Shown here one piece after another: positions 1-64,000 of a stretch of DNA of 64,000 nucleotides (its first letter is position 1; each line of letters opens with the position of its first letter). Origin of the DNA: Arthrobacter pigmenti (lineage in GTDB: Bacteria; Actinomycetota; Actinomycetes; Actinomycetales; Micrococcaceae); the NCBI RefSeq assembly GCF_011927905.1, contig NZ_JAATJL010000001.1, positions 496,001 to 560,000 on the forward strand, read 5' to 3'. The notes below the pieces were generated by a model. The model ran no database searches. It was not told the DNA's origin and saw nothing but the letters and a program-made list of their open reading frames with translations. A program made the position numbers and the translations under genes.

Positions 1-1
1 G

Positions 2-295
2 TTCTCCTCAGTTGATCAGGGAGTGCAGGCCCTGGTCGTGGAGCACCGCATCAAGTACACGGCCACTCTGGACTACCGCAACATCCCGCTGAAAATTGAG
101 GTGTGGATCGGGCAGGTCAAGCCCGCCAGCCTCGCCATCTCCTACCGCATCCACGATCCGGTGACGGGCCGGATCTGCGTCAAGGCCGAGACCGTTCTCG
201 CCTTCGTGGACGGAACCAGTGGGGCGCTGCTGAGGATCACTGACCGGCAGAAGGCGCAGCTCGCCCCTTACGTTGGTGCCCCAGTATTCGGTTAG
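2..295 (+). CDS. acyl-CoA thioesterase-like (hotdog/4HBT), 5' end outside window
   Basis: The reading frame is open from base 2, so the true start lies before the window and about 97 C-terminal residues are visible. The segment VEHRIKYTATLDYRNIPLKI followed by VWIGQVKPASLAISY matches the second half of a hotdog-fold acyl-CoA thioesterase of the YbgC/4HBT kind: a pair of strands after the active-site helix, then a terminal helix ending in a rule-like LTxxxxAQLAPY stretch. Such enzymes hydrolyse acyl-CoA thioesters in the cytoplasm. The catalytic Asp region is not in view, so substrate cannot be judged. The gene ends just before a strong hairpin shared with the convergent gene on the other strand. 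Family assignment is fairly firm; function beyond thioesterase is inference. Confidence 0.7.
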   Translation, partial: FSSVDQGVQALVVEHRIKYTATLDYRNIPLKIEVWIGQVKPASLAISYRIHDPVTGRICVKAETVLAFVDGTSGALLRITDRQKAQLAPYVGAPVFG

Positions 296-322
296 CGCGG
301 CTCTGGAATTCGCGTTGTGAAG

Positions 323-352
323 CCCCCTGCGCGGCGAGAACCGCGCAGGGGG
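323..352. terminator. bidirectional intrinsic terminator
   Basis: A perfect 12-bp inverted repeat (CCCCCTGCGCGG, 323-334, with its complement at 341-352) encloses a 6-nt loop. It lies between the stops of two convergent genes (295 and 367), so it can end both transcripts. A short T-containing tract follows on the plus strand. Confidence 0.8.
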
Positions 353-366
353 TACGTTTCTGCGCT

Positions 367-1584
367 TTAGGCAGCCAGGTAGCCGTTCGGATTCAGTACG
401 TATTTTGTCGCTGCTCCCTTATCGAATTCCTCGTAACCGCGAGGAGCGTCGTCGAGCGGGATCGCTTTTGCATTGACCGCCTTGGCTATCTGAACCCGAT
501 CGTGCAGGATCGCCATCATCAGACCCCGGTTGTACTTCATGACGGGGCACTGCCCTGTGGTGAAGGACAAAGACTTGGCCCATCCCGTACCGAGGGACAA
601 CGAGAGCGACCCCACCTTGGCGGCTTCGTCGACTCCGCCCGGGTCGCCGGTGACGTACAGACCGGGGATACCCAAAGCACCGCCGGCTGTTGTCAGCGAC
701 ATCAGCGAGTTCAGCACAGTGGCGGGAGCCTCGTGGGAGGCGTCATCGCCGTGGCCGCGCGCTTCGAAGCCCACGGCATCGACACCGCAGTCAACTTCCG
801 GGACGCCGAGGATCTGCTCAATCTGGTCCTTCGGGTCACCTTTGGAGATATTGACCGTTTCGCACCCGAAGGTGCGTGCCTGGGCAAGCCGGTCCTCGTT
901 GAGATCTCCGACGATAACGACTGCGGCGCCGAGCAGCTGAGCGGATGCAGCGGCCGCAAGCCCCACCGGGCCCGCACCCGCAACATAAACAGTCGAGCCA
1001 ACACCGACTCCTGAAGTTACGGCTCCGTGGAAGCCGGTGGGAAATATGTCAGAGAGCATGGTGAGATCCATGATTTTCTCCAACGCCTGGTCCCGGTCCG
1101 GGAACTTGAGCAGGTTCCAGTCGGCATAGGGGACAAGCACATACTCGGCCTGGCCGCCAACCCAGCCGCCCATATCCACATACCCGTACGCACTGCCGGG
1201 CCGGTCGGGGTTCACATTGAGGCAGATTCCGGTCTTCCGTTCCTTACAGTTTCGGCACCGGCCGCAGGCGATATTGAAGGGCACAGAACAGATGTCCCCC
1301 TCCTTGATGAACTCAACGTCACGGCCCACTTCCACAACTTCGCCCGTTATCTCATGGCCGAGCACCAGATCCGGAGGCGCGGTTGTCCGTCCGCGAACCA
1401 TGTGCTGATCGGAGCCGCAGATGTTCGTGGCAACGGTCTTGAGGATGACTCCGTGATGGACTTGGCGGCCAATGTTGTCCGGGTTGACTCCTGGACCATC
1501 CTTCAGTTCGAAGGTGGGGTAGTCCGTGTCGATCAACTCGACTTTTCCTGGACTCTTGTAGGCAACTGCTCTGTTTCCTGACAT
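367..1584 (-). CDS. fdhA: zinc-dependent alcohol/formaldehyde dehydrogenase, FdhA-like
   Basis: A 405-residue medium-chain dehydrogenase resembling glutathione-independent formaldehyde dehydrogenase. The start was set at the ATG at 1584 because AAAGGGA lies just upstream and the protein then begins MSGNRAVAY as in the family; an upstream extension in the same frame has no coding look. Catalytic zinc ligands are visible at Cys56 and His77-Glu78. The structural zinc loop has Cys107, 110, 113 and 121. A Rossmann motif GAGPVG is at 203-208. Length fits the family (about 400). Long insertions around residues 125-145 and 270-300 are typical of FdhA rather than of short ADHs. It would oxidise formaldehyde or a related short aldehyde with NAD. 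No partner genes sit nearby. The gene symbol rests on motif similarity only. Confidence 0.8.
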   Translation of the reverse strand: MSGNRAVAYKSPGKVELIDTDYPTFELKDGPGVNPDNIGRQVHHGVILKTVATNICGSDQHMVRGRTTAPPDLVLGHEITGEVVEVGRDVEFIKEGDICSVPFNIACGRCRNCKERKTGICLNVNPDRPGSAYGYVDMGGWVGGQAEYVLVPYADWNLLKFPDRDQALEKIMDLTMLSDIFPTGFHGAVTSGVGVGSTVYVAGAGPVGLAAAASAQLLGAAVVIVGDLNEDRLAQARTFGCETVNISKGDPKDQIEQILGVPEVDCGVDAVGFEARGHGDDASHEAPATVLNSLMSLTTAGGALGIPGLYVTGDPGGVDEAAKVGSLSLSLGTGWAKSLSFTTGQCPVMKYNRGLMMAILHDRVQIAKAVNAKAIPLDDAPRGYEEFDKGAATKYVLNPNGYLAA

Positions 1585-1749
1585 GGTGTTCCCTTTCGAG
1601 ATGAGAGGGCGTCCGCAATCGAACGTCCTTCTTAAAAGGCGGAAGGGCCAACAGCACACACATGTCAGCCGGGACGGCCTCGCAGCCAGTTTAGGCTCAG
1701 TGCACTGATAAATCACCAGAATGGACAAACATTCCAGCTGTACAACAAA

Positions 1750-1778
1750 CGCCCCGTCCGAGAAGCTCGGGCGGGGCG
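1750..1778. terminator. intrinsic terminator of the DUF4383 gene
   Basis: Arms at 1750-1762 (CGCCCCGTCCGAG) and 1766-1778 pair over 13 bp with one G-U pair and a 3-nt loop. The hairpin lies 24 bases beyond the stop of the minus-strand gene that ends at 1802, which is where its terminator would be expected. Confidence 0.7.
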
Positions 1779-1801
1779 ATTCTGTAGTGGAGCGGGAGTG
1801 G

Positions 1802-2263
1802 CTACCGGACGGCGTCACCTCCACGGTGGCGCATGGCGTAGGCAACGCCCAGCCCCACTGCAATGATGCCAAGGATCAGGTTCAGCCAGTTCGTCGAGGC
1901 ATTGGTGGACAGCACGTTGGCCACCGAATCGCCGACGATGACGCCGTAGAGCCACATAACCAGGAGCACCACGCCGCTTCCCATCAGGAAATTGCGTGCA
2001 CTCATAATCCCGCGGCTCATCCAGATCCCCGCAGCACCCATGGCCAGGTACACCAGGTTGAGCAACACGGACACCTGGAATGCGCCGAACAGCAGCGCTT
2101 CCGAACCGGACGCAAATGCCATGCCTCCGTATTGTGTGGTGATGCCCGGAATCATTCCGAGAATCCCCACCAGCAGGAAAACTACTCCCATCCCCATCGC
2201 GGCACTGCGAACGTGGTCGCGAGTCACATGAAAATCATGTGCGTGGTGTGATGCGGTAGTCAT
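1802..2263 (-). CDS. DUF4383 family integral membrane protein
   Basis: A 153-residue membrane protein with a short His-rich cytoplasmic start followed by four hydrophobic segments: FLLVGILGMIPG, SVLLNLVYLAMGAAGI, VLLVMWLYGVIVG and LNLILGIIAVGLGVAYAM. This four-helix pattern with the GxxGMIPG motif is characteristic of actinobacterial DUF4383 proteins, whose role is unknown. The ATG at 2263 was chosen because AGGAGGGGAG precedes it closely; the in-frame ATG 15 codons upstream lacks such a site. It is transcribed alone and ends in its own hairpin. Function cannot be inferred. Confidence 0.8.
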   Translation of the reverse strand: MTTASHHAHDFHVTRDHVRSAAMGMGVVFLLVGILGMIPGITTQYGGMAFASGSEALLFGAFQVSVLLNLVYLAMGAAGIWMSRGIMSARNFLMGSGVVLLVMWLYGVIVGDSVANVLSTNASTNWLNLILGIIAVGLGVAYAMRHRGGDAVR

Positions 2264-2412
2264 CTCCCCTCCTAGTGTGTGAGTATGACTCTTCGCTGTG
2301 CTCGACACGTCGGAAAGGGCGAATCAGGGCACCGCCGTTGGAGGAGCGCATCTGGCGCTCAACCAGCACCTTCATTTTACTGCCGGACTGCGATTGTGGA
2401 TAAGGAAACTTC

Positions 2413-3186
2413 ATGACAGGACTGCCTGATGGCATCGCGCTGATCACCGGAGCAACCGCTGGTATCGGCGCCGAGTTCGCCGAACAGCTGGCCTCCCGCG
2501 GGCACTCGCTGGTGCTCGTCGCGCGGGACCTTCCGAGGCTGGAGGAAAAGGCCGGGCAGTTGCGCTCCCGCTGGGGCGTAAACGTTGAGGTTTTGCAGGC
2601 TGACCTGCGCGACGACGACGGCGTCACCCGGGTCCTCGACCGGCTGCGGCAGAGTGCCGAGCCGGTATCCGTGCTCGTCAACAACGCCGGTTACGGGCTC
2701 CCGAAATCATTCACTGATAATTCACTCGAGGATGAGATGAAGCTCGCGACCATCCTGCTGAATGTCCCGCTTGCCCTCAGCCACGCAGTCCTGCAGGGAA
2801 TGCTGGAGCGCGGATCTGGTGGGATCATCAACGTGGCGAGCGTTGCCGGCTTCACCCCGCGCAGCACCTACGGCGCACTGAAGGCGGCCGTGATCAGCTT
2901 CAGCCGCTGGGCAAACTTCGCATACCGCAAGCGGGGGGTGAAGGTGACGGCTCTCTGCCCCGGCTTTGTGCATACCGAGTTTCACGACCGCATGGGAATG
3001 GACAAGACCACGGTGCCCAGGTGGATGTGGCTCCACCCTGAAGCGGTAGTGGAGTCGGCACTGAAGGACCTGGCTGCAGGAAATGCCGTCTCGATTCCCA
3101 GCCGGCGCTACAAGGTGCTGTCCTTCGTCGCCAGGCACGCGCCGTCGTCGTTGGTTGCTTCGCTCGCTGCGAGCCAGGGCGCATGA
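2413..3186 (+). CDS. short-chain dehydrogenase/reductase
   Basis: A 257-residue classical SDR. The cofactor motif TGATAGIG is at residues 12-19, NNAG near 91-94, and the catalytic pair Tyr-x-x-x-Lys (YGALK) near 153-157 with the partner Ser in NVASVAG about 13 residues before. The VARD segment after strand 2 ends in an Arg two residues after Val, which in this family suggests NADP(H). The start ATG follows AAGGAAACTTC. The stop overlaps the start of the downstream DUF503 gene (ATGATG), indicating translational coupling of two otherwise unrelated proteins. The substrate is not predictable; the DltE/YqjQ-like C-terminus points to a broad ketone or aldehyde reductase. Confidence 0.85.
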   Translation: MTGLPDGIALITGATAGIGAEFAEQLASRGHSLVLVARDLPRLEEKAGQLRSRWGVNVEVLQADLRDDDGVTRVLDRLRQSAEPVSVLVNNAGYGLPKSFTDNSLEDEMKLATILLNVPLALSHAVLQGMLERGSGGIINVASVAGFTPRSTYGALKAAVISFSRWANFAYRKRGVKVTALCPGFVHTEFHDRMGMDKTTVPRWMWLHPEAVVESALKDLAAGNAVSIPSRRYKVLSFVARHAPSSLVASLAASQGA

Positions 3187-3479
3187 TGTGGGTGGGTTTC
3201 GCCGAGTTCGACGTCCTGCTGGGGGATGTGCATTCCCTGAAGGGGAAGCGATCGGTCATCCGGCCGGTGCTCGCTGACGTGCGGCGGAAGTTCGACGTCT
3301 CGGTGGCGGAGGTCGAGCACCAGGACCTGCATCGCCGGGCGGGAATCGGAGTGGGGCTGGTGGGCGCGGACCGGCAACACCTTGTGGAGGTGCTCGATGC
3401 CGTGGAACGCTTTGTGGCGGCCCGGCCGGAGCTTGAACTGCTGAGCGTCCGTCGCCGAATCGTGACCAGCGAAGACTAA
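3183..3479 (+). CDS. DUF503 (YlxP-like) small protein
   Basis: A 98-residue protein with the DUF503 signature HSLKGKRSVIRPVLADVRRKF near the N-terminus, followed by the conserved alternating strand-helix pattern ending in FVAARPELELLS. The family (B. subtilis YlxP) is often linked with ribosome maturation genes such as rbfA, but its biochemical role is unknown. Here it instead overlaps the stop of the SDR gene by four bases. A second ATG three bases later (3186) could equally be the start. Family membership is firm; function is not. Confidence 0.8.
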   Translation: MMWVGFAEFDVLLGDVHSLKGKRSVIRPVLADVRRKFDVSVAEVEHQDLHRRAGIGVGLVGADRQHLVEVLDAVERFVAARPELELLSVRRRIVTSED

Positions 3480-3488
3480 CCGGATGCC

Positions 3489-3527
3489 AAGGTTGCTTAC
3501 TACCATTGGAAGGGTTGAGGCAACCTT
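3489..3527. promoter_or_regulatory. 8-bp inverted repeat before the YegP-like gene
   Basis: AAGGTTGC (3489-3496) and its exact complement GCAACCTT (3520-3527) flank 23 bases. The repeat lies immediately before the AGGAGGT ribosome binding site at 3531-3537 that serves the GTG at 3544. It could be an operator or a 5' leader hairpin of that gene, or the terminator stem of the preceding one. No U tract follows, which argues against a terminator. Confidence 0.4.
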
Positions 3528-3543
3528 ACAAGGAGGTAAGAGA

Positions 3544-3771
3544 GTGTCCGGATACTTCAAGCTGGTGGATGCCCACGATCACGGGTACAGGCTGAAACTT
3601 ATGTCAGGCGACGGCACACTGATGGCGGTCTCCGCCTACTTTCCCACCAAACAGGCTGCAATCGAGGGCATCGAGCTCATGCGGGAAATCGCCGGAACCG
3701 GCCCCGTGGTCGATCACAGCCGGAACGACGAAATCACGCGCGCTGCGAACAAGGGGCGTCTGAGCGCTTAG
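3544..3771 (+). CDS. YegP-like DUF1508 protein
   Basis: A 75-residue protein matching one DUF1508 unit: a start with SGYFKLVD, a Y-R-L-K-L strand, then SAYFPTKQAAIEGIELMRE, which mirrors the family pattern of a strand pair and one helix. The GTG at 3544 is preferred over the in-frame ATG 60 bases upstream because a perfect AGGAGGT sits 6 bases before it and the family begins there. E. coli YegP has two tandem units and this has one. Role unknown. It stands alone after the SDR-DUF503 pair. Confidence 0.7.
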   Translation: MSGYFKLVDAHDHGYRLKLMSGDGTLMAVSAYFPTKQAAIEGIELMREIAGTGPVVDHSRNDEITRAANKGRLSA

Positions 3772-3922
3772 CACCCCTTTCCCCATCGACCGGGCGCTGA
3801 TGACGCTTCCTTCCCCGACTTTCCGTTGTGAGGTTTCACCTCTCCATAAACAGTTAATGCCTCGGGTCTGTGTAGACACTGTGTCTTGGGACTCCGTAGA
3901 CACTTGAGGCGGGTTCGCTTCG

Positions 3923-4400
3923 GTGAGTGAGCAAAACGCAACCGACATCAAGATCTGTCATGCCGTATTGACCTGGTCGGAGGATGCCCGAAAGGGCTGT
4001 GTCCGCGTTCTGCAAGCGGCACAAAGCCTCCCGGGCTTGGCTCTATATGGTCCGGGCAATTGCTGCGGAGGCCGGCCCGGTTCAGGCGTTGGAGAAGAAG
4101 TCTCAGATCCCGCTGAGAGCACACCGGCTGCTAACCCGTCAGCCATGATCGAGTTGTTGCTGGCGACTCCGTCCAACCTTCGCGAGAACGGGCGATCACG
4201 GCCGCTGTCGGTGATCGCGAACTGAGCAGGCAGGTAGGCAGGGGCTGGAGCTTCCGTCGAGGGCGACCGTGGCAAAGATCTTATTCAAAGTCGGTGTTGT
4301 GGTCTCAGAACCGAGGAAACGGCCCCGCAGTTGCTACATGCGCTTCATTTTCCCGCAGCCTAAGGCATTGTGGCAGATCGACGTCAATAGATCTGGGTGT
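3923..4400 (+). pseudogene. decayed IS481-family transposase, N-terminal half
   Basis: Reading across three frames recovers an IS481-type transposase: it opens MSEQNATDIKICHAVLTW, then shifts frame into FCKRHKASRAWLYMVRAIAAEAGP and ALEKKS, shifts again into IELLLATPSNLREN, and then into LPSRATVAKIL and PRKRPRSSYMRF followed by FPQPKALWQID (the D of the catalytic triad). At least three frameshifts and internal stops are present, and the C-terminal half with the remaining DDE residues is missing. The bases before the start (about 3864-3920, TAGACACTGTGTCTTGGGAC) resemble the end of such an element. This is dead debris of an older insertion. Confidence 0.65.
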
Positions 4401-4485
4401 GACGACAAACATGAGCTCATAGTCATTTAACCAATGCTGGCCACCCACCCTGAAATGGGTGAGCAGCCAGCTCCGAATGCGGAGG

Positions 4486-4701
4486 TCACACAGGGTTGCG
4501 GTATTCGTGCAGCATGGGGCTCTGGTGCTCAGCTCGGAGTTCGTTCCTTGTGCGCTTCTCCAGTACAGCCTCATTGATGCCAAAGGGGATAATCAAAGCG
4601 AGAGGAACCAGGATGGTCGAATACCATGGTCCCCACCCAAGGATCATCGGAAGAAACGAAAAAACAAACAGGATCTGATGGATAGTTCTGTAAGCCTTCA
4701 C
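4486..4701 (-). CDS. small two-helix membrane protein (hypothetical)
   Basis: A 71-residue protein starting at the GTG at 4701, with AAAGGG placed upstream. Two hydrophobic helices are visible, IHQILFVFSFLPMILGW (residues 7-23) and STILVPLALIIPFGI (28-42), followed by a charged tail. I do not recognise the family. It is supported as a real gene because, once the ISL3 element is removed, it begins 16 bases after the stop of the rebuilt secreted-protein gene and so would form a two-gene operon with it. The insertion may now have cut it off from its promoter. A weak hairpin (CACCC/GGGTG, about 4449-4464) follows its stop. Confidence 0.55.
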   Translation of the reverse strand: MKAYRTIHQILFVFSFLPMILGWGPWYSTILVPLALIIPFGINEAVLEKRTRNELRAEHQSPMLHEYRNPV

Positions 4702-4717
4702 CTTCTTACCCTTTCTA

Positions 4718-4801
4718 CTACTGGCAATCCCTTGCTGGCATTGTACGCCAGGCATTACCCGGCCCATAGAGTGGGATCCCGTAACAGACGCCGGGATTGA
4801 C
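4718..4801 (-). pseudogene. 3' end of the interrupted secreted-protein gene
   Basis: Read on the minus strand, bases 4801-4718 continue the frame of the gene fragment at 8001-8846. The joined product passes from NNRS through VNPGVCYGIPLYGPG to a natural TAG at 4718. Only the 8-bp target duplication GGATTGAC has to be counted once. The joined gene would be 930 bp (309 residues). This fragment holds the last 27 codons and the stop, separated from the body by the 3,191-bp ISL3 element. Confidence 0.8.
4794..4801. repeat. left target-site duplication of the ISL3 element
   Basis: GGATTGAC occurs here directly outside the left inverted repeat and again at 7993-8000 directly outside the right one. 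Eight-base duplications are the rule for ISL3-family insertion, so this fixes the element limits as 4802-7992. Confidence 0.9.
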
Positions 4802-4826
4802 GGCTCTTCCCAGATGAGGGTGTAGG
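4802..4826 (+). repeat. left terminal inverted repeat (IRL)
   Basis: The sequence starts GGCTCTTCCCAGATGAGGG and continues TGTAGG. It pairs with the complement of 7968-7992, with mismatches only at positions 6, 12, 13, 14 and 16 of 25. Transposase-binding end by family analogy. Confidence 0.85.
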
Positions 4827-4838
4827 TCGGCCGGGCGC

Positions 4839-4967
4839 GTCGGTCCGCAGATAGACGTCGAGGTCTCCCGACGATGGAGGTTCCTACGCCATCCATCCGA
4901 GAGACCTCGACGTGTCCGACGCTACCCCGCCGGCCGGCTTCGGCCGCCCTGACCTAACCGCCTTCGC
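4839..4967 (+). repeat. 129-bp duplicated IS left segment, copy 1 (truncated transposase start)
   Basis: These 129 bases match 6591-6719 at 126 of 129 positions (differences at 4842, 4901 and 4956). Copy 1 includes the GTG at 4912 and the first 18 transposase codons. It then runs into the right-end-like sequence at 4968, and the frame stops eight codons later at the TGA of ACCCTGATC. It therefore marks an internal rearrangement of the element. Confidence 0.85.
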
Positions 4968-4982
4968 GGCTCATCCCAATCG
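4968..4982 (+). repeat. internal copy of the right inverted-repeat tip
   Basis: GGCTCATCCCAATCG here is the exact complement of the last 15 bases of the element (7978-7992). Beyond base 4982 the similarity stops. It marks the left edge of the cargo block, so 4968-7992 is itself bounded by 15-bp perfect inverted repeats. Confidence 0.8.
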
Positions 4983-5195
4983 ACCCTGATCGGGTCTGCT
5001 GACCCTCTCGACGAGAACGCAGCGACATCACAGCCACCCAACCCCGACCGTCCGGGAAGCCGGGGCACGTCACATGGCCTGTGCTGCGGGCGTGTCGAGT
5101 GGGTCGTCCAGGGGCGACGCAGGAGCGTCGACGCGACGTGCTGAGAGGTGGTTCCAGTCGAGCGCTAGGACACCGGCTACAGGCATGGCGATAGG

Positions 5196-6137
5196 TCAGG
5201 AACGGCGTCGCTCCCTGCGCAGGAGGGAGCGCAGAGTCTCGGCGTTCGCGTAGCCGACCCGTAGCGCGATCTCGGCGGAGGTGAGGTCCGTGGTTGCTGA
5301 GAGGTGCCGAGCTCGTTCGATGCGAAGCCGTTGGACGAAGCCGAGCGGAGTGAGGTTGAGCGCCGCACGGACTCGTCGTTCGAGGGTGCGCCGGCTGGTG
5401 CCGAGCGACTGCGCGACGAAGGCGACGTTGAACGGTTCGTCCAGGCGGGCGCGCACGAAGCGTTCGAACTCGACGACGATCGGGTCCTCGTGCCGGAGAT
5501 GTTCGTAGGCGACGAAGGCCGCCTGCGACGGGCGCTCGTCGATGATGAGGAGCTTGGCGACATGTTGGGCCAGGTCGGGGCTGATCGATCGCACGAGTGA
5601 GAGCGCGAGGTCGATGTGGGCGAAGGCGGCGCCGGCGGTGACGAGGTTCCCGTCGACCACGACCATGGTGTCGAGATCGAGGGCGACGGTCGGATAGCGC
5701 TTCAGGAACTCCGGCCCCAGGAACCAGCTGGTCGTCGCCCTCCGATGATGCATCCGTCCGGTCTCGGCGACAGCGAACACGCCGGTGCACGCCGCGGCGA
5801 TCCGGGTGGTCGCCTCGTCGAGGCGCCCGAGCGAGGCGATGACCGAACGAGCATCTCGGCTCTGGAGGACGTCGTTGGTAGCGGCGGCCGTAAGGGTTCC
5901 AAGCGCAGGGACGACGACCACGTCGAACTCTCCGGACTCCGACAGCGGGTGGTCCACCGACAGGGTCATCGATGCCGTCGTGGTCACTCGCCGTTTCGGT
6001 CCGAGGATGGCGAGTTCGATCGGGTCGATCCGCGGGTCGACATCGCCGCGGGCTCCGTCGGCCACCCGCACGATGTCGATGATCGACGCGATAGCCGAAC
6101 CGAAGCAGCCGTCGATCGCGATCAGTCCGATACGCAT
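5196..6137 (-). CDS. AraC/GlxA-type transcriptional regulator (DJ-1/PfpI domain plus HTH)
   Basis: A 313-residue regulator. Residues about 1-180 form a DJ-1/PfpI-like domain with the Cys elbow AAACTGVFAVAETG near 115-128. The last 100 residues hold the two AraC helix-turn-helix motifs, FVAQSLGTSRRTLERR and IALRVGYANAETLRSLLRRE. The ATG at 6137 gives the family N-terminus MRIGLIAIDG; no Shine-Dalgarno is visible, but TATTAT ends 7 bases upstream, which suits leaderless transcription. Such proteins usually sense small molecules and regulate adjacent or divergent genes. Here the divergent neighbour inside the same transposon is a monooxygenase, the likely target. It is cargo of the ISL3 element. 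Confidence 0.85.
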   Translation of the reverse strand: MRIGLIAIDGCFGSAIASIIDIVRVADGARGDVDPRIDPIELAILGPKRRVTTTASMTLSVDHPLSESGEFDVVVVPALGTLTAAATNDVLQSRDARSVIASLGRLDEATTRIAAACTGVFAVAETGRMHHRRATTSWFLGPEFLKRYPTVALDLDTMVVVDGNLVTAGAAFAHIDLALSLVRSISPDLAQHVAKLLIIDERPSQAAFVAYEHLRHEDPIVVEFERFVRARLDEPFNVAFVAQSLGTSRRTLERRVRAALNLTPLGFVQRLRIERARHLSATTDLTSAEIALRVGYANAETLRSLLRRERRRS

Positions 6138-6244
6138 GGCGTGTATAATAGCAATACTGCCGTATACGCCACTCCCCATCGGCCCTCGCTCGTCATATGC
6201 TGAACTCGCCCCACGAAGAACCCCGACTTCAAGGAGAACCCCTC
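6138..6244. promoter_or_regulatory. divergent promoter region of the transposon cargo genes
   Basis: A plus-strand -10-like TATAAT lies at 6144-6149, and on the opposite strand TATTAT (6150-6145) ends 7 bases before the regulator ATG. The region also holds an imperfect inverted repeat, GGCGTGTATA (6138-6147) against TATACGCC (6163-6170), which overlaps both -10 candidates and could be the regulator's operator. AAGGAG at 6230-6235 is the ribosome binding site of the monooxygenase. Confidence 0.45.
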
Positions 6245-6556
6245 ATGTCCACACCCGCATCACTTCCGTATGCCTTCGTCGCCAAGATCGTCGCGGCCGA
6301 TGGACAGCACGACGCGCTCGCCGATCTGCTCGCCGGCGCTGTCGCACTCGCCAACGAAGAAGTAGGAACGATTGTCTGGTTCGCGGCTAGGACCCATGCC
6401 GACACCTTCTGGATCTTCGATGCATTCCCCGACGAGGCCGCTCGCGACGCCCACGCCAACGGCGCCATCGTCGCAGCCCTGATGGCCAACCAGCACCTCC
6501 TCGGCGCAGCACCCGAGATCCTGGCGGCCGACGTCCTCGCGTCCAAGCTCCCGTAG
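6245..6556 (+). CDS. antibiotic-biosynthesis-monooxygenase (ABM) domain protein
   Basis: A 103-residue single-domain ABM protein: the PYAFVAKIVAADG strand, a helix LADLLAGAVALANEE, then TIVWFAARTHADTFWIFDAF and the ending helix ARDAHANGAIVAALMANQ. Members act as cofactor-free quinol or polyketide oxygenases, often as dimers. The start was set at the ATG at 6245 because of AAGGAG 9 bases upstream. It is divergent from the AraC/GlxA-like regulator and both lie inside the ISL3 element, so they probably form a small regulated detoxification unit moved as cargo. Substrate unknown. Confidence 0.8.
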   Translation: MSTPASLPYAFVAKIVAADGQHDALADLLAGAVALANEEVGTIVWFAARTHADTFWIFDAFPDEAARDAHANGAIVAALMANQHLLGAAPEILAADVLASKLP

Positions 6557-6590
6557 TCCGCCAACGCACGAGACGATCGCGCCCCGCCGA

Positions 6591-6719
6591 GTCAGTCCGC
6601 AGATAGACGTCGAGGTCTCCCGACGATGGAGGTTCCTACGCCATCCATCCGAAAGACCTCGACGTGTCCGACGCTACCCCGCCGGCCGGCTTCGGCCGCC
6701 CTGACCTGACCGCCTTCGC
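6591..6719 (+). repeat. 129-bp duplicated IS left segment, copy 2
   Basis: This is the intact-gene copy of the segment at 4839-4967 (97.7 percent identical). It lacks the outer 37 bases with the terminal repeat, so this copy of the insertion sequence has no left end of its own and depends on the end at 4802. Confidence 0.85.
6607..6665 (+). promoter_or_regulatory. long hairpin covering the transposase start codon
   Basis: Arms ACGTCGAGGTCT (6607-6618) and AGACCTCGACGT (6654-6665) are perfect 12-bp complements. The 3' arm contains the first bases of the GTG start at 6664. Inside the loop are a GATGG/CCATC pair and a GGAGG sequence. Folding would hide the start codon, a plausible brake on transposase translation. 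The same hairpin exists in copy 1. Confidence 0.55.
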
Positions 6720-7989
6720 TCGACTCGACGGCCTCGGTCTGAGCGTGATCGGGCAACGACTTGAACCGGATCGTGCGGTCCTCGCGTGCCGCGTGGTGGA
6801 ACCAGATCAGTGGTGCCGACGGTGCGGCAGCGAAGGCGCCGCTCGTGACACCGTGATCCGGCGGTTGGCCCACGAGCCGCTGGGCTGGCGACCGACCGTG
6901 CTGGAAGTTGTAGTGCGCCGCTACCGCTGTGCCGACTGCGGACACGTGTGGCGCCAAGACACCAGCGCCGCGGCGGAGCCACGCGCGAAGCTCTCGCGCA
7001 CCGGGCTGCGGTGGGCGCTGGAAGGGATCGTGGTCGCACACCTCACCGTCGCCCGTGTCGCCGAGGGACTCGGGGTCGCGTGGGACACCGCCAACAACGC
7101 GGTCCTGGCCGAAGGCAAGCGGCTGCTGATCAACGACCCCACGCGGTTCGAGGGCGTGAAGGTCATTGGCGTCGATGAGCACGTCTGGCGCCACACCAGG
7201 CGTGGCGACAAGTACGTCACCGTGATCATCGACCTCACCCCGGTCCGCGATGGCGCCGGCCCAGCAAGGCTGCTGGACATGGTCGAGGGCCGGTCGAAGG
7301 CGGCGTTCAAGACCTGGCTCGCCGACCGCGACGACGCCTTCCGTGACGCGGTCGAGGTGGTCGCGATGGACGGCTTCACCGGGTTCAAGACCGCCGCTGC
7401 GGAGGAGATCCCGGACGCGGTCACGGTGATGGATCCCTTCCACGTCGTGCGCCTGGCCGGTGACGCCCTCGACAGGTGCCGGCGCCGGGTCCAACTCGCG
7501 ATCCACGGGCACCGTGGGTTCAGGGACGATCCGCTCTACAAGTCGCGGCGCACGCTGCACACCGGCGCGGACCTGCTCACCGACAAGCAGAGCGACAGGC
7601 TACGCGCGCTGTTCGTTGATGACGCTCACGTCGAGGTCGAGGCGACCTGGGGTGTCTACCAGCGGATGATCGCCGCCTATCGCCACGAGGACCGGCAACG
7701 TGGCCGCGAGCTCATGGAGAAGCTGATCACCGACCTCAGCGCCGGCGTCCCCAAGGTGCTCACCGAGCTCACCACCCTGGGCCGGACCCTGAAGAAGCGA
7801 GCCGCCGACGTGCTCGCCTACTTCGAACGACCCGGCACCAGCAACGGGCCGACCGAGGCACTCAACGGACGGCTCGAACACCTGCGCGGCTCCGCACTCG
7901 GGTTCCGCAACCTGACCAACTACATCGCCCGAAGCCTGCTCGAGACCGGCGGCTTCAGACCCCAACTCCTACACCCCCGATTGGGATGA
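6664..7989 (+). CDS. ISL3-family transposase
   Basis: A 441-residue transposase with the family layout. It has an N-terminal zinc ribbon, CRRCG and CADCG at about residues 57-100 (WCRRCGSEGAARDTVI and YRCADCGHVW), and a helix-turn-helix around VARVAEGLGVAWDTANN. The DDE-type catalytic core shows IGVDEHVWR, VAMDGFTGFK and MDPFHVVRLAGDALDR, with the late FERPGTSNGPTEALNGRLEHLRG segment carrying the final Glu. Full family length, no frameshift. The GTG start is chosen because it matches the truncated copy at 4912; no good ribosome binding site precedes it. The stop codon lies inside the right inverted repeat. Probably active, given the clean target duplication. Confidence 0.92.
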   Translation: MSDATPPAGFGRPDLTAFARLDGLGLSVIGQRLEPDRAVLACRVVEPDQWCRRCGSEGAARDTVIRRLAHEPLGWRPTVLEVVVRRYRCADCGHVWRQDTSAAAEPRAKLSRTGLRWALEGIVVAHLTVARVAEGLGVAWDTANNAVLAEGKRLLINDPTRFEGVKVIGVDEHVWRHTRRGDKYVTVIIDLTPVRDGAGPARLLDMVEGRSKAAFKTWLADRDDAFRDAVEVVAMDGFTGFKTAAAEEIPDAVTVMDPFHVVRLAGDALDRCRRRVQLAIHGHRGFRDDPLYKSRRTLHTGADLLTDKQSDRLRALFVDDAHVEVEATWGVYQRMIAAYRHEDRQRGRELMEKLITDLSAGVPKVLTELTTLGRTLKKRAADVLAYFERPGTSNGPTEALNGRLEHLRGSALGFRNLTNYIARSLLETGGFRPQLLHPRLG

Positions 7990-7992
7990 GCC
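7968..7992 (-). repeat. right terminal inverted repeat (IRR)
   Basis: Read inward from 7992 it begins GGCTCATCCCAATCGGGGG and continues TGTAGG, matching the left end at 20 of 25 positions. It overlaps the transposase stop. Confidence 0.85.
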
Positions 7993-8000
7993 GGATTGAC
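7993..8000. repeat. right target-site duplication of the ISL3 element
   Basis: GGATTGAC, identical to 4794-4801, lies directly outside the right inverted repeat. Confidence 0.9.
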
Positions 8001-8846
8001 ACTTCGGTTGTTCGCCACCGCACTCACGATTTTCACTACGTTGACAGTGGTAGTGATTCCGACTGCTGCACAAATCTGTCCAACGATTTTTCCCGGTACC
8101 CCATCTAATTTATTGAACGTACAGCCAACCCAGGTTCCGCCCGCGGCGATAGCAGCTGCGGCGACTTGAATCATGCTGATTTGGTATCCCCAGAGTGCCA
8201 AGTGAGGGAAAGGCACCCATTGCACGCTTGGATCCGCGACGATTGGGTAGGTGGCGTTCTCTGTCTCGACGTGCTGAATGAGGGTGTTGCCTTCGACAGT
8301 ATAATGGGTGATCAGCTTCTTTCCAGAGGCATCCAGTGCCCAAGGCTTCTTGATGAAAGGGAAAGAAAGTCCCTGCTTCTCATCAGTTAGGTGTACTGAT
8401 CCATCAGGTTGCACCGAGAGTGTATAGCCAGCCGGAATCGACGCGGTGAACTCGGCAGAGTCGGTTCCCTCATGAAGGACCGTGATCAGGCTCTGAGAAG
8501 TGTCGTCGGCTTTTACAATCGAGTTGCGTGGGTCCTTCGGTGATAACGAAATAACCTCGGATGGAGATGCATCAGCCGCGGAACCGGGTTCTATAATGAA
8601 ATCGGCTGCGGCATGGATCGATTTCCCCGCAGCCGTATCCGCATTTGGCGGAAGTACGCTGGGATTTTTCGCTACGACGTCATCAACTATCTTTTCAACG
8701 TCTATGTTTATGCTTGGCGCGGTGGCTACATTGGAGGTGGCCACTGCCGGTGTGGCTGTGAGAACCCCGGCGGATGCAGTGCCAAGTGTCAAGGCAACTG
8801 CGAGACCGATGCTGGTCAGAGACTGTGAGACTTTCATATTCCCCAT
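8001..8846 (-). pseudogene. secreted protein, 5' part of gene split by the ISL3 element
   Basis: The fragment encodes 282 residues of a probable exported protein. A signal peptide is visible at the start (KVSQSLTSIGLAVALTLGTASAG, ending near a TPAVA cleavage context), followed by a polar region, a PDGSVHLTDEKQGL strand region and NATYPIVADPS. The PIVADPS motif occurs in many actinobacterial secreted proteins of unknown role. Near the end is a glycine-rich hydrophobic segment (about 240-275). The natural frame leaves the gene at 8001 and now runs into the insertion sequence, with a false ending. The missing 27 codons are at 4718-4801. The start could be the ATG at 8846 or at 8837; neither has a convincing ribosome binding site. 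Confidence 0.75.
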
Positions 8847-9039
8847 ATCTATGCGTAGTGCTCCTGCTTCCTGCAGGGGCACTACGAACCTATGCGGACG
8901 CGTTGGCTGAAGTGAATCCGTCTCGAACATGGATGCTCGCGTAGTTACTCCATCGTTATGATTAACTGCGGGATGGAAGGAGGTTCTGAGCTGGTCCTTC
9001 CCGTCAGCAGGGCTCTTCGTGAGCTCGTCCGCCACCAGC

Positions 9040-9326
9040 CGAACTGCGATCGCGGCACCCCGGCGTTGAGCTGTGGCTTCAGGCCGCGCGGGACAATCCG
9101 GGCAAGCTCATTGGCTTGGTCATGGGACCAGCCGGGCCCAGTGATCCGCTTGGCCCCTAACCTCCCGCAGCTGCTTAAGCGGCTGGTGATCATGGGTGGG
9201 TCCTTCAACGATCGTGGCAACACCACGCCGGTTGCGGAGTGCGATACCCATGAAGCGGTTCTTGACGCAATGATTGAACGGATCGCAACGCTTGCCCGGC
9301 GGACCGGGAGCCGGCGACCGCGCTGA
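9040..9326 (+). pseudogene. remnant of a purine/pyrimidine nucleoside hydrolase gene
   Basis: Two frames are needed. VELWLQAARDNPGKLIGLVMGP in one is followed, after a shift near 9130, by LPQLLKRLVIMGGSFNDRGNTTPVAE, which is the hallmark core of IunH-type nucleoside hydrolases. The next residues, EAVLDAMIERIATLARR, look like the C-terminal helix of the same family, so roughly the central half of the enzyme seems deleted. The N-terminal DTDPGIDD-like calcium motif is absent. I read it as a non-functional relic at the edge of the mobile zone. Confidence 0.5.
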
Positions 9327-9348
9327 ACGCATGGCCGCACCTGCACGT

Positions 9349-12300
9349 TCACCCCGCGAGGAGTTCCCTGATGTCCTCTGCCGTCAGCGCTGAACTGAAG
9401 ACGGCGTCGTCGTCCATCACGGAGTTGAAGAGCTTGGCCTTCTGCTCCTTGAGCTTCATCACCTTCTCCTCAATGGTGTCGAGGGCGACCATCCGGTAGA
9501 CCATGACGTTCTTCGTCTGCCCGATGCGGTGCGTACGGTCCACGGCCTGGGCTTCGCTGGCCGGGTTCCACCAGGGGTCCAGCAGGAAGCAGTAGTCGGC
9601 CTCCGTCAGGTTCAACCCGAATCCGCCGGCCTTGAGACTGATCAGGAACACCGGCGCTTTGCCGTTCTTGAATGCCTCGATTACTTCGCCGCGCTTGCGG
9701 GTGGAGCCATCGAGGTAGGCGAAATCGACCCCATGCTGCTCCAGGCGTGCGGCCGCCAGCTTCAGGTAGGACGTGAACTGGCTGAACACCAACGCCCGGT
9801 GTCCCTCGGCCAGAACATCTTCCAGCTGCTCGAAGAGCACATCCAGCTTGGCTGACGGAACGCCCTCGTACTCGGGTTCCACGAGGGAGGCGTCCAGGCT
9901 GAGCATCCGCAGCAGGGTCAGCGACCGGAACACGATCATCCGGTTGCGGTCCAGATCGTCCATCAGGCCGAGCAGCTTCTGACGTTCCCGCTGCAGATGC
10001 GTCTGGTAGATCTTCCGGTGGCGTGGATGCAGTTCGACGGCGAGGATTTGCTCCTGCTTCGGCGGCAGGTCAGACGCGACGGCTTCCTTGGTGCGCCGCA
10101 TCATCAGAGGGCGAATGCGGCGTCGGAGCCGCTGCAGGCGCTCAGAGTCGCCCTGCTTCTCGATCGGTGTTCGGTACTCCTCCGTGAATGCGCGCGACGA
10201 GGGGAACAATCCCGGAGCGGTGATGCTGAACATCGACCACAGCTCCATCAGGTTGTTCTCCATCGGTGTGCCCGTAATCGCGAGCTTGAACGGGACATCG
10301 AGTTCCTTGGCGCAGCGGTGCACCTTCGCCGCATGGTTCTTCACGAACTGGGCCTCATCAAGGATGAGCCCGGCCCATTTCTGTTCTCCGTAGGCGTCCG
10401 TGTCCAGTCGGAAAAGCGTGTAGGAAGTAACGACGACGTCGGCCCCCTCCACCTGATCGGCCAGCGGAGTGCGGCTCTTCGCCTGGGTATCGCCGATACC
10501 CACAACGTTGAGACCGGGCGCGAATTTGTGCGACTCGGCCACCCAGTTCGGCACCACCGATGTTGGTGCGACGACCAGGAAAGGACGCTTTTCGCCGCTC
10601 TGCTTGGCGTGGGTCAGCAGTGCGAGCGTCTGCAGCGTCTTGCCCAAGCCCATGTCGTCCGCGAGCACACCGCCCAGCCCGTGGGCCCAGAGGAAGGCAA
10701 GCCAATTAAATCCCTCAACCTGGTAGGGGCGTAGCGTTGCCTGCAGCCCGGCGGGCAGGGGAGTTTGTTCAACCTCCGTGAGCTCAAGCAGCCCGTTGAC
10801 GGCGGTGCGCCAGGCCTGGGCCTGTTCGGTCTCCTCCGCAAGGTCCTCGAACTCGGCCCAGAGGGTGGCCTGGTAGCGGCTGATCCGCAGGCCCGTTTCC
10901 CACTCGTTCAGCATCCGGGCTTCGTCAATGAGGTCGCGCAGCTGCTCGAACACTGGCTGGTCGAGGGAGAGGTAGCTGTTGTCGACCAGCTTGATCTTCT
11001 TGGTGCCCTTGGCCAGCGCGGTGAAGATGTGATCGAACGGTACCTTCCTGCCCTGCACCGTCACGAGGACTCCGAGGTCGAACCAGTCGCGGTCCTCGGT
11101 ATCAACCGTGGTGATGACCAGTTGCGGCGTTTCGGTGAGCTCCTCGAACACCGGCCGGGACCCGATGATGTCCACACGCACTGAGTCGAGGCGCTCCAGA
11201 CGCGGCAGCGCAGTCTCGGTGAAGTCGACCATCTCCATGCCGGCGAGGGTGCGCTCACGCGCCATCCGGCCGCCCATCGCGTCTCGTGCGGCCTGAAGAG
11301 CGGCGGTTTCTGCTGCCGGGTCGCGGTAACCGGCGTCGCCGTCGTCGTTCTTCAGCGGCTTCCGGGTGGAGGTGTCGCCGGCACGATACTCCCACTCCCA
11401 GTTCAGGTTCAGCTCGTCATCGCTGAACGTTGCGGTGAGCACCAGTACCGGTGGAACGATCTCGGGGAAGGTGACCGAATTGTCGCTGCTGACAATGTCG
11501 ATGGACTGCAGCAGCTTCGGGTAGAAGCCGGAAAGGAACTCCTGCTCTTCGCTTCTCGGGATGCGAACCGGGCGGGTGCGCTCCAGCAGCTCGCGGTTTT
11601 GGTCGGTGAGCTTCCGGGTGGTGGGCGCGAGTGTGATCAGGCCGTGGCTGGACGTGGTGTACACGCCGTGATTGCCGATGACGTGAGAAGACTGCGGCGG
11701 GTGATTCTCGCCGTCGATATTCAGGGCCGGGCAGAGCTGGATCTCATCGTCAGCGGTGGTGGCGTCGAGGAGCAGGACGGCGGCGCCGGCCAGCTGGACG
11801 GTGACGCTCTTCTTCGCCCCGACAAATTCGATACCCAGCCTTTGCGCTTCGCGGAGGAGCTGCCACAGCAGGGGATTGCTGAAATCGTCCAGGTAGAGCC
11901 AGGAATCGTTATTGCCGAAATAGGTGACACCGGTTCCCCGGTGCAGGGCGGGGAACTGTGCGAACCAGCGGTGCTGGTCCGGATCCAGCTTCATGCCGTA
12001 GGTCTGGTAGCTGATGTTGCCCCAGGCGAGGTTGTTTTTCACCCAATTACCCTTGGCGTTGCGGACCACCGGCCGCACGCCGAGCTTGAAGCCACGGTAG
12101 GTGCGCTTCTTTTGCCAGCTGGAATCGGTCACCGGCCGCGGTTCGAACTGGAGCGCCATAGCCGCGGTCTTCGTGGCGGCGAGGGCGGCGTCGTCGTGCT
12201 CGTGGCTCGACAACAAGCCGGACAGGGACTCCTGCCACCCGGCCGGCCTGGACGAAGTTGCCGGGGAGGTGAGCTCCTGGTTGGCGCGAAGATTCTCCAT

Positions 12301-12597
12301 GTTGGACCGGAGCGCGACGGCGGCAACATGCTTGCAGTCCAGGCCCACCGGGCAGGAACAGAAGCTGTCCCGCAGGTGATACCGGCCGTCACCTTTCCGC
12401 GCGAGATACAGCTGGGTGCGGTAGGGGATGGGGGATCCGCCCAGGACCTTGGCCTGGACCACTGTGGAGTCCGGTTCGAAGGAGAGATCCTGGACGAGTG
12501 AATCCTTGGCATAGCCCTGCCCGCGCTGGAAAGCGGCGCCGCCCACCATGCGGATGATGTCGGCGACATCGATCATGGGATAAGCGGGGTTGGGCAT
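9349..12597 (-). CDS. SWIM zinc-finger SNF2-family helicase
   Basis: A 1,082-residue DEAD/SNF2 ATPase. A SWIM zinc-binding motif (CSCPVGLDCKHVAA) lies near residues 79-92. A long middle region of unknown fold follows. The SNF2 motor begins with LRPYQVEGFNWLAFL near 620, Walker A DDMGLGKT near 646-653 and DEAQ near 745. The C-terminal helicase lobe has AGGFGLNL near 988 and the arginine-finger block RTHRIGQ. These proteins translocate on double-stranded DNA, and bacterial SWIM-SNF2 proteins are poorly characterised. It has a full paralogue at 43105-46524. The ATG at 12597 lacks a ribosome binding site but is preceded by an AT-rich GCATAAATTC that could serve a leaderless transcript. It is divergent from the DUF488 gene. 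Confidence 0.9.
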   Translation of the reverse strand: MPNPAYPMIDVADIIRMVGGAAFQRGQGYAKDSLVQDLSFEPDSTVVQAKVLGGSPIPYRTQLYLARKGDGRYHLRDSFCSCPVGLDCKHVAAVALRSNMENLRANQELTSPATSSRPAGWQESLSGLLSSHEHDDAALAATKTAAMALQFEPRPVTDSSWQKKRTYRGFKLGVRPVVRNAKGNWVKNNLAWGNISYQTYGMKLDPDQHRWFAQFPALHRGTGVTYFGNNDSWLYLDDFSNPLLWQLLREAQRLGIEFVGAKKSVTVQLAGAAVLLLDATTADDEIQLCPALNIDGENHPPQSSHVIGNHGVYTTSSHGLITLAPTTRKLTDQNRELLERTRPVRIPRSEEQEFLSGFYPKLLQSIDIVSSDNSVTFPEIVPPVLVLTATFSDDELNLNWEWEYRAGDTSTRKPLKNDDGDAGYRDPAAETAALQAARDAMGGRMARERTLAGMEMVDFTETALPRLERLDSVRVDIIGSRPVFEELTETPQLVITTVDTEDRDWFDLGVLVTVQGRKVPFDHIFTALAKGTKKIKLVDNSYLSLDQPVFEQLRDLIDEARMLNEWETGLRISRYQATLWAEFEDLAEETEQAQAWRTAVNGLLELTEVEQTPLPAGLQATLRPYQVEGFNWLAFLWAHGLGGVLADDMGLGKTLQTLALLTHAKQSGEKRPFLVVAPTSVVPNWVAESHKFAPGLNVVGIGDTQAKSRTPLADQVEGADVVVTSYTLFRLDTDAYGEQKWAGLILDEAQFVKNHAAKVHRCAKELDVPFKLAITGTPMENNLMELWSMFSITAPGLFPSSRAFTEEYRTPIEKQGDSERLQRLRRRIRPLMMRRTKEAVASDLPPKQEQILAVELHPRHRKIYQTHLQRERQKLLGLMDDLDRNRMIVFRSLTLLRMLSLDASLVEPEYEGVPSAKLDVLFEQLEDVLAEGHRALVFSQFTSYLKLAAARLEQHGVDFAYLDGSTRKRGEVIEAFKNGKAPVFLISLKAGGFGLNLTEADYCFLLDPWWNPASEAQAVDRTHRIGQTKNVMVYRMVALDTIEEKVMKLKEQKAKLFNSVMDDDAVFSSALTAEDIRELLAG

Positions 12598-12679
12598 GAA
12601 TTTATGCTCTCACGCGCCGCTGACAGTTCCGGAAGCTTGCTGATTGGCAACAGCTGCCACATCGGTCAAGACTGGGCTC

Positions 12680-13207
12680 ATGCGGTTACTCACGCTCGGG
12701 CACGGAACAGCTGATCGGGACGAGCTCCGGACGCTCCTTGGGGAGGCACCGGTTGAGTTACTGGCGGATGTGAGGCGGTACCCCGGAAGCCGCCGCAACC
12801 CAGATATGTCAAAGGACGCGCTCGCGGAGTGGTTACCGGCAGGCGGAGTGGAGTATCGGTGGCTGGAAGACCTGGGTGGGCGCCGTCGACGTGCGTCCGA
12901 TGAGCCTGATGCGGACAGCTGGTGGAGAGTGGAACAGTTCCGCGCTTACGCGGCCTATACCCGGACCGATGAGTTCGGTGCTGCGCTGGACGGGTTGAAG
13001 TCGCTCGCTTCGAACCGAACGACGGCGATCATGTGCAGCGAGAGCGTCTGGTGGAGGTGCCACCGCCGCATCATCGCTGATGTCCTGGTACTGCTTCACA
13101 GTTTCACCGTGGAGCATCTGATGCATGACGGGCGGCTGACGCTGCACACGCCGTCGGAGGGCGCCCGGGTGGCTGGGCGTTCCGTGTTCTGGGACGGGCA
13201 GCCTTAA
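12680..13207 (+). CDS. DUF488 family protein
   Basis: A 175-residue protein with the DUF488 pattern: LLTLGHGTADRDELRTLL at the start, LLADVRRYPGSRRNPD (strand with conserved Asp-Val-Arg), then WLPAGGVEYRWLEDLGG, and a late MCSESVWWRCHRRIIAD with the conserved Cys-x(5-6)-Cys-His segment. The biochemical role is unknown. I chose the ATG at 12680 over an upstream TTG because the family begins at this point. It runs convergent with the MarR gene, with only four bases between stops. Confidence 0.8.
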   Translation: MRLLTLGHGTADRDELRTLLGEAPVELLADVRRYPGSRRNPDMSKDALAEWLPAGGVEYRWLEDLGGRRRRASDEPDADSWWRVEQFRAYAAYTRTDEFGAALDGLKSLASNRTTAIMCSESVWWRCHRRIIADVLVLLHSFTVEHLMHDGRLTLHTPSEGARVAGRSVFWDGQP

Positions 13208-13211
13208 GGCG

Positions 13212-13700
13212 TCAGACTGCCAAGGAGTGTCCGAGTTTCTTGAGGAGATCCGCGAGGGTGCGCAGATCGTTAACGGACATTCCCGACAGCAAATCATGCT
13301 CCATGTCCAAATGCGCGGGCAAAACTGTGTCAACCAACTCCCTACCCTGCGGTGTGAGGGAAACCTGCGTGCCTCTGCCGTCCACGCCGCTCTTGGTCCG
13401 GCTGACAAGCCCTCGGTCCTGAAGCCGGTTGAGCCGCTGGGCAACAGCGCTCGAGGTGATCATCGAACTCAGGGCGAGATCCTTCGGGTTGAGCGTGCAA
13501 GGGCCTCCCGCCCGGCGGAGGGTAGCCAGCACGTCGAATGCTCCCGAATCCAGTCCATGGCGCGCAAAGTTCTCCTCAAGTCTGCGTTCCACGTGTTGGC
13601 TGATCCGCGAGAGTCGCCCGATTACCTTCATCGGCGAGACGTCAAGATCGGGGCGCTGCTGTTGCCATTGGCCGATGATGTCGTCGACATGGTCATTCAT
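13212..13700 (-). CDS. MarR-family transcriptional regulator
   Basis: A 162-residue winged-helix regulator: a dimerisation helix RLSRISQHVERRLEENF, FDVLATLRRAG, a recognition helix in SSMITSSAVAQRLNRLQDRGLV, the wing RTKSGVDGRGTQVSLTPQGRELVD, and a C-terminal helix. The ATG at 13700 starts the family N-terminus. It is divergent from a DMT-type exporter with a large palindrome between them, the standard layout in which a MarR repressor controls itself and an efflux gene. The inducer is unknown. Confidence 0.9.
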   Translation of the reverse strand: MNDHVDDIIGQWQQQRPDLDVSPMKVIGRLSRISQHVERRLEENFARHGLDSGAFDVLATLRRAGGPCTLNPKDLALSSMITSSAVAQRLNRLQDRGLVSRTKSGVDGRGTQVSLTPQGRELVDTVLPAHLDMEHDLLSGMSVNDLRTLADLLKKLGHSLAV

Positions 13701-13722
13701 GGACCCCACTCTAGACAATAAG

Positions 13723-13755
13723 CTAAGCACTTAGCTATATTAGCTAAGTGCTTAG
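13723..13755. promoter_or_regulatory. 33-bp MarR operator overlapping the transporter promoter and start
   Basis: Fifteen-base arms CTAAGCACTTAGCTA and TAGCTAAGTGCTTAG flank a 3-bp centre (13738-13740). Each arm contains a smaller palindrome, AGCTAAG-CA-CTTAGCT, so two operator boxes overlap one large dyad. A -10-like TATATT (13736-13741) with TAGACA 18 bases upstream (13712-13717) places transcription start at about the GTG at 13748. The exporter thus appears leaderless and its start codon lies inside the operator. Confidence 0.75.
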
Positions 13756-14665
13756 TAAAACCGTCAGTACGCTCCTGCTCACCTCGCTCGCGCCAATCGT
13801 GTGGGGGAGTACGTATCTGGTCACCACCACACTCCTGCCGCCGGACCTTCCGCTCACCGCTGCCGCGCTGCGGGCACTTCCGGCGGGTCTTTTACTCCTG
13901 CTGGCGGTCCGGACGCTCCCGAGCGGGTCGTGGTGGTGGAAAGCGCTGGTTCTGGGTGGCTTGAACATCGGCGTTTTCTTCCCGCTGCTGTTTATCGCGG
14001 CATACCGGCTGCCGGGCGGTGTTGCGGCAACCGTCGGGGCCGTTCAGCCACTCATCGTTGCAGGCCTGGCCACGTTGATCCTGAAGGACAGGCTCTCTGT
14101 ACGGGTTGTGCTCGCGGGCGTTGCAGGCGTATTCGGTGTGGCGCTCCTGGTCCTCCAGTCGCAGGCGCGGCTGGACACGGTCGGCGTGCTGGCGGCACTT
14201 GGTGGAGCGCTGTCCATGAGCGCAGGCGTTGTCCTCACCAAGAAGTGGGGACAGGCCGGGAACCCGCTGACAATGACTGCCTGGCAGCTGGTTTCCGGCG
14301 GTCTTCTCCTGGCGCCGGCCGCGGTCCTGCTCGAAGGGCTTCCCTCCGGGCTGACGCTGACCAACGTTGCCGGGTATTCGTATCTTGCCCTCATTGGCAC
14401 TGCCGCCGCGTACGTGTTGTGGTTCAGGGGAATCCACCGCCTGCCGGTTACAGCTCCGCCCTTCCTTGGCCTGCTGAGCCCCGTCGTGGCCGCCCTGCTT
14501 GGGTGGCTGGTGCTGGGGGAGCGGCTCTCGGTCGTCCAACTCCTGGGGGCTGTCCTGATCCTCGGTTCCATCCTGGCGGTCAGCGTGCGGATAGGTAAGG
14601 CCGCCTTGCCGACGCCGGACCCCTGCCCGGACGCCGGCACCAGGGCGCCCGCCGTGCTGCGGTAG
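13748..14665 (+). CDS. EamA/DMT-superfamily transporter
   Basis: A 305-residue membrane protein with ten predicted helices arranged as two EamA repeats. The first begins LLTSLAPIVWGSTYLVTT (the conserved WGS/T start) and the second near LAALGGALSMSAGVVLTKKWG, ending with LGAVLILGSILAVSV. DMT transporters of this kind export small metabolites or drugs. The GTG at 13748 is used because the family N-terminus starts there; it is probably translated from a leaderless mRNA. It is divergent from and presumably repressed by the MarR protein. The tail after residue 285 is proline-rich and not conserved. Confidence 0.85.
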   Translation: MLSKTVSTLLLTSLAPIVWGSTYLVTTTLLPPDLPLTAAALRALPAGLLLLLAVRTLPSGSWWWKALVLGGLNIGVFFPLLFIAAYRLPGGVAATVGAVQPLIVAGLATLILKDRLSVRVVLAGVAGVFGVALLVLQSQARLDTVGVLAALGGALSMSAGVVLTKKWGQAGNPLTMTAWQLVSGGLLLAPAAVLLEGLPSGLTLTNVAGYSYLALIGTAAAYVLWFRGIHRLPVTAPPFLGLLSPVVAALLGWLVLGERLSVVQLLGAVLILGSILAVSVRIGKAALPTPDPCPDAGTRAPAVLR

Positions 14666-14702
14666 ATTTGAAGGACCGCACTCGATCGACCAGGAGATAT
14701 CT

Positions 14703-15161
14703 ATGACCCCCCGCGCCCTCTTCCGCAGTGTTGCCATCGCGGAGGCAGGTACCTGGATATTGCTGCTCGTCGGCATGTACCTGAAGTACGTTACCGAGAC
14801 CACTGAAGTGCTTGTCTCGATCGCGGGCCCCATCCACGGTTTTGTGTTCCTCACCTATCTGGTGAGCACCTCGTTCGTCTGGGTGAACCAGCGGTGGAGC
14901 GCAGGTACCGGTCTGCTGGGACTGCTCGCCGGCGTCGTGCCCCTGGCAACCGTGCCTTTCGACTGGTGGCTTGAGCGCAAGCGAAAGCTCGACGGCGGTT
15001 GGCGGCTTGCGCCGGGCAAGGACCGTCCCACCGGTGCAGTTGAGAACCTGCAGGCCTGGGTGCTGCGCAACCCGCTGACGGCGGCCCTCGTGGCAATTGT
15101 CGGTGTGAGCGTGGTGTTTGCGGCACTGCTGATCATCGGCCCGCCGGTGCGGGTCAGCTGA
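14703..15161 (+). CDS. DUF3817 integral membrane protein
   Basis: A 152-residue protein. The DUF3817 block is clear: FRSVAIAEAGTWILLLVGMYLKY, then GPIHGFVFLTYLVSTSFVW with the conserved Gly-x-x-His-Gly, and GLLAGVVPLATVPFDWWLERK. An additional C-terminal helix, LVAIVGVSVVFAALLII, lies beyond the core. AGGAGA sits 7 bases before the ATG. Role unknown; in this group the family appears as an isolated small membrane protein. It may be cotranscribed with the DMT gene 37 bases upstream. It is convergent with the DUF2254 gene. Confidence 0.85.
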   Translation: MTPRALFRSVAIAEAGTWILLLVGMYLKYVTETTEVLVSIAGPIHGFVFLTYLVSTSFVWVNQRWSAGTGLLGLLAGVVPLATVPFDWWLERKRKLDGGWRLAPGKDRPTGAVENLQAWVLRNPLTAALVAIVGVSVVFAALLIIGPPVRVS

Positions 15162-15168
15162 GCCTTTC

Positions 15169-16536
15169 TTAGGGCACTCTCGGCAGGTCGCCGTCGAGTA
15201 TGGCAGAACACCTCACGGAAAGCCGCTCGCGATCAACCGGATCGAGCTCACTGGAGGAGATGGCGCGAAGGATCCGCTGCGCCTGAGTGCTGATCACTCC
15301 ACGGTGATCGCCGCTCACATCGTTCCAGGTCACTTCCGCCAGCAGCTCCACCAACCGTCCCACAACCCTCGGATCGTCGATCCCATAGGTGCAGATCTGG
15401 GAGACGACCAGATCGAGGAACATAGGGAGCGTTCTACGGTGGGTGACCACTCGGACCATCCCGGCCTCGTCCCTGAGGACATGCGCAGTTGGTGCATCGC
15501 GGGCGAATCGCGAGAGTACGGCGGAGAGATGCCCCAGCGCGTGCACGCAGGTGGTCGGATCATTGACGCTCGGCGAAATAGTGCGCACCGCAACATCGAG
15601 CAGTTGCTGCAGGGCGAACCCGAGATCCTGGACTGAATTGCGTTCAAAGCCGATGCTGACCGCGTTCGCCACCGCCCGCTCGACATCGTTCAGTTCATCC
15701 GGCGTGAAGCCTGCCACTGAAGCGCCCTCCGCCCGCCAGAGCTGGGCGAACGGGACGCCTTCCACGAGGAAGTCGCCCGGCGGGGCCTGCACCGAAATCA
15801 CGGCATTGAAACGCTGCGCGAGTTCCAGCAGCGCAGGCCCGTCAATTTCGACGAGGAACCCGGATTCGCGAGCTTTCACGGCAAGCGCCGCCGTTGGAAC
15901 CGACGGGGGTGAACCGCCGTCCTGGTGTGCGCCGATCTCCTCGACCGTCGTCGTGAAATCTTCCCGGACATCATTGAGCATCCGTTCCACCCGAAGCTGC
16001 CGCGATAGGTGCCCGAGAAACAGGACCAGTCCGATCACCGTGGCCAGGACCAGCAGGAACGAGAACGTGACAGCAATCTCCGGCACAAACCCGGCGGATT
16101 GCTCGTCATCGTCGCGGATGGTCCGCAGCACGGTGAGCGCAAAAGCGAACGTCGCGAGAAAGAGTGCCAGCGTGTTGTGCACAAACCGGTCACTCGTGAA
16201 CGTGCGCAGCAGGCGCGGTGAATACTGGCTGCTCGCCAGCTGCAGCGTCACCACGGTGAGTGAGAAGGTCAGCGACGTCACAGTGATGGTGGACGCGGCG
16301 ATAGCTTCCATCAGCGAACGTGCTGCCGGTGGTCCACCGCCGAACAGGAAGCCCGAAATGGCTGGCGGAAGCCGGTCGTCTACGGAGCGGTCCAGCCATG
16401 TGGTGAGCTGGGCGAGGACGACGGACAGGATGACCGCAGCGAGCGGTATGGGCCAAAGCTGGGACCGAACGTAGTCTCGGACGGCCCGCGGGGCAAGGTG
16501 GCGACTACTCCGACCAATCGAGGGTGTGCTTCGCAT
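15169..16536 (-). CDS. DUF2254 membrane protein
   Basis: A 455-residue protein with four N-terminal membrane helices (about residues 20-180; e.g. IPLAAVILSVVLAQL, FSLTVVTLQLASSQYSPRLL, LFLATFAFALTVL, FLLVLATVIGLVLFLGHL). A large cytoplasmic or external domain follows, containing SGFLVEIDGPALLELAQR and SFGFERNSV-like ISIGFERNSVQDLGFALQQLLDVAVRTISPSVNDPTT. The SQYSPR and SPSVNDPTT motifs are hallmarks of DUF2254. Function unknown. The ATG at 16536 is favoured because the upstream extension of the frame overlaps the VOC gene and is not membrane-like. Confidence 0.85.
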   Translation of the reverse strand: MRSTPSIGRSSRHLAPRAVRDYVRSQLWPIPLAAVILSVVLAQLTTWLDRSVDDRLPPAISGFLFGGGPPAARSLMEAIAASTITVTSLTFSLTVVTLQLASSQYSPRLLRTFTSDRFVHNTLALFLATFAFALTVLRTIRDDDEQSAGFVPEIAVTFSFLLVLATVIGLVLFLGHLSRQLRVERMLNDVREDFTTTVEEIGAHQDGGSPPSVPTAALAVKARESGFLVEIDGPALLELAQRFNAVISVQAPPGDFLVEGVPFAQLWRAEGASVAGFTPDELNDVERAVANAVSIGFERNSVQDLGFALQQLLDVAVRTISPSVNDPTTCVHALGHLSAVLSRFARDAPTAHVLRDEAGMVRVVTHRRTLPMFLDLVVSQICTYGIDDPRVVGRLVELLAEVTWNDVSGDHRGVISTQAQRILRAISSSELDPVDRERLSVRCSAILDGDLPRVP

Positions 16537-16558
16537 AGTTGACCATAGCAAGCCGGCG

Positions 16559-16939
16559 TCAGGCCTTGGCGGGTTGCTCGGCGAGTTGCTGAAGAGCCCA
16601 CGTGTTGCCGTCCGGATCGGCGAAGTACACGAACCGGCCCCACGGCTGCTCATCCACGGCGCTGGCATCGACTCGGTTCGCGAGCAGGTGCTCCCGCGCT
16701 TCATCGGCGTCGGAAATGACAACCTGGAGGCCCTTCTGTGATCCGGGGGCCATCTCCGTAACTCCCTTGCCGAGGACGATGGAGCACGCAGAACCTGGTG
16801 GGGTCAGCTGGATGAAGCGGACGTCCTCGCTGACGGTGTAATCGTGGTCGAGAGTGAACCCGACCTGGTCCCGGTAGAACGCGATAGCGCGGTCCGGATC
16901 CGTAACGGGGATGGCAACCAGCTCGATCTTCCAGTCCAT
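16559..16939 (-). CDS. VOC-family (glyoxalase/bleomycin-resistance fold) protein
   Basis: A 126-residue protein with the two beta-alpha-beta-beta-beta units of the VOC fold. The first is IELVAIPVTDPDRAIAFYRDQVGF and the last WGRFVYFADPDGNTWALQQ with the terminal metal-site Glu position replaced by Gln-Gln, so a classical glyoxalase metal site is uncertain. AAAGGTTCACCC precedes the ATG at 16939. Many such stand-alone genes are of unknown substrate. It is followed 22 bases later by the DUF2254 start and may share its transcript. Confidence 0.8.
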   Translation of the reverse strand: MDWKIELVAIPVTDPDRAIAFYRDQVGFTLDHDYTVSEDVRFIQLTPPGSACSIVLGKGVTEMAPGSQKGLQVVISDADEAREHLLANRVDASAVDEQPWGRFVYFADPDGNTWALQQLAEQPAKA

Positions 16940-17277
16940 GGGTGAACCTTTCCATAGGGCGTAAACGCTGTAGATAAGAAACAAGGTATAAGCAATTCAG
17001 GTCAGATTATGTCCGCATTCCGATTGTTGTTTGAGGTTCCTAAACCTGAAGACAAGAACGACGACCGCGCCTCCGCACCTTCGGGTCGCGGGTAGCCGCG
17101 TACTAAGGACGATGCAGAACTGGTCGATGGGGTAGCCTCCAGTAGGCCCCGCAGATGAGTCCCCAGCAGCTGCATACGGTTTGATCCGAGATATGAAGCA
17201 TGCTTATGATTCAGGGGTAGTTCAACGTTCAACGAGTCACCAGCCCGGCTCAGGGGAGTGCCGGGTGGAAAGCGCCT
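16940..17277. other. intergenic region, no gene seen
   Basis: About 340 bases between divergent genes. It is richer in AT around 16965-17060. A short stem, CCCGGC/GCCGGG, lies near 17247-17267, just ahead of the next start. I see no coding frame or RNA motif I recognise. Confidence 0.5.
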
Positions 17278-17595
17278 ATGGTTCCCTTCGCTTCACACGT
17301 GGGCAATTGCCCCGCCGAGACAACTGATACTCCCGATGGCGACTCCCCGCTAAGCCTGGCCGAGGAACTCCGGGACTCTGCCCGACGGATCCGCGAACTG
17401 GAGCGGGTGCGAGTTCAACTCGCACACACTTTGCTCAATGTGCAGGAAGCGTGTGCCACCACGAAGGACGCCGACCACGCACAGCGGCTCTTGTCCGCGG
17501 CCGTTCGCGACCTTGAAGACCTCGACGCGCGGCTGTTCGAAGCCCGCACTTACCACGATTCAATGGAATCCTGCGGAGATGCGCTCGCGAGCTGA
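17278..17595 (+). CDS. small helical (coiled-coil) hypothetical protein
   Basis: A 105-residue protein, mostly one long charged helix from about residue 25 to 95 (SLAEELRDSARRIRELERVR, then QLAHTLLNVQEACATTKDAD, then AVRDLEDLDARLFEARTY), typical of a coiled coil. I do not recognise a family. GGAAAG lies 8 bases before the ATG, and codon usage fits its neighbours (third-position G/C). It has no evident partner gene. It could be a non-coding open frame, so confidence is moderate. Confidence 0.5.
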   Translation: MVPFASHVGNCPAETTDTPDGDSPLSLAEELRDSARRIRELERVRVQLAHTLLNVQEACATTKDADHAQRLLSAAVRDLEDLDARLFEARTYHDSMESCGDALAS

Positions 17596-17679
17596 CGCCA
17601 GTCGCGCAGCGCGCCGACGTCGTAGTATGCATGTCGCTGCTTGAGCACGGAGTGCACGCGCCGCAGGTTTTGCGGCATC

Positions 17680-18252
17680 ATGAACTCCATGAGCGGTTTC
17701 GCCGATTACCGGCCCGGTGAGTCAGAAGCCAGGGCCGACCTGACCATCCGGCCCGCGGCTCCGGCGGACCTTGAACCCATGCTGGTGCTGCAGGAACTCG
17801 CCGGAAGGCCCACTTACCCGCAGTCACTGCGCGCGGCAATCGACGACGTCGGCCGGCTTGTCGTCGTCGCGTTCGCAGGGGACGAACTGGCCGGCTGGTC
17901 AAAAACCCACTTCTACGAGGAACGTGACGGCGCGGCGCCGGCGGGTCAGTATCTGGGCGGAGTGGAAGTCGCGCCAGACTGGCGCCGCCGCGGGGTAGCG
18001 ACTGCCCTCACCGATGCACGGCTGAACTGGATTGCAGAGCGTGCCGAATCGGCCTGGTACACGGTCAATGTTGGAAACCGGGCGTCCCTGGAGCTGCACA
18101 GACGGTGGGGTTTCACCGAGGTGGCGCGGGCGTCGTCGTTTCATGGCGTCGAGTTCAGCGGTGGTGCTGGGTTGCTGTTGCGCGCGGACCTCAACGGAAA
18201 TGTCGCCACCGGCCGGCACACTGGCACCACACCATCGACGAAAGGCAGCTGA
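17680..18252 (+). CDS. GNAT-family N-acetyltransferase
   Basis: A 190-residue acyltransferase. It has TIRPAAPADLEPMLVLQELA at the start, the acetyl-CoA binding strand and loop YLGGVEVAPDWRRRGVATAL (the R-x-x-G-x-A motif), then VNVGNRASLELHRRWGF, the family's closing motif. It would acetylate an amine or amino group of a small molecule or protein. The start is one of two nearby ATGs (17680 or 17689). The stop abuts the ATG of the next gene exactly, so the two are probably cotranslated. Confidence 0.85.
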   Translation: MNSMSGFADYRPGESEARADLTIRPAAPADLEPMLVLQELAGRPTYPQSLRAAIDDVGRLVVVAFAGDELAGWSKTHFYEERDGAAPAGQYLGGVEVAPDWRRRGVATALTDARLNWIAERAESAWYTVNVGNRASLELHRRWGFTEVARASSFHGVEFSGGAGLLLRADLNGNVATGRHTGTTPSTKGS

Positions 18253-18573
18253 ATGATCTTCATTGTCGTGAAATTCAACGTGAAACCTGACTGGGCGGAC
18301 CGGTGGGTCGAGCTCACCCGCAACTTCACCGAAGCAACTCGGCGCGAGCCCGGCAACCTCTGGTTCGACTGGTCCCGCAGCATGGACAATCCCAACGAAT
18401 TTGTCCTCGTGGAAGCATTCAGGGAGGACGCCGCGGAAGCCCACGTGGAGAGCGATCACTTCCGTCAAGCCATGCAGGACATGCCGCAGGCGCTTGCGGA
18501 AACTCCACAGATCATCAGCGAGAAGATCAACGTTGAGGGCTGGGCCCGAATGGGTGAGCTCACCGTCGGCTAG
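18253..18573 (+). CDS. putative quinol monooxygenase (YgiN-like ABM)
   Basis: A 106-residue ABM protein: FIVVKFNVKPDWADRWVELT, then the conserved REPGNLWFDWSRSMDNPNEFVLVEAF, and the closing helix HVESDHFRQAMQDMPQAL. This matches the YgiN-type quinol monooxygenase group better than the shorter cargo protein at 6245. It starts directly after the GNAT stop. Its last 14 bases overlap, tail to tail, with the citrate-synthase-like gene on the other strand. Confidence 0.8.
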   Translation: MIFIVVKFNVKPDWADRWVELTRNFTEATRREPGNLWFDWSRSMDNPNEFVLVEAFREDAAEAHVESDHFRQAMQDMPQALAETPQIISEKINVEGWARMGELTVG

Positions 18574-19756
18574 CAGGCTCATTCCCCACGTAGTTCCCGC
18601 TTGGTCGCATCCGCATTGGCGGCTGCGCGTACTCCTCAAGGATGTGCGCCGTCCATCCGGCGGTGCGAGCCAGCCCGAAGATGCCTGGTCCGGCGTCGGG
18701 CACCATGCCCGCACCCGTTGTCAGCACAGCCAGGGCAAGGTCGATGTTCGGCATGTGGTTGGTCCGGGAGACAACGACGCCGGCAATCCTGTCCGCGACC
18801 CGGCTCACCTCCCGGTACCGGGGCTGGGCTCGCATCAACCCGAGCAGCACGTGCGCCCGCGGATCCCGGCGCGCATAGAGCACGTGCCCAAACCCGGGAA
18901 TGCCCCGGCCGCTAGCCACCGCACGCGAAATTGCCGCTTCCGGATTGCCGGTGGCCAGCGCATCCTCCAGCATCGCCGCCGCCTGCGTGCTCGCATGCCC
19001 GTGGAGCGCGCTGTCGAAGGCGCCGAAAGCCGCCATCAACGCCGCATACGGATGCGCCCGGGCCGACGCCGCTACCCGCCCTGCCAGCGTGGAGGCGGCG
19101 AGGTCGTGGTCGGCCAAAAGCACCAGCGCCGCGTTGAGGATGGTCACGTCGGCCGCCTCCGGGGGAGCCGGGCTTAGCTTTCCCCAAAGTGACGCGGCGA
19201 GGGAGCCGGAACCGGAAGTGCCCGCCTGCGGAAGTACCTCAACCATGGTGCCTATCGCGCGGGCAACCATGCCGCGCGCCGTCGTCGGCGTCGGATCCCA
19301 TTTCACCGGGTCGTGGATGCTGGAAACGAGCAGGCTTTGCTGGAACCAGTCGATGGGGCGGGCGTCTGGGAGTCTCAATGCCTGGACAGTCTCGATGACC
19401 TTCCCGAACGGCGTGAAGTCCAACCATTCGGATGCCTCCCAGAGCAGCCCGGCGACCTCCTCGAACGGTGCCCGCCTCGCCAATTCGACCGCCGGCACAC
19501 CGCGGAAATACAGTTCGTCATCCCGTAGCAGGGTGATGGCGGAATCCACGACCATCAGCGGCGAGCCGCTGACCGGAGCATCAGTACGACGACGGCGCCT
19601 CCGCGCCAGCGCCTCAACCTCGAGCGGGTCGAAGGTGGAGCCCCTCTCGTCCTCAGAGCGCTCACTGTGGAGGAGCCCGCGGGAGACGTAGGAGTAGAGC
19701 GTGGCGGGTTTGACCTGCAGCCGGGCAGCGGCCTGCGAAGAAGTCAGCCGTTTCAT
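18560..19756 (-). CDS. citrate synthase fused to an N-terminal MerR-like DNA-binding domain
   Basis: A 398-residue protein. Residues about 1-55 form a helix-turn-helix of the excisionase/MerR type (LTSSQAAARLQVKPATLYSYV followed by RGLLHSERS). The rest is citrate synthase with the active-site motifs DSALHGHAS (first His), GIPGFGHVLY (second His) and NIDLALAVL (Asp). It is therefore either a condensing enzyme with a DNA-binding anchor or a regulator built on a citrate-synthase sensor. It is divergent from a second citrate synthase, with repeated TTGAT/ATCAA half-sites between them. The ATG at 19756 is preferred, as the HTH starts there. HTH-citrate synthases are known in actinobacteria; their role is not established. 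Confidence 0.85.
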   Translation of the reverse strand: MKRLTSSQAAARLQVKPATLYSYVSRGLLHSERSEDERGSTFDPLEVEALARRRRRRTDAPVSGSPLMVVDSAITLLRDDELYFRGVPAVELARRAPFEEVAGLLWEASEWLDFTPFGKVIETVQALRLPDARPIDWFQQSLLVSSIHDPVKWDPTPTTARGMVARAIGTMVEVLPQAGTSGSGSLAASLWGKLSPAPPEAADVTILNAALVLLADHDLAASTLAGRVAASARAHPYAALMAAFGAFDSALHGHASTQAAAMLEDALATGNPEAAISRAVASGRGIPGFGHVLYARRDPRAHVLLGLMRAQPRYREVSRVADRIAGVVVSRTNHMPNIDLALAVLTTGAGMVPDAGPGIFGLARTAGWTAHILEEYAQPPMRMRPSGNYVGNEPASRR

Positions 19757-19792
19757 ATTGATCCAATCAATGTTGATCACTTCAGCATCAAT
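19757..19792. promoter_or_regulatory. cluster of TTGAT/ATCAA half-sites between the two citrate synthase genes
   Basis: Four half-sites lie in 36 bases: ATTGAT (19757-19762), ATCAAT (19766-19771), GTTGAT (19772-19777) and ATCAAT (19787-19792). The first two form the palindrome ATTGAT-CCA-ATCAAT. The second and third form ATCAA-TG-TTGAT. The cluster starts at the base after the HTH-citrate synthase start codon, so it overlaps that gene's likely promoter. It is a natural target for that protein's own DNA-binding domain. Confidence 0.55.
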
Positions 19793-19836
19793 GTGAGTGC
19801 TGCAATGGTAGCAACGCCGTTCGAGGAGGAATCATC

Positions 19837-20985
19837 ATGCTTACCGCAGCCAGAACCGACAACACACTTATTGATGTTCCGAGGGGGCTCGCCAACGTTG
19901 TGGTCGCAGAAACAAAACTTGGCGAGGTCCGGGGGCAGGAAGGCTTCTATACTTACCGGCAATATTCCGCGGTGGAGCTGGCGCGCACCAGAAGTGTGGA
20001 GGAGGTCTGGTGCCTCCTGCTTCGTGGCAGCCTGCCGGACGGCACCGGTGTAGCCGACCTGCGGCAAGCCGCTACCGGCCTTTCATCGGCGGTCCGGGAA
20101 GCACTGCCGGTGATTGCGCTCGCCGGCTCGGGCGACCCGCTCGCCGGGGTCCGAACCGCACTTTCACTTGAAGGGGCTGCCACGGGTGTGCGCCCGCTGT
20201 ATGACCTCTCGCCCGAGGAGCGTGAAGAGGAGCTTATCCGGCTCGCCTACGCTGTGCCGGTGCTCAACGCGGCGCTGTACCGGGGGCGCGCGGGGCGGGA
20301 CCCAATCGAGCCTGACCCGGCGCTGGGCTACGCCGCAAACTACCTGTGGATGGTCAACGGGACGCTGCCCACCGAGCAGCAGGCAGACGCCCTCAACGCT
20401 TACCTGGTGGCGGCGCTCGATCACGGCTTCAACGCATCGACTTTCGCTGCACGGGTGATCGCCTCAACCGGAGCCGACGCCGCATCCTGCCTGGTGGGCG
20501 CCCTTGGCGCACTGTCCGGACCGTTGCATGGTGGCGCACCCGGGCGAGTCCTGGAGATGCTGGACGAGATCGGCTCTGAGGAGAAAATCGACAGCTGGAT
20601 CGCCGGGCAGATTCGTGCCGGCCGGCGCATAATGGGCTTTGGGCACCCGGTATACCGGACGGAGGATCCACGCTCCCGCCTGCTCAAGGAGATCGCGGTG
20701 CGGCTTGGCGGTCCTCGGGTTGAGTTCGCGCTCTCTGTGGAGGAGAGGATTCACGTCCTGCTCGAGGAACTCAAACCCGGGCGGCAGCTGCACACCAACC
20801 TGGAGTTCTACACCGCGGTGATGATGGAGGCGATTGGACTCGATCGGGCTCTGTTTACGCCGACATTCGCCGCGGCACGGGTTCTGGGCTGGACGGCGAA
20901 CATCCTTGAACAGAGCGCCGACCCGAAGATCATCCGGCCGTCGGCCCGTTATGTGGGACCGAAGGCGCCCGTGCCCGTGCCGTAG
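19837..20985 (+). CDS. citrate synthase / 2-methylcitrate synthase family protein
   Basis: A 382-residue citrate synthase without a DNA-binding domain. It opens PRGLANVVVAETKLGEVRGQEG as in the type II-like enzymes. Active-site motifs are SGPLHGGAPGRV (first His), IMGFGHPVYRTEDPR (second His) and HTNLEFYTAVMME, where the third catalytic position is Glu rather than Asp. That substitution is, to my knowledge, shared by actinobacterial CitA-like proteins. GAGGAGGAATC provides the ribosome binding site. It pairs divergently with the HTH-citrate synthase, and heteromer formation or regulation by the neighbour is plausible. Confidence 0.85.
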   Translation: MLTAARTDNTLIDVPRGLANVVVAETKLGEVRGQEGFYTYRQYSAVELARTRSVEEVWCLLLRGSLPDGTGVADLRQAATGLSSAVREALPVIALAGSGDPLAGVRTALSLEGAATGVRPLYDLSPEEREEELIRLAYAVPVLNAALYRGRAGRDPIEPDPALGYAANYLWMVNGTLPTEQQADALNAYLVAALDHGFNASTFAARVIASTGADAASCLVGALGALSGPLHGGAPGRVLEMLDEIGSEEKIDSWIAGQIRAGRRIMGFGHPVYRTEDPRSRLLKEIAVRLGGPRVEFALSVEERIHVLLEELKPGRQLHTNLEFYTAVMMEAIGLDRALFTPTFAAARVLGWTANILEQSADPKIIRPSARYVGPKAPVPVP

Positions 20986-21006
20986 CTTCTTCCATCGGCG
21001 TTAGGT

Positions 21007-21037
21007 CACTGCGCACACCTTTTCGTGTGAGGCAGTG
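21007..21037. terminator. terminator of the citrate synthase gene
   Basis: CACTGC (21007-21012) pairs with GCAGTG (21032-21037) and CACAC (21014-21018) with GTGTG (21025-21029) around a CTTTTC loop. The hairpin starts 22 bases after the stop. Confidence 0.6.
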
Positions 21038-21084
21038 GCGGCTCAAGCGCCTGTTCCCGCAAACATGCCGGTAAACGGCAGGAT

Positions 21085-21109
21085 CGTGGGGGCGTCCGGC
21101 GTCCCCACG
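21085..21109. terminator. second hairpin between convergent genes
   Basis: CGTGGGGGCG (21085-21094) pairs with CGTCCCCACG (21100-21109) across a 5-nt loop with one G-T mismatch. It lies 60 bases beyond the stop of the minus-strand SDR gene and may serve it. Confidence 0.5.
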
Positions 21110-21169
21110 AACCTGCACAAAAGCGGCACTGTTGCGGTCGAAGGGGTGTGCCGCCGTCCCCGAGCCCGA

Positions 21170-22009
21170 CTACAGGATCGGCCGGCCACCGGTGACGGCG
21201 ATGCGCGCACCGGACATGTAGCTGCCGTCATCGGACGCCAGGAGCACGTACGCCGGAGCGAGTTCGGCAGGCTGGCCGACCCGGCCCAGCGGGGTGTCGT
21301 CCCCGAACTGTTCCACCTTCTCCTCAGGCAAGGTGGACGGGATGAGCGGCGTCCAGATAGGCCCGGGAGCCACACTGTTGACCCGGATGCCCTTCTCTCC
21401 GAGCAACTGGGCAAGGCTCGCCGAGAAGTTTGCGATCGCCGCCTTGGTGGCGGCGTACGGTGCGAGCTGAGGACTCGGCATATCCGAATTGACCGAGGAG
21501 CTTCCGATAATCGAAGAACCCGACGCCATGTGCGGAAGCGCAGCCTTGACGAGGTGGAACATCGCCGAGATGTTGACCTTGAAGGTGTACTCCCACTCCT
21601 CCTCGGTAATTTCATCGAGGGATTCGTGGCTCATCTGGTAGGCGGCGTTGTTCACCAGGACATCCACCTTGCCGAACTCCTGGACCGCCTTGTCGATGAT
21701 GTCGCGGCAGTGCTGCGCTTCGGAGAGATCGCCGGGAACGAGGACCGCCTTTCGTCCCGCTTCCTCAACGTAGCGCGCAGTCTCGCGGGCGTCGTCGTCC
21801 TCGTTCAGGTAGGAGATGAGGACGTCCGCGCCTTCGCGGGCGAAGGCAATCGCAACCGCGCGTCCGATTCCGCTGTCGCCGCCCGTAATGACTGCGGCCT
21901 TGCCGGTGAGCTTCCCGCTGCCGCGGTAGCTTTCCTCGCCGCAGTCCGGTGTGGGCGTCATTTTGGACTGGACGCCCGGTACATCCTGTTGCTGTGCTGG
22001 CTGGCCCAT
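21170..22009 (-). CDS. SDR-family oxidoreductase, general-stress-protein-39 type
   Basis: A 279-residue SDR with the extended N-terminus (QDVPGVQSKMTPTPDCGEES) of the YdaD/YhdF stress-protein group. Motifs are TGGDSGIGRA for the cofactor, VNNAAYQ, the catalytic Ser block SSIIGSSSVNS, and Tyr-x-x-x-Lys in APYAATKAAI. The end PLGRVGQPAELAPAYVLLASDDGSYMSGARIAVTGG is typical. The family is induced by stress in Bacillus; the physiological substrate is unknown. GGAGGAAACC precedes the ATG. It lies downstream of the small membrane protein gene at 22157-22696 on the same strand. Confidence 0.88.
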   Translation of the reverse strand: MGQPAQQQDVPGVQSKMTPTPDCGEESYRGSGKLTGKAAVITGGDSGIGRAVAIAFAREGADVLISYLNEDDDARETARYVEEAGRKAVLVPGDLSEAQHCRDIIDKAVQEFGKVDVLVNNAAYQMSHESLDEITEEEWEYTFKVNISAMFHLVKAALPHMASGSSIIGSSSVNSDMPSPQLAPYAATKAAIANFSASLAQLLGEKGIRVNSVAPGPIWTPLIPSTLPEEKVEQFGDDTPLGRVGQPAELAPAYVLLASDDGSYMSGARIAVTGGRPIL

Positions 22010-22028
22010 GGTTTCCTCCGGTTCTAGG

Positions 22029-22093
22029 GGAACTTTTGTGCAGCTCTGGTTACTTCACGACGCCGGAACCCGCCAGAGCTGCACGAAAGTTCC
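22029..22093. repeat. long inverted repeat with 21-bp arms
   Basis: Bases 22029-22049 and 22073-22093 are complementary at 20 of 21 positions (inner halves GTGCAGCTCTGG and CCAGAGCTGCAC), with a 23-nt loop. It occupies the gap between two same-strand genes directly upstream of the SDR start. No T tract follows. A terminator exists separately at 22112-22142, so this may be a mobile-repeat relic (REP-like) or a protein-binding dyad. Confidence 0.7.
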
Positions 22094-22111
22094 GGGGTGG
22101 AAAGTCAGAAC

Positions 22112-22142
22112 GGGCCCGCCGTTCGGGGGAAACGACGGACCC
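22112..22142. terminator. terminator of the membrane protein gene at 22157
   Basis: GGGCCCGCCGTT (22112-22123) and AACGACGGACCC (22131-22142) pair over 12 positions with two wobble pairs and a 7-nt loop, just past the minus-strand stop at 22157. Confidence 0.6.
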
Positions 22143-22156
22143 GGGTTCTGGAGGTA

Positions 22157-22696
22157 CTAGCGGTTGAACACGCCGCTCAGTACGTTCTTGGGACGCTGCA
22201 TCTCGCCCTGCTGAGCTCCGAGGACAATCACCGCGGCGCTCAGCGCGGGTAGCGTCCACTGGAGGATCTTCAGTTGCTGCTGTGCTTTGGCGAGTTCCTC
22301 CGGCGCTCCGTGCTTCGGTTCGGTTGCACCCTCACCGCCGTGCTGGCTGAGTTCGCCCACCTTCTTGCCGAGGATTCCGGAGTACAGCGAGGCCGCCATG
22401 CCAACAACGGTGATGGTCGACTTGACCACGGTCGAAGCTACCGCGCCGTCCTGTCCGCTCAGCCGGCCCTTGTTGCCGGCAATCAGACCGATACCGCCGA
22501 TGGCGTGCGCCCCGAACGCTGCAATCTGCACGGGAGTCCACCGTGCCCACCCGATGGTCGAGAGGCGGGTGCGCTCCTTCGGATCCTTCGCCTCGGCAGC
22601 TGCTCCATTGAGGCCGACGGCGCCCATCAGCGAACCGCCGAACCAAGCCGCAGCACTGAGATCGTGTAGGGATCGTGCCAACATGTTTCCTGCCAT
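22157..22696 (-). CDS. hypothetical membrane protein
   Basis: A 179-residue protein with three or four hydrophobic segments: LHDLSAAAWFGGSLMGAVGL, PVQIAAFGAHAIGGIGLIAG, STITVVGMAASLYSGILGKK and ILQWTLPALSAAVIVLGAQQ. A hydrophilic loop (GELSQHGGEGATEPKHG) precedes the last. AAAGGAGAGC is placed well for the ATG at 22696. I have seen such proteins annotated as hypothetical in Micrococcaceae but know of no function. It ends in its own hairpin. Confidence 0.7.
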   Translation of the reverse strand: MAGNMLARSLHDLSAAAWFGGSLMGAVGLNGAAAEAKDPKERTRLSTIGWARWTPVQIAAFGAHAIGGIGLIAGNKGRLSGQDGAVASTVVKSTITVVGMAASLYSGILGKKVGELSQHGGEGATEPKHGAPEELAKAQQQLKILQWTLPALSAAVIVLGAQQGEMQRPKNVLSGVFNR

Positions 22697-22819
22697 GATG
22701 CTCTCCTTTGACCTGGGGGTTTCCGTCAAAAACTAGACGGCCTAACTTAATGTTTATCAGCCTGCTTAGCATTTGGCGAGTGGCAATTCTGGCCGGGCGA
22801 CCCGCAGTACGATCAAAAG

Positions 22820-23554
22820 GTGCTTCCGTTCCTGCTTCTGGCCACCCGCGCGGAGGATGACGCGGCGATGGGTGAATACCGCGCCTTCCTGAATTTCGCG
22901 GGGCTCACGCCGTCTGACCTGCGCCGCATCCGCGTCGAAGAAGCCCCGCTGCCACACATTCGGCTGGAAGAGTATTCGGGGATTTTCCTCGGGGGCAGCC
23001 CCTTCAACTCGTCCGACCCCGAAGAGTCCAAGTCGCCAACCCAGCACCGCGTGGAACGCGAACTCGGCGAGCTGCTGGACCGTGTGATCGAGGCGGATTT
23101 CCCCTTCCTGGGCGCCTGTTACGGGGTGGGAACGCTCGGACGCCGCCAGGAGGCCGTCATCGACCGCACCTTCGCTGAGCCCATTGGCTCGGCGGAAATT
23201 TCAGTGAACGACGACGGCGCGCGGGACCCGCTGCTGGCAGGCCTGCCGCCCAGCTTCGAAGCGTTCGTCGGCCACAAGGAGGCCTGCTCCACGCTGCCGG
23301 CGGGCGCGGTGCTGCTGGCGTCGTCGTCGTCCTGTCCGGTGCAGATGTTCCGGGTGAAACAGAACCTGTATGCCACCCAGTTCCATCCCGAGCTGGATGT
23401 TGAAGGCCTTGTCGAGCGGATTCGCATCTACAGGCACGCCGGGTACTTCCCGCCGGACCAGGCGGATGCCGTGATCGCCCGGGCTAGGGCGGCAAAGGTC
23501 AGCTGGCCGCAGCAGATCCTGCGGAACTTCGTGCTGCGCTACGCCCGGGACTAA
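22820..23554 (+). CDS. class I glutamine amidotransferase-like protein
   Basis: A 244-residue GATase1-domain protein. The nucleophile Cys100 lies in GACYGVGTLG, and the His-x-Glu of the triad in TQFHPELD near 189-191. It resembles the guaA-like stand-alone amidotransferases (GMP synthase glutaminase homologues) used with gamma-glutamyl or other amide substrates. The C-terminal SWPQQILRNFVLRYARD is characteristic of these. The GTG at 22820 is the only reasonable start, with AAAAGG just before it. No synthetase partner lies nearby. The substrate is open. Confidence 0.8.
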   Translation: MLPFLLLATRAEDDAAMGEYRAFLNFAGLTPSDLRRIRVEEAPLPHIRLEEYSGIFLGGSPFNSSDPEESKSPTQHRVERELGELLDRVIEADFPFLGACYGVGTLGRRQEAVIDRTFAEPIGSAEISVNDDGARDPLLAGLPPSFEAFVGHKEACSTLPAGAVLLASSSSCPVQMFRVKQNLYATQFHPELDVEGLVERIRIYRHAGYFPPDQADAVIARARAAKVSWPQQILRNFVLRYARD

Positions 23555-23567
23555 TCGACCAGCTGCA

Positions 23568-24320
23568 CTAGGAGGACTTCTCCTTTGACAGTTCCATGAA
23601 CATGGTCCTGTGCAGCACATCGACATGCCCGCGCGCCACGTCTACGGATTCCCGCACATCCCGACGGCGCAGCGCATCGACCAGTGCAATGTGGTCCAGG
23701 TTCGCCCGGTGCAGTGCCTCGATGGGGTAGGGGATGAAGTGTTCGTACAGCTCAGTGAGCACAGAGCCGTAGCTTTCGACGGCGGTTCCCAGCTGGGACG
23801 CCCGTGCCACCAGGAGGTGGAAGCGTTTGTCGGCCTGATGGTACTGGGACCAGTTGGAAGCTTCAGCCATGTCACCGGTGAGCTGCTCCAGTTCGTCAAT
23901 GTCGGGATCTGTTGCGTTGACGGCCGCGAAGTGGGTGATCGCGCACTCCGCGAGCAGACGCCGATCCACCAGCGCATGGATCGCCGCCGGGGTGTCATCG
24001 GTTTCCCGCAGGCTCACCAGGGTGTCAGTTGGCGGGCTGTCCGAAACGAACGTGCCGCCGTCGCGCCCGCGGCGCCTCACAACGACGCCGGCCTCCGCCA
24101 GACTGGCCATCGCACGGCGTGCGGTCATCGGGCTGACGGACAGGCCGAGAGCGATTTCCTGCTGATCCGGGAGGCGTTCGCCGGGCTTGAGCAGACCCAG
24201 GGAGATTGCCATGGCGATGCGCGCGCGCACGGCGTCGATCGCTGAACGGCGACCTACCCCTGCCACGGCTGTGGCACTCAGCGGCGCGGAGTCCTCCTGG
24301 GACGGGGAAAGGCTGCTCAT
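23568..24320 (-). CDS. GntR-family (FadR-like) transcriptional regulator
   Basis: A 250-residue regulator. It has an N-terminal winged helix (LKPGERLPDQQEIALGLSVS, then MTARRAMASLAEAGVVVRRRGRDGGTFV) and a C-terminal FCD-type all-helical ligand domain with acidic and His residues (DKRFHLLVARA, ARGHVDVLHR) that usually bind a metal and a carboxylate. It is divergent from a nitrilase-permease operon with a perfect dyad between them and most probably represses it. The start codon is the first of the frame; an inner start is possible because about 20 N-terminal residues are not conserved. Confidence 0.88.
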   Translation of the reverse strand: MSSLSPSQEDSAPLSATAVAGVGRRSAIDAVRARIAMAISLGLLKPGERLPDQQEIALGLSVSPMTARRAMASLAEAGVVVRRRGRDGGTFVSDSPPTDTLVSLRETDDTPAAIHALVDRRLLAECAITHFAAVNATDPDIDELEQLTGDMAEASNWSQYHQADKRFHLLVARASQLGTAVESYGSVLTELYEHFIPYPIEALHRANLDHIALVDALRRRDVRESVDVARGHVDVLHRTMFMELSKEKSS

Positions 24321-24355
24321 CTATTCAGCCTAGCGATGCGCGAACACATGTCTTG

Positions 24356-24380
24356 ATATTAGCTCAAAGTGAGCTAATAT
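24356..24380. promoter_or_regulatory. GntR operator
   Basis: ATATTAGCTCA (24356-24366) and TGAGCTAATAT (24370-24380) are perfect 11-bp complements around AAG. The dyad lies between the divergent GntR gene and the nitrilase operon, 36 bp from each start. Confidence 0.75.
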
Positions 24381-24417
24381 TGCGTAAGTCACATTCGTTC
24401 AGCTCGAAAGCGATCCC

Positions 24418-25308
24418 ATGCCCGAGAAACTGCCACTGCTTGCGCTGCAGTCCGAGCCCCGCCAAATAGGGGAACCGATTAGTGCATTCGCTGGGGAGCT
24501 TGAAGACGCACTGCGCATCGACCCGGACGCGAAGCTGCTCATCTTTCCGGAACTTCACCTGTTCGGGGACGGACACCCTGACCGGCAGCGTACGGAAGCC
24601 TTGCAGGATGCAGCGCAGCCGCTCAATGGACCGTTAGTGAAGGAACTGAGCGAGCTTGCGGGTGATCTGAAGATCTGGCTGGTGCCCGGAAGCGTGTGCG
24701 AGCGCGGACCGAATGGCGAATTGTTCAACACCCAGGTGGTGTTTTCCCCTGAGGGCCGGCTGGCGGGAAGCTACCGCAAGATCTTCCCGTGGCGTCCCTT
24801 CGAGCCGTACGATCCCGGCGACAGCTTCGTCACAGTGGACCTCGAAGGGTACGGGCGGGCCGGTTTGTCGATCTGCTACGACGCCTGGTTCCCGGAGGTC
24901 AGCCGACAGTTGGCCTGGATGGGTGCCGAGGTGATTATCAACGTCGTAAAGACGACGACGCCGGACCGTGAGCATGAGCTGATCCTCGCCAGGGCGAACG
25001 CCATCTCCAACCAGGTCTTCATTGTCAGCGTCAACTGTGCGGGACCTACCGGCCGCGGCCAGAGCCTCATCGTCGGACCCGAGGGCGAGGTGCTCCGCCA
25101 GCTCGGCGAAGATCCCGGGACGCTCTCGATGTCCCTTGACCTGGGTGAAGTTGAACGGGTGCGCGCGCATGGCACTGCGGGCCTGAACCGCATGTGGGCG
25201 CAGTTCCGTTCCCATGAAGCGCCGATAGAACTGCCGGTTTACAACGGCCGAATCAATCCATCTACCTGGACCCCCGAGGTCCACCGCACGTCAGGATCAA
25301 CGCAATGA
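24418..25308 (+). CDS. carbon-nitrogen hydrolase (nitrilase superfamily)
   Basis: A 296-residue hydrolase with the Glu-Lys-Cys triad in place: Glu45 in IFPELHLFG, Lys121 in GSYRKIFPWRPFEP, and Cys153 in LSICYDAWFPE, followed by the ILARANAISNQVFIVSVN helix. The superfamily cleaves amides, N-carbamoyl groups or nitriles. The sequence does not decide between these; the AISNQ and PTGRGQS segments suit an aliphatic amidase or N-carbamoyl amidohydrolase. The ATG at 24418 follows AGCTCGAAAGCG. The stop overlaps the permease start by four bases, so enzyme and importer form one unit under the GntR regulator. Confidence 0.88.
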   Translation: MPEKLPLLALQSEPRQIGEPISAFAGELEDALRIDPDAKLLIFPELHLFGDGHPDRQRTEALQDAAQPLNGPLVKELSELAGDLKIWLVPGSVCERGPNGELFNTQVVFSPEGRLAGSYRKIFPWRPFEPYDPGDSFVTVDLEGYGRAGLSICYDAWFPEVSRQLAWMGAEVIINVVKTTTPDREHELILARANAISNQVFIVSVNCAGPTGRGQSLIVGPEGEVLRQLGEDPGTLSMSLDLGEVERVRAHGTAGLNRMWAQFRSHEAPIELPVYNGRINPSTWTPEVHRTSGSTQ

Positions 25309-26648
25309 CGCAGCCGATTCAGCTCACCCGCACACTCAAGCTGCCTTCGCTGGTTCTCTTCGGGCTGGCCTATCTGACGCCGCTGATCGTGCTGGCTATT
25401 TTTGGAGTCATCGCGGAAGCAACGGGCGGCGCTTCTCCCTCGGCCTATCTGCTCGCGCTCACGGCCATGCTCTTCACCGCGCACAGCTATGGTCGAATGG
25501 CCATCGCCTACCCGGTTGCCGGCTCCGCCTACACCTACGTGCGCCAGTCCATCGAGCCCCGGACAGGGTTCCTGGTGGGGTGGGCCATCCTGTTGGATTA
25601 CCTGTTCCTGCCCATGGTGATCTGGCTGATCGGCGGTTCCTACCTCAACGCCCAATTCCCCGGTGTGCCGATCGCGGTCTGGATCCTGGCGTTCGTACTG
25701 GTGACCACGGCGCTGAACGTCATCGGTATCAAGGTGGCCGAAAAGGCCAACTTCCTGCTGATGGCATTCCAGCTGCTGGTGATCGTCATCTTCGTTGCGC
25801 TGACCATTGGCACCCTGCTGTCGACGTCGGGTGCGTCAGGCCTGGTCAGCAGCGAACCGTTCTTCAACAGCACCGCCAGCCTTGGAACAATTGCCGCAGG
25901 CGCCGCAATTGCGGCTTATTCCTTCCTCGGATTCGACGCCGTTACCACCCTCACCGAGGAGACCGTCGAACCCCGCAAGAACATGCCGAGGGCGATCATG
26001 CTCATCGCCCTGATCGGCGGTGCAATCTTCGTGGTTGTTTCCTACTTCACGCAGCTCATCCGGCCCGGCGGAACGTTCGAGGACTCGGCATCCCTGGCAT
26101 CTGACATCGCCCTCCAAATTGGAGGCCAGTTGTTCGCGGCAGTGTTCCTCGCAGGTCTGGTTGTAGCCCAGTTCGCCTCCGGCCTGGCTGCCCAGGCCAG
26201 CGCGTCCCGTTTGCTGTACGCCATGGGCCGCGATGCGGTTCTTCCCCGCCGGGTCTTCGGCAGGCTGAGTGAGAAGTACCGCACACCGATCCTGAACCTC
26301 GCGATCACCGGCGCGGTAGGCCTGGTGGCGATCTTCCTCGACGTTGCCACCTCCACCTCCTTCATCAACTTCGGGGCGTTCACGGCGTTCACGCTCGTCA
26401 ACGTGTCGGTCATCGCCTACTGGCTCCGCCAGCGCAGACAGGGCAACAAGCTGAACCGCATTTCCTACGTGGCACTCCCGGCAGTGGGGGCTGTGATCGA
26501 TGCGTTCCTGCTGACCCAGCTCGACCCGACGGCGATTACGCTCGGGCTCATCTGGCTTGCACTCGGAGTGGTGCTGCTCGGCGTGACGACGCGCGGGTTC
26601 AGGCAGGCGCCGCCGGAAATGTCCAGGACCGAGGAGGCGCAGGTCTGA
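25305..26648 (+). CDS. APC-superfamily amino acid/polyamine permease
   Basis: A 447-residue permease with 12 hydrophobic helices. It opens LKLPSLVLFGLAYLTPLIVLAIFG and has the APC signature YPVAGSAYTYVRQSIEPRTGFLVGWAILLDY near residues 66-96, with FDAVTTLTEETVEPRKNMPRAIM near 205-227. Substrates of this subgroup are amines or amino acids such as putrescine. Overlap with the nitrilase (ATGA) implies that imported material is the hydrolase substrate or that the product is shared. The operon ends here. Confidence 0.88.
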   Translation: MTQPIQLTRTLKLPSLVLFGLAYLTPLIVLAIFGVIAEATGGASPSAYLLALTAMLFTAHSYGRMAIAYPVAGSAYTYVRQSIEPRTGFLVGWAILLDYLFLPMVIWLIGGSYLNAQFPGVPIAVWILAFVLVTTALNVIGIKVAEKANFLLMAFQLLVIVIFVALTIGTLLSTSGASGLVSSEPFFNSTASLGTIAAGAAIAAYSFLGFDAVTTLTEETVEPRKNMPRAIMLIALIGGAIFVVVSYFTQLIRPGGTFEDSASLASDIALQIGGQLFAAVFLAGLVVAQFASGLAAQASASRLLYAMGRDAVLPRRVFGRLSEKYRTPILNLAITGAVGLVAIFLDVATSTSFINFGAFTAFTLVNVSVIAYWLRQRRQGNKLNRISYVALPAVGAVIDAFLLTQLDPTAITLGLIWLALGVVLLGVTTRGFRQAPPEMSRTEEAQV

Positions 26649-26741
26649 GTTTCCTGCACCTCTCCTGTGCCAATCCTTGGCCTGCGCGGTGCCCGAATCC
26701 ACTAGCGTGTTGCCTAAACCGGATGTAAGCATGGGGGAATC

Positions 26742-27548
26742 ATGGCGGCAGGAGAGGGTGCGTCGGACCGCGCACGCCAGGCGGGCGAAAGGGTCGAACG
26801 GCTGCGGCAACAGCTGCAGCAGGCCGAGCGCGCCCAACGGGCGTGGGAGGCCGGTGCCCTCGGCGAGGCGCTCGTCGCGGAGCGTCTGCGTGAACTGGAG
26901 GATGACGGCTGGTTCTTCCTCCACGACGTGCACTGGCCGGGCCGGCCCAAAGCGAACCTTGACCATATCGCGATCGGGCCGGGCGGCGTCGTCGTTATTG
27001 ATGCCAAGAACTGGACCGGGATCGTTCAGCTCCACCACGGCGAACTCCGCCAGAACGGTTACCGGCGCACCTCGACGGTCGACTCGGTCCTGGAACAGGC
27101 GGGCGCCGTCGCGGTGTTGCTCGAGCCGCAGCACCGGCAGTCCGTCTCAGGGTGGCTGTGCCTGGTGGGGCAGCCGGAACTGCGCGGAACCACGAAGAAC
27201 GGCGTGCGGATCCAGGGCCTGAACGGCCTTTCCGACGCCCTGCGGACCCTCCCCCCGGTGCTCGACGCTACGACCGTGCGCGCAATCCGCGGCTACCTCG
27301 AGCAACTCCTCGGCGGTTCGCGCAGCCCCGGCCTCTGGACCACGGCCCAACTGGCGGCCACGAACAAGAACGACGCCGCGTCGTCGACACTCACCACCCG
27401 CCGCACCGCTTCCCGCGCCCAGCCCGTTCGACAGCACTCGACCCGCCGCCGCACACGAAAGCATCTGAGCGTGACCGGTGCGGTGATCCGGTTGTCGCTG
27501 GTTGCCATCGGAATCGTGGTGCTGCTGAACATCTACCAGGGGTTGTAG
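26742..27548 (+). CDS. NERD-domain protein with C-terminal membrane anchor
   Basis: A 268-residue protein. Residues about 1-35 form a coiled coil (RARQAGERVERLRQQLQQAE). The NERD (nuclease-related) domain follows, with the core LDHIAIGPGGVVVIDAKNWTG, the Asp and Lys arrangement of a PD-(D/E)xK fold. A basic linker (RRTASRAQPVRQHSTRRRTR) leads to a single C-terminal helix, LSVTGAVIRLSLVAIGIVVLL. NERD proteins are predicted DNA-processing enzymes of unknown role. It is followed 35 bases later by the SQR-like gene. Confidence 0.82.
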   Translation: MAAGEGASDRARQAGERVERLRQQLQQAERAQRAWEAGALGEALVAERLRELEDDGWFFLHDVHWPGRPKANLDHIAIGPGGVVVIDAKNWTGIVQLHHGELRQNGYRRTSTVDSVLEQAGAVAVLLEPQHRQSVSGWLCLVGQPELRGTTKNGVRIQGLNGLSDALRTLPPVLDATTVRAIRGYLEQLLGGSRSPGLWTTAQLAATNKNDAASSTLTTRRTASRAQPVRQHSTRRRTRKHLSVTGAVIRLSLVAIGIVVLLNIYQGL

Positions 27549-27583
27549 GGTCGATTGACAAGTCTTCAACCCCAGGAGCACAG

Positions 27584-28840
27584 ATGGCACAGCACGACGA
27601 CGACGGCGCCCGCGCCACCCAGCCCCACCGCGGCCCGGATTCGGGCCACCAGTCGCCGCATCACCAGGTCCTGATCATTGGCGGCGGCAACGCGGGTATC
27701 TCCCTGGCCGCCCGGCTGAAGCGCTACCGGGTGAGGGGCATCGCCGTTGTCGATCCCAGCGAGCAGCACCTGTACCAGCCGTTCTTCTCGCACATCGCAG
27801 GCGGGACAGCGAAGGCCGAATCGGCGGTCCGTCCGCAGGAAAGCGTAATTCCGAAGGGTGTCACCTGGCTTCGTGATGCCGCCACCGGCATTGACCCGGA
27901 ATCGAAGACCGTAACGCTGGGCTCCGGACGCTCCATCACGTATGAGCACCTGGTCATCTGCCCCGGCATCCAGAAGAACTGGGACGGCATTCCCGGGCTG
28001 CAGGACGCACTCGATTCGGCGCACGGCGCCTCGAACTACAGCATCGACCTCGCCGTGAAGGCGTGGCGCCTGCTCAGTACCCTGCGCTCAGGCACCGCAG
28101 TTTTCGCCACGCCGGACGGGCCCATCACGTGCGGCGGTGCGGCACAGAAACCCATGTACCTGGCGTGCGACTACTGGCGCTCGCAGGGCGTCCTGCAGGA
28201 TATCCGCGTGGTCCTGGCGGTGCCCACACAGACGGTGTACGGCGTCGAAATCGTTGACGAAGAGCTGAACCGGAAGATCGCCGAATACGGGATCGAGCTG
28301 CGCTGCAGCACCGAGCTGGAGTCCGTCGACGCCGGGACCCACACAGCAACCCTTCGGAACAACGCGGACGGCTCGTCGGAGCAGCTCCAGTACGACGTCC
28401 TTCACGCCGTGCCGCCGCAGTCCGCGCCCGGCTGGATCCGGGACACCGGCCTGGCCGACGACGACGGTTTCGTTGCCGTCGACCGCTCCACCCTCCAACA
28501 CGTCACTTACTCGACGGTGTGGTCGCTCGGTGATGCCGCCGGCACCCGCAACTCGAAGTCCGGTGCCGCACTCCGGCAGCAGACCAAGGTGGTCGCGAAG
28601 AACCTCAAGGCCGTGCTGGACGGGCATTCGCCCACCCAGCAGTACAACGGCTACGGTGCGTGCCCGATCACGGTCAGCCGGTCAACCGTGGTGCTTGCCG
28701 AGTTCGACGACGCCCGCACACCCAAACCCACAGTCCCGGGTTGGAAGGGGCTCGCGAAGGAACGCCGCCTCACCTGGCTTGTGGAGCGGTACGGGTTCAT
28801 CCGGCTCTACTGGTACGGAATCCTGAAGGGCTGGGCTTAG
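27584..28840 (+). CDS. sulfide:quinone oxidoreductase-like flavoprotein
   Basis: A 418-residue FAD-dependent oxidoreductase. The dinucleotide motif VLIIGGGNAGISLAARL starts at about residue 28, after a His-rich leader. HLYQPFFSHIAGG and ICPGIQKNWDGIPGL are typical of SQR. Cysteines are retained in TCGGAAQKPMYLA and GACPITVS, the positions of the SQR redox pair, while no third cysteine is at the usual N-terminal site. It would oxidise sulfide or a persulfide and pass electrons to quinone at the membrane. The ATG at 27584 has CCAGGAG upstream. No rhodanese or dioxygenase gene is adjacent. Its end overlaps the sigma-factor end by four bases. Confidence 0.82.
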   Translation: MAQHDDDGARATQPHRGPDSGHQSPHHQVLIIGGGNAGISLAARLKRYRVRGIAVVDPSEQHLYQPFFSHIAGGTAKAESAVRPQESVIPKGVTWLRDAATGIDPESKTVTLGSGRSITYEHLVICPGIQKNWDGIPGLQDALDSAHGASNYSIDLAVKAWRLLSTLRSGTAVFATPDGPITCGGAAQKPMYLACDYWRSQGVLQDIRVVLAVPTQTVYGVEIVDEELNRKIAEYGIELRCSTELESVDAGTHTATLRNNADGSSEQLQYDVLHAVPPQSAPGWIRDTGLADDDGFVAVDRSTLQHVTYSTVWSLGDAAGTRNSKSGAALRQQTKVVAKNLKAVLDGHSPTQQYNGYGACPITVSRSTVVLAEFDDARTPKPTVPGWKGLAKERRLTWLVERYGFIRLYWYGILKGWA

Positions 28841-29427
28841 GATCCCGGATCCATGCATGACCGCAGCCGCTGGATTCCTGAACGGATCCGGGTCTTGACG
28901 GTTGGTACAGGAACGTTGAGGTGCTCAGCAACCTGGGTGTAGGTGAGGCATTCGTAGTAGGCCAGGTTGATCGCTTCGCGCTGAAGCGGGCTGAGTTGTT
29001 CCAGGCACTCTACAACACGCGCCGCTTCCATTCGGTCCGATACCGCGTCGGCAACCACGTCCCGGTCCGGAAGATAGTGCTTGATGCCCCAGGCTGCTTC
29101 CCGTGCAGTTCCGCTGTGTTCTGACCGGACCTTATCCACGGCCCTGCGGTGGGCGATGGTCATCAGCCATGCCATCGGGCTCCCGACGGCCGGATCATAC
29201 CTGTGCGCTTGTTCCCACACCATGAGGAAGACGTCCTGGGTGGTTTCCTCGCTCAGCTCCGGGTCCACGATGGTGCGTCGGGCAAGCCCGTAGACGCGCT
29301 TGTGAGTGCGGTGATACAGGTCAGCGAACGCTGCCCGATTGCCCTCTGCGGTGCGGCGGATCAACCCGACGAGCTCCGCGGCATCACCCGCCGCGGCTCC
29401 GCGATAGTTCGGGTCCGTGGACGTCAT
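28837..29427 (-). CDS. sigK: ECF RNA polymerase sigma factor, SigK-like
   Basis: A 196-residue ECF sigma factor. Region 2 holds FADLYHRTHKRVYGLARRTI, the core-binding DPELSEETTQDVFLMVWEQ and the -10 recognition segment GSPMAWLMTIAHRRAVDKVRS. Region 4 is LSPLQREAINLAYYECLTYT followed by QVAEHLNVPVPTVKTRIRSG. The length and the AYYECLTYTQVAEHL segment are those of the SigK group. SigK usually sits beside its anti-sigma RskA, but no such gene follows here; the neighbours are an SQR-like gene and a methyltransferase. The symbol is by similarity. Confidence 0.85.
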   Translation of the reverse strand: MTSTDPNYRGAAAGDAAELVGLIRRTAEGNRAAFADLYHRTHKRVYGLARRTIVDPELSEETTQDVFLMVWEQAHRYDPAVGSPMAWLMTIAHRRAVDKVRSEHSGTAREAAWGIKHYLPDRDVVADAVSDRMEAARVVECLEQLSPLQREAINLAYYECLTYTQVAEHLNVPVPTVKTRIRSGIQRLRSCMDPGS

Positions 29428-29685
29428 GTCGGCCCCGCAAGCACGCGCAATACCGAACTTGAGAAGAAGGCACCGGCTTTGCAGCCCGGTGTATAGCGTC
29501 TACCCATAGACGGTTCTCTTCGTGTGCAGCTCCCATGCGGTCAGATGAGAGCGAACAAGAACAGTTCCGACGGTAACCGAGGCCGTCTTCGACCAACATA
29601 CCGCACGAAATCGCGCACGTCATGAGTTAGTTAGCTTGTCGAACTATCTCCCCGCGCTGTACCTAGACAACGAAACCGTTGACCC

Positions 29686-30324
29686 CTACCCCACACGCCG
29701 GCCGCGATACACCGCGTCGGCGACGGCCAGCTTGGCGCCGTCAGGCCCGCTCGCTTCACGAGGCCTGTCCTCGGCCACCACTGTCTCCCAGCCCGGGCCG
29801 AGTAACTGCACAATGTCTTCCGCCGTGAAGTAGAGGTCCTGGTGCACCGGGCGCCGCGCTTCGCTTTGCAGGTCCGAGAGCGAGTGCCCGACAATCAGCA
29901 ACGTTCCATTGGGAGCCACGGCCTCGGCGAAGCGTTCGAAGAGCGGTACCCGTTGCTCCGTGGGCAGGTGCATGTACTGTGCCGTCACCAGATCGAAGGC
30001 CTGTGCAGGAGGAGTCCATTCGGTGAGGTCGTGGTGGGCCCAGCTCACGGGCGGGTGGCCGTCGTCGAGCCCGCCTTCGTGCTCCGCCGCGCGGGCCAGC
30101 GCCACCGACGAGATGTCGACGCCGGTGACCTGCCACCCGCGGCCGGCAAGCCACAGTGCGTCCGCGCCTTCGCCGCAGCCGACGTCGAGCGCCGTTCCAG
30201 GTTCCAGGTCGGAGGCCTCCGCGACGAGTTGCGGGTTCGGATTTCCGCTCCAGATCCGATGCTTCTCGCCGTAGCGGGCGTCCCAGAAGGATTCGTCGTA
30301 GACGGGGGTGTCATGGGTGTGCAT
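29686..30324 (-). CDS. class I SAM-dependent methyltransferase
   Basis: A 212-residue methyltransferase of the TehB/thiopurine-like kind. It opens YDESFWDARYGEKHRIWSGNPNPQLVAEA, then motif I ALDVGCGEGADALWLAGRGW, motif II VTGVDIS, and FDLVTAQYMHLP. The ATG at 30324 overlaps the stop of the flavoprotein gene (ATGA), and AAGGG lies upstream, so the two are translationally coupled. Together with the thioredoxin-reductase-like partner it suggests methylation and redox handling of a toxic thiol, tellurite or similar compound. That role is inference. Confidence 0.85.
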   Translation of the reverse strand: MHTHDTPVYDESFWDARYGEKHRIWSGNPNPQLVAEASDLEPGTALDVGCGEGADALWLAGRGWQVTGVDISSVALARAAEHEGGLDDGHPPVSWAHHDLTEWTPPAQAFDLVTAQYMHLPTEQRVPLFERFAEAVAPNGTLLIVGHSLSDLQSEARRPVHQDLYFTAEDIVQLLGPGWETVVAEDRPREASGPDGAKLAVADAVYRGRRVG

Positions 30325-31316
30325 CAGGAAACCCTTTCTTCGATTGTGTTCACTCGAGCCCGGTAAGCAGTCAGGTCGGCTTCCAGTTCTTCTGCCATGA
30401 GGGAGTTGTTGATCGCAACTGCGGCTGTGGAACCCGAAGCCGCGGACGGCAGCACTTGCAGCATCAGGTTCGCAACGTTCCCGGCTGCCCAGACGCCGTC
30501 GACCTTCGTGGCGCCCATCTCGTCCACCTCGAAGTGCTCTCCCACGCCCATCGGATGCTGGACCGGGACCAGGCCCAGCCCGGTGAAGATGCCCGTGTTC
30601 GCAACGAACCGCGGCGCGACGGTGAGGGCTTCGATGGGAACAGTGCGACCGTCGGCGAGTTCCACGCCGGCGAGGCGGCCGCCGTCGTCGTTCTGGAGGT
30701 TGGTAACCGCACCGTCCACAACGGTGATGCCCCGGGCAGCGAACTGCTCCCACTCGGTTTCGCCGGGCTCAACCGTGTTGTTGAGGAAGAGTGTGATGCG
30801 GCTGCTCCATTGCCGGAACAGGAGCGCCTGATGGAGGGCCATCGGGCTGGTGGCGAGGATTCCGATCGCGCGGTCGCGGACTTCCCACCCGTGGCAGAAC
30901 GGGCAGTGGATGACGTCCCTGCCCCAGTGCTCGCGAAGGCCCGGGATGTTGGGGAGTTGGTCCGTCAGGCCGGTGGTCAGGAGCAGTCGGCGGGAGCGCA
31001 GAATCGAGCCGTCCTGGAGGGTGGTGCGGAAGCGGTAGCGGGGATCGTTGTGGTGTGCTGCGTCGGTCACGGTGCCGGGGATGATGGTGCCGCCGTAGGA
31101 TTCGACCTCGGTGCGGCCGATTTTCAGGAGTTCTGCGGGGCTCATGCCCTCGCTGGTGAGGAAGCCGTGAACGCCGTCGGCGGGGGCGTTGCGTGGGCGG
31201 CCGGAGTCGACGACGGCGACACTCCGGCGGGTGCGCCCGAGCATCAGGGCGGCGCTGAGGCCGGCGGATCCACCGCCGATAACAACGACATCGAATGTGT
31301 TCGGAGAATCAATCAT
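30324..31316 (-). CDS. thioredoxin-reductase-like FAD/NAD(P) oxidoreductase
   Basis: A 330-residue flavoprotein. The FAD motif VVVIGGGSAGLSAALMLGR is near residue 9, the redox pair CPFC lies in VIHCPFCHGWEVRDRAIGIL, and a C-terminal FAD motif reads VDGVWAAGNVANLMLQ. The order and CPFCHG context match the actinobacterial TrxB-like family found beside XRE-cupin regulators rather than housekeeping TrxB (CATC). It would reduce a disulfide or another small substrate with NADPH. The ATG at 31316 gives the family start. It forms an operon with the methyltransferase and is divergent from the XRE-cupin gene. Confidence 0.85.
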   Translation of the reverse strand: MIDSPNTFDVVVIGGGSAGLSAALMLGRTRRSVAVVDSGRPRNAPADGVHGFLTSEGMSPAELLKIGRTEVESYGGTIIPGTVTDAAHHNDPRYRFRTTLQDGSILRSRRLLLTTGLTDQLPNIPGLREHWGRDVIHCPFCHGWEVRDRAIGILATSPMALHQALLFRQWSSRITLFLNNTVEPGETEWEQFAARGITVVDGAVTNLQNDDGGRLAGVELADGRTVPIEALTVAPRFVANTGIFTGLGLVPVQHPMGVGEHFEVDEMGATKVDGVWAAGNVANLMLQVLPSAASGSTAAVAINNSLMAEELEADLTAYRARVNTIEERVS

Positions 31317-31346
31317 GTATTCAGGATGGAACGCAATCCGCAAAGT

Positions 31347-31362
31347 AGCAAGAATGCTTGCT
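31347..31362. promoter_or_regulatory. operator-like palindrome for the XRE-cupin regulator
   Basis: AGCAAG (31347-31352) and CTTGCT (31357-31362) flank AATG in the 65-bp gap between the divergent flavoprotein and regulator genes. The position suits repression of both. Confidence 0.5.
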
Positions 31363-31381
31363 GAAGTGGCAAAATAGGTCC

Positions 31382-31960
31382 ATGACGGAAGACATTGGTG
31401 AAGCACTGGCGGCAGTGGGCCCGCGGTTGAAGGCGTTGCGGGTGAAGCGGGATGTGACGCTGCAGTCGCTCTCGGAATCGACCGGCATTTCCGTGAGCAC
31501 GCTCTCGCGCCTGGAGGCCGGCCAGCGCAAACCGAACCTGGAGTTGCTCCTTCCGTTGGCGCAGGCACATCAGGTCCCACTCGATGAGCTGGTGGGCGCA
31601 CCGACCACGGGTGATCCGCGGGTCCACCTCCGGCCGATCGACGTGGGCCGCGCCACCGTCATTCCGCTCACCAAGCGGCCGGGTGGAATCCAGGCGTACA
31701 AGTACGTGCTGCCGGCCGATATGCCGCGCGAGGAGCCGGACCTCAAGGTCCACGAGGGCTACGAGTGGCTGTACGTGTTGAACGGGAACCTGCGGATGAT
31801 CCTGGGCGAGCTGGACCTGGTCCTGCCGGCCGGTGAAGCGGCGGAGTTTGATACCCGCGTGCCGCACTGGTTCGGAAGGGCGGATAACGACCCCGTCGAG
31901 TTCCTCAGCCTCTTCGGCCGCCAGGGGGAGCGGCTGCACCTGCGGGCGAAGAGTACCTAG
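31382..31960 (+). CDS. XRE-family regulator with cupin domain
   Basis: A 192-residue regulator. The N-terminal HTH is KRDVTLQSLSESTGISVSTL followed by SRLEAGQRKPNLELLLPLA. The C-terminal cupin has HEGYEWLYVLNGNLRMILGELDLVL and GEAAEFDTRVPHWF. Such proteins sense a small ligand or a redox signal in the cupin barrel. The gene is divergent from the flavoprotein-methyltransferase pair with a palindrome between them. The ATG at 31382 lacks a strong ribosome binding site. Confidence 0.88.
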   Translation: MTEDIGEALAAVGPRLKALRVKRDVTLQSLSESTGISVSTLSRLEAGQRKPNLELLLPLAQAHQVPLDELVGAPTTGDPRVHLRPIDVGRATVIPLTKRPGGIQAYKYVLPADMPREEPDLKVHEGYEWLYVLNGNLRMILGELDLVLPAGEAAEFDTRVPHWFGRADNDPVEFLSLFGRQGERLHLRAKST

Positions 31961-32107
31961 CCGCGTACGCCGTGCTGCTCAGGCAGCGTAGGGGCGGTTG
32001 CCGTTTCGAAGAACCGCCTGCACTGCACTCATCGCATGCGTTGAGAGCAAAATGCGTGCTGCCTGCACTTTCCGACAAGGACCATAAGCCTCCTGCCGCC
32101 GATGCGC

Positions 32108-32650
32108 CTATGCGACCAGCAGCGAGCGCTCCAGCACGAAGTCGGATTCGACGTTCCTGCCAAGCTTGAACGTCTTGGTTCCCACCTTTGTGAAGCCGTG
32201 CTTCTCGTAGAAACGGATGGCTCGGGCATTCTGGTCGTTGGTGCCCAGCCACATGCCGTGGGCGTCGTTGCCCATGGCGGCGATATCGAGGGATGCCTGC
32301 ATGAGTTGCGACGCCGCACCCTGCCCGTGGTGCGAGGGGTGCAGGTAGAACTTGCTCAGCTCGATGGTGGGGAAGATCGAGAGGCAGGAGCGCACATGCT
32401 CATCCTGAGGGAGTCCTTCGACGAGCATGCTCCAGCCCAGCAGATGGCCGTCCTCGCGCAGGCACAGCAGGATCTTGGTGGGATCGGCGATGTGCTGGGC
32501 GAACCTCTGTTCCGACAACTCGGTGGCAACGTACTGCCGGATGTCCTCCGGGTGCGATGTCGGCGGGCACGCGAGCGGGAAGGTGATGCCGGCGAGGATA
32601 GCGAGCTGGCCGGCGTCGTTCGCGGTGGCGTGGTCGATGGAAACGGTCAC
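32108..32650 (-). CDS. GNAT-family N-acetyltransferase
   Basis: A 180-residue acyltransferase. It opens IDHATANDAGQLAILAGITFP; the acetyl-CoA motif is SKFYLHPSHHGQGAASQLMQ and the closing motif ARAIRFYEKHGFTKVGTKTF. The GTG at 32650 begins the conserved part; no upstream ATG fits. The target is unknown. It is divergent from the CopD-like gene with 67 bases between starts. Confidence 0.83.
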   Translation of the reverse strand: MTVSIDHATANDAGQLAILAGITFPLACPPTSHPEDIRQYVATELSEQRFAQHIADPTKILLCLREDGHLLGWSMLVEGLPQDEHVRSCLSIFPTIELSKFYLHPSHHGQGAASQLMQASLDIAAMGNDAHGMWLGTNDQNARAIRFYEKHGFTKVGTKTFKLGRNVESDFVLERSLLVA

Positions 32651-32684
32651 GGAAGCAAGGTTAGCGCTTTGGCTCTCCACCACG

Positions 32685-32701
32685 CCTACTATCGCAGTAG
32701 G
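32685..32701. promoter_or_regulatory. 17-bp palindrome in front of the CopD-like gene
   Basis: CCTACT (32685-32690) and AGTAGG (32696-32701) flank ATCGC. The CTACT-n-AGTAG form resembles dyads bound by BlaI/CopY-type copper or antibiotic regulators, but no such regulator is in the window. Confidence 0.4.
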
Positions 32702-32717
32702 ACATGGAAAGGTTGCG

Positions 32718-33740
32718 ATGCAGTTAGCTCGGGGATCCGGCGCCAGCGTTCGGGCGCAGTCGCGCGGTTCGTGGCCAATTGCGGTTGCTGCGGCCGCGCT
32801 CGTGACTGTCCTTGTGCCCGTTCTGATTCTGTTGATTTCCGACGACGGCGGCGCCACCTTTATCGGGTCGACGTTGCCATTTGTGCGGGCGCTGGTGCAC
32901 CTGACAACTCTTACGGCCGTAGCCCTGCTCTGCGTCGGGGTGCTGCTGCCGGCGCCTTCAGAGGAACTTTCCGCTGAGGAACTTTCCGCCGAGGCGCAAC
33001 GGCTCGGGCGGCAAGGCTGCGCTGCGGCCGTGATCGCAGCACTCGCCTGCGTTCTTCTCCTCTTCTGGACCTACTTCGATGTGATCGGTTCGGGCCCCTT
33101 CCAGGGCGCGGACCTCAGCGACCTGGGCGCCTTCCTGAATGAGCTGGCCTCCGGCCGGGCGCTGGTTGCGCAGGTGAGCCTGCTGATCCTCGGGGCGGTC
33201 TTCGCATATCTGGCCCGGACCGCGGTTCCGCTGCGGATGGCGCTGGTCCTGGTGATTGCGGGGACGACGACGATGGGGCTCGGCGGCCACTCGGCATCGG
33301 AGTCCGGGCACGGTGCGGCGATGTTCAGCATGACGGGACACATCGGTGCGGCGTCATTGTGGGTGGGTGGCCTGGCCGGGCTCGGTTGGCTGGCGCACGC
33401 GCATCCGAACCTGCTGCGCCCCACCGTTGCGCGGTTCAGCAGGCTGGCGCTGACCTGCGCTGCGGTGGTCGGTGTGAGCGGTGTTGTGAGCGCCGTGGTG
33501 CGGGTCGAGAGCCTGGCGCTGCTGCCCGGATCGTTGTACGGGGCAGTTCTGCTTGCGAAGACCATGGCGTTCATTGGGCTGATCGTGTTCGGTGTGCTGC
33601 ACCGGCGTCGGCTGTTGGCGCAGGACAGCTTCACCGCGCGGACGTTCCTGCAGCTTGCCGCGGGCGAGGTGTTGATTATGGGCGTCGCTTACGGGCTCGC
33701 GGTTGCGCTCGTCCGGCTGGATCCGCCGGTCCTTCTCTGA
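32718..33740 (+). CDS. CopD-family copper-resistance membrane protein
   Basis: A 340-residue protein with eight or nine membrane helices. The CopD domain is visible from about residue 190 on, with TGHIGAASLWVGGLAGLGWL, FSRLALTCAAVVGVSGVVSA and the closing KTMAFIGLIVFGVLHRRR. A direct tandem repeat, EELSAEELSAE, lies near residues 75-86. The protein is thought to import copper across the membrane, often with CopC; no CopC gene is adjacent. The ATG at 32718 follows GGAAAGG. Confidence 0.8.
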   Translation: MQLARGSGASVRAQSRGSWPIAVAAAALVTVLVPVLILLISDDGGATFIGSTLPFVRALVHLTTLTAVALLCVGVLLPAPSEELSAEELSAEAQRLGRQGCAAAVIAALACVLLLFWTYFDVIGSGPFQGADLSDLGAFLNELASGRALVAQVSLLILGAVFAYLARTAVPLRMALVLVIAGTTTMGLGGHSASESGHGAAMFSMTGHIGAASLWVGGLAGLGWLAHAHPNLLRPTVARFSRLALTCAAVVGVSGVVSAVVRVESLALLPGSLYGAVLLAKTMAFIGLIVFGVLHRRRLLAQDSFTARTFLQLAAGEVLIMGVAYGLAVALVRLDPPVLL

Positions 33741-33797
33741 CCTAACCGGAGCGCGCACGCTGCCTGACATGGGATAAGTACACAAGCGCTTTCGCAG

Positions 33798-34652
33798 TTA
33801 GAGCTCCGGCACACACTGTCCGGTTCCGAGAATCGCCAGCCCCGCGCGGTCGCCATCGCCGAGCGACGTCCTTACGCTGCGCTCATACATCAGCTCGTTG
33901 GGATCATCCACGTGGTCCAACCCGACAACGTGCGCCAGTTCATGCACAATGATGGCCCTGACCTGGTCGCGTCCGCCGGGGAAAAGCAGCGTCGTCGCGA
34001 GGTCCGGCGCATCGAGCATGGCCTGACCCGCTACATAGACAACCGGTTTCCCCGGCCGCTGTGCGATCTGGCTGCCTCCAAACCCAGCAACCGCGCCTTC
34101 GAGTGCCGGAATCTCGGTTGGGTTCGTCCATGTGATCAAGATCGGTGCCCATCGTTCACCGTAGAGTTCGGGCTGATACGGGTCTCGCGCTCCCTCACTC
34201 GGTGGCTCAGCGGTGGAGCCGCTGTACACGAACTGAAGCCCGGTCGCAGCGGAAATCTCCGCGACGGCCTCCTCGATCAGACCCTCGGTCCCCGCAGGAG
34301 CGTTGTCCGGGCGGACGACGTAGTGAACTGGACGGCACGGGTCATAGGCGACGAAGGCCTGCGCCAGGTCCGGGTAGGAGTACAGTGCGTACTGCGAAGA
34401 TCCGGTTGACGGCGGAGGAGCTCCCAACGGCGCGTCTGCTGCGTCAACCCCTCGCACCGGCACATTGGATCCCGGCAGGTACGGCAGAACATCCGGCAGG
34501 ATATCCCGCTCGAAGACCGTTGGCGTCAGATACAGGGCCGCGACAAACGCGATGAGCGCAGCGGTGCGAACCCGAAGCTTGAACGCGGAAGACCGAGTAC
34601 GACGACGGCGGGCGGGTAGGCGGTTCGAATCCTCGCCGTCCCAAACTCCCAT
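33798..34652 (-). CDS. membrane-anchored matrixin-type metalloprotease
   Basis: A 284-residue protein. A basic cytoplasmic start (RLPARRRRTRSS) is followed by one signal-anchor helix, VRTAALIAFVAALYLTPTV, then an exported domain with YDPCRPVHYVVRPDNAP and, near residues 236-246, the zinc-binding HELAHVVGLDH. The following MYERSVRTSLGDGDRAGLAIL supplies the Met-turn region. It should be a secreted or surface endopeptidase. No inhibitor or substrate gene is adjacent. The ATG at 34652 has GAAGGC before it. Confidence 0.85.
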   Translation of the reverse strand: MGVWDGEDSNRLPARRRRTRSSAFKLRVRTAALIAFVAALYLTPTVFERDILPDVLPYLPGSNVPVRGVDAADAPLGAPPPSTGSSQYALYSYPDLAQAFVAYDPCRPVHYVVRPDNAPAGTEGLIEEAVAEISAATGLQFVYSGSTAEPPSEGARDPYQPELYGERWAPILITWTNPTEIPALEGAVAGFGGSQIAQRPGKPVVYVAGQAMLDAPDLATTLLFPGGRDQVRAIIVHELAHVVGLDHVDDPNELMYERSVRTSLGDGDRAGLAILGTGQCVPEL

Positions 34653-34814
34653 GTGCCTTCACTTCTCATAACGGATGCTCTGGCCTGCTGTGCCTGAAAG
34701 CCAATCCTGTCAGAAACTCCTGAAAGGCATCCTCTTCGTTCGCTTTTGACCGCCGCCTGGAATGGTGCGTGAATTTTCTGCGTTAGCAGAAGAACATCAA
34801 CGAAAGGAGTTGTC

Positions 34815-35465
34815 ATGTCGCGCATTGCCGTCATCGGAGGGCATGGGAAGGTCGCGCTTCAGTTGGCCCGCATCCTGACGGGTGGAGGCCATGAGGTTAG
34901 TTCCATCTTCCGCAACCCCGGCCATAGGGCGGACGTGGAATCGACCGGCGCCCAGCCTGTTGTCGCGGATGTGACTCAGCTTTCGAGCAGCGAATTGGCT
35001 GATGTCCTGCGAGGGCACGACGCCGTCGTGTGGTCTGCCGGGGCTGCCGGCAGCAGTCCGGAAGACACTTACGCGATTGACCGTGATGCCGCTATCCGTT
35101 CGATGGATGCGGCGAAAGAGGCGGGTGTTGACCGCTATGTCATGGTTTCCTACCTCGGTGCGCGGAAGGACCACGGCGTTCCTGAGGACAACGGATTCTT
35201 CCACTATGCGGAGGCGAAGGCAGCGGCTGACGATTATCTGCGCGGGACGGACCTTTCCTGGACCATTCTTGGTCCGGGCGCACTCACTACCGATCCTGGG
35301 ACCGGGGCCATTGAGGTGTCGACCGAGCCGGAGCAGGATTCGGTAGCCCGCGAGGACGTCGCCCAGGTTGCTGCCGCCGTGCTGAGCAACCCCGGCACCG
35401 TGGGGAAGTTCATCCAGTTCAACACCGGCGCCACGCCTATCGCTGAAGCAGTCGAGGTTGCGTAG
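34815..35465 (+). CDS. NAD(P)H-binding protein (atypical SDR, YwnB-like)
   Basis: A 216-residue atypical SDR with the cofactor motif IAVIGGHGKVALQLARIL at the start, FRNPGH after strand 2 (suggesting NADPH), VVWSAGAAG, and YVMVSYLGAR in place of a catalytic serine-tyrosine pair. The later WTILGPGALTTDPGTGAI is typical. Members are often redox-sensing reductases or regulators. AAAGGAG lies 9 bases before the ATG. It is convergent with the methionine aminopeptidase gene and shares its terminator. Confidence 0.85.
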   Translation: MSRIAVIGGHGKVALQLARILTGGGHEVSSIFRNPGHRADVESTGAQPVVADVTQLSSSELADVLRGHDAVVWSAGAAGSSPEDTYAIDRDAAIRSMDAAKEAGVDRYVMVSYLGARKDHGVPEDNGFFHYAEAKAAADDYLRGTDLSWTILGPGALTTDPGTGAIEVSTEPEQDSVAREDVAQVAAAVLSNPGTVGKFIQFNTGATPIAEAVEVA

Positions 35466-35477
35466 CCACGCCGTCGG

Positions 35478-35514
35478 GGTCCGGTAATCCTCACTGGGTG
35501 AGGATTACCGGACC
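35478..35514. terminator. bidirectional terminator with perfect 16-bp arms
   Basis: GGTCCGGTAATCCTCA (35478-35493) and its exact complement (35499-35514) enclose a CTGGG loop. A T-rich run follows on the plus strand. The minus-strand stop of the aminopeptidase gene (35491-35493) lies inside the hairpin, so the last codons of that gene form one arm. Confidence 0.85.
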
Positions 35515-36255
35515 GTCCTTTGTTATTGCGATGGTGTGTTCGCTATGAGCGGTCCGCGCACCGGTAGCGCTCTTCAAAGTCCAGCCATCTGCGTCGGTGA
35601 TGAGCTCGGCGGTGTCTGCCATCACCCACGGCTCGATAGCCAGCAGCAGCCCCGGACGCAGGCGGTACCCGCGTCCGGGGCGGCCGGTGTTCGGAATATG
35701 GGGGTCCTGGTGCATGGTCGATCCAACTCCATGGCCTCCGAACTCGGTATTGATGAGGTACCCCGCATCGGCCAGCACCGAACCGATCGCGTGCGAAATG
35801 TCCCCGATACGGGCATCCGGAGTGGCTGCTGCAATTCCCGCCTGAAGTGCGCGTTCAGTGGCGTCAATCATTGCGAGGTCAGAGGAGGACGAGGAGCTTC
35901 CGACGACAAAGCTCATCGCTGAATCCGCAACGACGCCGCCGAGCGAAACCGCGAGATCAAGGGAGAGCAGGTCCCCGTCTTTGAGCGCGTAGTCGTGCGG
36001 CCGACCGTGCAGCACAGCGTCGTTGACCGAGGTGCAGATGTAGTGCCCGAAGGGTCCCCGGCCGAACGCGGGGGAGTAGTCGACGTAGCATGACCGTGCT
36101 CTGGCTTCGCGGATGAAATCGGATGTCCACTGGTCAATCTCCAGCAGGTTCGTACCGACGCCGGCTCTGTTCTTCAGTGTTTTCAGGATCGTCGAGACCA
36201 GCTTCCCCGTGGCCGCTGCGCGTTCAAGTTCGGACGCATTCAATATTTCGATCAC
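35491..36255 (-). CDS. map: type I methionine aminopeptidase
   Basis: A 254-residue metallopeptidase that removes the N-terminal methionine from new proteins. Metal ligands are recognisable: Asp in LLSLDLAVSLGGVVADSAMSF (two), His in GGHGVGSTMHQDPHIPN, Glu in LLAIEPWVM and Glu in SEHTIAI. The upstream half has YICTSVNDAVLHGRP. The GTG at 36255 is chosen because GGAAGG lies 8 bases before it; an ATG eight codons upstream lacks a site. It is not in the usual secY-adk context, so this is probably a second copy. Confidence 0.88.
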   Translation of the reverse strand: MIEILNASELERAAATGKLVSTILKTLKNRAGVGTNLLEIDQWTSDFIREARARSCYVDYSPAFGRGPFGHYICTSVNDAVLHGRPHDYALKDGDLLSLDLAVSLGGVVADSAMSFVVGSSSSSSDLAMIDATERALQAGIAAATPDARIGDISHAIGSVLADAGYLINTEFGGHGVGSTMHQDPHIPNTGRPGRGYRLRPGLLLAIEPWVMADTAELITDADGWTLKSATGARTAHSEHTIAITKDGPVILTQ

Positions 36256-36306
36256 AGGGTTTCCTTCCCACCTGGCCAATAACTATCCCGGCAAACGTCG
36301 GGGGTC

Positions 36307-39300
36307 CTAAACATGGGCTCCCTCGCTGCTTGAGCACAGCCCGATGAACGCCCCCAGTTCCTCCAACTGCTCGGGCCGCGCCGGCATGTGCTGCGTCAGC
36401 TCGGGGGAGCGGACGATGACCGCCCGCCACTGCCCGCGCGAGATCGCCACATTGATCCGGTTGCGGTTGAGCAGAAACTGGATGCCGCGCGGTGCTTCCG
36501 ACGCCGCCGAGCAAGCCATCGACACCATGACCACCGGCGCTTCCTGCCCCTGGAACTTGTCCACCGTCCCTACCCGGGTTCCGGTAAGCCCAGCGTCCTT
36601 GAGCTTCCGCCGTATCATCTGCACCTGAGCGTTGTAGGCAGCGACCACGAGCACGTCCGCATCGGTGAGCGCACGGGGCTCGGCGGAAGCATCGTCCCAA
36701 AGAAGGCCCACGTGCCGCTGCACCTGCCGGACAACCTCCAGCGCTTCCTCCGAGGAAGCGCTTTTGTTCCCCGCGTGATCGACGAGAACGCACTCGACGC
36801 CGGCGGGCACACCGTCAAGCACCCGCTTCGTGGCGATCACTGCGGATTCCAGTTTGTCGTCATAGGCCAACCGGGACACCACGCGGCACAGCTCGGGATG
36901 CATGCGCCAACTGTCCGCGAGGAAATACCCTAGCTCAGGTCGGAGCGTGGCCTCACCCTGCGACAACCAGCCCAGCGCGGACTCATCGACCGGCTCCGGA
37001 TGGTTTGCCTGCGTCACCTGAGGCAGTTGCTGCGGATCGCCGAGCAGCAGCAGCCGCTTCGCAGCCCGCGAGACCGCCAGCGTGTTCGCCAACGAGAACT
37101 GCCCGGCTTCATCGATTACCAGCAGGTCGAGCGACGACGGCGGAACCTTGCTCCCCGTCATCGTCCAGGCGGTGCCGCCCACCAATACGCCGTCAGCACC
37201 GTCGAGGAGGGAGGCGACGTCGTCGTCGGTCTTGTATGTCCACGGGGCGTCCGGATGGTCTGTCTTTTTGGCGACCTGATGCGGCGGAACACCGGCTTTC
37301 AAGGCTGCCTTCAGCATGTTCTCGACGACAGCATGCGATTGCGCCACCACGCCGACCTTCCAACCAGCCGCCACCAGCGCGGCGACGACGTGGGAGCCGA
37401 CATAGGTTTTGCCCGTGCCGGGAGGGCCCTGGACGGCAAGGTAGGAGCGGTCCAGCAGCCGGACTGCTGCGGTGATCGCTGAAACGTAGTCGTGGTCGAG
37501 CAGTTCGGGAAGGCTGGCGCCGCCCGTCAGGTTGGGATTCGCCCGGCGGAGGATGTCCAGCCCGGGATTCCTCGGCAGCCCAGGGAGCGACGCACCCACC
37601 TGCTGAGCGAGCTCGGCGAGGGCGGCACGAATGGACTTGGTGGAGATCGGCCGGTCAGGGGTGAGCGCCATAGGAGTCTGCTCGTAGGCCGCGCCCCCTC
37701 GCTTGAGCTTTTCGCGGATGACGAGGTGTTCGCCGTCGCGGTCAGCGTAGGTGTCGGTGACTTCGGTGCCGAACCAGCCCTCCCGGCCGCCGACTTTCCC
37801 ATCGAACGGTTCAAGGCCTTCCGGCAGCGGTTCGCCGTACATCCGGAACCAGGTGCTGCCTGGTTTGAACTCCGAGCCTTCCGACGCAATGCCGCAGAGA
37901 TCCAGTACGCGCACGTGGTTGCTGCGGGCGTTCGGTTTCGCCCAATCTTCGAGGACGGTTGCACGCCGGACGGCGAACACGTCACGGGTGTCAGACCAGT
38001 CGTCCAGCGGGGATCCGAGGCGGTCGAAGTGTTCCCACCAATACTGCTTGTCCTCGCGCCGGTGGTAGCCCACTGCCGCAGCGACCATGGCGATTGCGTG
38101 CTCATCTTTGGTCAGTGCACGGTTTGTAGGCAATGAAGTCACGTGGTCCAGCAGCAACTGTTCCTCGGGTGTTGGAGGTTCGGACTTGTCCACCTTCGGT
38201 TCCCGGGGCTGCGCGAGCGCGATGTTCCGTGCTGACGCCAGCCCGAGCAGCCAGTTCCGGAGTTCGAGCGTGGAGAGGCAGTCGTACTGGTTGTAGTCGC
38301 TGATCCCGGCGAGGATCTCGGCGGCTTTCTCAGCGTTCCCGCTGTCCCTCGCCTCGCAGAACTGCGCGTACGCAACGACTGAGGCCCCGGCGTCGGTCAC
38401 GTCCCCTGACCGCAGGTTGTCACCCATATACAGCGGCTCAAGCTTCTTGATGCTGTAGGAGCGGTCGGAGATCCGCAGACTCGTACGGACGGTCTCGTAG
38501 AGGTCCACCAGCACCCCGTCGCGCAGGAGCGTATCGACCGCTTCCTCACCGATCAAGTGGATCAGAGAGAGGTTCCGCAGTGCCGTCTTCTCGTAGGCTG
38601 CGTAATGGTAGATGTGCAGGTTGGGATAACGACGACGGCGCTCGGCGACGTAGTCGAGGAAGCTCGCGAACGCCTGGCGTTCCTGCGCGCGGTCGTGTGC
38701 CCAGAACGGAACGAAGGGCGGCTCGGCGCCCGGCGAAGGAGGGTTTTCGACCACGCCGAACAGGTACTCAATACCCCACCGTCCGGTCAGTGGATCCTGC
38801 CACAGTGGATCGCCTTCGAAGTCGAAGAAGATGTCACCGTGGTCGGGCTCGGGGAGATTCGCGAGGCTGTTGTCCTCAAGCAGCCGGTAAGCCAGTGTGG
38901 CGGCGTCGCCATGATTGTCGCGATACTCGACGCTCCCGTCGACCTCGGCAACGCCGGTTTGCATCCGGGCCTGGTCGCGGAGGGCAACGAGGCTCTCGTC
39001 CTCGGAAGGAACGTCCATGGCTGCGAGGTCATCGATGGTATAGATGCCGGCTTTATGCAGTTTTGCCCGGCGAGTGGTGCTCATCCGCCCGACCAGCAGC
39101 AGGTCACGGGTCTCTTCGACCATGAGTTGGCAGTACTCGCACCGGCCGCAGGCCACATAAGAGTTCCCATCCCACACCACCGGATCCGGCTGTGCCCTAT
39201 GGCCCCCGACCAGGGCAAGGAACCGGTCGCGGCGCTCGCGGTATACAGGCAGCAGGTCCGCAAGCCGGTGGTCGCTGTGCTGCTCGTTCCCGAGCACGAG

Positions 39301-39843
39301 CGTCACAAGCGGCGCCGGCTCAATCCCTGCCTTCAGCATCTGGTCGCCGTAGGCGGCGAGCTGCAGCAGCGCACCCACCTTCGCGTGCCGGGCGAGCTTC
39401 GTATCCCAGACGGCGTACGCGCCGTCGACCTTCACCAGGAAGTCGGACCGCCCATGGAACTGCCCGTCAAAGAACGCCGCCTGGAACACAACGTCCGCGC
39501 CGCTACGCAACGCCTCAACCGACTCCGCATGCTTCTGAAGCAGGAGCGATCGTTCCATGCCTGCGGCGGGCACGACGTCGTACACTCCCGTTCCCCGCGC
39601 CGGATCCCACTTGCCGTGCTCGGCTAGGAAGCGCTCCAGGATTCTGCGTTCGTGGACGTCGCCAAGCTGGGCGGTGCGCGCGAGCATCTCGTCGACGTCG
39701 AACTCTGGTTTGGTGCTGCGGCCCAGCTTCTCGTCAAGGACGCGCAGGGTCCGGTACTCGCACACCGAGGCGTTGACCAGGTCCGTCGCGGAGAAGACAA
39801 GATCAGGCTCGGCGTTGGGGGTTGTCGATTCGAGCAGGAACAT
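36307..39843 (-). CDS. TM0106-family RecB-like nuclease fused to superfamily 1 helicase
   Basis: A 1,178-residue protein. The N-terminal third is a RecB-like nuclease: VWDTKLARHAKVGALLQLAA near residues 143-162 with the Asp/Lys pair, and a Cys cluster CGRCEYC near 230 that could hold an iron-sulfur cluster. An RNase H-like segment, DIFFDFEGDPLW, begins near 335. The C-terminal helicase has Walker A GPPGTGKT near 800-807, IDEAGQF near 911, and FQGQEAPVV near 1098. It resembles eukaryotic Dna2-like nuclease-helicases in layout. Probable role in DNA repair or processing. It is complete. GGAAGG precedes the ATG. Confidence 0.88.
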   Translation of the reverse strand: MFLLESTTPNAEPDLVFSATDLVNASVCEYRTLRVLDEKLGRSTKPEFDVDEMLARTAQLGDVHERRILERFLAEHGKWDPARGTGVYDVVPAAGMERSLLLQKHAESVEALRSGADVVFQAAFFDGQFHGRSDFLVKVDGAYAVWDTKLARHAKVGALLQLAAYGDQMLKAGIEPAPLVTLVLGNEQHSDHRLADLLPVYRERRDRFLALVGGHRAQPDPVVWDGNSYVACGRCEYCQLMVEETRDLLLVGRMSTTRRAKLHKAGIYTIDDLAAMDVPSEDESLVALRDQARMQTGVAEVDGSVEYRDNHGDAATLAYRLLEDNSLANLPEPDHGDIFFDFEGDPLWQDPLTGRWGIEYLFGVVENPPSPGAEPPFVPFWAHDRAQERQAFASFLDYVAERRRRYPNLHIYHYAAYEKTALRNLSLIHLIGEEAVDTLLRDGVLVDLYETVRTSLRISDRSYSIKKLEPLYMGDNLRSGDVTDAGASVVAYAQFCEARDSGNAEKAAEILAGISDYNQYDCLSTLELRNWLLGLASARNIALAQPREPKVDKSEPPTPEEQLLLDHVTSLPTNRALTKDEHAIAMVAAAVGYHRREDKQYWWEHFDRLGSPLDDWSDTRDVFAVRRATVLEDWAKPNARSNHVRVLDLCGIASEGSEFKPGSTWFRMYGEPLPEGLEPFDGKVGGREGWFGTEVTDTYADRDGEHLVIREKLKRGGAAYEQTPMALTPDRPISTKSIRAALAELAQQVGASLPGLPRNPGLDILRRANPNLTGGASLPELLDHDYVSAITAAVRLLDRSYLAVQGPPGTGKTYVGSHVVAALVAAGWKVGVVAQSHAVVENMLKAALKAGVPPHQVAKKTDHPDAPWTYKTDDDVASLLDGADGVLVGGTAWTMTGSKVPPSSLDLLVIDEAGQFSLANTLAVSRAAKRLLLLGDPQQLPQVTQANHPEPVDESALGWLSQGEATLRPELGYFLADSWRMHPELCRVVSRLAYDDKLESAVIATKRVLDGVPAGVECVLVDHAGNKSASSEEALEVVRQVQRHVGLLWDDASAEPRALTDADVLVVAAYNAQVQMIRRKLKDAGLTGTRVGTVDKFQGQEAPVVMVSMACSAASEAPRGIQFLLNRNRINVAISRGQWRAVIVRSPELTQHMPARPEQLEELGAFIGLCSSSEGAHV

Positions 39844-39915
39844 GGCGCCTTCCGTGGATTTCGCGTTGGAACCATCGAATCATGTGCCGGTGACAATTCG
39901 CCGGAGAGACCGGAT

Positions 39916-40620
39916 TTACTCGTCCGCTGTGGGCAGCTGATCGTTCGGAGCGAGGTAGTCCGCGAGCACCAGGATGGGCAAATGGTCCGAGCCGCCGCGC
40001 GGCAGGGTCTCCACTTTCTGAATCTTCAGCCCGCGGGAGGTGGCGAAGTCGAAGTGTCCGCGGAACACCATGTAACGGGTGTAGGTGCGGCGGTCGCTGA
40101 GCGAGAGGTCGTAGCCGGCGTCGTTCATGTGCTCTGTGAGCCGCTGGGTGAAGAACGGGTAGTTGAAGTCACCGACCATGAGGGTCGCCTGGCCGGTGCC
40201 CATTTCCAGCAACTCGGCGTGCGCTGCGTCGATCTGCTTGCGGCGCAGGGAGTTCGACGCCGTCAACGGGGCCGCGTGGAAGGACCCGGCAACCAGCTCG
40301 TGGTCCGTCTCCAGGTCCAGCAGCTTCACGCCGATCAGCCGCTCATGCGCCGGCGTAAGGACCCTGTCATGGAGCGACTTCTTCAGCGAGAACGAGTCCG
40401 CCCGCACCATGTCGAACCGGTCCCGCCGGTAATACATCGCGAGTCCCAGCCGGTTTTCCTTGGTGGCGGTGGCCATCTGTAAGCCGCCGACGACGTCGGG
40501 CAGGTCCGAGGCGTCGCACTCCTGCAGGCACAGCAGGTCAACCTCGTGCTCGTGCACGAGGGCCTCGAGCTCCCCGCTCGCCTTGTGCTCGCGAAGGTTG
40601 TAGCTGATGGTGCGTATCAG
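39916..40620 (-). CDS. endonuclease/exonuclease/phosphatase family protein, probable CTG start
   Basis: A 234-residue EEP-fold protein with LLCLQECD (metal-binding Glu), LMVGDFNYPF (Asp-Phe-Asn) and GGSDHLPILV (Ser-Asp-His), so a metal-dependent phosphodiesterase or nuclease. The first ATG in frame (40557) would remove the strand IRTISYNLREHKASGEL, which every family member needs. Upstream there is no ATG, GTG or TTG in frame. Instead AAGGAG at 40633-40628 lies 7 bases before a CTG at 40620. I therefore place the start at this CTG. It is downstream of nothing obvious and 72 bases from the helicase-nuclease start. Confidence 0.78.
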   Translation of the reverse strand: MIRTISYNLREHKASGELEALVHEHEVDLLCLQECDASDLPDVVGGLQMATATKENRLGLAMYYRRDRFDMVRADSFSLKKSLHDRVLTPAHERLIGVKLLDLETDHELVAGSFHAAPLTASNSLRRKQIDAAHAELLEMGTGQATLMVGDFNYPFFTQRLTEHMNDAGYDLSLSDRRTYTRYMVFRGHFDFATSRGLKIQKVETLPRGGSDHLPILVLADYLAPNDQLPTADE

Positions 40621-40757
40621 GGCCGTGCTCCTTATGCATGGGCGGCAGAAAGCAGGTTCAGTCTAACCACCGGTCGGGAAGACCGACGCCGGTGGCTTGC
40701 TAATGAGCAGTATCCCGCTCGGTAAAGCCCCTAGTGGACAGGATGTTGTCCATAGCG

Positions 40758-41507
40758 TCAGGTGTCCGCGGCCAGCCGCCGTCGTAATTCTGCTGCTGCC
40801 GGTTGGATTGCGGCGTCATCGGGCAGGGGTTCCCGGCCCCACAGCCAGAGCAGGAGGGTGTTGGGTTCGCCGGCTATGCGGGCGTCGGGGGAGTCGATTC
40901 CCTCACCGGTAATGGTCACCTCGTCCTGCTGCAGGTAGGCGGTCCAGGCGAAGCCCTCGCTTTCGAGGACAACGGTTCCCGTCTTCGACCCGCCGGTATC
41001 CGTTCCGCGTCCGAGCATGACCGTCAGTACTTCATCGATTCCGTCGAGCGCCAAGTCGCCGTCAATTGGCTGAGGCTGGCCGAGCGCGGCTTCGATGTCG
41101 TAGCGGTGGATAGCGGTCTCGTGGGCCAGCCGGCGGATCCAGAACCCCACGGTCTGGTCCTCAACCACCCAGGATTCGGCGACGTCGGCGGGTTCGTGGG
41201 AATCGAACTCGGTGGTGAGCCGCCCGAAGCACGTCTCAAGAATCTCCGCCGGCCCGAGCCGCAGGATCTCCTCCGGAACCCAGCGGCCCTGCGGCTTGAC
41301 CCCGGTGCGGATGGTTTCGGCCTTCTGCAGGTAGACCATCGCAGTGTGCCGCACGAGCTTCTCGATGTCCCAGTCCGGGCACCCGGGAACCTGAGCTGTG
41401 AGCTGACCGTCGGCAGACCGTGTCAGCTCGAGCAGGCGCGAGAAGTCCTCCGCCATGAGCTGCCGGTAGCGGACGTAGGGGAGGGCGTACGGGTAGGCGG
41501 GCTTCAC
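40758..41507 (-). CDS. mycothiol-dependent maleylpyruvate isomerase/DinB-like family protein
   Basis: A 249-residue protein of the TIGR03083 group: RLLELTRSADGQLTAQVPGCPDWDIEKLVRHTA with the Asp and His of the metal site, RRLAHETAIHRYDIEAALG with His-x-x-x-His, and a C-terminal SCP2-like part. Members use mycothiol, the actinobacterial thiol, or act as DinB-like hydrolases. The GTG at 41507 overlaps the stop of the upstream HAD gene and has GGGAG before it. Substrate unknown. Confidence 0.82.
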   Translation of the reverse strand: MKPAYPYALPYVRYRQLMAEDFSRLLELTRSADGQLTAQVPGCPDWDIEKLVRHTAMVYLQKAETIRTGVKPQGRWVPEEILRLGPAEILETCFGRLTTEFDSHEPADVAESWVVEDQTVGFWIRRLAHETAIHRYDIEAALGQPQPIDGDLALDGIDEVLTVMLGRGTDTGGSKTGTVVLESEGFAWTAYLQQDEVTITGEGIDSPDARIAGEPNTLLLWLWGREPLPDDAAIQPAAAELRRRLAADT

Positions 41508-42208
41508 TGGCGGGCTCCCTTGATCAGTTCCGGGACGTCCCCGGCGCGTATGGCGTTGAGCAGTTCGCGTACGTCCCGGTAAACCCGCGCGGCGCCGGCG
41601 TCGCGCAGTTCTGCTTCGCTGGTGCCGCCGGTAGTGACGGCGAGAGTGGGCATGCCGAGCTTGTTCGCGGCGATCACGTCCCACACAGCGTCGCCAACGA
41701 ACACGGCCTCGTCCGGCTTCAGTCCAGCGGTTTCCAGGGCGGCCTCGAGAATGTCGGGGGAGGGCTTGCTGATGCCGGTGTCGGTGGCGTTGGTGGCGCC
41801 GATCAGTGCGGCCTCGGCGTCGAGCACTTGGCGAAGGACCGCCAATTCCTCCTCCGAGGCGGAAGTCGCGAGTACGACGGCGAGACCTGAGTCCGCGCAG
41901 TGCAGCAGTAAGTCGCGGGCGCCGTCGAACGCGCGAAGCGACGGCCACTGGGCTGAGAAGAGGGCGGCGTGGGTGTCCTTGATCGCATCGTCCTGGCCGG
42001 TCTCGCGGTCGGTACCAAGGAGATGCTCGATCAGGGTGGTGCCACCCATTCCGATGGTCCGGTGAATGGCGGACATTGGAACGTCGTGTCCGAAGCGGCG
42101 GAAGGTCTGCCACCAGGCGACAGCGTGGAGGTAGTTGGTGTCGACAAGGGTTCCGTCCACGTCGAAGAGGACGCCGCGCTTGCCGTCGTCGTCGTGCTGT
42201 TCTGCCAT
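41504..42208 (-). CDS. HAD-superfamily phosphatase (beta-phosphoglucomutase/PGP-like)
   Basis: A 234-residue HAD hydrolase. Motif I is LFDVDGTLVDTNY with the nucleophile Asp, motif II VVLATSASEEE, motif III Lys in ISKPSPDILEAAL, and motif IV VFVGDAVWDVIAANKLG. A C1-type helical cap lies between. It dephosphorylates a small sugar phosphate or similar. The ATG at 42208 is the family start. It is cotranscribed with the mycothiol-type protein. Confidence 0.85.
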   Translation of the reverse strand: MAEQHDDDGKRGVLFDVDGTLVDTNYLHAVAWWQTFRRFGHDVPMSAIHRTIGMGGTTLIEHLLGTDRETGQDDAIKDTHAALFSAQWPSLRAFDGARDLLLHCADSGLAVVLATSASEEELAVLRQVLDAEAALIGATNATDTGISKPSPDILEAALETAGLKPDEAVFVGDAVWDVIAANKLGMPTLAVTTGGTSEAELRDAGAARVYRDVRELLNAIRAGDVPELIKGARQ

Positions 42209-42349
42209 GGTGCCGCCTAAATCAAAAGGTGCATGTTCCAACTTTGGTGTACCGCCAACCTTGTCCCAGAAGGAATGCCGGTGTCGAGTTATGCCACCCA
42301 TCCAAGCGGGCAGCTCATTTTTGGGGGACCCGGCTCCTAGGATGAGGGC

Positions 42350-42889
42350 ATGGTTTTGGTGGGAGTGTTTTCGGCATCGCTCGGTGTCTTGGTAGGGACG
42401 GATTGGTTGGAGGTTGTCGGGTCACTTGGTCCGCTCGCCATCCTCCTGGCAGCGGTAATCACCGGCCTCATTGGCTGGAGGACACTGCGGCATTCCAGAC
42501 GGGCTCTGGAGCAGAAGGTCGAGACCGATCGATTGAACCTGGAACAAAGGGCTTTGGCCGATCAGAAGAACCAGTGGTGGGAGCGTGTCCAATGGGCTCT
42601 CGACTCCGCTTTCTCGGATACCCCGGAACGCCAGGCAGCCGGCATCGCCATGATCCGCGTACTCAGCCAGGCCGAGTGGCTGACGGAGGAAGAAATCATG
42701 CTGCTTGATGCAGCGTGGCAGGAGGAGCTCGACGAGGACGATGAGGAGATGTTCGCCTACGAACCACCACTATTCAGCCGTGAGGTAGAAGCGAACGGGC
42801 ATGCTGTGGACGGTTATCAGCATATTGGGGACAATGGAGAGCAAGACGAACCAGAGGAGACCGACCGTGGGCGAGGCTCTACACGCTGA
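42350..42889 (+). CDS. hypothetical membrane-anchored protein with acidic tail
   Basis: A 179-residue protein. One hydrophobic hairpin is near the N-terminus (VLVGVFSASLGVLVGTDWL and GPLAILLAAVITGLIGWRTL). A coiled coil follows (SRRALEQKVETDRLNLEQRA), then a conserved-looking SAFSDTPERQAAGIAMIRVLSQAEWLTEEE segment and a strongly acidic tail (EELDEDDEE). The WERVQWALD..TPERQAAG pattern is seen in actinobacterial hypothetical proteins near phage or toxin genes, but I cannot name a family. Its end overlaps the next small gene. Confidence 0.6.
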   Translation: MVLVGVFSASLGVLVGTDWLEVVGSLGPLAILLAAVITGLIGWRTLRHSRRALEQKVETDRLNLEQRALADQKNQWWERVQWALDSAFSDTPERQAAGIAMIRVLSQAEWLTEEEIMLLDAAWQEELDEDDEEMFAYEPPLFSREVEANGHAVDGYQHIGDNGEQDEPEETDRGRGSTR

Positions 42890-43055
42890 TCGGACACGTT
42901 CCGCAGACGCAACTCACGAGCAGAGCGCTGCCCCGCTGACCCGGTCCGAGCGCCGGGTGAAGGTGGAGGCTGCCAAACTTCGGGTCGTCCTGGATCAGCG
43001 GCTTGGACGTGCCACGCCGGAATGGGTTAATGTGCTCGCCGAAGAGAAGCTATAA
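42834..43055 (+). CDS. small basic hypothetical protein
   Basis: A 73-residue protein that starts inside the end of the previous gene in another frame, with GGGG before the ATG. The C-terminal half, LTRSERRVKVEAAKLRVVLDQRLGRATPEWV, is helical and basic. The overlap suggests translational coupling with the membrane-anchored protein. Family unknown. The SNF2 helicase gene begins 50 bases later. Confidence 0.5.
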   Translation: MESKTNQRRPTVGEALHADRTRSADATHEQSAAPLTRSERRVKVEAAKLRVVLDQRLGRATPEWVNVLAEEKL

Positions 43056-43104
43056 CTCCAGCTTCGCTCGATACCCGTTAATCTTCATTGGTATCGTTTC
43101 CCGG

Positions 43105-46100
43105 GTGCCTTTCTCTGCTCCTCCCATCGCCAGCGCGGGACAGATCCGCAGCCTGGTTGGCGAATCCAGTTTCAAGCGCGGCAGCACATATGCTCGCAAA
43201 GGTTCGGCTTACGACCTCGCCTGGAACGCTAAATTCACTGAGTTGAGCGGGAAGGTCCAGGGTTCGCACGGCTCCGCTTACCGGACAACCGTGAAGTTCT
43301 CGACTTCCGAGCTCACCCCGGGCCCGTCGTATGGTGTCTGTACCTGCCCGATGCGCAGCAACTGCAAGCATGTCGCCGCGCTGCTCCTGACACACGGTGC
43401 GGAATCGCCCGAAGTCGAGAAGCCAGCCAAGCCCGCCGCTCAAATCAAGAGCCGGACAAAGGCTCCGAAGCAACGCGTCGCACGCGCTCCGCAGTCGCCC
43501 GCCTGGCGACGGCAGTTGGACTCACTGGTGGGGGCGCCAAAGGCAGTTTCCAGCAGATCCTACTCTGCCAGCGGATACGGCGCGCGTTATCTGGGGCGCG
43601 CTGTGCCACTGGCAGTGCATTTCGAGTTGCGTCAGGATCCGTCTGATCCTCGTTCGATGAGCCTTTATGTTAAACCGCTTCAGCTCAGTGACAGTGGGAA
43701 CTGGATCGCGGGCCAGCTACGATGGGACATCTTCCAGGGCGGACACTCCAGCGGCTACAACGAAGCGCACTGGGATTGGATGCGGACCTTCACTCTCATA
43801 GGCCGCCGAGGGTACAACTACGGTTACGGCCGCGATCAGACGATGAAGCTGAGTGACTTCAAAAACCCGCTGCTGTGGGACCTGCTTGCGCAGGCACGTC
43901 AAGCAGGAGTGAAGCTGCTCGGGGCCGACAAAGTGCAGACAGTTACCCTTTGCAAATCAGTGTCAGTGCATCTGGACGTCGTTTCTGATGGCAGCGGCCT
44001 GAGTCTGAGCCCTTATGCCGAGATCGACGGCGAGGCGCTTGATCCAACTGCTCTCGGGGTTATCGGATCGCCTGCGCACGGTCTCTTTTTCTGGAACAAC
44101 GAGGAAGCGCGCCGTTCTCTGACCGGTAGGCACATTACGCTTGCTCCCACAACGGGTCCGCTCCACGAAGCACTCAGTTCTTTGATCGCCGCGCGCGAGC
44201 CGCTGCAGATTCCCGACGCCGGCCGCCAAGCGTTCCTGGACGATTACTATCCGCAGCTTCGTCATCGGATCAGCGTCATCTCACGCGACGGCTCCGTAGC
44301 ACTTCCCGACATCGCGCCGCCCGCACTGTTGCTCACCATCACCTACACGCCTGCCCCGCCGTCGTCGGGGATGCGTTCCCGACACAAGCAGGACAGCCCG
44401 CAGGGACACATAACGCTTAGTTGGTCCTGGGAATACATGTTCGGTAGAACGACGACGACGCACCCGCTGCTCGACGACGGCACCGGCTACCGCGACCGAA
44501 CGGCAGAATCCGAAACGCTGGCCGCAGTGGCCGGACTGCTTGATGGCTTCCGTGCGGTCTGGTACGAAGCGTTTCCCAGGCCGGACGAGGGTTTCCCGGG
44601 CCGGTCAGCGCCGATCGAACTGCATGGCGTGGCCGCCGCCCGTTTTGTCGCTGAACTGGTGCCGGCATTAGGCGCCCTCGAACAGCTCGTGCGCGTGGTG
44701 CAGAGCGACGATGTCCCGGACTACACCGAGTTAACTGACCGGCCGCAAGTCTCGGTGCGAACTGCGGAGACCGAGGACCGTGACTGGTTTGATCTTGGCG
44801 TCAGCGTGTCCCTCGGCGGCTTTGACGTTCCTTTCGTTGACTTGTTCCGTGCGCTGGCCCTTGACGAACCACATCTGCTGTTGCCGGGCGGCGGATACTT
44901 TGCGCTGAATCAACCGGAGTTCGAGCAACTCCGAAAGCTCATCGAAGAAGCGCGGTCACTACAGGAGAAGGACGACGACGGACTGCGGATCAGCCGCTTC
45001 CAGGCTGGCCTGTGGGAGGACTTCACGGAACTCGCGGCGAGTACGGAGCAGGCCGAGTCATGGCGGGCATCGGTGAGTGCTCTACTTGAGCTCTCCGAGG
45101 TGCCCGTCAGGGACGTGCCCGGCGGAATCGACGCGGTGCTGCGTCCGTACCAACTGGAAGGCTTCAGCTGGCTCGCCTTCCTTTGGGAGCATGGGCTGGG
45201 CGGCGTTCTCGCCGATGATATGGGGTTGGGGAAGACACTGCAGACCCTGGCGCTGATCGCTCATACCAGGGAAGTGGGCCACGAAACCCGCCCGTTCCTC
45301 GTTGTTGCTCCTACCTCAGTGGTGCCGAACTGGGCCGCCGAGGCGCACCGGTTCGCGCCACACCTGCGAACGGGAGCCGTGATGGATACCCTGCGTCGTA
45401 GCGGCGCCGATCCGGCCGGGCTGGCGGGCGGGAACGACGTCGTCGTTGTCTCCTACACCCTCTTCCGGCTGGATTACGAGGCCTACTCCGCACAGGAGTG
45501 GGCGGGGTTGATCCTGGACGAGGCCCAGTTCGTCAAGAATCCGCTGACCAGGGCCAGCCAAAACGCCCGGAGCTTTCCCGCGCCATTCAAACTTGCAATC
45601 ACCGGCACCCCGATGGAGAACAATCTGATGGAGCTGTGGTCGCTCTTCGCGATTGCTGCCCCGGGGCTCTTCCCGAGCTCCAGGAAATTCGCCGAGTACT
45701 ACCAGCGGCCAATTGAGAAGGACTCCGACGCAGAGCGGCTGGCGCAGCTGAGGTGCAGAATCCGGCCCCTGATCACCCGACGGACAAAAGAGCTGGTCGC
45801 CAAGGACCTGCCGCCGAAGCAGGAGCAGGTGCTGGAGCTTGAGTTGGCACCGCGGCACCGAACCGTCTACCAAAGGCATCTGCAGCGCGAACGCCAGAAG
45901 GTGCTTGGTCTGCTGGACGATATGAACAAGAACCGCTTCGAGATTTTCCGTTCCCTGACGATGCTGCGCAGGCTGAGCCTGGACGCTTCGCTGGTCGATG
46001 AAAAGTACGCGTCGGTGCCTTCGAGCAAACTGGATGCCTTGTTCGAGCAGCTTGAAGACATTGTCGCTGAGGGACATCGCGCGCTGATCTTCAGTCAGTT

Positions 46101-46524
46101 CACAAGCTTCCTGGGTAAAGCAGCCGAGCGGCTTGAGGCGGCAGGCGTGGAGTATGCGTACCTGGATGGCAAGACCCGCCGTCGCGCCCAGGTGGTTGAG
46201 AAGTTCAAGTCAGGTCAGGCTCCGGTGTTCCTGATCAGTCTCAAGGCCGGCGGATTCGGGCTCAACCTTGCCGAAGCGGATTACTGCTTCCTGCTGGATC
46301 CCTGGTGGAACCCGGCCAGTGAAAACCAGGCAGTGGACCGCGCGCACAGGATCGGTCAGAAGCGCAACGTGATGGTCTACCGGCTGGTGGCAAAGGACAC
46401 CATCGAAGAAAAGGTGATGGCGTTGAAGGAGAAGAAGGCCAAGCTCTTCACCGCTGTGATGGACGACGACGCCATGTTCTCCTCCGCTCTCACGGCCAGC
46501 GATGTGCGGAGCCTGTTCGAGTAG
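43105..46524 (+). CDS. SWIM zinc-finger SNF2-family helicase, second copy
   Basis: A 1,139-residue paralogue of the protein at 9349-12597, with the same order. The SWIM motif CTCPMRSNCKHVAALLL is near residues 78-94, followed by a long variable middle region. Walker A DDMGLGKT is near 704-711, DEAQFVKN near 804, and SLKAGGFGLNLAEADYCFLLD with RAHRIGQ in the second lobe. The motor halves of the two copies are very similar and the N-terminal halves clearly diverged. The GTG at 43105 begins the conserved part; it has no ribosome binding site, but a -10-like TATCGT ends 7 bases upstream, consistent with a leaderless mRNA. Confidence 0.88.
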   Translation: MPFSAPPIASAGQIRSLVGESSFKRGSTYARKGSAYDLAWNAKFTELSGKVQGSHGSAYRTTVKFSTSELTPGPSYGVCTCPMRSNCKHVAALLLTHGAESPEVEKPAKPAAQIKSRTKAPKQRVARAPQSPAWRRQLDSLVGAPKAVSSRSYSASGYGARYLGRAVPLAVHFELRQDPSDPRSMSLYVKPLQLSDSGNWIAGQLRWDIFQGGHSSGYNEAHWDWMRTFTLIGRRGYNYGYGRDQTMKLSDFKNPLLWDLLAQARQAGVKLLGADKVQTVTLCKSVSVHLDVVSDGSGLSLSPYAEIDGEALDPTALGVIGSPAHGLFFWNNEEARRSLTGRHITLAPTTGPLHEALSSLIAAREPLQIPDAGRQAFLDDYYPQLRHRISVISRDGSVALPDIAPPALLLTITYTPAPPSSGMRSRHKQDSPQGHITLSWSWEYMFGRTTTTHPLLDDGTGYRDRTAESETLAAVAGLLDGFRAVWYEAFPRPDEGFPGRSAPIELHGVAAARFVAELVPALGALEQLVRVVQSDDVPDYTELTDRPQVSVRTAETEDRDWFDLGVSVSLGGFDVPFVDLFRALALDEPHLLLPGGGYFALNQPEFEQLRKLIEEARSLQEKDDDGLRISRFQAGLWEDFTELAASTEQAESWRASVSALLELSEVPVRDVPGGIDAVLRPYQLEGFSWLAFLWEHGLGGVLADDMGLGKTLQTLALIAHTREVGHETRPFLVVAPTSVVPNWAAEAHRFAPHLRTGAVMDTLRRSGADPAGLAGGNDVVVVSYTLFRLDYEAYSAQEWAGLILDEAQFVKNPLTRASQNARSFPAPFKLAITGTPMENNLMELWSLFAIAAPGLFPSSRKFAEYYQRPIEKDSDAERLAQLRCRIRPLITRRTKELVAKDLPPKQEQVLELELAPRHRTVYQRHLQRERQKVLGLLDDMNKNRFEIFRSLTMLRRLSLDASLVDEKYASVPSSKLDALFEQLEDIVAEGHRALIFSQFTSFLGKAAERLEAAGVEYAYLDGKTRRRAQVVEKFKSGQAPVFLISLKAGGFGLNLAEADYCFLLDPWWNPASENQAVDRAHRIGQKRNVMVYRLVAKDTIEEKVMALKEKKAKLFTAVMDDDAMFSSALTASDVRSLFE

Positions 46525-46565
46525 AGAGGCTTTGACGTGACCCCGAGGAAACATCTATGCTTTTC

Positions 46566-46577
46566 TGAATCGATTCA
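46566..46577. promoter_or_regulatory. TGAATCGATTCA palindrome (LacI-type operator candidate)
   Basis: A perfect 12-bp palindrome 57 bases upstream of the MHS transporter start. Its central CG and length fit operators of LacI-family repressors. No LacI gene is in the window. Confidence 0.45.
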
Positions 46578-46634
46578 ATCAGTCGGAGTGAACCAGATCC
46601 GACTCCTTGCCAATGGCGACGAAGGAAACTAGCA

Positions 46635-47999
46635 ATGAGTAGAACGCCCACCGGAGAAATCAGTCCGCTCCGCGAGGCCGGCGTCGGCCAGAGGGATCCG
46701 CGGAGAGCCGCGATGAGCGGTTGGATCGGAAGCGCACTCGAGTACTACGACTTCGCGTTGTACGGGCTCGCCGCGACCCTCATCTTCCCGGCAATCTTCT
46801 TCCCGTCCGAGAATCCGACCGTCGGAATCATCGCCTCCCTCGCCACCTACGCCGTGGGGTACGTTGCACGTCCGATCGGCGCGGTTGTCCTCGGTGCGTA
46901 CGGAGACCGGCACGGGCGCAAGCACGTGCTCGTCTTCGCGATGCTGCTCATGGGGTTCGCGACGTTCGCCGTCGGCCTCCTGCCGACGTACGCGCAGGTC
47001 GGCCTTCTCGCGCCTGTGTTGCTGGTGGTCCTCCGCCTGATCCAGGGGTTCGCGGTTGCGGGCGAACTCGGCGGCGCCAGCGCGATGATTGTTGAGCATT
47101 CCCCCGATGCCAGGCGCGGCTTCTTCGCGAGTTTCAGCCTTCAGGGCACGCAGGTCGGTTCCATCCTGGCTACCGGCGTTCTGCTTACTCTCGCCGCCAT
47201 CCTTCCCGATGAGCAGTTCGAGACCTGGGGCTGGCGCATCCCGTTCCTGCTCAGTGCTGTCGTGATCCTCGCCGGGTACTACATTCGCAGGCGGGTGCAG
47301 GAGCCTCCGGCATACCAGGCACAGGCCGACAGCGGCGAGACGAAGCGACGGTTCCCGCTGATCGAACTGCTGCGTAGCTACCCATGGGTGGTGCTTCGTT
47401 GCGTCATCATGACTTTCACCAATGTCATCGGTATGGCGACGCTCATCTTCGGGGTGTCCTACGCGACGCAGGACGGCTACGGCATCGGGTACTCAAGCGA
47501 TGATTTCCTCTGGGTAACCCTGGTGGCGAACGTGGTCGCCGTACTGACAATTCCGGTATTCGGCGGACTGTCCGACAAGATCGGCCGCCGCGCATTGATG
47601 GTGGCCGGCGGGCTCGGCGGTGGTCTGCTTGCGGGCGGTTACCTGTGGGCTATCGAGCAGAGGAGCCTGCTGCTGGTCTTCGTGTGCGTCGTGATTGTGC
47701 AGGGGCTCCTTTTCCAGATGTGGAACGCAACCTTCGCCACGTTCTTCCAGGAGCAGTTCCCGATGCGCATCCGTGTGACCGGGTTCGCGGTGTCGCAGAA
47801 CGTCGGCCTCATGATCGCATCATTCTTCCCGAGCATCTTCACAGCGATCGCCCCGCCCGGTTCCGAGAATGTTCCGATGGTCATCGGGCTGACCACGTTC
47901 GGCATCTGCCTGATCGCGGCGGTGGCTACGCTTCTGTCGCCTGATACCAGGAGCAAGTCGCTCGAGGACCTGGAAGGTTCCCCGGCGCGCGGCGCCTAG
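46635..47999 (+). CDS. MFS transporter, metabolite:H+ symporter (MHS) type
   Basis: A 454-residue 12-helix transporter. The MHS signature is clear: SGWIGSALEYYDFALYGLAA in helix 1, VARPIGAVVLGAYGDRHGRKHVLVFAMLLMG between helices 2 and 3, RLIQGFAVAGELGGASAMIVEHSPDARRGFFAS, and WGWRIPFLLSAVVI. Substrates in this group are carboxylates such as shikimate, citrate, ketoglutarate or proline/betaine. GAAGGAAAC precedes the ATG. The gene is monocistronic, overlapping a convergent gene by four bases. Confidence 0.88.
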   Translation: MSRTPTGEISPLREAGVGQRDPRRAAMSGWIGSALEYYDFALYGLAATLIFPAIFFPSENPTVGIIASLATYAVGYVARPIGAVVLGAYGDRHGRKHVLVFAMLLMGFATFAVGLLPTYAQVGLLAPVLLVVLRLIQGFAVAGELGGASAMIVEHSPDARRGFFASFSLQGTQVGSILATGVLLTLAAILPDEQFETWGWRIPFLLSAVVILAGYYIRRRVQEPPAYQAQADSGETKRRFPLIELLRSYPWVVLRCVIMTFTNVIGMATLIFGVSYATQDGYGIGYSSDDFLWVTLVANVVAVLTIPVFGGLSDKIGRRALMVAGGLGGGLLAGGYLWAIEQRSLLLVFVCVVIVQGLLFQMWNATFATFFQEQFPMRIRVTGFAVSQNVGLMIASFFPSIFTAIAPPGSENVPMVIGLTTFGICLIAAVATLLSPDTRSKSLEDLEGSPARGA

Positions 48000-48352
48000 C
48001 GCCAGAACACCGCCACAACGATGTTCAGCAGCGTCAGTCCGCCAATAACACCCAGAATGACGGACGGCCCGGCGTCCTTCTTTCGGTTGAGAAAGGCCAG
48101 TACGACGACGGCGACCATCACCAGCAGCTTCACCGCGATTTTGAGGTTGTCGACTTCCGCGAGGTCGCCTGCTTCGATGACGCCGACGAGTCCGAGCCCG
48201 GTGACCAGTTGCAGCCAGCTGCCGTGAAGAATGCCGGGAGTCACCACGGCGCCGCCGGTGCGCATGCTGCGGATCTGGGCAAGCACGCCGCCGAGGATCG
48301 CGGCCAGGCCAACGAAGTGCAGGACGAGAAGCAGGTTGCGGAGCAATTCCAT
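47996..48352 (-). CDS. hypothetical four-helix membrane protein
   Basis: A 118-residue protein with four hydrophobic segments: LLLVLHFVGLAAILGGVLAQ, HGSWLQLVTGLGLVGVIEA, KLLVMVAVVVLAFLN and VILGVIGGLTLLNIVVAVFW. The HFxGLAAxxGG and N-x-K-I-A-V-K segments are shared with a small actinobacterial family whose role I do not know. A diverged copy of its last 20 codons exists at 49841-49905, beyond the ATPase gene. It is convergent with the MHS transporter. Confidence 0.65.
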   Translation of the reverse strand: MELLRNLLLVLHFVGLAAILGGVLAQIRSMRTGGAVVTPGILHGSWLQLVTGLGLVGVIEAGDLAEVDNLKIAVKLLVMVAVVVLAFLNRKKDAGPSVILGVIGGLTLLNIVVAVFWR

Positions 48353-48422
48353 TGGAATAGCTTAAGCATCTGTCTACGCACTAGTGATTAGTGTGACCGC
48401 GGCCAGGGCTTGTTAGGGTTGC

Positions 48423-48521
48423 TGCAAACCTACGAACTTAGTGTTGCGAATCTACGAAAAGTTATATGCAAACCTACCGAGTTCTTGTTGCGAATCTACG
48501 AAGAAGCACTTAGATTCGTAG
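48423..48521 (+). repeat. four 22-bp tandem repeats plus an inverted half-site before the ATPase
   Basis: Units start at 48423, 48445, 48467 and 48489, exactly 22 bases apart, each opening TGCRAAYCTAC and continuing GAA (CGA in unit 3). Units 1 and 3 read TGCAAACC, units 2 and 4 TGCGAATC. After unit 4 the complement of the core, TTAGATTCGTAG, occupies 48510-48521, one base before the GTG start at 48523. The spacing equals two DNA turns, as expected for cooperative binding on one face. Confidence 0.85.
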
Positions 48522-48522
48522 T

Positions 48523-49788
48523 GTGCCTGACCTGATACGCCGCAATGTTCATTCGTATGCCCAGGACGTCCTTAACGCATTTCCGGTGCTGTTGGTCCAA
48601 GGGGCCAGACAGGTGGGTAAGAGTACTTTCGCCCAAATGGTGACGGCAGGCACCCCGTCTCGGACAGTGACTCTCGACAGTGAGGAGACGCGAGCGGCTG
48701 CAGAGGCAGACGCACCGGGTTTCGTTCAGCAGCACCCGCAAGGGACACTGGTCATCGACGAAATCCAGCGGATGCCGAGCCTGACTTTGGCGATCAAAGC
48801 CACTGTTGATGAGGATCGCAGACCTGGACGGTTTCTATTGACCGGTTCCTCGAATTTGCTGCACCATCGCGGCATACAGGACAGTCTCGCCGGGCGGGCT
48901 GCGTCAATCGATCTGTTTGGGCTGAGCATCGGTGAACTGCACGGCAGGAAAGATGACCTCGTGGGGACTCTTGTCGGGTCGTTGAAGGACTCTGCGCCGG
49001 CCTCTTTTTCGACGAACTGGGAGCGAAGGCGAACCGTCGACAGCATTTGTGCAGGCTCTTACCCTGGCTTGATCCAATTGAGCGGGCGATTGCATTCGAC
49101 TTGGGTGGACAGCTACCTGCAGCGGGTTATCGAACGGGACGCCACCGACCTCCGAACCGTATACCAGCCCGCTCGATTGAAGTCGCTGCTGAGATTGATT
49201 GCGGCGAACCAGTCCGGGGAGCTTGTGAAAGCACGCTTGGCAGAGCAGGCCGGCCTACCAGCGACATCGATCACGGCTTATCTGGATCTGCTCGGGTCGC
49301 TGTATCTGGTGCATACGGTTGAGCCATGGACGCCCAACCTGACGAAGCGGGAGGTTGGGCGTCCCAAGAGTCTGGTCACGGACTCGGGAGTGGCTGCACG
49401 ATTGAACGGAGCCTCAGCCGCCCGATTGCAGGATGTCTCTTCAGCTGACCATCTAGGCGGCTTGTTGGAGGGGTTCGTTACGGCAGAGCTTCTGAAGCAG
49501 CAAACCTGGACGTCCGAGCCATTTCGACTGTTCCATTTCCGCGATCGAACGGGAGCGGAAGTTGATCTTGTCATCGAACTGGACGACGGCTCAGTCATAG
49601 GTATAGAGGTCAAGTCGTCCACCTCTTTCAACGCCAAGCAATTTACGGGGCTCAAGTTCCTGAGAGACAACCTTGGGGACCGTTTCCTCGGCGGAGTGGT
49701 CCTGAACACCGGTCAACGTGGTTACCGATTCGCCGAGAAGTTATGGGGGCTTCCCGTTGCCGCACTATGGGAGCCGCTAAGCGGGTAG
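48523..49788 (+). CDS. AAA ATPase with DUF4143 C-terminal domain
   Basis: A 421-residue protein. The P-loop GARQVGKST is near residues 27-35 and Walker B LVIDEIQRMP near 76-85, followed by FLLTGSSNLL (sensor 1), LAGRAASIDLFGLSIGE, and a winged-helix part LVKARLAEQAGLPATSITAYLDLLGSLYLV. The DUF4143 end contains GAEVDLVIELDDGSVIGIEVK, the Asp and Glu-x-Lys pattern of a PD-(D/E)xK nuclease fold. Physiological role of this family is unknown. The GTG follows the repeat array directly; no ribosome binding site is visible. It is a distant relative of the protein at 50937-52196. Confidence 0.88.
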   Translation: MPDLIRRNVHSYAQDVLNAFPVLLVQGARQVGKSTFAQMVTAGTPSRTVTLDSEETRAAAEADAPGFVQQHPQGTLVIDEIQRMPSLTLAIKATVDEDRRPGRFLLTGSSNLLHHRGIQDSLAGRAASIDLFGLSIGELHGRKDDLVGTLVGSLKDSAPASFSTNWERRRTVDSICAGSYPGLIQLSGRLHSTWVDSYLQRVIERDATDLRTVYQPARLKSLLRLIAANQSGELVKARLAEQAGLPATSITAYLDLLGSLYLVHTVEPWTPNLTKREVGRPKSLVTDSGVAARLNGASAARLQDVSSADHLGGLLEGFVTAELLKQQTWTSEPFRLFHFRDRTGAEVDLVIELDDGSVIGIEVKSSTSFNAKQFTGLKFLRDNLGDRFLGGVVLNTGQRGYRFAEKLWGLPVAALWEPLSG

Positions 49789-49840
49789 TCGGTTGGGCTC
49801 CTCTGGACGCAGGGAACCGCCCGCAAGTTCGGGTACGCGA

Positions 49841-49905
49841 TCAACCCCAGAACACGGTGACGATGATGTTCAGCAGCGTCAGCCCGCCTATGATCCCGAG
49901 AATTG
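49841..49905 (-). pseudogene. 3' fragment of a paralogue of the membrane protein at 47996
   Basis: The minus strand reads ILGIIGGLTLLNIIVTVFWG and then stop, matching the end ILGVIGGLTLLNIVVAVFWR of the intact gene. DNA identity over about 60 bases is roughly 80 percent, so it is not a fresh copy. No more of the gene is present. It flanks the ATPase module on the side opposite to the intact gene. Confidence 0.7.
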
Positions 49906-49957
49906 GGTGGCACAGTCATGGCACCGCCTAATGGGCGAAAACCGTGCTCAACGCTAG

Positions 49958-50085
49958 GTTCAAGTTAAGGATCTTCAAGCTGCCGATCGTGAATCGGTTA
50001 TTGCCTTCGTCTGTGAGCAACAGGTGGGTGTTGTGGCCACGACTGCACCCCATGGCCGGCCCGAAGCGGCGCTCGTAGGGCGCGC
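49958..50085 (+). pseudogene. N-terminal fragment of a pyridoxamine-phosphate-oxidase-like gene
   Basis: The frame reads VKDLQAADRESVIAFVCEQQ and then VGVVATTAPHGRPEAALVG, which matches the start of PNPOx-fold FMN-binding proteins (LGVVATVxPDGRPExALVG). The rest of the protein is absent and the frame runs into the convergent GAP gene. It is a relic. Confidence 0.55.
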
Positions 50086-50088
50086 CGC

Positions 50089-50814
50089 CTACAGCACCGC
50101 CCCGGACATGTTCACGACCAAAACCACCCCGAGGATCCCCACCAGCCAGGACAGCGTGTTGGTCGAGTTACGCGCCAGCCACCCGTCCAGTTTCCGCAGC
50201 ACCGGATCCACCAGCCGCGCAGCCCCCAACCGGAGCACCAGCAGGACCACCGCTGGCAGCACCATGAGCAGGCAGTACCCCGCGAGCACACCGCCGGAAA
50301 CGGGCCACCCGATCTCCGACGTCGTGATCAGCCCGATCGCCCCCAGGTAAGGCAGCATCGTTGCGACCTCCACGGTGGTCGCTGCGAGGGCGAGTCCCAC
50401 CAGGGCGAGCGTGCCGCCGGTGGCCGTGCCGCCGTCGTCGTTCCCTACCGCCCGTGCCCGCCACCGCGGGAACCGGCCCGACGGCGCCGCCCCCGAAGCC
50501 TTCTCACGCTTGGCTTTCGCTTCGAGTGAGAAGCTCCACGCGACCAGGCCCAACCCTGCGGCGAGCAGGCCGATCTTTGCCGGTCGGGTGGTGAAAAAGT
50601 CTCCGAACTGTTCAACGGCGAGTTCGGCACCGAAGTAGACCGCCACGCCCACGCCGAAGTAGAAGACGCAGACCGTCAGCAGGAACACCAGGATCCGCGT
50701 TACGCGCAGCCGGCCGGGCGCGAGCATCAGCCACAGCGGAATCACCAGGGTGCCGAAGCTGGTGGAGTCGATCAGGGCAAGGACCGCCAGGATTCCGGCG
50801 AGGGTAAGCGTCAT
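50089..50814 (-). CDS. GAP/Sap family membrane protein (SfLAP-like)
   Basis: A 241-residue protein with six hydrophobic helices. It opens LTLAGILAVLALIDSTSFGTLVIPLWLML; the ALIDSxSxGTLxIP motif is the hallmark of the actinobacterial GAP (sulfolipid-1-addressing-like) family, related to LysE-type exporters. TTVEVATMLPYLGAIGLI is the second-repeat counterpart. The ATG at 50814 is chosen because it opens helix 1. Its upstream region is partly repeated at 52402-52460. The substrate is unknown. Confidence 0.8.
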   Translation of the reverse strand: MTLTLAGILAVLALIDSTSFGTLVIPLWLMLAPGRLRVTRILVFLLTVCVFYFGVGVAVYFGAELAVEQFGDFFTTRPAKIGLLAAGLGLVAWSFSLEAKAKREKASGAAPSGRFPRWRARAVGNDDGGTATGGTLALVGLALAATTVEVATMLPYLGAIGLITTSEIGWPVSGGVLAGYCLLMVLPAVVLLVLRLGAARLVDPVLRKLDGWLARNSTNTLSWLVGILGVVLVVNMSGAVL

Positions 50815-50862
50815 GCCGACGACGCTACGCGGCACGCGCCGCAGAGGGAGTCTGCCGAAAGG
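50812..50862. repeat. upstream segment of the GAP gene, repeated at 52402-52460
   Basis: The first 31 bases (50812-50842) recur at 52402-52432 with one change. A further identical 11-mer, AGTCTGCCGAA (50849-50859), recurs at 52445-52455 after a short insertion. The copy lies between the second ATPase and the Fic gene. Confidence 0.75.
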
Positions 50863-50877
50863 CCGATTCCGCACCTA

Positions 50878-50931
50878 CGCGTACACCTTTTGGCTGACTC
50901 CTCGGCGGGCGCTGTGTGGTGCAATCGAGGG
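50878..50931. repeat. 54-bp direct repeat, left copy
   Basis: Identical over 54 bases to 54001-54054. It begins CGCGTACACCTTTTGG and ends GCAATCGAGGG. The right copy is the promoter region directly before the histidine kinase start. This left copy faces only the 3' end of the second ATPase gene. The two enclose 3,069 bp. Confidence 0.92.
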
Positions 50932-50936
50932 TGAGT

Positions 50937-52196
50937 TTAGGGACCAAGCAGGCTCAGGGGAATGACAGCGATCCCATCGGCCCGTCGATAGGCAGCCGGG
51001 CCGGTGGTGAGCACGGCAGCATCCGCCAGGCGATCACCCAAAACACTCCGTAACCAGTGCAGGTGATTGACGTCTCGGTCGCTCACTGTTGCAGCGAGCT
51101 TTATTTCCAGTGCTACGAGCTTGCCGTCGTACCGTTCCAGCACCAGGTCCACTTCCCGATCACCGTTGCGGGTGCGAAAGTGCCCTACAGATGCTTCGGC
51201 TGCCTGTGCGAGGACCCGGACGGACAGCGTTGCCAGTGATTCGAACAACTGGCCTAGCCATCCGCCGCCTGCAAAACCCCGTGTGGAGCCGATTGATTGT
51301 TCGGTGGTCCCCGTGAGGGTGGCGGCAAGTGCCGGGTCGGCGAGTTGGTGTTTCGGCATGACAGCCAATCTGGTGAAAGGGTTTGGGGACGGAACCCAAG
51401 CAGGCAACGGGTCGAGGATCCAAAGTCGCGTGAGCAGGTCTCGATAGGTAGCAGTAGTCACTTTCGACGGCTTGTCTGAATCCCCCGTGGTGGCGGCGTC
51501 CAAAATCCGGCTGTACGACGCCGTCGTTGAAGTTGCCGCCGAATATGCTGTAAGCCAAAGCCGGAGGGATTGCGGCCGCCGCAGGGCATAGCCCTGCTCA
51601 GGAACGTCCCTGTCCACAATCCGGTCCACGTAGCCAGCAAGCTGGAGGCGACGAGCTCGCGGTGGTAGCGTGCGAATTCCGGGGAAACCCGATGCAAGTA
51701 TCTCCCTGACGTAGTCGGGCAATTCCAGAGTGGACCGGCCGCTGATTGCACTGTCTTTGTTGAACATGGCTGCCAGGGAAACGGTGGGTTCAGCCAGCCG
51801 ACGTTCCGAAAATGCCAAGGGGCGCATACGCAGGGAAACAATTCGTCCGGCACCGCTGTGCGTATCGGTCCCCGGTCTGGGCGTTGCACTGCCTGTAAGC
51901 AGAAAACTTGCTGGCGCGGCGCCGTCGTCCACTGCCCGACGCACAACGTCCCATAACGGTGGTTCAAACTGCCATTCATCCACAAGGACGGGAGGATGCG
52001 CTCGGAGTATGGCACGAGGGTCGGCCCGCAGCAGCTCCCGCTCGGCTGGCGAATCGAGAAAGAACGTTGACGCTGCTCGCCGGGCTGCGGTGGCTGTTTT
52101 TCCGACGCCCTTGGGTCCATCGAGGGCAATGGCGCTCAGCGTCGGGAAAAGTTCATCCAATTCCTTGTCCACAACCCGTTCTACGTACGATGCCAT
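50937..52196 (-). CDS. AAA ATPase with DUF4143 C-terminal domain, second module
   Basis: A 419-residue protein with P-loop DGPKGVGKT near residues 27-35, Walker B VLVDEWQFEPPLWD near 70-83, FLLTGSATP, MRPLAFSERRLAEPTVSL, and a C-terminal REVDLVLERYDGKLVALEIK nuclease-fold motif. It differs from the module at 48523 over most of its length but keeps the domain order, so it is a separate family member and not a recent duplicate. GGAG lies 7 bases before the ATG. Three 23-bp repeats lie just upstream. Its stop is 6 bases from the left 54-bp repeat. Confidence 0.87.
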   Translation of the reverse strand: MASYVERVVDKELDELFPTLSAIALDGPKGVGKTATAARRAASTFFLDSPAERELLRADPRAILRAHPPVLVDEWQFEPPLWDVVRRAVDDGAAPASFLLTGSATPRPGTDTHSGAGRIVSLRMRPLAFSERRLAEPTVSLAAMFNKDSAISGRSTLELPDYVREILASGFPGIRTLPPRARRLQLAGYVDRIVDRDVPEQGYALRRPQSLRLWLTAYSAATSTTASYSRILDAATTGDSDKPSKVTTATYRDLLTRLWILDPLPAWVPSPNPFTRLAVMPKHQLADPALAATLTGTTEQSIGSTRGFAGGGWLGQLFESLATLSVRVLAQAAEASVGHFRTRNGDREVDLVLERYDGKLVALEIKLAATVSDRDVNHLHWLRSVLGDRLADAAVLTTGPAAYRRADGIAVIPLSLLGP

Positions 52197-52212
52197 TGCG
52201 TCTCCAATGCTT

Positions 52213-52281
52213 TAGTATCCCATTAGCAGATACTCTAGTATCCCATTAGCAGATACTCTAGTATCCCGATAGCAGCTACTC
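52213..52281 (-). repeat. three 23-bp tandem repeats before the second ATPase
   Basis: Units 52213-52235 and 52236-52258 are identical; 52259-52281 differs at three positions. Each carries an internal dyad, AGTATC and GATACT separated by 9 bases. The array starts 16 bases upstream of the ATG at 52196, in the promoter or leader. Confidence 0.88.
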
Positions 52282-52401
52282 AACTTGGCTGTTGGCAGCA
52301 TGCTCACTATCCAATTGAGACGCCGTGCTGGCCTGGGGAAGCGTTTCGTCACCAACCGCTGGTACGCGTGGTCGCTTTCACCGGTTCCACCGCCAGAATT
52401 C

Positions 52402-52460
52402 CATGCCGACGACGCTACGCAGCACGCGCCGCTGCCGCGGACGCAGTCTGCCGAAGAGGT
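52402..52460. repeat. diverged copy of the GAP-gene upstream segment
   Basis: Matches 50812-50862 in two blocks (30 of 31 bases, then an 11-mer) with an insertion of a few bases between them. It lies between the 23-bp repeats and the Fic operator cluster. Confidence 0.72.
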
Positions 52461-52501
52461 GCTGATGCAGCGAAGGTCACTGGTCAAAGTTGCAGGCCTT
52501 G

Positions 52502-52615
52502 AAGTGGGAATCGGGGAGTGGCTACCGACGACAACTGCGCGAAGTGGGAATTGAGGAGCGAAGTATTCCCACTAACTATTCCAAGTGGGAGTATTGGTCC
52601 TGTAGATTCCCATTT
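52502..52615. repeat. cluster of AAGTGGGAAT half-sites before the Fic gene
   Basis: Direct copies are AAGTGGGAAT at 52502-52511 and 52542-52551 and AAGTGGGAGT at 52583-52592. Inverted copies are TATTCCCACT at 52564-52573 and ATTCCCATTT at 52606-52615. Centres of neighbouring sites from 52546 on are 19 to 23 bases apart. The last site ends 11 bases before the TTG start at 52627. Confidence 0.75.
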
Positions 52616-52626
52616 GAGGAGAGCCA

Positions 52627-53895
52627 TTGGAACAACCGCGTGAGAGATCAGGAGTTCCCACCGGTGGAAGGTACGCGCAGCGCGTTGCGTCAGAAACAGG
52701 GACCGTTCCTACGTCAGCGGATCCGTGGCCACCGGTAACCTACGAAGAGCGTCCCTGGAAAGCGGACAGCGATTCGGGCATTTCACGCAGGCAGCGTCTG
52801 CGCGCGAGAGGTCCGTACCAGGCGGCGGTGCTCGAACCCATCGCTGATTGCACTCCCCACCTGGGTTCTCGAACCCATGCCATGGCCGAGCAGGCCATCG
52901 TTGAGATGGTGCGGTTTGACGCCGAGATGGGCGCCGGAACGGCACCGTTTGCGAACCTCCTGCTCCGCAGTGAGTCAGCGGCAAGCTCGCAGATCGAGAA
53001 CCTCACCGCAGGGTCGCGGAAGATCGCTCTGGCTGGACTGGGTGACACCTCCAGCGGGAATGCGCGCCTCATCATGTCCAACGTCGCCGCCATGAAGGCA
53101 GCGCTGGATCTCTCCGATGACCTGTCGGTGCAGAACATCCGGGAAATGCACCGGGCGCTGATGCTTGAGTCCGAGCCCGATATTGCAGGACAGATCCGGG
53201 AATCGCAGGTGTGGATCCACGGCAGCTCGCCGCACACCGCGGACTTCGTGCCTCCGCATCACGAGCGGGTGACAGCGGCCCTCGAAGACTTGGCTGAATT
53301 CATGCAGCGCGACGACGTCCCAGCGCTGACACAATCAGCGATCGCCCATGCCCAGTTCGAAACCATCCGGCCGTTCGCCGACGGCAACGGCCGCACAGGC
53401 AGAGCCATTGTTGGGTCAATCCTGCGAAACAAGAATGTGACGGAGAGGGTCACCATACCCGTATCCTCGGGGCTCCTCACCGACACCGCAACCTACTTTG
53501 AGTCGCTGACTGCGTACCGCGAAGGCGACATCCAACCGATCGTAGAGCTCTTCGCTGAGTCCACGTTCCGTGCGATCGACAACGGCCGGCAACTCGGTGC
53601 CGAGATTGAGGAGGCACGAAACGAGTACAAGGGCCGCGTCATGCATTCGAAATCCAAGGTTGCCCACGACGTCGTCGACTTCCTCACGAGCGAACCAGCA
53701 ATCACCGCGCAGATGCTCAAGCATCGTACAGACGCCTCAGAATCAGCGGTGTACCGCGCTATGGAGGTGCTGCTGGATGCGGAGGTGCTGAAGCCGGCGG
53801 GCAAGGTGAAGGGGATGGCGGTCTACATTGCGACGGACATCATTGATGCGCTGGACGACTTCGCTGCACGCGCCGGACGCCGCCAGCGTCACTAA
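52627..53895 (+). CDS. class II Fic-domain protein with HTH tail; catalytic His replaced by Arg
   Basis: A 422-residue protein. An N-terminal Fic_N-type region carries the inhibitory helix motif SSQIEN (Ser-x-x-x-Glu-Asn) near residues 118-123. The Fic core is AQFETIRPFADGNGRTGRAI, where the canonical HPFxDGNGR has Arg instead of the catalytic His; the remaining phosphate-binding residues are intact. A C-terminal winged helix (VVDFLTSEPAITAQMLKHRT then SESAVYRAMEVLLDAEVLK) follows. Fic enzymes normally transfer AMP to proteins; loss of His argues against that and for a binding or regulatory role. The TTG at 52627 has GAGGAGA 6 bases upstream. Confidence 0.88.
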   Translation: MEQPRERSGVPTGGRYAQRVASETGTVPTSADPWPPVTYEERPWKADSDSGISRRQRLRARGPYQAAVLEPIADCTPHLGSRTHAMAEQAIVEMVRFDAEMGAGTAPFANLLLRSESAASSQIENLTAGSRKIALAGLGDTSSGNARLIMSNVAAMKAALDLSDDLSVQNIREMHRALMLESEPDIAGQIRESQVWIHGSSPHTADFVPPHHERVTAALEDLAEFMQRDDVPALTQSAIAHAQFETIRPFADGNGRTGRAIVGSILRNKNVTERVTIPVSSGLLTDTATYFESLTAYREGDIQPIVELFAESTFRAIDNGRQLGAEIEEARNEYKGRVMHSKSKVAHDVVDFLTSEPAITAQMLKHRTDASESAVYRAMEVLLDAEVLKPAGKVKGMAVYIATDIIDALDDFAARAGRRQRH

Positions 53896-54000
53896 CCGAA
53901 GATGAGGTGATATTCCCAGCTCTTATGGCAGCGCTGAGTCTTCGTAGTCCCCGTGGCCGGCACGGTAGATCGCGAAGGCCCATGTTGGCATACGCTACCG
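53896..54000. other. gap after the Fic gene, nothing recognised
   Basis: About 105 bases between the Fic stop and the right 54-bp repeat. No hairpin with a T tract and no coding frame is evident. It contains one TTCGTAG heptamer (53942-53948), as in the array before the first ATPase, probably by chance. Confidence 0.5.
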
Positions 54001-54054
54001 CGCGTACACCTTTTGGCTGACTCCTCGGCGGGCGCTGTGTGGTGCAATCGAGGG
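54001..54054. repeat. 54-bp direct repeat, right copy (kinase promoter region)
   Basis: Identical to 50878-50931. It ends at the base before the GTG start of the histidine kinase, so it is the native upstream region of that gene and the left copy is the duplicate. Confidence 0.92.
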
Positions 54055-55311
54055 GTGCGAGAATCCCTGATCCGGCGGCTGGCTCCCCAGGAACTGCGTC
54101 ACGATATTCGGATCGCTGCCCTTACTTTCGCCGTGGCGCTCGCGTTGATCGCGTTAGGGCTGACCGGGCTATGGGGTGGAACAGGATTCGCGTCCCTGGC
54201 GTCCGACGTCGATCGTTGGTGGCATATTGCCCCGGTGCTCATCGCCTCGGTTGCGGTGGTGTTCAAGCGTGCGGCGCCCGTGCCGGCGCTCCTGGTGGGG
54301 GCGGGGATGTTCGGCTGGGACCTTGCGCTGGGCGGCAGTGTGGCCATGCTCCTTCCGTTGTTCGACCTTCTGTACAGCGCGGCGCTGTATTCCGGGGCGC
54401 GTACCCGTCGTGTGCTGTGGGGTGTTGGGTCGGTGCTGGTCATCGTGCCCACTGCGGTGCAACTGGTCGATTCCGGGAACCTGCAGTGGACGGTGCTCAC
54501 TGCCCTGCAGCAGGCCGCGCTTTTCCTCAGCCCGTTGTGGTGGGCGAACGATGTCCGCCGCAAGTCCGAGCTCGCCGAAACCGCCGCCGCCCGCGCCGAC
54601 GCCGTGGAGCGCCTTGCCGAAGCCGACCGTCAGCGGGCCGTGCGCGCCGAACGCGACGCCCTGGCCCGCGACCTTCACGACGTCGTCGCCTCCCACCTTT
54701 CGGCCATCGCCCTGCATTCCGGCGGTGCGCTCGCTACCCCGGCGGAGGAGGGCAAGGACCGCGCCGCGCTCACGCTGGTGCGCCGCTCCGCCCTCGAATC
54801 GATGGAGGACATGCGCGCCATGATTTCCCTGCTGCGTGCGCCTTCTGGCTCTTTGGAGGACGCGAACGACGACGGCGCCAGCTCGCTACCGCGGCTGTCC
54901 GGCCTTGACGCGCTGGTACAGACGGCGCGGTTCAACGGAAGCGCCGTCGTTGTGAGGGATGAGCGATCCGATCCGCGGTTGCCGGATGCCGTGGATCTGG
55001 CCGGCTACCGGATTGTGCAGGAGGCGTTGACCAATGCGGTGAAGCACGCACCGGGCTGCGACGTGTCGGTGACCGTCCGGGATGGTGAGGGCTCTGTGGT
55101 GGTGGAGGTGTCTAATCTCCTAGGTCCTGGAACCCTCTCTGCCGTTCCCGGCATGGGAATGGGCTTGTCCACCATGGAGGAGCGGGCGCGAGCTGTTGGC
55201 GGAAGCCTCAGCGTGCAGGCCGAGGGTGGGTGGTGGACGGTGCGGGTTTTGCTGCCGATTTCCGGGTTGAGTCGCGTCGGTTTGGACCGTTCAGTGGGTG
55301 TGGGACTGTGA
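54055..55311 (+). CDS. sensor histidine kinase (HisKA_3/NarL-type partner)
   Basis: A 418-residue membrane sensor kinase with four or five N-terminal helices (about 20-165, e.g. LTFAVALALIALGLTGLWGG, APVLIASVAVVFKRAAPVP). A linker coiled coil follows, then the dimerisation and phosphorylation helix ERDALARDLHDVVASHLSAI with the phospho-accepting His. The ATP-binding domain has IVQEALTNAVKHAPG and GMGMGLSTMEERA. The GTG at 54055 directly follows the 54-bp repeat. The stop overlaps the response regulator start (GTGA). The signal is unknown. Confidence 0.88.
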   Translation: MRESLIRRLAPQELRHDIRIAALTFAVALALIALGLTGLWGGTGFASLASDVDRWWHIAPVLIASVAVVFKRAAPVPALLVGAGMFGWDLALGGSVAMLLPLFDLLYSAALYSGARTRRVLWGVGSVLVIVPTAVQLVDSGNLQWTVLTALQQAALFLSPLWWANDVRRKSELAETAAARADAVERLAEADRQRAVRAERDALARDLHDVVASHLSAIALHSGGALATPAEEGKDRAALTLVRRSALESMEDMRAMISLLRAPSGSLEDANDDGASSLPRLSGLDALVQTARFNGSAVVVRDERSDPRLPDAVDLAGYRIVQEALTNAVKHAPGCDVSVTVRDGEGSVVVEVSNLLGPGTLSAVPGMGMGLSTMEERARAVGGSLSVQAEGGWWTVRVLLPISGLSRVGLDRSVGVGL

Positions 55312-55985
55312 ACGACTCTTTGGTGCGCGTGCTCATCGCGGACGACCATTCCTCGATTCGGGCCGGTCTGCGGTTCATCCTGCAGTCGGCTCCGGGGATT
55401 GAGGTAGTGGGGGAGGCCGCCGATGGAGCTGCCGCCGTGCAGAATGCTGCTGTTCTACGGCCGGATGTCGTGCTGATGGATGTACGGATGCCGGGAGTGG
55501 ACGGCATCGCTGCAACGCGGGAGGTGACGGCGGCGGCGTGGGCTCAGGTGCTGGTGCTGACCACCTTCGATGTTGACGAGTACATTTTCGGGGCGTTGCG
55601 TGCCGGTGCGGCAGGGTTCCTGTTGAAGACGGTTGAGCCGCCGGCGTTGGTTGATGCGGTGCGGCGGGCTGCCGGGGACGCAGTTTTAGCTCCGGAGGCG
55701 ACGCGGCGTTTGCTTCGTGAGTTTGTTGCGCTGGATCGAAAGCGCGTGGAGGCTTCGCGTCCTGAGCTACGGGTGCCGGTTGGCGTTCCTGGCGATGAGC
55801 TGACGCAGCGCGAGGCAGAGGTGCTGGCCCTCATTGCCGAGGGGCTTTCCAACAGCCAGATCTCGGCGCGGCTGAGCATCTCCTCGGGGACAACCAAGAC
55901 GCACGTCTCCCGGGTGCTAACAAAACTCGGCTGTGCCTCCCGCACGCAGGCGGCGATCATCGCGCGGGAAGAGCGGCTGCTGTAG
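55308..55985 (+). CDS. LuxR/NarL-family response regulator
   Basis: A 225-residue regulator. The receiver domain has the acidic pair in VLIADDHSSIR, the phospho-acceptor Asp in DVVLMDVRMPGVDG, Thr in VLVLTTFD and Lys in GFLLKTVEP. The C-terminal LuxR helix-turn-helix is LTQREAEVLALIAEGLSNSQ followed by ISARLSISSGTTKTHVSRVL. It is translationally coupled to the histidine kinase gene and receives its phosphate. Targets are not evident; the adjacent GAP gene was the kinase's original divergent neighbour and is one candidate. Confidence 0.9.
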   Translation: MNDSLVRVLIADDHSSIRAGLRFILQSAPGIEVVGEAADGAAAVQNAAVLRPDVVLMDVRMPGVDGIAATREVTAAAWAQVLVLTTFDVDEYIFGALRAGAAGFLLKTVEPPALVDAVRRAAGDAVLAPEATRRLLREFVALDRKRVEASRPELRVPVGVPGDELTQREAEVLALIAEGLSNSQISARLSISSGTTKTHVSRVLTKLGCASRTQAAIIAREERLL

Positions 55986-56036
55986 GTCGTCGGCGTGGAA
56001 GCGCTCGGATGTCGTGAGATGAAGAGGCCCGGAATC

Positions 56037-56705
56037 TCAACCGATTTGCGCTGATGCGTCCATAAAAGCGTTGCGGATGTCTTCTCGAAAGCTCGGGTTC
56101 ACATTCAGATTAGTCGCGCTCGGGTGAGGAACGGCGCGCCAGCTTAGATTCGAAATCATCGAAGACCCTTGGCAGAGTGTGGACCAACCCGCACCGGCCA
56201 TCTTGCCCATGGTGACCACAATCCGTAGTTGGGAAAATAGCGGAATGAGCTGTTCCACGAAGGGTTGCGCCTCTAGCACGTCCGACCGCTTCGTGGGCTT
56301 TGTCTTCTGGCCAGCCGGGAGGTACCACGGCACAATATTCCAAAGTGCTACGTCTGCGCGTTGCAGCCCAGACTCTTGAAACAGCGTGAAGAGATTCGCT
56401 GCCGTTCCGTCGTTATTGTCGATGGACACAAAGCCCGATCCGCGAGAGGCCGTTGCTCGTCTACCGGGCGCCTCAAGAAGGACCAGCACCTTGGTGTTGA
56501 CGCCGGCCATGCTTGGGTCGAACCATGGCGTGACCGACTCAGAGTCTCGAATGCTTCGGCCGCGCTCGACGCTCACACTGCGCACCCAGTCGTTGAGTGG
56601 ACCCACGTGTGGGGCGTTGATTAGTTGTCGTTTTCGTTGCACCATCGCTGGGTCCTTGTGGCCTCGCGGGCTATCTGGCCACGATTCGTTCAAGGGAATG
56701 TTCAT
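56037..56705 (-). CDS. uracil-DNA glycosylase-like family protein
   Basis: A 222-residue protein of the UDG-like superfamily. Key parts are VNTKVLVLLEAPGRRATASRGSGFVSIDNNDGTAANL (the GxxPG-like motif 1 with Glu-Ala-Pro-Gly), ALWNIVPWYLP, LRIVVTMGKMAG and a motif 2-like WRAVPHPSATNLNVNP with the conserved His-Pro-Ser. Such proteins remove uracil or related bases, or only share the fold. The catalytic residue of motif 1 is not the classical one, so activity is uncertain. AGGAAG precedes the ATG. Confidence 0.72.
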   Translation of the reverse strand: MNIPLNESWPDSPRGHKDPAMVQRKRQLINAPHVGPLNDWVRSVSVERGRSIRDSESVTPWFDPSMAGVNTKVLVLLEAPGRRATASRGSGFVSIDNNDGTAANLFTLFQESGLQRADVALWNIVPWYLPAGQKTKPTKRSDVLEAQPFVEQLIPLFSQLRIVVTMGKMAGAGWSTLCQGSSMISNLSWRAVPHPSATNLNVNPSFREDIRNAFMDASAQIG

Positions 56706-56843
56706 TGTTGGTCAACTTCCTGGCGAGAAGAACTTCTTCGGCGAAACTACAATCAGGATTGGCTTCAGGGCTGGTAATAAATCTAGTGCGTCCCTCCAGC
56801 AGTTGATGGCCGCGGCTGTCAGGGATGAACTTCTCTCAGCCCG

Positions 56844-56996
56844 GGCGACCAGGACTACCCGGTCTATCACCACAAGGACGTGCGCCGCGTGATCGCCAAC
56901 AGCGTTGAGTGTGCCAAGACCCTGCGGCCGGAGCGCACCGGCCCGGTGCTGCTGCGCTACGAGACTGAGGACTTCTACACCGGCCACGCCTTCTAG
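56844..56996 (+). pseudogene. 3' fragment of a ThuA-type (trehalose utilisation) gene
   Basis: The frame reads DQDYPVYHHKDVRRVIANSV, then ECAKTLRPERTGPVLLRYETEDFYTGHAF and stop. This matches the C-terminus of ThuA-domain proteins, in which a YHHxDVRRVIANAVRW segment is conserved. The body of the gene is missing: the preceding 60 bases do not continue the frame sensibly. Its stop is followed at once by the Gfo/Idh remnant. Confidence 0.65.
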
Positions 56997-57002
56997 GGAG
57001 CG

Positions 57003-57985
57003 ATGAGCAATTGATCACCTTCAGACCGTTGAAACCGCCGGTCCGCTACGCGTGGTGCGGGTGGGTGCCGGCGGGATGGACAAGGCCTGGATTAGGACCT
57101 TTCAAGCGAACGACGACGTCGATTGGTCGGTCTCGTGGACCTCAACCTGAGTGCCGCGCAAGCCGCGGTCGAGGAGTTCGGCCTGCGGGACGTCGCTTCG
57201 GGTACTTCGGTGTCGGAGGTTGCGGCTGCTTCTGGGACGCGCGCCGTCGTGAACGTGACGGTATCGGCGGCGCATCATCCGGTGAATGTGGAGGCAATGT
57301 TCGTCGGGCTGCCGGTGCTGTGTGAGAAGCCGGTGGCGCCGACGGTGGCGGAGGGGTTGTCGCTGGCCGCTGCGGCGGAGGTGAGCGGCCAGTTGCTGAT
57401 GATCAGCCAGTCGCGCCGGTATTTCCAGGGGCTGACGCAGCTGAAGGCGCTCACTGCCGAGCTGGGCGACATCGGCGTGGTGACGACGGAGTTCTTCAAG
57501 GCCCCGCACGTTGGTGGATTTCGGGAGGAGATGGCGCATGTGCTGCTGGTGGATATGGCGATTCACCAGTTTGATGCGGTGTGGTTCCTGCTGGATCAGG
57601 ATCCGGTGTCGGTGTATTGCGACGAGTTCAATCCGTCGTGGAGCTGGTACGACGGCGCTGCTGCCGCCACCGCGGTGTTCCAGATGAGCGGCGGCACCCG
57701 GTACGTGTATACGGGAAGTTGGTGTGCGGACGGGCTGGAGACGCCGTGGAACGGGTCGTGGCGGATGAACGGTGCCGGTGCTTCTGCAGCGTGGGAGCCG
57801 GTTGCGGAGTTGCTGTCCGGTGCTGCTTCGGTTTCGGCTGTGTCGCATCAGCCTTCTTGTGGCTGGCCTGGGCCGTCTACGACGATGCTGGCGATACGGC
57901 CATGGATACCAGTAATGTTCACTCTTGATCCACATCGGGTGGGTGGGCTGCAAAGGGCGTGGACGGCGCGGGCTAGGAGCGAGTC
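57003..57985 (+). pseudogene. Gfo/Idh/MocA oxidoreductase gene with frameshifts and lost C-terminus
   Basis: The product can be read as HLQTVETAGPLRVVRVGAGG, shifted frame near 57121 (one base missing between GACGTCGA and TTGGTC), then LVGLVDLNLSAAQAAVEEFG, VNVTVSAAHHPVNVEAMFVGLPVLCEKPVAPT and FREEMAHVLLVDMAIHQFDAVWFLL. These are the Rossmann motif GAGG, the EKP motif with the catalytic Lys, and the H-x-x-D region. A second shift sits near the start (ATG at 57003). After about 57770 the sequence no longer resembles the family. ThuA followed by Gfo/Idh is a known sugar-operon order. The defence gene at 57986 starts in its tail. Confidence 0.75.
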
Positions 57986-60532
57986 ATGAGCTTTCTCGAT
58001 CAAGTACCAGACAAGCAGCGGCCGGAGGTCCTGGAATTTCTGAAGACTGGTAAGTATCAGCTCCTCCTAGGCGCTGGTGCAAGTAGGGACTCGAAGAGCC
58101 GGAATGGTGAGCTGCTACCACTTGCTTCCCATATGACGCAGGAGCTCAACTCGTTGTCCTCATCGGTCCAGAGCCGGATCACGTCAGCTTATGAGATAGC
58201 GCAGCGGCGATCCCCCGCTGAACTCGAAGCATATTTGAAGGATCGTTTCACAGAGTGCAAACCGGCCTTCTGGTGGGAGGACGCTCTCGATTGTGCCTGG
58301 AAGCGAATTTGGTCGCTGAACATCGACGACGTAGTCGAACAGGCCATAGACCAACACAACGGTTGGGAGCAACACCGGACTAAGTCGTACACGTGGCATC
58401 ATCCTCTACAAGAATTCGATGGGCTGCAGGTAATTCACTTGCATGGTTGGTCGAGATGCGATGCAAGCAACCAAATGATTTTCAGCATCAGCCAGTACGC
58501 AGAGGCAACGAAGAAAGAACACGGTTGGCATCGGAAGTTCTTCGATGAATGGGGTCAAAGCCCGTTCATCGCCGTCGGAGCTGGTCTATTTCAAGAGTTC
58601 GACCTTACGGAAGCGCTTCAAGCTCGTCCTGCCTCTCCCAATGTTTTCTCCCTCTACGTGTCCCGAACGATCGAACCCGAGACCCGCGAGCTTCTAGACC
58701 TAGCGAATTTGATTCCCATTGAATGCACTGCGGAGGACTTTTTCGCTGAGGTTGAGGAACTGACACGGGAAGCACGGAAGAGCGCGAGATTCAGCTGGTA
58801 CCAGCAAGGCGCCCCTGCTGAAGTCGTTGCGGCGATGGTGCAACAATTTGAACTTTTGGGAGCGGAGGGAGCGTTCTTAGACCGAGATACTGATCGAGAC
58901 TTTTACGCTGGCGACGAGCCGGAGTGGGTAGATATCGTACGGGATAAGGCGGTAGAGCTTTCCTGGTATCCCTCGCTTGCACAGGTCGTTGCTGATGACA
59001 TTAAGAACAAGCGTCAGAGGGCGCACTTCTTACACTCCAAGCGGCTGGCTGGGAGGACCGTCACACTGCTTCAAGTATCCAAACTGTTGATAGACCGAGG
59101 TATAGATGTCTTCTGGTTTCGGTCCTCGTACCGACCTGACCCGCAGGTGGTCGCAGAATTCCTCGCAACCCGTAGCAAAGCGGCTCTCATCTTCGACGGT
59201 ATAGCGGATTTCGCCGATGACGTCTCGCAATTGATGCAGGAGTGTGCGTCCAAGAAAATCACCTGCGTCGTACTAGCGGCAGATCTCGCGTCGAGAAGGC
59301 CGGCCATTCAGAATCAGTTCGACATGATTTACGGGATGGAGTTTCATGTTCCCAATGCGCGTTGGGACTCCTGGCCGCTCAATCAGAGGGATGCACGAGC
59401 AGTGGTCGCCAAGATTGAGAAGGTCGGACGCTTTGGTTTAATCCGAGGTCTTGACGCTGGGGAGCGAGTCGATGTGTTCTTCAAGCGAGAGATATTTGAC
59501 GGACTTAGTCAGGCGGAGTATGGTGCAGGATTTCGTACCCGAGTCTACAAAGAACTTCAGAATCTTCCCGAGGGGCGGGTTCGCGCCCTGGTGGGTCTCA
59601 TAGCCGCTCTGAGCTCTCAGGGCCGGGGGTTTCCTCTTAGCTACGCGTCAGCGGCAGGCGTCGACTCGAGAACTCTCAATCGGGAGTTGCGAGCCGGCTC
59701 GCTTGGCTCTTTTCTGCAAGTCAGAGGGACCTTCCTCAGAATGAGATTTCGCGCGTTAACCCCCCAAGATTTATACCCGGGACACCTGAAGGATGGCTTT
59801 TTCGAATCATGGGTGGATTTCTTGACTTCTATATCCGTCTATGCCGGTACGAAATCACGGCAGCAGCGTTCCGAAGCATATCTTCTGATAAAGACGCTAA
59901 TGCGTCATGGAATCGTGCGACATGTGCTAGGTTCCCATTATCTCAGCGGCTTCTATGAAAAACTGCAACCGAAGTATGAAGAAGACGCGCGCTTTTGGGA
60001 ACAACGAGCTCGGGCACATGTAACGTTAGAAAACTACACCCAAGCTATGTCATACGCTGCCAAAGCGTGTGATATAGCTCCGCGAGATAGCTGGCGGCTC
60101 ACAACGTATGCGGATATAAGTTTGATCCGGGCTTATGAGGAGTTTCCTATAGGTTCGGATGATTTCTGGAAACTTTACGATATCGGTCACGAAGGATTAA
60201 ATAAGGCGCTGAGTCTATCTCCTTCCAATTCACTTCCGACCTTACTTGGATTGAAGCGTTCGATGAGAGCATACCTTCGCTACATCCAGTCCGATCGGAC
60301 TAATGGTGTGACTGTACTCGAAGATCTTGAGCAAGATATTGTCAAACAAATCAGAACTGCGTATAGCTTGGGACGTATTGGACAGACAATTCACGCTGAG
60401 GAAGTAATGGCGCTTGAGACCGAGTTCCTTCGGTGGGTAGCAGCTAAAGATGCCCCGGAGCATTGGGGAGATCCAGGTTTCCTAAACGCCCGTCTGCTCA
60501 ACACGGACTCCGCGGAAGGCGTTACGGTATAA
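57986..60532 (+). CDS. SIR2-domain protein with degenerate STAND-like ATPase and TPR-like tail
   Basis: An 848-residue protein of defence type. The SIR2-like NAD-binding domain has LLLGAGASRDS near residues 26-36, WSLNIDDVVEQA near 108-119 with the conserved Asn-x-Asp, and VIHLHGW near 148-154 with the catalytic-position His. A middle domain shows HSKRLAGRTVTLLQVSKLLI near 347-366, in which the P-loop Lys is Arg, and a Walker B-like ALIFDGIADFAD near 397. The C-terminal third is helical, with a TPR-like stretch ARAHVTLENYTQAMSYAAKA near 672-691. By analogy with SIR2-STAND (Avs-like) proteins, sensing of a phage product would trigger NAD depletion. AGGAG lies 8 bases before the ATG. Base composition is AT-richer than the backbone. 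Confidence 0.78.
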   Translation: MSFLDQVPDKQRPEVLEFLKTGKYQLLLGAGASRDSKSRNGELLPLASHMTQELNSLSSSVQSRITSAYEIAQRRSPAELEAYLKDRFTECKPAFWWEDALDCAWKRIWSLNIDDVVEQAIDQHNGWEQHRTKSYTWHHPLQEFDGLQVIHLHGWSRCDASNQMIFSISQYAEATKKEHGWHRKFFDEWGQSPFIAVGAGLFQEFDLTEALQARPASPNVFSLYVSRTIEPETRELLDLANLIPIECTAEDFFAEVEELTREARKSARFSWYQQGAPAEVVAAMVQQFELLGAEGAFLDRDTDRDFYAGDEPEWVDIVRDKAVELSWYPSLAQVVADDIKNKRQRAHFLHSKRLAGRTVTLLQVSKLLIDRGIDVFWFRSSYRPDPQVVAEFLATRSKAALIFDGIADFADDVSQLMQECASKKITCVVLAADLASRRPAIQNQFDMIYGMEFHVPNARWDSWPLNQRDARAVVAKIEKVGRFGLIRGLDAGERVDVFFKREIFDGLSQAEYGAGFRTRVYKELQNLPEGRVRALVGLIAALSSQGRGFPLSYASAAGVDSRTLNRELRAGSLGSFLQVRGTFLRMRFRALTPQDLYPGHLKDGFFESWVDFLTSISVYAGTKSRQQRSEAYLLIKTLMRHGIVRHVLGSHYLSGFYEKLQPKYEEDARFWEQRARAHVTLENYTQAMSYAAKACDIAPRDSWRLTTYADISLIRAYEEFPIGSDDFWKLYDIGHEGLNKALSLSPSNSLPTLLGLKRSMRAYLRYIQSDRTNGVTVLEDLEQDIVKQIRTAYSLGRIGQTIHAEEVMALETEFLRWVAAKDAPEHWGDPGFLNARLLNTDSAEGVTV

Positions 60533-60624
60533 GTGCTCAAATAATGCAGCCCGATATTGCAAGACGAAAGCGTGTTGAAGATCAGACTTCGATCCGTAGC
60601 GCGGACTCATCTCCGTTGCTAGAA

Positions 60625-60639
60625 AGTCCGTATCGGACT
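60625..60639. terminator. weak hairpin between convergent defence genes
   Basis: AGTCCG (60625-60630) and CGGACT (60634-60639) with a 3-nt loop lie in the 112-bp gap between the SIR2 gene and the methyltransferase-nuclease gene. It could end either transcript. Confidence 0.35.
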
Positions 60640-60644
60640 CTCAA

Positions 60645-63008
60645 CTATTGAGGACCGACGCCTTTGGCGAACTCGGGCATCAAATGGGCAACGAGTTCCT
60701 CAAGTCGGGAGCCATCGATTAGCTCAGTGTCGGTTCGAACTGCTTCATCCCTGGCATCTCGTGTGTAGCCTGAAGTGGTAACAACCATTCGTCGCCCAGC
60801 GCCTCTCGTGACAGCGAAACTGTGAAGCCGCTGTACCGGAGTAGCGCTGACATTACCGATATACCGCTTGCACTGAACCACGATACTCACGCCGAAACTG
60901 TCCTTCGCGACAATATCGACTCCACGGTCACCAGAACCGCCTTGTACAGCGACATCTGTGAATCCTTGCCGTTTGAGCAATTCAGCCGCAAACTGCTCAA
61001 ACTGGGACGGATTAAGTTCCATCACCTGGGATATGCCAGCGGGCAACCTCGGAATCTCGCGCTTCACGAAGACTCTGCCGTCTTCAGAAGCTGTTGCGTA
61101 CGGAGCAAGTATCGCCCGCATATCCACGCCTTGGACCTCCTGGATCAACATGCGCGTGCCATTCTCCACATAAGCAGCGAGTCGGAGAAGGAACTTCTCA
61201 TAGGTGAAGGAGGATCCGTCTTGCGTAAGTTCCCGGACCACGGTGGGGACATAGGCGAAAAGGCGTTCCGCAGCAGGAACGTCAAACAGCTGACCAGCGA
61301 AAGGAGTTTGAGTCTGAATCAGGAACAGTCCGGGTTGCACTTCTCGCGTATAGCGCTCGAAAAGCTCGCTGACGACGTGTTCGTTGGCGGGAAGGTTGAC
61401 CTCGGGCACGCCCTCGTCAAGCACTCTTCGACTGAACTCCCTACGCCATTCAAACTCAGAAAAGGGCATCGCCTTTGCTTCTTGGAGGCGCGCAGCTGTC
61501 ACATATGCCAAGTGGTCTAAGTCAAGGTCGCCCACGAACCTTCGACGCAGTGCCTCGGGTAGCTTCAGGAAAACAAACACCATGTCCTGCGAAAAAACGA
61601 ATGAGGCACTTTGCTGGATGCGCATGGATGGATCGTCACCTGACACGTCCACTGTAAGGAGCGGTTCGAAGCCTGCGATCCGAGCCTGAAGCTTCAGCTT
61701 GTTGAGGTTTTCCAGCCACCGCCGGACTGGGATGGGCCGAAAGTACATGGCAAGGTATCCAAGGTCGCGCGTGACTGAAGCTGCGCAGCCCAAGAACTGC
61801 GCCATATCGACCCACCAGCGATCTTCACCGTGTTCAACTGATCTTGAAGGAGCATCTGTAACTACCATCTCTCCATCAAGTCGCTCCAAGTCATCAGCCA
61901 AACTGTAATCCAGCCAGGGGTGATAGAGCTGTGCCTTCTCGAAGTATGCGTTTCCGTCACTCCACGGTGGATCAGTTAGTACTAGTTGCGCACTCTTAGG
62001 CTCGAGATTGGACATGAATGCTCGAAAGTCCGCACAACTTATCGGGGAGACACCCGACGGAGTCGAGAATTCGTACTCCCGAAGCCGGGAGTCTCTCCGC
62101 TCTATAGACTCTAAGAAACGGAACATTATGTTCACTTCGCGCAGTTGCACCTCGGGTACGTGCATATCCTGGCTCTTGCTGCGGTAGTCCTTATACTTCG
62201 CCTGAGGAATTATTGCCAAAAAAGCATCTTGAAAAAACAATTGAACGGATTCCTCCTCCAGGTCAGTTATGGCGTCCCAGATGTCAGCCAAAGCAAGCTT
62301 AGACCGATGGGGAAATAGGTTGCCATAGGTCGTCCAGTTATCCGAAAGATTGATGCGAGAATTCTTGATTAGTGGCTGTGCGAATAAAGTACGATACTTC
62401 GGCGAGAGTTCAATCGAACTGATTTCGTCTAAATGACGCTGATCATCCGCGTCGAAGAACTTCTCAGTTGTCCTGCAGATCGGACACCGTCGCGCTCTTC
62501 TATAAGTAACAGTTTCGCCGTTCCGTCCAAGCCTGGGATGCGGCGTTACGTCTCTGAAGCGTAAAGGTGAACGATCGAAAAACTGTGTGTCGATTACATG
62601 TTCATGGCCACACGGACAAATCGCTCGATATAGATAGTTCATCCGCGGGGTGAGACGATCTACTAATTTGTTTCTCGCAGTGGTTACTTTCGCACTTGCA
62701 GGAACTCGCCAAGGAGCTGTGCTCATGCGATGAGCGAACGGTTCCCACTCGTTTGACAAGATGTTGCGCTTTTGAGCAACTGCCGCATAAGTGAAAATGC
62801 CAGAACCGGAGAAAGGGTCAACTATGGTATCGGAAGCAGCACTCAACGTGTCGACCACTATGCTGGCCTTCCGAAAATCTTTACGACCTACATATGGAAA
62901 CAACTGATCTGACTGGGTGCTTCCGGATACAGTTGATAGCGACTCTACGAGCAGTTCAACTGTCTTCCGAACGCTTTCTCTAGTTTCATCATCGAACAAC
63001 CAATACAT
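60645..63008 (-). CDS. DNA methyltransferase fused to an Mrr-type nuclease domain
   Basis: A 787-residue protein. SAM-binding motif I DPFSGSGIFTYAAVA is near residues 64-78. A zinc-ribbon insertion has CPCGHEHV near 130 and CPICRTTEKF near 175. The catalytic motif LVLTDPPWSDGNAY is near 347-360, in the order of amino-methyltransferases with a Zn ribbon (COG1743-like). The last 120 residues are an Mrr-cat domain: QFEQFAAELLKRQGFTDVAV and DRGVDIVAKDSFGVSIVVQCKRY (Asp and Gln-x-Lys catalytic pattern), then VVTTSGYTRDARDEA. It may act as a combined modification-restriction enzyme. The ATG abuts the stop of the upstream methyltransferase gene, with GGAGGAAT in place. Confidence 0.82.
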   Translation of the reverse strand: MYWLFDDETRESVRKTVELLVESLSTVSGSTQSDQLFPYVGRKDFRKASIVVDTLSAASDTIVDPFSGSGIFTYAAVAQKRNILSNEWEPFAHRMSTAPWRVPASAKVTTARNKLVDRLTPRMNYLYRAICPCGHEHVIDTQFFDRSPLRFRDVTPHPRLGRNGETVTYRRARRCPICRTTEKFFDADDQRHLDEISSIELSPKYRTLFAQPLIKNSRINLSDNWTTYGNLFPHRSKLALADIWDAITDLEEESVQLFFQDAFLAIIPQAKYKDYRSKSQDMHVPEVQLREVNIMFRFLESIERRDSRLREYEFSTPSGVSPISCADFRAFMSNLEPKSAQLVLTDPPWSDGNAYFEKAQLYHPWLDYSLADDLERLDGEMVVTDAPSRSVEHGEDRWWVDMAQFLGCAASVTRDLGYLAMYFRPIPVRRWLENLNKLKLQARIAGFEPLLTVDVSGDDPSMRIQQSASFVFSQDMVFVFLKLPEALRRRFVGDLDLDHLAYVTAARLQEAKAMPFSEFEWRREFSRRVLDEGVPEVNLPANEHVVSELFERYTREVQPGLFLIQTQTPFAGQLFDVPAAERLFAYVPTVVRELTQDGSSFTYEKFLLRLAAYVENGTRMLIQEVQGVDMRAILAPYATASEDGRVFVKREIPRLPAGISQVMELNPSQFEQFAAELLKRQGFTDVAVQGGSGDRGVDIVAKDSFGVSIVVQCKRYIGNVSATPVQRLHSFAVTRGAGRRMVVTTSGYTRDARDEAVRTDTELIDGSRLEELVAHLMPEFAKGVGPQ

Positions 63009-64000
63009 TTATTCCTCCACCGCGGCAAGAGCTCGCTTCACAGTCTTATATTTATCGGCAAGTTGCCCAATGTCGCCGGATCTCAAGGCGCTCGATATGA
63101 GTACAGCATATCTGTCGAAGTACGACCCGTTCGGAACGCCTAAGTCGCTTCTACCATCGACCTGCTCGAATGGGCGGCTATCGTCTCCTGACCCCGAAGG
63201 AGCGTTGTCCGCTGTAAATATGCACAGCAAATCTCCATCTAGCGTGGAGTTCGGGGACGTCACGGTTTTCAAAGATCGTCTCTGCTTGGCGAGGGGTATA
63301 ACGTCCAGCAGGCGCAAGTTAGCCTCGACGGACGCATCATAGATTGCTTTCCAGCAGCGCAAATCCTGATCCTGGTAAAACCAGGCTAGAAACCCGTCCT
63401 GCTCAAGGAGTCGAGCATTCGCAATGAAAGCAGTTCTTAACCGCTCGAGGTATTCCGACGAGTCGGACCGCCGATGATTGGCATCCGACCTGACGAGCTC
63501 TTGCGAGCTCGTTTCCGGCTCCCCATTGAGGCCAAGTACACCGTTCCACATAGCGGAGTACTCGAGATAGGGAACCTGGTCTCCATAGGGAGGATCGGTA
63601 AGCACCAGTTTGGCGCGACATCCGAGAGAATCGCTCGTTAGCATTTGTGCCGCAGATGTCAGGAGCTTGTGGCGGGTGCCAAATTCACTCTCAAGCGCTG
63701 TGCCGCTGGCCCATTTGACTAGCTCAGTTATCTGCTTATACTTTGACTCAAGAACGATAACAGGATTTCGAGAAGTCAGATCTGTTTTGGGTCGCCAGTA
63801 TGGCCATTGAGAGCTCGCTTTTCTATCTGATAGCCGGAGTGTAGGTAATGAGGCAGATAGCACCAATTTCAGCGCTGCAGAATGGCTCTCGAATAGTGGT
63901 GAGCACTGTATGAGCTTCAAAAGAGCGTTGATGCTCGCGCGGTTCTCGGCAGTGAAATAATGGGCGAGCGTTGCTCCGTGAGGAATGGCGATGCGCGAAT
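63009..64000 (-). CDS. DNA methyltransferase subunit, 5' end beyond the window
   Basis: The frame stays open to the last base of the window (upstream of a TTG at 63920 it continues HYFTAENRASINALLKLIQ), so the protein starts outside. About 330 residues are visible. The catalytic motif KLVLTDPPYGDQVPYLEYSAMW is followed by LRTAFIANARLLEQDGFLAWFYQDQ and a C-terminal part. SAM motif I is not in the visible portion and must lie upstream if present. The DPPYGD-x-V-x-Y context matches the zinc-ribbon adenine methylases (COG1743-like). Its TAA touches the ATG of the methyltransferase-Mrr gene, so the two make one unit. Confidence 0.78.
   Translation of the reverse strand, partial: SRIAIPHGATLAHYFTAENRASINALLKLIQCSPLFESHSAALKLVLSASLPTLRLSDRKASSQWPYWRPKTDLTSRNPVIVLESKYKQITELVKWASGTALESEFGTRHKLLTSAAQMLTSDSLGCRAKLVLTDPPYGDQVPYLEYSAMWNGVLGLNGEPETSSQELVRSDANHRRSDSSEYLERLRTAFIANARLLEQDGFLAWFYQDQDLRCWKAIYDASVEANLRLLDVIPLAKQRRSLKTVTSPNSTLDGDLLCIFTADNAPSGSGDDSRPFEQVDGRSDLGVPNGSYFDRYAVLISSALRSGDIGQLADKYKTVKRALAAVEE

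Follow-up and report, generated by a model that had tools for sequence, protein, structure and literature searches.

Gene-specific head-to-tail repeat arrays often precede DUF4143 ATPase genes and are candidate operators for the proteins encoded behind them

Why does each of three neighboring genes in Arthrobacter pigmenti begin directly behind its own set of short repeats, and what might bind them? The genes lie in a stretch of 64,000 nucleotides (hereafter the window), for which an initial annotation had described a 22-bp repeat in four copies, a 23-bp repeat in three copies and five half-sites, preceding two AAA ATPase genes (P1 and P2) and a Fic gene (P3). These counts proved exact, and all three genes start directly behind their repeats (Table 1). 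The units of array 1 read, in order, TGCAAACCTACGAA, TGCGAATCTACGAA, TGCAAACCTACCGA and TGCGAATCTACGAA, with start-to-start distances of 22, 22 and 22 bp. Two of the three units in array 2 were identical and the third carried 3 mismatches, while two half-sites of array 3 were exact and three had one mismatch, in the orientations + + - + -. For each of the three arrays, 0 of 200 dinucleotide shuffles scored as high for direct repeats; for inverted repeats the corresponding numbers were 13, 2 and 1 of 200 for arrays 1, 2 and 3, respectively.

Table 1. Coordinates of the repeat arrays, genes and motifs within the window
Feature	Position	Strand	Details
Array 1	48423..48502	+	Four 14-bp cores, spacing exactly 22 bp
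-10-like TAGATT	48511..48516	+	6 nt before P1 GTG; by eye; predicted leaderless promoter
P1	48523..49788	+	AAA_14 + DUF4143, 421 aa, PADLOC PDC-S01; start GTG 48523
Codons of P1 residues 246-259	49258..49299	+	Residue before, and entire, modelled recognition helix (247-259)
P2	50937..52196	-	AAA_14 + DUF4143, 419 aa, PADLOC PDC-S01; start ATG 52196
Array 2	52213..52281	-	Three 23-bp units, minus-strand reading ...TGCTAATGGGATACTA...
Array 3	52502..52615	+	Five AAGTGGGAAT half-sites: 52502(+), 52542(+), 52565(-), 52583(+), 52606(-)
P3	52627..53895	+	Fic protein, HTH-like C-terminal part, SoFic-like; start TTG 52627
P3 catalytic-motif His to Arg	53368-53370	+	Motif comparison

No other gene in the window had been thought to carry such an array. 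Scanning the 46 ORFs of at least 150 aa, including P1 and P2, with the first ATG or GTG taken as the start, we found direct arrays (at most 2 of 200 shuffles as high) only at P1 and P2, in agreement with that claim; the Fic array was detected only with its TTG start supplied by hand. A divergent gene pair at 23570-25305 had a common inverted repeat (1 and 0 of 200 shuffles). Elsewhere in the window, the array-1 unit recurred at three places, all with 3 mismatches, AGTGGGAA was present singly at three further places, and no array-2 unit was found outside array 2 with up to 6 mismatches allowed. In the whole genome, the array-2 unit (at most 2 mismatches) and the degenerate array-1 unit (without mismatch) were confined to their own arrays; allowing one mismatch in the latter gave 3 sites elsewhere, compared with 6 for a reversed control pattern. 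What did not survive was the grouping of the three genes as one class by operator design: the arrays of the ATPase genes are mostly head-to-tail, whereas the Fic gene has alternating inverted half-sites.

Pfam assigned AAA_14 and DUF4143 to both ATPases, that is, an AAA ATPase fused to a PD-(D/E)XK nuclease, and both matched the PADLOC PDC-S01 profile over their full length (1.5e-150 for P1, 1.3e-75 for P2), as did 22 of 22 members of a family alignment at 1e-10. P1 and P2 are thus classed as PDC-S01, their anti-phage activity being an inference from this match. Walker A/B residues, E346-x-D348 and K364 were invariant, and E362 nearly so. Since a PDB sequence search returned P-loop-type matches only, we compared folds using predicted structures (pLDDT 91.8 for P1, 88.2 for P2). 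Across its NTPase, helical and winged-helix regions the P1 model best matched 2qen (Z 16.6; 251 aligned, 4.6 A) and 2fna (Z 14.9; 250 aligned, 4.4 A), and scored Z 13.0-14.4 against plant NLR and CED-4. The P1 model runs from an AAA+ NTPase through a winged helix to a PD-(D/E)XK domain, the limits of the recognition helix varying slightly between analyses. Because the structural comparisons cover mostly residues 1-314 and hardly probe the nuclease fold, what supports the PD-(D/E)XK assignment is the conserved motif, together with the modelled strands and the description in print. At residue 421, past the nuclease part, P1 terminates without a C-terminal repeat sensor domain. Both genes are chromosomal; the adjoining neighborhood contains the SoFic-like gene and a SIR2-like/nSTAND/TPR gene at 57986-60532 with only a partial Avs5 match.

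Relatives had been predicted to carry upstream arrays as well, a check that we ran for the ATPases. Taking as gene start the ATG, GTG or TTG nearest 25 residues before Walker A, and testing only 140 nt upstream, we found direct arrays in 153 of 248 DUF4143 genes and in 4 of 193 controls, the latter being other genes of the same loci. Of the 76 own-family genes 60 had an array; a phylum-wide sample (30 loci) gave 8 of 30, P1-like genes of named genomes from many phyla (the best 80 of 446 confirmed relatives) gave 50 of 76, and two sets added later gave 20 of 42 and 15 of 24. Among plasmid genes, 7 of 21 had an array. P1 relatives were also present in 7 of 50,697 phage records. The family search gave 83 places above cut-off, of which 81 were taken and two short fragments left out; before counting, 4 genes lacking a start and 2 loci that the profile did not match were excluded. 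Further exclusions were 8 ORFs from the named-genome set (no start or short upstream), 29 from the later two sets (no start, short upstream, or upstream already counted) and 1 plasmid gene without a start. Rescoring with fresh shuffles gave 67 of 76 at 0/60 and 60 of 76 at 0/100 for the own family; the named-genome set gave 48 and then 50 of 76. Homologues without repeats, named in advance as a potential refutation, do exist: 95 of the 248 lacked a significant direct array, and 28 of these had an inverted repeat. Subfamily was rejected as the cause of this difference, as PDLC04790 was the best profile for 8 of 10 scanned array-less genes and likewise for P1.

The spacing was far more constant than the sequence. 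An unconstrained search from 15 to 60 bp returned offsets of 22, 23, 24, 44 or 46 in 50 of 60 own-family arrays (40 in the other 10) and of 22, 23, 44, 45 or 46 in 50 of 50 arrays from the named genomes (again from the best 80 of 446 relatives). Overall, 140 of 153 arrays had an offset of about 22-23 bp or its double irrespective of sequence, and this spacing was kept across phyla among units that vary widely from gene to gene. A period of 22 or 23 is not a multiple of three, which argues against a coding repeat. Tandem -10 boxes were also rejected, TANNNT being frequent in P2-like units and mostly absent from P1-like units by eye. A DNA search of 38 genus genomes for synteny, using the downstream kinase gene, matched it no more than partially in genomes other than its own, with 68-78% identity for the best matches.

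Arrays also appeared to be private to their genes, as the initial annotation had supposed. Comparing 50 genes from 17 genomes (154 ordered pairs), we found a mean cross-match between same-genome paralogues of 8.66/14, barely above the 8.53 of shuffled DNA, with own matches of 12-14/14. Contrary to strict privacy, 7 of the 154 pairs matched at 11-12/14 (shuffled: 1.3% at 11, none at 12).

The further expectation that arrays covary with the helix-turn-helix part of the protein was borne out with limits: column rankings peaked at or near the recognition helix, but independent contrasts were few and some tests favored other domains. The more identical two proteins were, the more similar were their arrays (a level reached by 0 of 300 permutations), with partial correlations of 0.181 for the winged helix, 0.107 for AAA (0/300 each) and 0.042 for the nuclease (5/300). 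Against this ordering, the simple correlation for AAA (0.270) was slightly above that for the winged helix (0.252), and regression on pairs below 45% identity gave 0.16 for AAA, 0.07 for the winged helix and -0.05 for the nuclease. Among 47 P1-like genes, residue 246, just before the recognition helix, was the column best associated with array letters. With 58 genes, residues 248 and 246 ranked 3 and 5 of 355, below 235 (also winged helix) and 342; in the larger set the recognition-helix test was thus weaker (p 0.035, compared with 0.019 before), and residue 246 had dropped from first place to fifth. Columns 342, 195, 147 and 396, all outside the winged helix, also ranked high, and the winged helix, with 57 of 356 columns, supplied 9 of the top 50 background-corrected pairs, which is no enrichment. 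For P2-like genes (26), there was enrichment of the recognition helix (p 0.0002), which also contained the strongest single pair. Proteins with D246-x-K248 had TCC in 12 of 12 units, compared with 0 of 52 other units, and TTCCA was seen by eye in all four S-H-K plasmid genes, only two of which had a significant array. A tree-aware test of K248 was not significant (median sign-test p 0.5) because it held too few independent contrasts (3-4). On these alignments, two clades show covariation between unit sequence and the beginning of the recognition helix in the winged-helix domain, and the covariation is confounded by descent. The sets omitted weak arrays, poor register fits and proteins more than 85% identical (the P2-like analysis used 32 of 35 rows before this filtering), and their registers were seeded from hand-chosen units.

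We favor, with reasonable though incomplete confidence, the explanation that this AAA+/winged-helix/PD-(D/E)XK nuclease represses itself through its own array, each DUF4143 copy probably switching only itself on or off; binding and repression are unproven. Sequence analysis established the arrays, their fixed period, their privacy, their nearness to a -10-like box and the covariation, and in the absence of binding or expression data the binding, repression, trigger and nuclease action are inferred. The arrays could instead be operators of another regulator, as separate regulators can control defense genes. We consider this unlikely: in two clades array sequence goes with the recognition helix of the ATPase itself, and, with units confined to their arrays in the own genome except for the three one-mismatch sites, and with paralogue arrays that differ, a separate unlinked regulator would be required for every gene.

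A maintenance function is more doubtful still. On this view the array would be a transposon end, a centromere or an iteron, and the ATPase would act in replication, partition or transposition while also regulating itself. Iterons are known, as are regularly placed 22-bp sites to which transposition proteins bind, and P1 relatives occur on 226 plasmid records. Speaking against this, the own genome has no second copy of array 1 or 2, and P1 and P2 are chromosomal genes close behind promoters, with a nuclease motif. Transposon ends, Tn7-like or other, with arrays at both ends were rejected, since array 1 and array 2 were each found at a single place, in front of the gene. We give similarly little credence to an array that functions at the RNA level, or as a site of nuclease attack, rather than as an operator. 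The nuclease motif and the short distance between array and start codon (the last core lies a median of 16 nt away) would suit such a role, but 66 of 140 arrayed genes had a -10-like box 5-9 nt before the start, compared with 9.5 expected, and in those genes the array would therefore be upstream of the transcript; cutting its own promoter would, we infer, cost the cell. Chance or common ancestry of upstream DNA can practically be set aside, for while the sets include related genes with common upstream DNA, the controls largely refute it, and widely differing units at a conserved spacing also speak against it.

Under self-repression, the DUF4143 gene product would combine an AAA+/STAND-like NTPase with a winged helix and a nuclease of PD-(D/E)XK fold, and the first part of its recognition helix would read a core of about 14 bp. 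Such cores, usually three to five of them, would lie head to tail over its own promoter with a spacing of 22-23 bp (about two helical turns), so that several protein copies could bind next to one another and obstruct RNA polymerase. A single-gene defense nuclease would thereby keep its own level low, and several such genes could coexist in one cell without cross-talk because each has its own core and matching helix. Upon infection, the protein might be titrated away, degraded or switched by NTP, opening the promoter and leading to synthesis or release of the nuclease. Equivalent self-control by the Fic gene would use a classical operator of inverted half-sites. The proposal of autoregulated addiction or defense modules is thus supported for the ATPases as far as autoregulation goes (by arrays, privacy and covariation, DNA binding not having been shown), and its addiction half is without evidence.

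A more speculative extension, which we regard as possible and no more, is that the array, beyond being an operator, is a dock on which an immune sensor rests. An ordered head-to-tail row of PDC-S01 proteins may occupy a single private site with the nuclease kept safe, until phage DNA-binding proteins, transcription takeover or NTP changes strip the row, freeing the armed nuclease and opening the promoter. If so, the private sequence would let many sensors coexist, and a STAND-like winged helix would read DNA through a recognition code that evolves. The arrays offer a handle for each gene, since its DNA target, the helix that reads it (with part of the code) and its promoter are all predicted and testable at the bench, and the large natural set of helix-site pairs could supply mutually insulated repressors.

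P3 matched the PADLOC SoFic profile (2.1e-64), and reached 52.6 bits against the NCBIfam equivalog, far under its cut-off of 550. The Fic motif is HPFxDGNGR, with a catalytic His. P3 has RPFADGNGR, and the remaining 27 of 28 motif-bearing sequences have His; P3 is SoFic-like in build and predicted to be AMPylation-dead. Among 29 Fic genes tested, including the window copy, 16 had an inverted repeat (at most 1 of 200 shuffles) and 19 a direct or inverted one.

How do these genes compare with known systems? Like STAND/NB-ARC ATPases and archaeal Walker ATPases (2qen, 2fna), P1 has an NTPase - helical - winged-helix core; unlike STAND proteins, it has a C-terminal nuclease part instead of sensor repeats. 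The winged helix of STAND proteins usually contacts the nucleotide domain, not DNA, whereas that of P1 is proposed here as a DNA reader. P1 and P2 share both domains of PDC-S01, a candidate single-gene defense of AAA ATPase and PD-(D/E)XK which is described as the fourth commonest prokaryotic defense, with 29,494 bacterial and 9,986 archaeal systems (PMC12988326). A term search of its main text found neither 'promoter' nor 'autoregulat', and the promoter array and proposed autoregulation of P1 and P2 set them apart from PDC-S01 as described in that text (PMC12988326). The literature searched yielded no PDC-S01 mechanism and no arrays in the DUF4143/PDC-S01 family, the PDC-defining preprint not being covered.

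The defense-island repressor RptR resembles the ATPase arrays in that it binds cooperatively to three direct repeats over the -10 box of a defense promoter (PMC12255303). RptR is a separate small regulator whose repeats are 9 bp long, with TAGCTA as the one palindrome; for the ATPases the proposed regulator is the effector, and the sequence differs for each gene (PMC12255303). Effector and autorepressor are combined in CccR, a class II Fic protein with a C-terminal HTH that represses its own promoter by binding repeats near -35/-10 (PMC9755527). CccR belongs to another protein family than the ATPases, and its inverted repeats have a 26-bp spacer rather than a head-to-tail period of 22-23 bp; it is a direct precedent for P3 and its inverted half-sites, with binding and repression by P3 inferred (PMC9755527).

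Two DUF4143 AAA ATPase genes (P1 and P2) and a Fic gene (P3) had been described in the initial annotation as each standing behind a private repeat set, and all three sets proved to be as described: array 1, upstream of P1, has four 14-bp cores spaced by exactly 22 bp, array 2 has three units of 23 bp, and array 3 has five half-sites oriented + + - + -. For each of the three, 0 of 200 shuffles matched its direct-repeat score, and chance is excluded as the source. The test was applied to 46 window ORFs including P1 and P2, and only those two had direct arrays; the Fic array was detected only once the TTG start of P3 was supplied by hand. An inverted repeat between two divergent genes, common to both, is probably an ordinary operator.

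Features of the window discussed here (window coordinates)
Feature	Description	Position	Strand
P1	DUF4143 AAA ATPase	48523-49788	+
P2	DUF4143 AAA ATPase	50937-52196	-
P3	Fic protein	52627-53895	+
54-bp direct repeat	perfect	50878-50931 and 54001-54054	
31-bp repeat	97%	50812-50842 and 52402-52432	
57-bp repeat	81%	48002-48058 and 49847-49903	
Small gene	neighbour of P1	47996-48352	
Likely defence gene	SIR2-like + nSTAND NTPase + TPR protein	57986-60532	
Divergent gene pair	shared intergenic inverted repeat	23570-25305	

Relatives were then collected and repeats sought upstream of them, as had been proposed. DUF4143 matches occurred in 56 of 295 Micrococcaceae genomes, 45 above cut-off, and sequence was retrieved for 81 of the 83 over-cut-off places. 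An array was called where, in the 140 nt upstream, a repeat score at offsets of 15-60 was reached by none of 100 shuffles. By this test arrays preceded 60 of 76 DUF4143 genes of the family, 8 of 30 in a phylum-wide sample, 50 of 76 P1-like genes in named genomes of many phyla (from the best 80 of 446 relatives), and 20 of 42 (paralogue set) and 15 of 24 in later sets. Together, direct arrays were found at 153 of 248 DUF4143 genes versus 4 of 193 control genes taken from those loci, bearing out the expectation; plasmid genes, not in this sum, had them in 7 of 21 cases. The sets hold related genes, so these counts are not independent events.

The offset was near 22-23 or double that in 140 of the 153 arrays. 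Named-genome arrays used only 22, 23, 44, 45 and 46 (50/50; best 80 of 446 relatives), offset 40 occurred in 10 of 60 family arrays, and 3 of 20 arrays in the paralogue set had 32, 38 or 42. One DUF4143 subgroup (loci L071-L080) spaces its repeats by 40 bp rather than 22-23. No direct array was found by the shuffle test in the 140 nt upstream of 95 of the 248 genes; 28 of these 95 had an inverted repeat unmatched by any shuffle (controls, 11/189). Five loci (L287, L293, L311, L315 and L345) have a strong palindrome next to the start codon in place of a 22-23 bp array, a second putative operator geometry within the family.

Across 140 arrayed genes, TANNNT ended 5-9 nt before the start codon in 66 (9.5 expected), mostly at 6 or 7, and the last core lay a median of 16 nt from the start codon. 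The array is therefore likely, judging from sequence, to lie over or just upstream of the putative core promoter, a position we infer to be the geometry of repression. By eye, P1 has TAGATT 6 nt before its GTG, and no TANNNT box was seen at the matching place before P2.

The arrays are also gene-specific, as claimed. In their own genome, all three occurrences of the array-2 unit (up to 2 mismatches) lie inside the array, and the degenerate array-1 unit occurs without mismatch only inside its array; three one-mismatch sites elsewhere compare with six for a reversed control pattern. In 17 genomes with at least two arrayed paralogues, giving 154 ordered pairs of 50 genes, units matched their own array at 12-14 of 14 positions and a paralogue's upstream region at a mean of 8.66 (shuffled, 8.53). 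Seven pairs scored 11 or 12, slightly more than shuffles give (1.3% at 11). Genomes rich in DUF4143 matches (14 in G435, 10 in G245) would be useful for testing insulation between paralogues.

Array and protein diverge together. Over 105 arrays, array similarity was 0.80 where the proteins were >80% identical and dropped to 0.24-0.26 where they were 20-40% identical (column-shuffled null, 0.23), a correlation reached by 0 of 300 permutations. Partial correlations favored the winged helix (0.181) over AAA (0.107) and nuclease (0.042) parts, whereas the plain correlation was slightly higher for AAA (0.270 versus 0.252), as was its regression weight below 45% identity (0.16 versus 0.07). The recognition helix, placed by structure models at residues 247-259 (P1) and 245-257 (P2), presumably reads DNA as in winged helices generally. 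In 47 P1-like genes, residue 246, just before this helix, was the column most associated with array letters (p 0.002 for winged-helix columns versus others, p 0.019 for the recognition helix); background-corrected pairs in these genes showed no enrichment of the winged helix, which supplied 9 of the leading 50 pairs and makes up 57 of 356 columns. With 58 genes, winged-helix residues 235, 248 and 246 ranked 1, 3 and 5 of 355 (winged helix, p 0.014; recognition helix, p 0.035), and columns 342, 195, 147 and 396 outside it also ranked high. In a separate clade of 26 P2-like genes, residues 248, 250 and 246 ranked 2, 5 and 8 of 298, behind 278; enrichment had p 0.0002 for the recognition helix and only p 0.053 for the winged helix as a whole. 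The pair with the strongest association joined residue 245 to unit position 8.

Among 64 P1-like genes, TCC stood at the same unit place in 12 of 12 with D246-x-K248 and 0 of 52 others; in the remaining two with K248, residue 246 is N and TCC is absent. Four S-H-K plasmid genes fetched afterwards show TTCCA by eye (significant array in two only), and the site of a fifth, Q-R-K, is unclear by eye. The P2-like clade shows pairings of its own: GTAG with P-A-K-T (9 of 10 rows, L061 departing), GTTCAG with P-A-K-G (2 of 2), and GTATAG or GTACAG with P-T-K-V/M (3 of 3). A tree-aware K248 test had only 3-4 independent contrasts (mean 1.9 of 3 agreeing, none opposing; p 0.5), which leaves common descent as a possible origin of the K248/TCC rule. 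The covariation predicted at the outset was seen at or near the recognition helix in both clades, but AAA rivals the winged helix in some tests and descent remains possible.

P1 and P2, the only DUF4143 genes of their genome, have AAA_14 and DUF4143 domains. Conserved in an alignment of 22 relatives are Walker A, Walker B, part of a TGS motif, E-x-D and the lysine of E-x-K, whose E is nearly invariant; the E-x-D and E-x-K pattern is what we take to be the signature of a PD-(D/E)XK nuclease. The P1 structure model (pLDDT 91.8) is built as NTPase, helical part, winged helix and then nuclease part, best matching the archaeal Walker ATPases 2qen (Z 16.6) and 2fna (Z 14.9), followed by plant NLR and CED-4 cores. 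Both proteins match the PADLOC defence candidate PDC-S01 (P1, 1.5e-150; P2, 1.3e-75). PMC12988326 describes PDC-S01 as an ATPase fused to PD-(D/E)XK and ranks it fourth by frequency among defences in all prokaryotes, experimental validation of most PDCs being pending.

The 54-bp repeat brackets the P2 and Fic segment, and the second 31-bp copy lies between their arrays, as if one gene had inserted with duplication and the other into a copy. The 57-bp repeat brackets P1; its far copy looks like what remains of a paralogue of the small gene beside P1. The likely defence gene nearby matches Avs5 only partially. Fic and DUF4143 genes stand side by side on a Rhodoferax antarcticus plasmid (L347, 52-2763), and in one Micrococcaceae locus (L043) a DUF4143 gene adjoins a P3-like Fic gene. 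Relatives of P1 were found in 226 of 72,556 plasmid records and 7 of 50,697 phage records, the latter all from human faecal samples.

P3 is SoFic-like by PADLOC, yet far below the NCBIfam cut-off. Its Fic motif reads RPFADGNGR, in which Arg (codon at 53368-53370) takes the place of the catalytic His; of the 28 sequences in which the motif was found, the 27 besides P3 have His. P3 is thus predicted to be AMPylation-dead, and is perhaps now only a regulator. Among 29 Fic genes, P3 included, repeats reached by at most 1 of 200 shuffles were inverted in 16, direct in 9 and either in 19, with half-sites often 39-42 bp apart.

In the simplest account, winged helices would bind the array head-to-tail and the gene would repress itself. 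A 22-23 bp step spans ~75 A of B-DNA, wider than the subunit spacing of closed AAA+ rings, from which we infer an open row of elongated subunits on the array rather than a ring. That each protein binds its own repeats and is autoregulated, as the initial annotation held, is supported by comparison (arrays, privacy, covariation) and as yet by no experiment. The Thermus DUF4143 gene TT_P0211 rose 6.6-fold with a plasmid present in an Argonaute-bearing strain (PMC4406477), which is compatible with inducible control and silent on arrays. Autoregulation through private operators is itself known. The Fic-HTH protein CccR recognises palindromes close to -35/-10 in its own promoter, which it represses (PMC9755527), a precedent that makes the Fic operator a known kind. 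The literature searched, in listings and passages, held no account of such control through self-matched two-turn arrays in this family, a single-gene defence that is very common and uncharacterised.
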